NCBI GenBank assembly: GCA_018667995.1
Contig: JABIQT010000835.1
Location: 1 to 12,095, forward strand
Source of the DNA: Candidatus Latescibacterota bacterium
GTDB taxonomy: Bacteria > JAAXHH01 > JABIQT01
Length of the DNA stretch: 12,095 bases
Direction: 5' to 3'
Below the pieces are notes generated by a model. That model was not told the origin of the DNA and did no database searches. It saw only the letters and a program-made list of their open reading frames with translations. The translations under genes were made by a program, and so were the position numbers. This document shows, piece by piece, positions 1-12,095 of this stretch. How positions within the stretch are numbered: the stretch's first letter is position 1; the number at the start of each line of letters is the position of its first letter.

Positions 1-2
1 TC

Positions 3-398
3 ATTCGTCAAGCTATTATCGGCCCGCCTACCTCGCGCCAGAGTGACCTCTATAATGTCGCGGTGGACACCTGTTATACGGGGCTTGATCTCATCCGCGA
101 AGGCGCCATACCCGAAGAGATTTCCAGGACAGTCGACTCATTCGCTGAGCGTTCACGATTCTCTGCACATTATCGATCTGCGGGTTGGTGTGGGCACAGT
201 CTTGGTCTGACCGTCCATGAACCACCCATGATCGAGGTAGGCAATCGGCGTCCTCTGCAAGCGGGAAATGTGCTGGCAATTGAACCGGATTTCCTGGAAG
301 AGGGTGTTGGTGTTTTCGGGATCGAGCAGAATGTACTGGTCAAGGAGGACGGCTATGAGCTATTGTCGCCTGTTGACCATGGTCTGTGGGTGATTTAG
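3..398 (+). CDS. M24 family metallopeptidase (Xaa-Pro peptidase-like), 3' fragment
   Basis: C-terminal part of a pita-bread-fold metallopeptidase that probably cleaves Xaa-Pro dipeptides or removes N-terminal residues before proline; its 5' end lies outside the window. The frame is open from base 3 and gives 131 residues. Visible M24 hallmarks, numbered within the fragment, are GHSLG (His65, metal ligand), VHE (His72, second active-site histidine), AIEP (Glu94, metal ligand) and IEQN (Glu108, metal ligand). The two upstream aspartate ligands of the dinuclear site are missing only because of the window edge. An internal GTG at 63 would cut into the conserved helix before these motifs, so it is not the true start. 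The stop is 11 bp from the convergent PhyH stop. Family assignment is firm; substrate is unknown. Confidence 0.9.
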   Translation: MRQAIIGPPTSRQSDLYNVAVDTCYTGLDLIREGAIPEEISRTVDSFAERSRFSAHYRSAGWCGHSLGLTVHEPPMIEVGNRRPLQAGNVLAIEPDFLEEGVGVFGIEQNVLVKEDGYELLSPVDHGLWVI

Positions 399-409
399 AA
401 TGCCGGTAT

Positions 410-1210
410 TCAGCCGTGTCCATGACAATGGCTATAGCGAAAAATCTCCCTCGCTCGCTCCGACATACGTTCCCAGCCGTCGCTGAGATCTACCGTCGGG
501 ATAACTTCCGGTAATCTGTGGAATCTCCGGAAGTAGACGACGGCGATCATGCTCCGTATGGCGTCCGTAGTGTTCGGCATTCCCCGGTGGAGCATACGCA
601 TGTCGCGCACCACGACAGGCCCTGCTGGCATTACGGTCCGAACCGATGGCAGCGCCGCAGCCCTCTCCTCCGGCCAGCGTGTGTAAGGATCTTCAATAAT
701 CTCCTGGTCGGTGTCGACTACCAGATGTGATCCTGGCCATACTTCCGTACAACCATTTTCAACGGTAAAATCAACGAGCGGGATGTTCACCACCAAGGTA
801 GCGGGCGGCAAGGCGTAAGGCAACTCCGGGAACAGATGTTTGGAGTCACGATGGATCCATTGCACCGGCGAGCCCGGCCAGGCCGTATTGCAGCCATAGG
901 GCAGATACGAATAGAAATCGCTTCCCAGTGCGCGCTCGATAACCTGTATAGCCAACGGATGCTCTATGATTAACGGGTCAAGAAACTGACCGGTCATGGG
1001 AGGCGAACCACCGCCGTGTTCGGGTGGCGGTTTGCCATCCACCAGCATCAAGAGTTCCTCCTCAAATGCGGCGCGGGCGCCCTCCAGCCATGGCGCGGAC
1101 AATACCCCCTCAAAGACAACATATCCCACATCCCGCAATCTCTGAGTAGCATGATCCAGGTTTCTCCGTGTCAACACTCCGGCCGTGATCTCGGCATCTG
1201 TGATTTTCAT
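410..1210 (-). CDS. Phytanoyl-CoA dioxygenase (PhyH) family protein
   Basis: Fe(II)/2-oxoglutarate-dependent oxygenase of 266 residues, a normal length for bacterial PhyH proteins. It would hydroxylate a small substrate with release of CO2 and succinate. The iron triad is visible: the HxD motif in WIHRDSKH (His120, Asp122) and the distal histidine in MLHRGMPN (His208). Arg219 in AIRSM fits the 2-oxoglutarate carboxylate anchor. The N-terminal GYVVFEGVL strand and the NGCTEVWPGSH segment are typical. The start ATG has a GAGGG-type ribosome site about 9 nt upstream. It is the last gene of a leftward block after the MFS gene, with a 60-bp gap, so co-transcription is plausible. It is clearly diverged from the other PhyH gene at 7957. 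Bacterial PhyH proteins rarely act on phytanoyl-CoA, so the substrate cannot be named. Confidence 0.92.
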   Translation of the reverse strand: MKITDAEITAGVLTRRNLDHATQRLRDVGYVVFEGVLSAPWLEGARAAFEEELLMLVDGKPPPEHGGGSPPMTGQFLDPLIIEHPLAIQVIERALGSDFYSYLPYGCNTAWPGSPVQWIHRDSKHLFPELPYALPPATLVVNIPLVDFTVENGCTEVWPGSHLVVDTDQEIIEDPYTRWPEERAAALPSVRTVMPAGPVVVRDMRMLHRGMPNTTDAIRSMIAVVYFRRFHRLPEVIPTVDLSDGWERMSERAREIFRYSHCHGHG

Positions 1211-1270
1211 GATCTATGGCCCTCTCAAGTCGCTACATCAAGCCGCTCTTCCCAGGTAATTCATGTCGCA

Positions 1271-2521
1271 TCAGTCGATCGCATCCTTGTCACGGAACCC
1301 CGGCACTTTTAACAGCGTACCGGCTATCCCGATCAGTGCAGCGCCCGCGCTTAAAGCCAGAGCCACCGGACTACCGAGGATAGTTGCCAGCCCCCCTATT
1401 TGTAGCCTTCCCAGTGGTCCGCCTCCGATGGCCAGAGCGAGGGCGCCTATCATTCGAGCACGCATACTATCGCTGGCCGACTTCAGAATAATGGATGACT
1501 GCATCACACTGAAACCCGACTGTCCAATACCCGTGACAATCAGCAGAAAGATCGAGAGAGAGTACGATGTGGACAGTGCGAATCCGATAATAGCCGCCGA
1601 CCCCAATATTGAACTCCCCGCAAGTATCCAGCCACTACGGCCATAGCGTTTGAGCCAGTTGACAGGCACAATACCGATAAATGCGCCGATGCCGATGCTA
1701 GCCCCGAGAATGCCGAGGCCGATCGGTCCCTGATGAAGGATGTCACGAGCAAATACCGGCAAGAGTGTCTGATATGGGAAGGTGAGCGCATTCATAAACA
1801 GTGTGATCAGCAGGACGCCCATTATGGGTTGGCTGCTGCGGATATAATGATAGCCCTCTTTGAGATCTTTCCAGGATGATCCGGAACCTGTATCTGCCGT
1901 GCTGTCTGTAGAATGGCTCATCCTTGTAAGAATGGCGAGTTCTACCACGTACATTCCAAACAGCAATGGAAATCCACCTTCGACTCCGAGGTATTCGAGT
2001 ATGATTCCGCTTACAAACGGTCCGGCAACTCGGGATATATTCTGAGGTATGTTCTCCAGAACCATTGCATCAAGGGTTCGATCCTTGCCCACCAGATCGG
2101 GTATCAGAGCCCGACGCGAAGACCAGTCATAGGCCCCACCGATCCCAATAAGGACGGAACCTACTGCAAGATGCCAGAATTCCAAACGGCCTGAAAGAAC
2201 TAGGAATGATAGTGCTGCGAAGAGAAAGACGTTGACGATCTGAGAGACGATTATAATACGGCGGTAGCTGAAACGTGCCGCTACCGTGCTGATAAAAGGT
2301 CCAAATAGGAGGAAGGGTAGCATCCTGTAGAATCCTACCAGAGCTACTTGTCCTGCGGAGTTGGTGAGTTCCAGGACGACCCACCCGATAATGATCTGCT
2401 CCATCCATCGGGTCTGCCACCAGAGAATATTCGCCAGCCAGAGGCACCGAAAATCAGGTACCGTTAAAGGCGTGACTACCTTCCACTTTTTAGAGAGCTT
2501 CTGTAGACCCGTCTGGATCAG
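1271..2521 (-). CDS. MFS transporter, EntS-like exporter family (MFS_3), start uncertain
   Basis: Integral inner-membrane transporter with a long run of hydrophobic helices. The motif-A-like loop GPFISTVAARFSYRRI lies between TM2 and TM3, as in the EntS/MFS_3 group of exporters. The first canonical start is ATG at 2404, giving 377 residues, but this cuts off half of TM1. The same frame upstream encodes a typical family N-terminus (VPDFRCLWLANILWWQTRW) and stays open to a stop at 2552-2554. It contains no ATG, GTG or TTG. I place the start tentatively at CTG 2521 (416 residues), which has AAGG 9 nt upstream; ATC at 2518 is an alternative, and a sequence error that removed the start is also possible. 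It lies between the aldo/keto reductase and PhyH genes. The substrate is unknown; export of a small molecule is the usual role of this family. Confidence 0.85.
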   Translation of the reverse strand: MIQTGLQKLSKKWKVVTPLTVPDFRCLWLANILWWQTRWMEQIIIGWVVLELTNSAGQVALVGFYRMLPFLLFGPFISTVAARFSYRRIIIVSQIVNVFLFAALSFLVLSGRLEFWHLAVGSVLIGIGGAYDWSSRRALIPDLVGKDRTLDAMVLENIPQNISRVAGPFVSGIILEYLGVEGGFPLLFGMYVVELAILTRMSHSTDSTADTGSGSSWKDLKEGYHYIRSSQPIMGVLLITLFMNALTFPYQTLLPVFARDILHQGPIGLGILGASIGIGAFIGIVPVNWLKRYGRSGWILAGSSILGSAAIIGFALSTSYSLSIFLLIVTGIGQSGFSVMQSSIILKSASDSMRARMIGALALAIGGGPLGRLQIGGLATILGSPVALALSAGAALIGIAGTLLKVPGFRDKDAID

Positions 2522-2689
2522 AGCGGTGTGCCTTAGGGTTCTGGTTGTGAATCAGTAAGAAATGAGCTACACGTTAAGATCGAGGCACGCATGGCCACGC
2601 CTGCCCAGCTTCGTGGTGGCGCCTCTCTGATTCTTGATTCACGTGAATCAAACAGAATCACTGGTCTTTGAAGGTCGATATTGGGCACA
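2522..2689. other. Intergenic gap between aldo/keto reductase and MFS genes
   Basis: This 168-bp stretch separates two leftward genes, or 285 bp if the MFS gene really starts at 2404. I see no gene in it. Its one striking element is the nested palindrome at 2628-2660, annotated separately. No clear -35/-10 pair for the MFS gene was found. Confidence 0.6.
2628..2660. promoter_or_regulatory. Nested palindrome, candidate operator
   Basis: The core, TGATTCACGTGAATCA at 2635-2650, is a perfect 16-bp palindrome centred on CG. It is flanked by a second inverted pair, TGATTCT at 2628-2634 and AGAATCA at 2654-2660. The left arm is therefore a tandem TGATTCT/TGATTCA, and the right arm is its complement with a 3-bp AAC insert. 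A symmetrical site with a central CG is typical of LacI/GalR-type operators (established knowledge); assigning it to such a regulator is inference. It lies 30 bp past the reductase stop and about 107 bp before the proposed MFS start. A terminator reading is possible because the transcript could fold, but there is no T-run on either side. Confidence 0.5.
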
Positions 2690-3685
2690 CTATCGTCCAC
2701 GTACAGGATATTGCGGATCATTGTAGCCGTGCCCGGTATGCTCCCCTTTAGGCGCAATTGCATCTACCGCGGATTCATCATCCGTGGTGAGGGTGACATC
2801 GAGAGCTCCGAGGTTATCCTCCAGCTGATCAAGAGTCCGGGGACCGACGATTACGGATGTTAGAATTGGGTTCGCCAGGGCCCAGGCCAAAGAGAATTGG
2901 GACAAACCAACGCCATGTGCATCTGCAAGTGGTTTCAGTGCTTGGGCGGTTACCATACTCTCGTCGCGGAGTTCCGTCTGCTGAATACGCTTGTCTCCCC
3001 TTTCGGCACGGGAGCCAGGAGGAAGTGGCGCCCCGGGAGCGTATTTCCCGGTCAGGATGCCCCGCGCCAAAGGACTGTATGATACCACACCAAGACCATA
3101 TTTCTGGCATAGAGGCAGCAACTCCAATTCCGGATCCCTATTTACGATATTGTATAAAGGCTGCACAGCAGCGAAGGACGCATACCGATTCTCACGACTA
3201 ACGTATAGCGCCTCACACACTTGCCAGGCATAGTAATTGGAGCAAGCTATATACCTGATTTTTCCGGCACGCACACAGTCATCCAGTGCACCCAAAGTCT
3301 CCTCTGCCGACGCCGCATAATCGGGAGCATGGATATAATAAAGATCGATGTAATCCGTATCCATCCTGGCCAGACTGTCATCTACCGCCTTCAAGATGTG
3401 CCCTCGGCCTGCACCTTGATCATTGGGTCCTTCGCCCATTGGGCCGCGACCTTTTGTGGCCAGGACGATATCCTGGCGTCTGTCTTTGATCGCCTTTCCG
3501 ACAATCCGCTCCGATTCGCCGCCATTGTAGACGTTGGCCGTATCAATGAAGTTTATGCCGGCATCCAGAGCCCGGGCGATGATACGGATTGAATCTGCTT
3601 CGTCTGTCGGTCCGCCGAACATCATCGCCCCGAGACAAAGCGGCGATACTTTTACTCCCTGCCTACCTAGATTGTGATAGTCCAT
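2690..3685 (-). CDS. Aldo/keto reductase
   Basis: NAD(P)H-dependent oxidoreductase of 331 residues with an AKR (alpha/beta)8 barrel, probably cytosolic, acting on an aldehyde, ketone or sugar. All four catalytic tetrad residues are in place: Asp48 and Tyr53 (FIDTANVYN), Lys78 (ATKGR) and His119 (YYIHAPD). The C-terminal SVIVGPRTLDQLEDNL segment, about residues 275-292, is the usual cofactor-phosphate-binding region. NLGRQGVKVSPLCLG is the standard N-terminal barrel-plug segment. The ATG has AAGGA 6 nt upstream. The gene is divergent from the PIG-L gene and first in the leftward block reductase-MFS-PhyH. The sequence is of the general oxidoreductase type near YajO and sugar dehydrogenases, so the exact substrate cannot be told. 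Confidence 0.93.
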   Translation of the reverse strand: MDYHNLGRQGVKVSPLCLGAMMFGGPTDEADSIRIIARALDAGINFIDTANVYNGGESERIVGKAIKDRRQDIVLATKGRGPMGEGPNDQGAGRGHILKAVDDSLARMDTDYIDLYYIHAPDYAASAEETLGALDDCVRAGKIRYIACSNYYAWQVCEALYVSRENRYASFAAVQPLYNIVNRDPELELLPLCQKYGLGVVSYSPLARGILTGKYAPGAPLPPGSRAERGDKRIQQTELRDESMVTAQALKPLADAHGVGLSQFSLAWALANPILTSVIVGPRTLDQLEDNLGALDVTLTTDDESAVDAIAPKGEHTGHGYNDPQYPVRGR

Positions 3686-3716
3686 GACGATTCCTTATGA
3701 TCTACACCAAAAAGTA

Positions 3717-3744
3717 TTGACGAGTATTTCACGCATTCTATATT
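3717..3744 (+). promoter_or_regulatory. Sigma70-type promoter for the PIG-L gene group
   Basis: TTGACG at 3717-3722 and TATATT at 3739-3744 are separated by 16 bp. Both hexamers match the sigma70 consensus at five of six positions. Transcription would begin near 3751, leaving a 5' leader of about 90 nt before the ATG at 3843. Because it lies downstream of the ATG at 3684, it argues against that longer start for the PIG-L protein. Confidence 0.65.
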
Positions 3745-3765
3745 CTCCCCTGAATCCCTGCACAA
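3737..3765 (-). promoter_or_regulatory. Possible overlapping promoter for the aldo/keto reductase
   Basis: On the minus strand TTGTGC (3765-3760) and TATAGA (3742-3737) are separated by 17 bp. The match to consensus is only moderate: three of six and four of six. Its -10 overlaps the -10 of the rightward PIG-L promoter, so the two would compete for polymerase. It is the best candidate in this divergent gap but is weak by itself. Confidence 0.3.
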
Positions 3766-3828
3766 CGCCTGCTCAAGGGCATCCGGATTGTTCAACATAT
3801 CCGGCACCCGGAAGTACGTCAATCCAAA

Positions 3829-3834
3829 AGAAGG
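3829..3834 (+). promoter_or_regulatory. Ribosome binding site deciding the PIG-L start
   Basis: AGAAGG lies 8 nt before the ATG at 3843. The other in-frame ATG at 3684 overlaps the start of the divergent reductase and lies upstream of the predicted transcription start. The 53 extra residues it would add do not resemble the PIG-L family. Confidence 0.6.
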
Positions 3835-3842
3835 CACTGGCC

Positions 3843-4706
3843 ATGGCCGACCCTCTACGCATTCTCTCTATCGGCGCACATCCTGCAGATATATTCGATC
3901 AATCGGGCGGAACCATGGCTCATCACAGGGACCAGGGCGACTGGGTAGGGTGTGTCGTGCTCACCCACGGCGCTCGTGTCCATGATGAAATCATCAGCGA
4001 ACAGATGTTTCACATGGAGCAGGTGCCGGATGCCGATGATCTGACAAACATGATGAACGAAAGAGCCGAAATAAAGGCGAATGAAGTCCGAGCAGCCTGT
4101 CGTGCTCTTGGCGTAGAGGATGTCTTCTTCTTCGGCGCCGACGACTCCGTCTTACTACCAGACAAACCCACCGTCCAACGTCTTGCTCGATTCCTGCGCG
4201 AACAGAAACCGGATGTCATTTTGACCCACTTTCCCGAAGAGGGAGGTGGCATCTGGAATCCACACGCGGCTACCGGGCAAATCGTCATGCTCGCCCTTGG
4301 ACTTGCAGGATCGGTAGATCCTGGCGATCGAAATCCCCCGCACCGAGTCATGCAGATCTTCTACTGGGGTTGCGGCGCTGCCAGCCTTCCCAGCAAGGTA
4401 TGGGATGCCAGAGGAGGGTACTACAACGATCTTTTCATCGACATAACAGATGTGGTTGACAAGAAGCTCGCAGCATTGGACGCACTGGCAAGTCAGGGAT
4501 ATGGCGGCGAATACGCCAGAAAGCGCATCGAAACCTCGGATGGCGCCTTTGGAACCGCAGGGGGTGTCGCATACGCCGAAGGATTCATAAAGGCCAATGC
4601 AGAGACCCATTACGTCCTTCCCGTAACAGACTATGCACGCCAGTCCGCCCGCGACTCGGACCATGAACGTATGGCACGTTACAGCTACAGGATACCCACC
4701 AGGTAG
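3843..4706 (+). CDS. PIG-L family deacetylase, HPAD variant
   Basis: A 287-residue protein of the PIG-L/LmbE/MshB fold, which normally removes N-acetyl groups from GlcNAc-type substrates using zinc. The N-terminal strand and metal motif read GAHPADIFDQSGG. His13 and Asp16 fit two zinc ligands, and His141 in WNPHAATG fits the third. The usual motif is HPDD, whose first Asp is the general base in MshB; here that position is Ala15. The family's later HPDH segment is also altered to WNPH. Activity may therefore differ from classical deacetylases, or another acid such as Glu132/133 (PEEGG) may substitute. The start was chosen from the ribosome site and promoter. The gene is first of a rightward group with the DUF4258/DUF2283 pair, 6 bp after its stop. 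Fold is confident; reaction is not. Confidence 0.88.
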   Translation: MADPLRILSIGAHPADIFDQSGGTMAHHRDQGDWVGCVVLTHGARVHDEIISEQMFHMEQVPDADDLTNMMNERAEIKANEVRAACRALGVEDVFFFGADDSVLLPDKPTVQRLARFLREQKPDVILTHFPEEGGGIWNPHAATGQIVMLALGLAGSVDPGDRNPPHRVMQIFYWGCGAASLPSKVWDARGGYYNDLFIDITDVVDKKLAALDALASQGYGGEYARKRIETSDGAFGTAGGVAYAEGFIKANAETHYVLPVTDYARQSARDSDHERMARYSYRIPTR

Positions 4707-4712
4707 TAGGCC

Positions 4713-4964
4713 ATGGCCATTCGCATTCATCCACACGCCCGCGACCGAATGAAGGAACGCGGCTCACTTGACACCGAAGTTGTTGCCGCGGTCGCCCAAG
4801 GAGAGCAGTTTCCCGTCCAGTTCGGGCGCACAGGGTTTCGCAGAAATTTCCCTTTCCCCCATGAATGGCGCGGTCAGCGATACCGTATGAAACAGGTAGA
4901 GGCATATGCCATACAGGAAGATATGGATTGGCATGTGATCACAGTGGTAACAAGGTATTTCTGA
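4713..4964 (+). CDS. DUF4258-like small protein, putative RelE-fold toxin
   Basis: An 83-residue protein with the DUF4258 pattern: a leading histidine/arginine segment HPHARDRMKERG (residues 6-17), then a short helix ending in a glycine-glutamate turn (VAQGEQ), and a C-terminal strand HVITVVTRYF. DUF4258 proteins are related to the RelE/ParE fold and often stand next to a small partner. The next gene, 24 bp downstream, is a DUF2283 protein, a pairing seen in many bacteria and thought to be a toxin-antitoxin-like module. Toxicity is inference and no catalytic residue is assigned. The ATG follows the PIG-L stop by 6 bp with a weak TAGG ribosome site, suggesting translational coupling. Confidence 0.72.
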   Translation: MAIRIHPHARDRMKERGSLDTEVVAAVAQGEQFPVQFGRTGFRRNFPFPHEWRGQRYRMKQVEAYAIQEDMDWHVITVVTRYF

Positions 4965-4988
4965 TTTCAACCAATCGGGACAATCGCC

Positions 4989-5231
4989 ATGCGCATGTCT
5001 TATGATCCGCGATTCAATATCGCCTATATACGCTTTCATGAATCCCGCGACGATGTTGAGACCATTCAGATCAGCGACGAACTCAGCATCGATCTATCTG
5101 CCGATGGTATGGTTTACGGAATTGAGTTTATGAACGCCAACGAACAATTGAAAAGAGATGAGAACGGGAAGGTCCTGATCATTAACGAGGCCACCGGGGA
5201 ATCAAACGAATTGCCCTTGGATATCGAATAG
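4989..5231 (+). CDS. DUF2283 family protein, putative antitoxin partner
   Basis: An 80-residue acidic protein with the DUF2283 signature: N-terminal MSYDPRFNIAYIRF strand, a middle TIQISDELSIDLSADGMVYGIEF section with the typical Asp-rich turn and glycine, and a charged tail. The family is usually 60-80 residues long and commonly follows a DUF4258 or related gene, as here. A role as antitoxin or regulator of the upstream protein is inferred from that pairing only. Translation could begin at Met1 (4989) or Met3 (4995); neither has a strong ribosome site, since only a GGGA precedes. It is the last gene before a 400-bp gap. Confidence 0.78.
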   Translation: MRMSYDPRFNIAYIRFHESRDDVETIQISDELSIDLSADGMVYGIEFMNANEQLKRDENGKVLIINEATGESNELPLDIE

Positions 5232-5627
5232 AGCAAGATGATCGTCACGACTTTCTTGCGGATTTTGCGATCGCGTCGTTCGGCAAGATTACCGATTGAT
5301 GATATAGCCGCAAACCCCGGCAACTGGCATGCTCCTAACCTCTTTCTCGACTGACCAGGTAGCGGATGCTCGGGGTCAACCGAAGCACGGGATATTACCG
5401 ACACCGGCTTCGACAGTGCCTGAAGAGGCGCCTATATTCTTCACGGAGCAGTTTGATGATGACGGTAGTCACAGTTATGACCGCACATTATGCGTAGGTT
5501 TCTGCGAAGACGACCTCATCGTCTGCAAAGCATGGCGTGACGCAAACGCTCAGACAGAACATTGTTCGGCAAAATGAAGAAAAAGTAAACCAAGACGACT
5601 ATTCAACGGATATCTGGGAGTTAAAGT
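5232..5627. other. 396-bp gap without a convincing gene
   Basis: Between DUF2283 and the rhamnose mutarotase I find no recognisable gene, RNA or clear promoter. One frame stays open from about 5305 to 5577 (ATG at 5329, 82 residues). Its C-terminal half has a plausible protein-like run, RTLCVGFCEDDLIVCKAWRD, but there is no ribosome site and no family I know. A 38-residue frame begins at 5238. The promoter of the five-gene operon should lie in the right-hand part, but no good hexamer pair was seen. Confidence 0.5.
5329..5577 (+). CDS. Doubtful hypothetical ORF
   Basis: An 82-residue open frame in an otherwise empty gap. The first half is rich in Pro, Thr and Ser and looks non-coding; the second half, with DDLIVCKAWRD, is more protein-like. 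No ribosome binding site precedes the ATG and I recognise no family. It may be chance, or a decayed remnant. Confidence 0.15.
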   Translation: MLLTSFSTDQVADARGQPKHGILPTPASTVPEEAPIFFTEQFDDDGSHSYDRTLCVGFCEDDLIVCKAWRDANAQTEHCSAK

Positions 5628-5948
5628 ATGCAGCGCGTCGGATTCATGTTGAAGGTGAAGCAAGAAAAAATGGAAGAATACAAGAAGCACCATGAAAACA
5701 TCTGGCCCGAGATGCTCGAGGCACTGAGTGAGGCGGGTTGGCATAACTACTCGCTGTTTATGACCGAGGAAGGCGTACTCTTTGGGTATGTGGAAACACC
5801 CGATTTTGACCAGGCCCTGGCAAAAATGGCAGAAACCGACGTCAACACCCGCTGGCAGGATTTCATGGCGCCTTACTTCGAGAACATTGGTGGCAAGCAC
5901 GCCGATGACAACATGGTCCCTCTGGAGCGGGTGTTCTATCTTGAGTAG
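5628..5948 (+). CDS. rhaM: L-rhamnose mutarotase family protein (RhaM-like)
   Basis: Small cytosolic dimeric ferredoxin-like-fold enzyme of 106 residues (E. coli RhaM has 104) that interconverts alpha and beta anomers of L-rhamnose or a related deoxy-sugar. Conserved features line up with RhaM: Tyr18 and the catalytic-type His22 in EYKKHHENIWPEM, HNYSLF at about 39-44 including Tyr41, TDVNTRW at about 69-75, and the C-terminal LERVFYLE. A GGGAG ribosome site lies 7 nt before the ATG. It heads a tight five-gene operon and there is no rhamnose isomerase or kinase nearby, so the sugar may be L-rhamnose, L-fucose or another 6-deoxy sugar. The family is sure; the exact substrate is not. Confidence 0.93.
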   Translation: MQRVGFMLKVKQEKMEEYKKHHENIWPEMLEALSEAGWHNYSLFMTEEGVLFGYVETPDFDQALAKMAETDVNTRWQDFMAPYFENIGGKHADDNMVPLERVFYLE

Positions 5949-5970
5949 AGAGACCGTTGCTTCTACCTCT

Positions 5971-5975
5971 GGAGG
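5971..5975 (+). promoter_or_regulatory. Ribosome binding site deciding the DapA-like start
   Basis: GGAGG lies 6 nt before the ATG at 5982. A TTG at 5979 is also in frame but would leave only 3 nt of spacing, so the ATG is chosen. Confidence 0.75.
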
Positions 5976-5981
5976 TACTTG

Positions 5982-6893
5982 ATGTTGCCTATCCGGGGTA
6001 TGGTACCCGTGCTACCCACTCCCTTTGATGGTGCCGAAGAAATAGATGCCCCTAGTCTTGGCCGCGTTATTGACTACTGCATCGACCATGGTGCAGCGGC
6101 GGTGTGTCTCCCCGCCTATGGGGGTGAATTCTACAAACTCTCAGATGCAGAGCGCATCGATGTGGTCCGTCTGGCTGTAAACCATTCCAACGGTCGGATT
6201 CCTGTAATCGGCCAGGCCAACCATCCCTCAAGTCGCATTGCGATTGACTTGGCGCTGCAGATGCAGGACATTGGCGTTGATCTAATCAGCGTTGCCGTGC
6301 CACGTGTGTTTGGCCTCGGGGAGGACGATCTTCTTCGCTATTTCATTCCGCTGTCAAACGCGCTCTCAGTTCCGTTGCTGATTCAAGACTTCAATCCAGG
6401 CGGACCAACGGTAGGGCCGCAGTTCGCGAAACGGCTACACGAGGAATGTCCCAATTTCAGGTATCTAAAGCTCGAAGAACCTATGATGGGCTCCAAAGCC
6501 GCAGGAATCATCGAGGCTACAGCGGGGGGCGTGTCCGTACTGGAAGGTTGGGGCGGTATGTACATGCTCGAACTCATCCCCTCGGGTATATGCGGTGTCA
6601 TGCCGGGCGTGGCTGCGTTTCCGGTTCTGGACCGGGCGTATCGCTTGCATATCGACGGAAATATACAGGCAGCCTATGAGGTATTCTCACGTATACTACC
6701 TTTTATTGTTTACCAGCTCCAACATATGGAGTTGTATCTGAATTCCGAGAAACGCATACTGCACAGGCTTGGATTACTTGACAAACCACAGATTCGTGAA
6801 GCAGCTCTCTCACTGGATCCGGCTGTCATAGAGTACGGCGATTTCCTAATTGATCGCGTCATTGAAGTGTTGGACGGTTCGAACGATTTCTGA
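5982..6893 (+). CDS. DapA superfamily (dihydrodipicolinate synthase-like) lyase
   Basis: TIM-barrel class I aldolase/lyase of 303 residues, the usual family length. Members form a Schiff base with a 2-oxo acid and make or split a carbon bond. The Schiff-base lysine is Lys163 in FRYLKLEEP. The GTTGE motif that binds the 2-oxo acid carboxylate in DapA is here AYGGE (45-49). The catalytic tyrosine region, normally YNVP, reads IQDFNPGG (Q135-D136-F137-N138-P139), so the proton-relay Tyr is absent. This makes true lysine biosynthesis unlikely. A sugar-acid lyase such as a 2-keto-3-deoxy acid aldolase fits the neighbours: the mutarotase lies 33 bp upstream and the epimerase is in the same operon. 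Reaction and substrate are inferred, not shown. Confidence 0.9.
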   Translation: MLPIRGMVPVLPTPFDGAEEIDAPSLGRVIDYCIDHGAAAVCLPAYGGEFYKLSDAERIDVVRLAVNHSNGRIPVIGQANHPSSRIAIDLALQMQDIGVDLISVAVPRVFGLGEDDLLRYFIPLSNALSVPLLIQDFNPGGPTVGPQFAKRLHEECPNFRYLKLEEPMMGSKAAGIIEATAGGVSVLEGWGGMYMLELIPSGICGVMPGVAAFPVLDRAYRLHIDGNIQAAYEVFSRILPFIVYQLQHMELYLNSEKRILHRLGLLDKPQIREAALSLDPAVIEYGDFLIDRVIEVLDGSNDF

Positions 6894-6916
6894 AACTCCA
6901 GATTGAAAGGTCATAC

Positions 6917-7942
6917 GTGGCAGTAGAGCATTCAGACGCCCAAGTTTTGAGCACCGACGACCATATACTGATCTCGAAGGTAGTCGATGCCCTGCAAGCT
7001 TCCAATCGGTCAGATGCGCCCCAGCTTGAACACTCCATAAAGGCCTCCATTGACAATCTTCAGAGGCTCGCTTCATTAATGATGGATTACCCGTCCACCC
7101 GCCAAAGTCAAAAGCTCGGACAGGACACGCGCGACCATAGTACCCTCATTGAGGCCCTATCGAAAGCCACGCCATTCACGACCGACCTGGTCCTACCCAT
7201 GCGGGTAATGGTCGGACAGACCTACCTGATGGCTCGTCTCAATTTCTTTCGTTTGTTACTTCGCGTAGCCCGGGAAACGGGATCCGTAAAGAGCCTCGAA
7301 AATGACGTTATGGAGCGAATCAGCCAGAACATCCATGCCCGCGTCATTGAAATACTGCTCCAGTCCATTGTGGGGGACAACACCGTAGAACAGTCGGTCC
7401 GTGCGAAGGGCGCGGAAGCACTTACGCTGGTTTGGGAAGATCGGATCTCAAGCGGTTTGGAAACTTTTCGCCCCGTACTGGAAGCAACCTGGGAGGCGAG
7501 ACGCAAAATATCGGTCCAACTGGGTACCTTTATGGGTGTATCCGAGATATTCTCTCTCTTGGGAGAAGGCTGCGACTTTCGGTTCATAGACTATTTCGGT
7601 CGGGGTATCTGCTCTCAGGAGGAGCAACAGGCCCTTGAGGAGTTCCTGTTCGGAATGTCAAAGGAGAGAATTGATTCTCTCAAGGTCAAAATGGTCGAGA
7701 CGGAGTCCACGGTCACAGATCCGCTTGAATCCCCCGACGCCCTGAATGCTTCGTATCTGGATCACCATTCTCTCACTGATTTTGTCACCCGATTGTATCT
7801 CTTCTTTGTAAAGAGGCATTTGGAAGCCATGACACGCCGGGTAAGTGGCGCTCCGGGCCCCAAGCGTACTGCTGAGGAGTACGTTATGATCTACTTCTTA
7901 AGTCAGGATCAACCCATGGGGCCGTCTGATGACTCTCCTTAA
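6917..7942 (+). CDS. Unrecognised all-helical protein, possibly HEAT-like
   Basis: A 341-residue protein I do not recognise. It starts with GTG, supported by GAAAGG 6 nt upstream, and sits 23 bp after the DapA-like gene and 14 bp before the PhyH gene, so it belongs to the operon. There is no signal peptide, no convincing membrane helix and no cysteine cluster. It looks almost wholly alpha-helical and charged. The stretch EQSVRAKGAEALTLVWEDRI has the spacing of a HEAT/ARM repeat helix pair, which is inference. Residues 90-120 (LVLPMRVMVGQTYLMARLNF) are amphipathic and may be a core or membrane-touching helix. The codon pattern and lack of stops show a real gene. It might be a scaffold or regulator for the pathway enzymes, but no function is assigned. 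Confidence 0.85.
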   Translation: MAVEHSDAQVLSTDDHILISKVVDALQASNRSDAPQLEHSIKASIDNLQRLASLMMDYPSTRQSQKLGQDTRDHSTLIEALSKATPFTTDLVLPMRVMVGQTYLMARLNFFRLLLRVARETGSVKSLENDVMERISQNIHARVIEILLQSIVGDNTVEQSVRAKGAEALTLVWEDRISSGLETFRPVLEATWEARRKISVQLGTFMGVSEIFSLLGEGCDFRFIDYFGRGICSQEEQQALEEFLFGMSKERIDSLKVKMVETESTVTDPLESPDALNASYLDHHSLTDFVTRLYLFFVKRHLEAMTRRVSGAPGPKRTAEEYVMIYFLSQDQPMGPSDDSP

Positions 7943-7956
7943 GGTAAGGTAGTGGT

Positions 7957-8739
7957 ATGTTGGATGTGGACCTTATAGCCAGTAGCGACGTTGATCGGGC
8001 GGTAACCACGTTTCACCGTGAGGGATTTGTAGCTGTGAGCGGTGCGCTCTCCAAGGAGCAACTGACGCTCGCCCAGGCGGGCGCCCGGCGCGTAATCGAG
8101 GAGCAGACCGCAGCCATACCCCTTGTGGAGGCGAATCGGGGATTTGCACGCTATTCGTTCGGTCAACAGATTCATCATCCCGAATGGCAGCAACTTATAG
8201 ATCTTCCTGCAGTCCTGCCCATTCTGGAGCGCATCTGGGGTAGTGCGGACTTCAATTGCACAGGAGCGGGAGGCGACTACTCCCTTCCCGGTGCCAAAAT
8301 CCAGCATCTGCACGCCGACATAGGTGACTTTTTCAACGACCCGCTAGGTCAGGTGACCTCTTTCGATGTGCCGGCTCCACATATCGTGATCAACTACCTA
8401 ATGGTTGATTTTCACGAGAAAAATGGAGCCATACGTTTTATTCCTTGTACGCAGCGAAACCGCCAGGCACCGCCTGCTCTTGACGAGGAACCCGATTGGA
8501 TGAAGAAATCCTTCGTTTGCGCCCCGGCAGGCACCGCGCTGATCCGGGATGTCCGATGCTGGCACGGCGGAACAGCAAACAGATCCGATGAGGTCCGTCC
8601 CATGACCAGTGCGGGTTATTTCGCTCCCTGGTATTATCGTAGAATACAGGAACCTCGAATGAGTCGTTCCGTCTATGAGAATCTCTCGAAGAACGCCAAA
8701 GATCTATGTCGTTTAATGGTAGACCCTCAACTCGGTTAA
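7957..8739 (+). CDS. Phytanoyl-CoA dioxygenase (PhyH) family protein
   Basis: Fe(II)/2-oxoglutarate-dependent oxygenase of 260 residues. The iron ligands are HxD in HLHADIGD (His119, Asp121) and the distal histidine in CWHGGTANRS (His203). Arg214 in EVRPM fits the 2-oxoglutarate anchor. The N-terminal FHREGFVAVSGALS strand-helix and the NGAIRFIPCTQ segment are typical. AAGG lies 7 nt before the ATG. Its place between the helical unknown and the epimerase-like gene, with gaps of 14 and 16 bp, suggests a hydroxylation or oxidative dealkylation step on the operon's substrate, for example removal of a methyl or alkyl group from a modified sugar. That is inference. It differs clearly from the 410-1210 paralogue around the active site. 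Confidence 0.92.
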   Translation: MLDVDLIASSDVDRAVTTFHREGFVAVSGALSKEQLTLAQAGARRVIEEQTAAIPLVEANRGFARYSFGQQIHHPEWQQLIDLPAVLPILERIWGSADFNCTGAGGDYSLPGAKIQHLHADIGDFFNDPLGQVTSFDVPAPHIVINYLMVDFHEKNGAIRFIPCTQRNRQAPPALDEEPDWMKKSFVCAPAGTALIRDVRCWHGGTANRSDEVRPMTSAGYFAPWYYRRIQEPRMSRSVYENLSKNAKDLCRLMVDPQLG

Positions 8740-8755
8740 CACCGGGAAGGAAATC

Positions 8756-9583
8756 ATGATAAAACTAGGCTGCATGTCCCTTAGCTATAACAAAGCAATA
8801 AGCGAAGGTCGTATGACGCTGGAATCTTTCATCGATACGGCCTACGGCATGGGATTGGATGGAATAGATCTTCACACCCGTGCTATTGCATCCATGGACG
8901 ATGCCTATCTACGCGACATCCGAATGAGATGCCTGAAACGTGGGCTTGCAATTTCCTACATCGGTATCAGTAATAACTTCGGCAAGCCCGAGGCAGACCT
9001 TGATGCAGAAGTCGATATGGTCAAGGGTTGGATTGACGTAGCCGAGCGAATGAGAATCCCTCTGGTAAGGATTTTTGCCGCGTGGGAGCGTGATGAGAAG
9101 GACCCGGATACGCTCTGGGCCAGAATGATATCCTGCATAAAGGAAGTGGCTGATTATGGCGGTAAAAAAGGTATCGTGGTGGGGTTGCACAATCACAATC
9201 ACGGCTGTGTCACGCGCACAGCCGATGATGTGCTGCGAATCCTATCTGAAGTAGATCACCCTTACTTTTCGCATATACTGGACACCGGTCAATATGTGGG
9301 TTCCCCAGGTGCATCCGGCGCGAATGGCGTGGAGGATCCGACCCACGATTTCTACGGTAGCATCGGCAAGTCCGCCCCCCATGCCGTGCACGTACGTGCG
9401 AAGATATATCGCATACAGAGCGGCGAAGAGGCATGGCTCGATTACCCCAGAATCATTAAGATCCTCAGGGATGTGGAGTATAATGGCTGGATGTCCATCG
9501 TTTACGAAGGTCAGGCAGTCGAGGCGGAGGAAGAGGCCGTCCCGAAAGCGGTCCGGTATCTGAGAGGGCTTCTGAAAGAATAG
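8756..9583 (+). CDS. Sugar phosphate isomerase/epimerase-like TIM barrel (AP_endonuc_2)
   Basis: A 275-residue xylose-isomerase-like TIM-barrel protein; the family includes sugar epimerases, inosose dehydratases and related metal enzymes. Expected ligands are visible: Asp176 in HILDTGQY, His212 in HAVHVRAK and Glu251 in IVYEGQ. The first ligand, usually Glu in an ENHG motif, is replaced: the segment reads GLHNHNHG, with His147 at the Glu position. GGAAGG lies just upstream of the ATG. It is the last operon gene and ends 12 bp before a strong terminator stem. In this setting it probably isomerises or epimerises the sugar or keto-sugar handled by the mutarotase and the DapA-like lyase. The exact reaction cannot be told. 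Confidence 0.9.
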   Translation: MIKLGCMSLSYNKAISEGRMTLESFIDTAYGMGLDGIDLHTRAIASMDDAYLRDIRMRCLKRGLAISYIGISNNFGKPEADLDAEVDMVKGWIDVAERMRIPLVRIFAAWERDEKDPDTLWARMISCIKEVADYGGKKGIVVGLHNHNHGCVTRTADDVLRILSEVDHPYFSHILDTGQYVGSPGASGANGVEDPTHDFYGSIGKSAPHAVHVRAKIYRIQSGEEAWLDYPRIIKILRDVEYNGWMSIVYEGQAVEAEEEAVPKAVRYLRGLLKE

Positions 9584-9595
9584 TCAGTTCGGGGT

Positions 9596-9625
9596 GCCTG
9601 CCGAATCCACAGTTATTCGGCAGGC
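9596..9625. terminator. Convergent hairpin terminator
   Basis: GCCTGCCGAAT (9596-9606) and ATTCGGCAGGC (9615-9625) form a perfect 11-bp GC-rich stem with an 8-nt loop. It lies 12 bp past the epimerase stop and contains the last codons and stop of the convergent Fe-S gene. On the + strand a T-rich stretch (ATTGTTTC) follows, giving a fair intrinsic terminator. On the - strand no T-run follows, so termination in that direction is less sure. Confidence 0.75.
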
Positions 9626-11697
9626 AGATTGTTTCTGGCAACCAACTGGGCAATATCCATTACCTGTATTTCCTCATCCTTATCCAGGGCTTTGAGACCG
9701 TCATTGACCATAATCCGACAGAACGGGCATGCGGTGGCTATTGTCCCGGCGCCAGTTTCTACTGCTTCTGATGTTCGGTTCACATTTACCCGATCGCCGG
9801 ACTCCTCCATCCACATCTGTGCCCCGCCAGCTCCACAGCAGAAGCTCTTTTCGCGGGTGCGCGGCATTTCAGAAATCTCTTCGCCTGCTGCCTGTCTGAC
9901 AACGTCTCTGGGGGCCTCATATTCGTCATTCCATCGTCCCAGATAACACGGATCGTGGTACGTGACACCGCCTTCAATCTTACCGTCGCCTTTCAACTTT
10001 CCGTCTCTGATGAGTTCCTGGATGAACTGCGAATGATGGACGACTTCGTAGCTGCCTTCAAACTGAGGGTACTCGTTCTTGAAACTATGTAAACAGTGCG
10101 GGCACGATGTCAGGATTTTCTTCACATCGTATTGCTTGAAAGCCTCGATATTCTGCTCAGCCATTGTCTGGAACAGGTATTCATTTCCCGCCCGGCGGGC
10201 CGCATCACCCGTACATCCTTCCTCATTACCCAACACAGCATAATCGACTCCAGCTTGGTTCAGCAATGAAATCAAAGCCCGCGTAGTCTTCTGCCCCTCA
10301 GGGTCGAAGCTGCCAGCGCAGCCAACCCAGACAAGATATTCCGCCGTTCCTTTTTCGGCCATTATCGGAACATCCAGGTCCTTTGCCCAGTCCATTCGGC
10401 TCTCAGCTCCCATTCCCCAGGGATTAGAGTTTGTTTCCATACCGCGGAACATTCGTCCCAATTCATTCGGTATTCGGCCCTCGGTGAGCGTCAGATGGGT
10501 ACGCATCTGGACAATGGCAAGAGGCTGCTCAATAAAGACGGGACAAGATTCCTCGCAGGCCCCACATGTGGTACAAGCCCACAATGCCTCTTCCGAAACA
10601 CGTCCGCCCACCATAGGGGGCTGCTCCGCGAGCATATCCAGTATCGTCTGTTCCTGCTCATTGGGGCTCAGACCCTCAATTTCATCATCTCCACTGGTAT
10701 TCACGCCCGACCGAATCTGGATGAGCCCTTCGCCCCTCGCTTTCATTTCGTCCCGCATATCATGGATGATCTTCATGGGGCTGAGTGGCTTTCCGGTGAC
10801 GTAAGCCGGACAATTGTTAGTGCACCGAGCGCATTCGGTACAGGCATAGCTATCAAGCAACGCCTTCCAGTCAAACTGTTCATAGCGTCCCGCACCCCAT
10901 TGGTCCATATCTTCGAGATCCACCTTCGGTAGAATTCCTTTCTGCGCCTTTCGGCGGAGCAGGATATTGGGTAATGAACCGAGAAGATGGAGGTGTTTGG
11001 AGTAGGGTATATAATTGAGAAAGAAGAGGATGATAATCACGTGCACCCAGTAAGCAGCAGAGGCTACAGTGTGCGCGCTACCGTGAGAAAAGGTCTCTGC
11101 TATCCTGCCGAACTGTGCGGACACGGGCATGTATTCAGGTGATCCCGGTGGCCCCATTATGGCTGCCACTAAAGCCGGATCTCCACCGGATTTCACCGGA
11201 AAATGGAATCCGTGACTCACGAAATGTGACAGACAGAGCATTCCGATCATACCAAGAATCAGTCCGGCGTCCGCGCTCATGGGTATCAGGTTCGGCCGCA
11301 GAACTATCCTGCGGAAAAGAGCATAGAGAATCATGACAAGAACTACGAGATTCACCACATCTAAGGTCGCTTTGAACACCGCATTGAATGTAGACCCAAA
11401 CAGCTCAAACGATAGTGTGGGAATCAGCCCGTTTATCAAGATCTCAACCGTACCAGCTACGATCACCCAGAAACCCCAGAATATCAACAGATGATGCCAG
11501 CTTGTAGCTTCTCGCGCCACAGATCGCTGGAGGAAAAAGTAATTGACCACATCGACAATTCGTGCCCCCCATTGATCCCAGATCCTGTCAGCGGGCCGAC
11601 CACGCATCATTTTCCTGATCATCCGCTGAACGGTCCAGGCGAAACCCGAAAATGAGGCGAGTATCAAAACAAAGAAAATTATGGTTGTCATGGACAT
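9613..11697 (-). CDS. Membrane Fe-S oxidoreductase, NarI-like cytochrome b fused to ferredoxin and CCG domains (ETF:menaquinone oxidoreductase type)
   Basis: A 694-residue integral membrane protein. Residues 5-230 hold about five membrane helices with heme-ligand-type histidines (H68/H69, H158/H162, H219, H235/H237), like the nitrate reductase gamma subunit. Two [4Fe-4S] ferredoxin motifs follow: C286/C289/C292/C296 and C375/C378/C381/C385. Two CCG-type cysteine domains come next: C460, C495 (EEGCTGD), C532, C535, then C584, C620, C621, C657, C660. This is the HdrD/GlpC-like layout of the enzymes that pass electrons from electron transfer flavoprotein to menaquinone in beta-oxidation. That role is established for the family and inferred here, as no etfAB genes are in the window. 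The start at 11697 is set by GAAAGGA 6 nt upstream and by the promoter; a GTG at 11790 would lie before the transcription start. Confidence 0.9.
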   Translation of the reverse strand: MSMTTIIFFVLILASFSGFAWTVQRMIRKMMRGRPADRIWDQWGARIVDVVNYFFLQRSVAREATSWHHLLIFWGFWVIVAGTVEILINGLIPTLSFELFGSTFNAVFKATLDVVNLVVLVMILYALFRRIVLRPNLIPMSADAGLILGMIGMLCLSHFVSHGFHFPVKSGGDPALVAAIMGPPGSPEYMPVSAQFGRIAETFSHGSAHTVASAAYWVHVIIILFFLNYIPYSKHLHLLGSLPNILLRRKAQKGILPKVDLEDMDQWGAGRYEQFDWKALLDSYACTECARCTNNCPAYVTGKPLSPMKIIHDMRDEMKARGEGLIQIRSGVNTSGDDEIEGLSPNEQEQTILDMLAEQPPMVGGRVSEEALWACTTCGACEESCPVFIEQPLAIVQMRTHLTLTEGRIPNELGRMFRGMETNSNPWGMGAESRMDWAKDLDVPIMAEKGTAEYLVWVGCAGSFDPEGQKTTRALISLLNQAGVDYAVLGNEEGCTGDAARRAGNEYLFQTMAEQNIEAFKQYDVKKILTSCPHCLHSFKNEYPQFEGSYEVVHHSQFIQELIRDGKLKGDGKIEGGVTYHDPCYLGRWNDEYEAPRDVVRQAAGEEISEMPRTREKSFCCGAGGAQMWMEESGDRVNVNRTSEAVETGAGTIATACPFCRIMVNDGLKALDKDEEIQVMDIAQLVARNNLPAE

Positions 11698-11703
11698 CGG
11701 ACG

Positions 11704-11710
11704 TCCTTTC
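11704..11710 (-). promoter_or_regulatory. Ribosome binding site deciding the Fe-S oxidoreductase start
   Basis: GAAAGGA on the minus strand ends 6 nt before the ATG at 11697. The in-frame GTG at 11790 has only a weak AGAG before it. Confidence 0.65.
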
Positions 11711-11775
11711 TCCAGGCTGTAGACTCGAAGGCTCGCGCCGTAAGGTGCCAGATCCATCGGGTCATAATTGAGCAA

Positions 11776-11804
11776 AATATAGTCCCCCACTCTCTGCGTG
11801 TCAA
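11776..11804 (-). promoter_or_regulatory. Near-consensus sigma70 promoter of the Fe-S oxidoreductase
   Basis: On the minus strand TTGACA (11804-11799) is a perfect -35. A 17-bp spacer follows, then TATATT (11781-11776), five of six to consensus. Transcription would begin near 11769, giving a leader of about 70 nt to the ATG at 11697. The gene is probably the first of its transcript. Confidence 0.75.
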
Positions 11805-12095
11805 CGTATCAGAAAGCACCTATTCTGTGACAGTGAGCCGTTCGGAATCAGCCCTTTACAGATCTCAGCCATGCCTATAGCTTACTCGCCTGAGCACACA
11901 CCAATTCGTCCAACTTAGTCTTGCCGGGACGAACCTTTTTCTGCCAAAATCAGAGGATACTTCCATGTCAACGGCCTGGGAGCTCTTGCTGGCGCAAAGG
12001 ACGGACCTGTCGACGTCATCAGGCACGCTTGAGGCCCCGCAGATGCCGTACGTCGAGGCGCCGGCCTGAGCCTGTAGTATGATTAGGGCAACGCA
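11805..12095. other. Right-end stretch, 291 bp, no convincing gene
   Basis: Upstream of the Fe-S gene promoter I see no recognisable gene or RNA. On the minus strand, 24 codons ending in a TAG at 11875-11877 read like protein (RPGKTKLDELVCAQASKL), but a TGA at 11950-11952 closes the frame and no start exists. A small + strand ORF is listed separately. The last 110 bases are visibly more GC-rich than the rest. Confidence 0.45.
11965..12069 (+). CDS. Possible small ORF of 34 residues
   Basis: ATG with AGAGGA 7 nt upstream opens a 34-residue frame, MSTAWELLLAQRTDL and onward, ending in TGA. The ribosome site is good, but the peptide matches nothing I know and its base composition is more GC-rich than its neighbours. 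It may be a leader peptide, a small protein, or chance. Confidence 0.2.
   Translation: MSTAWELLLAQRTDLSTSSGTLEAPQMPYVEAPA

Follow-up and report, generated by a model that had tools for sequence, protein, structure and literature searches.

The locus considered here raises the question of whether five closely spaced, co-directional genes (A to E), encoding a mutarotase, a DapA-superfamily enzyme, a helical protein of an uncharacterised family, a PhyH-family dioxygenase and a TIM barrel protein, form a single catabolic unit and, if so, which compound the unit would act on and what a 2-oxoglutarate dioxygenase would contribute to it. The window, i.e. the whole stretch of 12,095 nucleotides that was analysed, lies on contig C543 of an assembly of metagenome-like character that totals 6.06 Mb over 1165 contigs. 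A sequence-only reading had described A to E as a five-gene operon suggestive of the breakdown of deoxy-sugars or uronates, possibly of a methylated sugar from which the PhyH protein would remove the methyl group oxidatively.

Gene structure and boundaries

The five open reading frames of that reading, together with their coordinates, family calls and intergenic gaps (33, 23, 14 and 16 bp for A-B, B-C, C-D and D-E), were recovered by ORF, start and profile analysis (Table 1). The start of B is the ATG directly 3' of the TTG listed at 5979, and a purine-rich Shine-Dalgarno-like stretch is found 5' of all five starts. Since each of A to E has relatives in the same taxonomic order at 50-79% identity, they are real genes. 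A strong stem had been proposed to close the unit; a stem is present between E and the convergent gene F, with fold z values of -3.4 on the + strand and -6.1 on the - strand. Given that its right arm reaches into the final codons of F and that only a weak T tract is present, the most it could be is a terminator shared by the two genes. Terminator-like sites across the region were not above chance (3 found, 4.1 expected).

Table 1. Features of the window discussed in the text, with best profile matches
Feature	Coordinates	Strand	Assignment	Profile match
M	1271..2404	-	MFS_3-type transporter, divergent	PF05977, 4.1e-35
K	2690..3685	-	Aldo/keto reductase (AKR), between M and Z	PF00248, 3.3e-81
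Z	3843..4706	+	PIG-L/LmbE-fold protein, hydratase-like (AHPAD); start read from sequence	PF02585, 2.8e-20
X/Y	4713..5231	+	DUF4258 + DUF2283 pair between Z and A	
A	5628..5948	+	RhaM-family mutarotase	PF05336 (rhaM), 2.9e-31
B	5982..6893	+	DapA-superfamily enzyme	PF00701 (DHDPS), 3.9e-21
C	6917..7942	+	All-helical protein, uncharacterised family; GTG start	
D	7957..8739	+	PhyH-family Fe(II)/2-oxoglutarate dioxygenase	PF05721 (PhyH), 2.9e-16
E	8756..9583	+	AP_endonuc_2 TIM barrel (isomerase/epimerase/lyase superfamily)	PF01261, 1.7e-27
12-bp stem	9595..9626	.	Between convergent E and F; possible shared terminator	

Conservation of the neighbourhood within the order

Among the genomes searched, the only relatives of the window's genome belong to its own order, one in family f2 and 14 in the neighbouring family f3; everything else found shares with it no taxonomic rank below the domain. 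A core of Z-A-C-E is kept in all 14 f3 genomes, being split over two contigs in one of them (G011). In the 12 genomes of genus g3 a divergent MFS gene precedes Z-A-C-E and has an MR_MLE gene on its far side, and the arrangement in genus g5 (L025) is Z-A-C-D-E. Genus g4, represented by G011, carries Z-A on contig L106 and B-C-D-PfkB-HPS-PHI-E on a separate contig, L024, while the f2 genome (G001, L098) has Z-A followed by a DUF5916 protein and then B. Identities to the window genes are 75-82% for Z, 63-79% for A, 67-70% for B, 50-54% for C, 63-66% for D and 69-77% for E.

Z adjoins A in the relatives wherever the contig extends that far, and M, which lies beside Z in 12 of 12 g3 genomes, is the sole other flank of the window that they retain. 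K, the X/Y pair, an M24 fragment and F were not retained at the loci fetched from this order, and the absence of flanking genes other than M indicates that the clustering is more than simple shared synteny. The X/Y pair seems to have been inserted between Z and A; a literature search found no paper on the gene cluster or on the DUF4258 + DUF2283 pair. Close orthologues of B occur only in G011 and G001, and D lies inside the cluster only in the window, G011 and G013, and stand-alone orthologues of D at 58-60% identity are present in most g3 genomes; both genes are therefore optional members. C is flanked by A and E in 13 of the 14 f3 genomes, and by B and D in the remaining one.

Outside the order, no neighbourhood containing A-D or Z was found, even beside E homologues that are 54-62% identical (f168, G054, G331), and as far as tested the cluster is thus limited to the order. 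The neighbourhood is conserved well beyond close strains and the genes do form a co-directional conserved cluster, but what is conserved is the core Z-A-C-E and not all five genes of the earlier reading, whose unit lacked Z and included B and D, which are absent from most relatives.

Enzyme assignments and proposed pathway

In PIG-L deacetylases such as MshB, the Asp of an AHPDD motif acts as the general base. Z carries AHPAD instead, in all four aligned orthologues, and its best solved relative is the 4-oxalomesaconate hydratase GalB (5cgz), whose motif is AHSAD, AHxAD being common to both. Judging from motif and nearest structure, a hydratase-like reaction is likelier for Z than that of a deacetylase. 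Similarly, enzymes of the D-tagatose/psicose 3-epimerase type carry a catalytic/metal Glu in an xENH-type motif, whereas in E the column aligned with the catalytic Glu of 4ovx holds His or Gln in 12 of 12 sequences (alignment A3). With the usual Glu replaced, the earlier call of a xylose-isomerase-like epimerase is doubtful, and E is described here as an AP_endonuc_2 barrel.

Amongst the remaining enzymes, A was rightly labelled as RhaM-type at the level of the family, however, its score against the L-rhamnose mutarotase equivalog TIGR02625 (78.5 bits) is below the cut-off of 99.6, and among solved structures its closest relative is an L-fucose mutarotase (7byu, 1.5e-15). No equivalog match to RhaA, RhaB, RhaD or a non-phosphorylative rhamnose set was obtained for the cluster genes tested. 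An L-rhamnose pathway is disfavoured by the sub-threshold RhaM score and by the lack of any further rha gene recognised among the cluster genes tested. Classical DapA carries a Tyr motif where B has QD, and the best solved relatives of B are L-2-keto-3-deoxyarabonate dehydratases (7c0c, 4.3e-26; 3fkk, 1e-25), which share QD at this position and with which the Schiff-base Lys of B is kept intact. The superfamily given to B earlier holds, but B is better read as a relative of keto-deoxy-acid dehydratases, closest to that of L-2-keto-3-deoxyarabonate, than as a DapA lyase. Three likely misannotations are corrected in this way, namely a deacetylase for Z, an epimerase for E and DapA for B.

The best reading of the locus is a cluster for the non-phosphorylative catabolism of a sugar or sugar acid, with an optional PhyH step. 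From families and neighbourhoods we infer both the reactions and the substrate, which is probably an unusual deoxy- or methylated sugar. In the proposed sequence, A would equilibrate the anomers of the sugar, which would then be oxidised non-phosphorylatively, the AKR encoded by K being a candidate sugar dehydrogenase. The resulting sugar acid would be dehydrated to a 2-keto-3-deoxy acid, for which the candidate is the MR_MLE dehydratase found beyond M in g3; an orthologue of it at 76% identity lies on another contig (C213) of the window's genome. B could dehydrate or cleave the keto-deoxy acid, Z would act as a hydratase on a keto-acid, and E may rearrange or eliminate a keto-sugar. We consider the chances evenly balanced that the genes belong to a catabolic cluster of this kind, with M divergent from Z-A-C-E and with B and D as optional members after A and C, that serves a modified sugar or sugar acid through these steps. 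The idea of deoxy-sugar or uronate breakdown is thus borne out in so far as enzyme families of sugars and sugar acids make up a conserved cluster, its substrate and reactions remaining at the level of prediction. M is of the exporter type, an observation that was counted against a catabolic reading.

The PhyH protein and formaldehyde genes

D retains the metal ligands H119-x-D121 and H203 as well as the 2-oxoglutarate-binding R214, all intact and invariant (alignment A4), and thus has the complete HxD...H and Arg signature of Fe(II)/2-oxoglutarate dioxygenases. As an optional tailoring enzyme it would most likely hydroxylate an O-methyl group (or other substituent), which would be released as formaldehyde. 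In L024, the genes behind D are PfkB, which overlaps it by 4 bp, HPS, PHI and E, and from D to PHI most neighbours overlap or lie a few bp apart. The HPS (HxlA; TIGR03128, 226.4 bits against 200) and the PHI (HxlB; TIGR03127, 229.7 bits against 160) both exceed the curated cut-offs, as expected for RuMP formaldehyde fixation, and could fix formaldehyde made by D in this relative; the PfkB protein is weakly ribokinase-like. The PhyH-family proteins FJS and PHYHD1 demethylate 2'-O-methyl nucleosides, with formaldehyde release shown for FJS (PMC12709175), and demethylation chemistry is therefore precedented in the family; these 2-oxoglutarate enzymes remove an O-methyl group from a sugar moiety, as D would have to do, although their substrates are of another class and D sits in a sugar-acid cluster.

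The best support for oxidative demethylation comes from the RuMP genes close behind PhyH in L024, a single genome; in no other do HPS and PHI occur inside the cluster. In G013, whose cluster includes D, no HPS match was obtained, and for the HPS-PHI pair of g3 no PhyH partner was found among ten neighbouring genes, which are unrelated (LarC, Omp85). A second string, on another contig of the window's own genome, counts in favour of demethylation; its order is HPS-PHI-M19-PhyH-(cytochrome c-like)-PhyH, with overlaps among the first four genes. Each genome of the order has some 77 to more than 100 matches to PhyH, so that PhyH and HPS-PHI may plausibly, or even likely, come to lie side by side by chance. 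Oxidative methyl removal by PhyH thus gains something from the PfkB-HPS-PHI genes of one genome and loses something to the abundance of PhyH, and we regard O-demethylation by D as possible but doubtful.

The evidence on D can also be accommodated within the same sugar or sugar-acid cluster if the target of D is a sugar carbon, which it would hydroxylate or deaminate oxidatively without making formaldehyde, the HPS-PHI pair of L024 then providing pentoses. The kanamycin B dioxygenase KanJ carries out the oxidative deamination of a sugar carbon, and KanJ (1.4e-4) and AndA (2e-5) are among the closest solved relatives of D, which, like the absence of an HPS match in G013, argues for such a role. 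Both of these matches are weak, however, and PfkB-HPS-PHI lies directly behind D in L024; on balance this alternative is credible but unlikely.

Protein C

C had been set apart as an unrecognised helical protein, and this description stands, since no Pfam family reaches the cut-off, PDB sequences give no match and none of the fold matches is convincing. TerB was rejected, as the score of C (16.9, E 0.0077) is below the Pfam gathering threshold of 24.4 and only one of ten relatives matches. The first model, made from the window sequence, was poor (pLDDT 60.5) and a fold search with it gave nothing usable. The model of a Planctomycetota relative (pLDDT 78.5) is a generic helical bundle, for which Foldseek returned no match at E <= 0.001 and the best VIA-align matches had Z values of 9 or less, possibly generic helical bundles as well. 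Relatives at 31-39% identity are found in Planctomycetota and in one deltaproteobacterial MAG, with more distant ones in three further genomes. The cluster thus exposes an uncharacterised family with a near-invariant C-terminal motif, GPK(R/K)TAEEYVMIYFL, across phyla.

In Planctomycetota, all five loci long enough to show gene order have upp-C-mutM, a setting of pyrimidine salvage and DNA repair, from which it was deduced that C is not specific to sugar catabolism. Our guess is that C, rather than being a pathway enzyme, was probably recruited to the cluster as a helical protein with an accessory or regulatory function. The same gene order, the variation of B and D among relatives and the ubiquity of PhyH in the genomes of the order would all fit a loose neighbourhood, in which a pathway common to Z, A and E is accompanied by the passengers B, C and D, whose roles are separate and, for C, of a housekeeping kind. 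The near-constant position of C in f3, together with the gaps of 14-33 bp here and the overlapping or near-touching genes of L024, makes so loose an association improbable. Salvage of 2'-O-methylated ribosides, with D as an FJS/PHYHD1-like demethylase, A and PfkB handling ribose and C linked to pyrimidine salvage, would suit the ribokinase-like PfkB, the position of C beside upp and the FJS-like sequences of Poribacteria (PMC12709175), but is very improbable given that PHYHD1 is not among the matches of D to solved structures at E <= 0.01, that the cluster has no nucleosidase or nucleoside transporter and that B and MR_MLE indicate sugar acids.

Comparison with known systems

The catabolic cluster favoured here resembles the non-phosphorylative pathways for L-arabinose, L-fucose and L-rhamnose in the relatives of B (L-2-keto-3-deoxyarabonate dehydratase) and A (L-fucose mutarotase), as well as in an AKR that adjoins the cluster in the window and an MR_MLE dehydratase that adjoins it in relatives. 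It differs from them in its additional PhyH protein, GalB-like PIG-L protein, variant TIM barrel and protein C, and in that no 2-oxoglutarate semialdehyde dehydrogenase or lactonase was seen within the window.

A proportion of PhyH genes above 1.9% is reported as a hallmark of Poribacteria (PMC3909097), and the PhyH counts of the present order are alike. Judging from this likeness and from the isolated position of the order, the lineage of the window is probably poribacterial or close to it. In the passages of that paper that were covered, the only use assigned is that of 2-aminoethylphosphonate, for a few PhyH proteins, and no description of the present cluster was found. In the conserved cluster one PhyH protein is associated with sugar-acid enzymes, and in one relative with the fixation of formaldehyde as well, which gives a concrete assay. 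The fullest version, a sugar operon in which PhyH O-demethylates a methylated sugar, HPS and PHI of the same operon capture the formaldehyde in some relatives and C represents a new family shared with Planctomycetota, is rather unlikely; if true, it would assign a first function to some of the expanded PhyH genes of Poribacteria. Oxidative O-demethylation of a sugar with release of formaldehyde, as proposed for D, has a counterpart in porphyran-degrading marine bacteria, which demethylate 6-O-methyl-D-galactose (PMC10033563); there a cytochrome P450 with its redox partners is used, whereas here the enzyme would be a PhyH 2-oxoglutarate dioxygenase acting on a putative substrate.

Genomic context of the locus

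Protein C, an all-helical protein, belongs to an uncharacterised yet conserved family with a salvage/repair context in Planctomycetota, where the gene order upp-C-mutM was found in all five loci of sufficient length (L017, L018, L019, L021 and L022), upp encoding uracil phosphoribosyltransferase.

On comparison with relatives' loci, the DUF4258 + DUF2283 pair, possibly toxin-antitoxin-like at a guess, was present at the Z/A junction in the window's lineage only; together with the following ~396 bp, which contain no recognisable gene, this apparent insertion may have split A-E from Z.

Features in the window and its genome
Feature	Position	Strand	Location
DUF4258 + DUF2283 gene pair	4713-5231		between Z (PIG-L/LmbE-fold) and A (mutarotase)
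HPS-PHI-M19 dipeptidase-PhyH-cytochrome c-like-PhyH string	L096 (G000:C258), 102-5486		same genome as window
Second PhyH gene	410-1210	-	far side of MFS transporter
Large gene, 4Fe-4S + CCG cysteine-rich domains (HdrD-like)	9613-11790	-	convergent

The first four genes of the HPS-PHI string overlap. PhyH matches range from about 77 to >100 per genome across the whole order (about 102 candidates scored at most), first-look candidates numbering 88-176. The second PhyH gene in the window retains intact ligands and shares 25% identity with D, the PhyH of A-E. The HdrD-like product apparently carries membrane segments at its N-terminal end.
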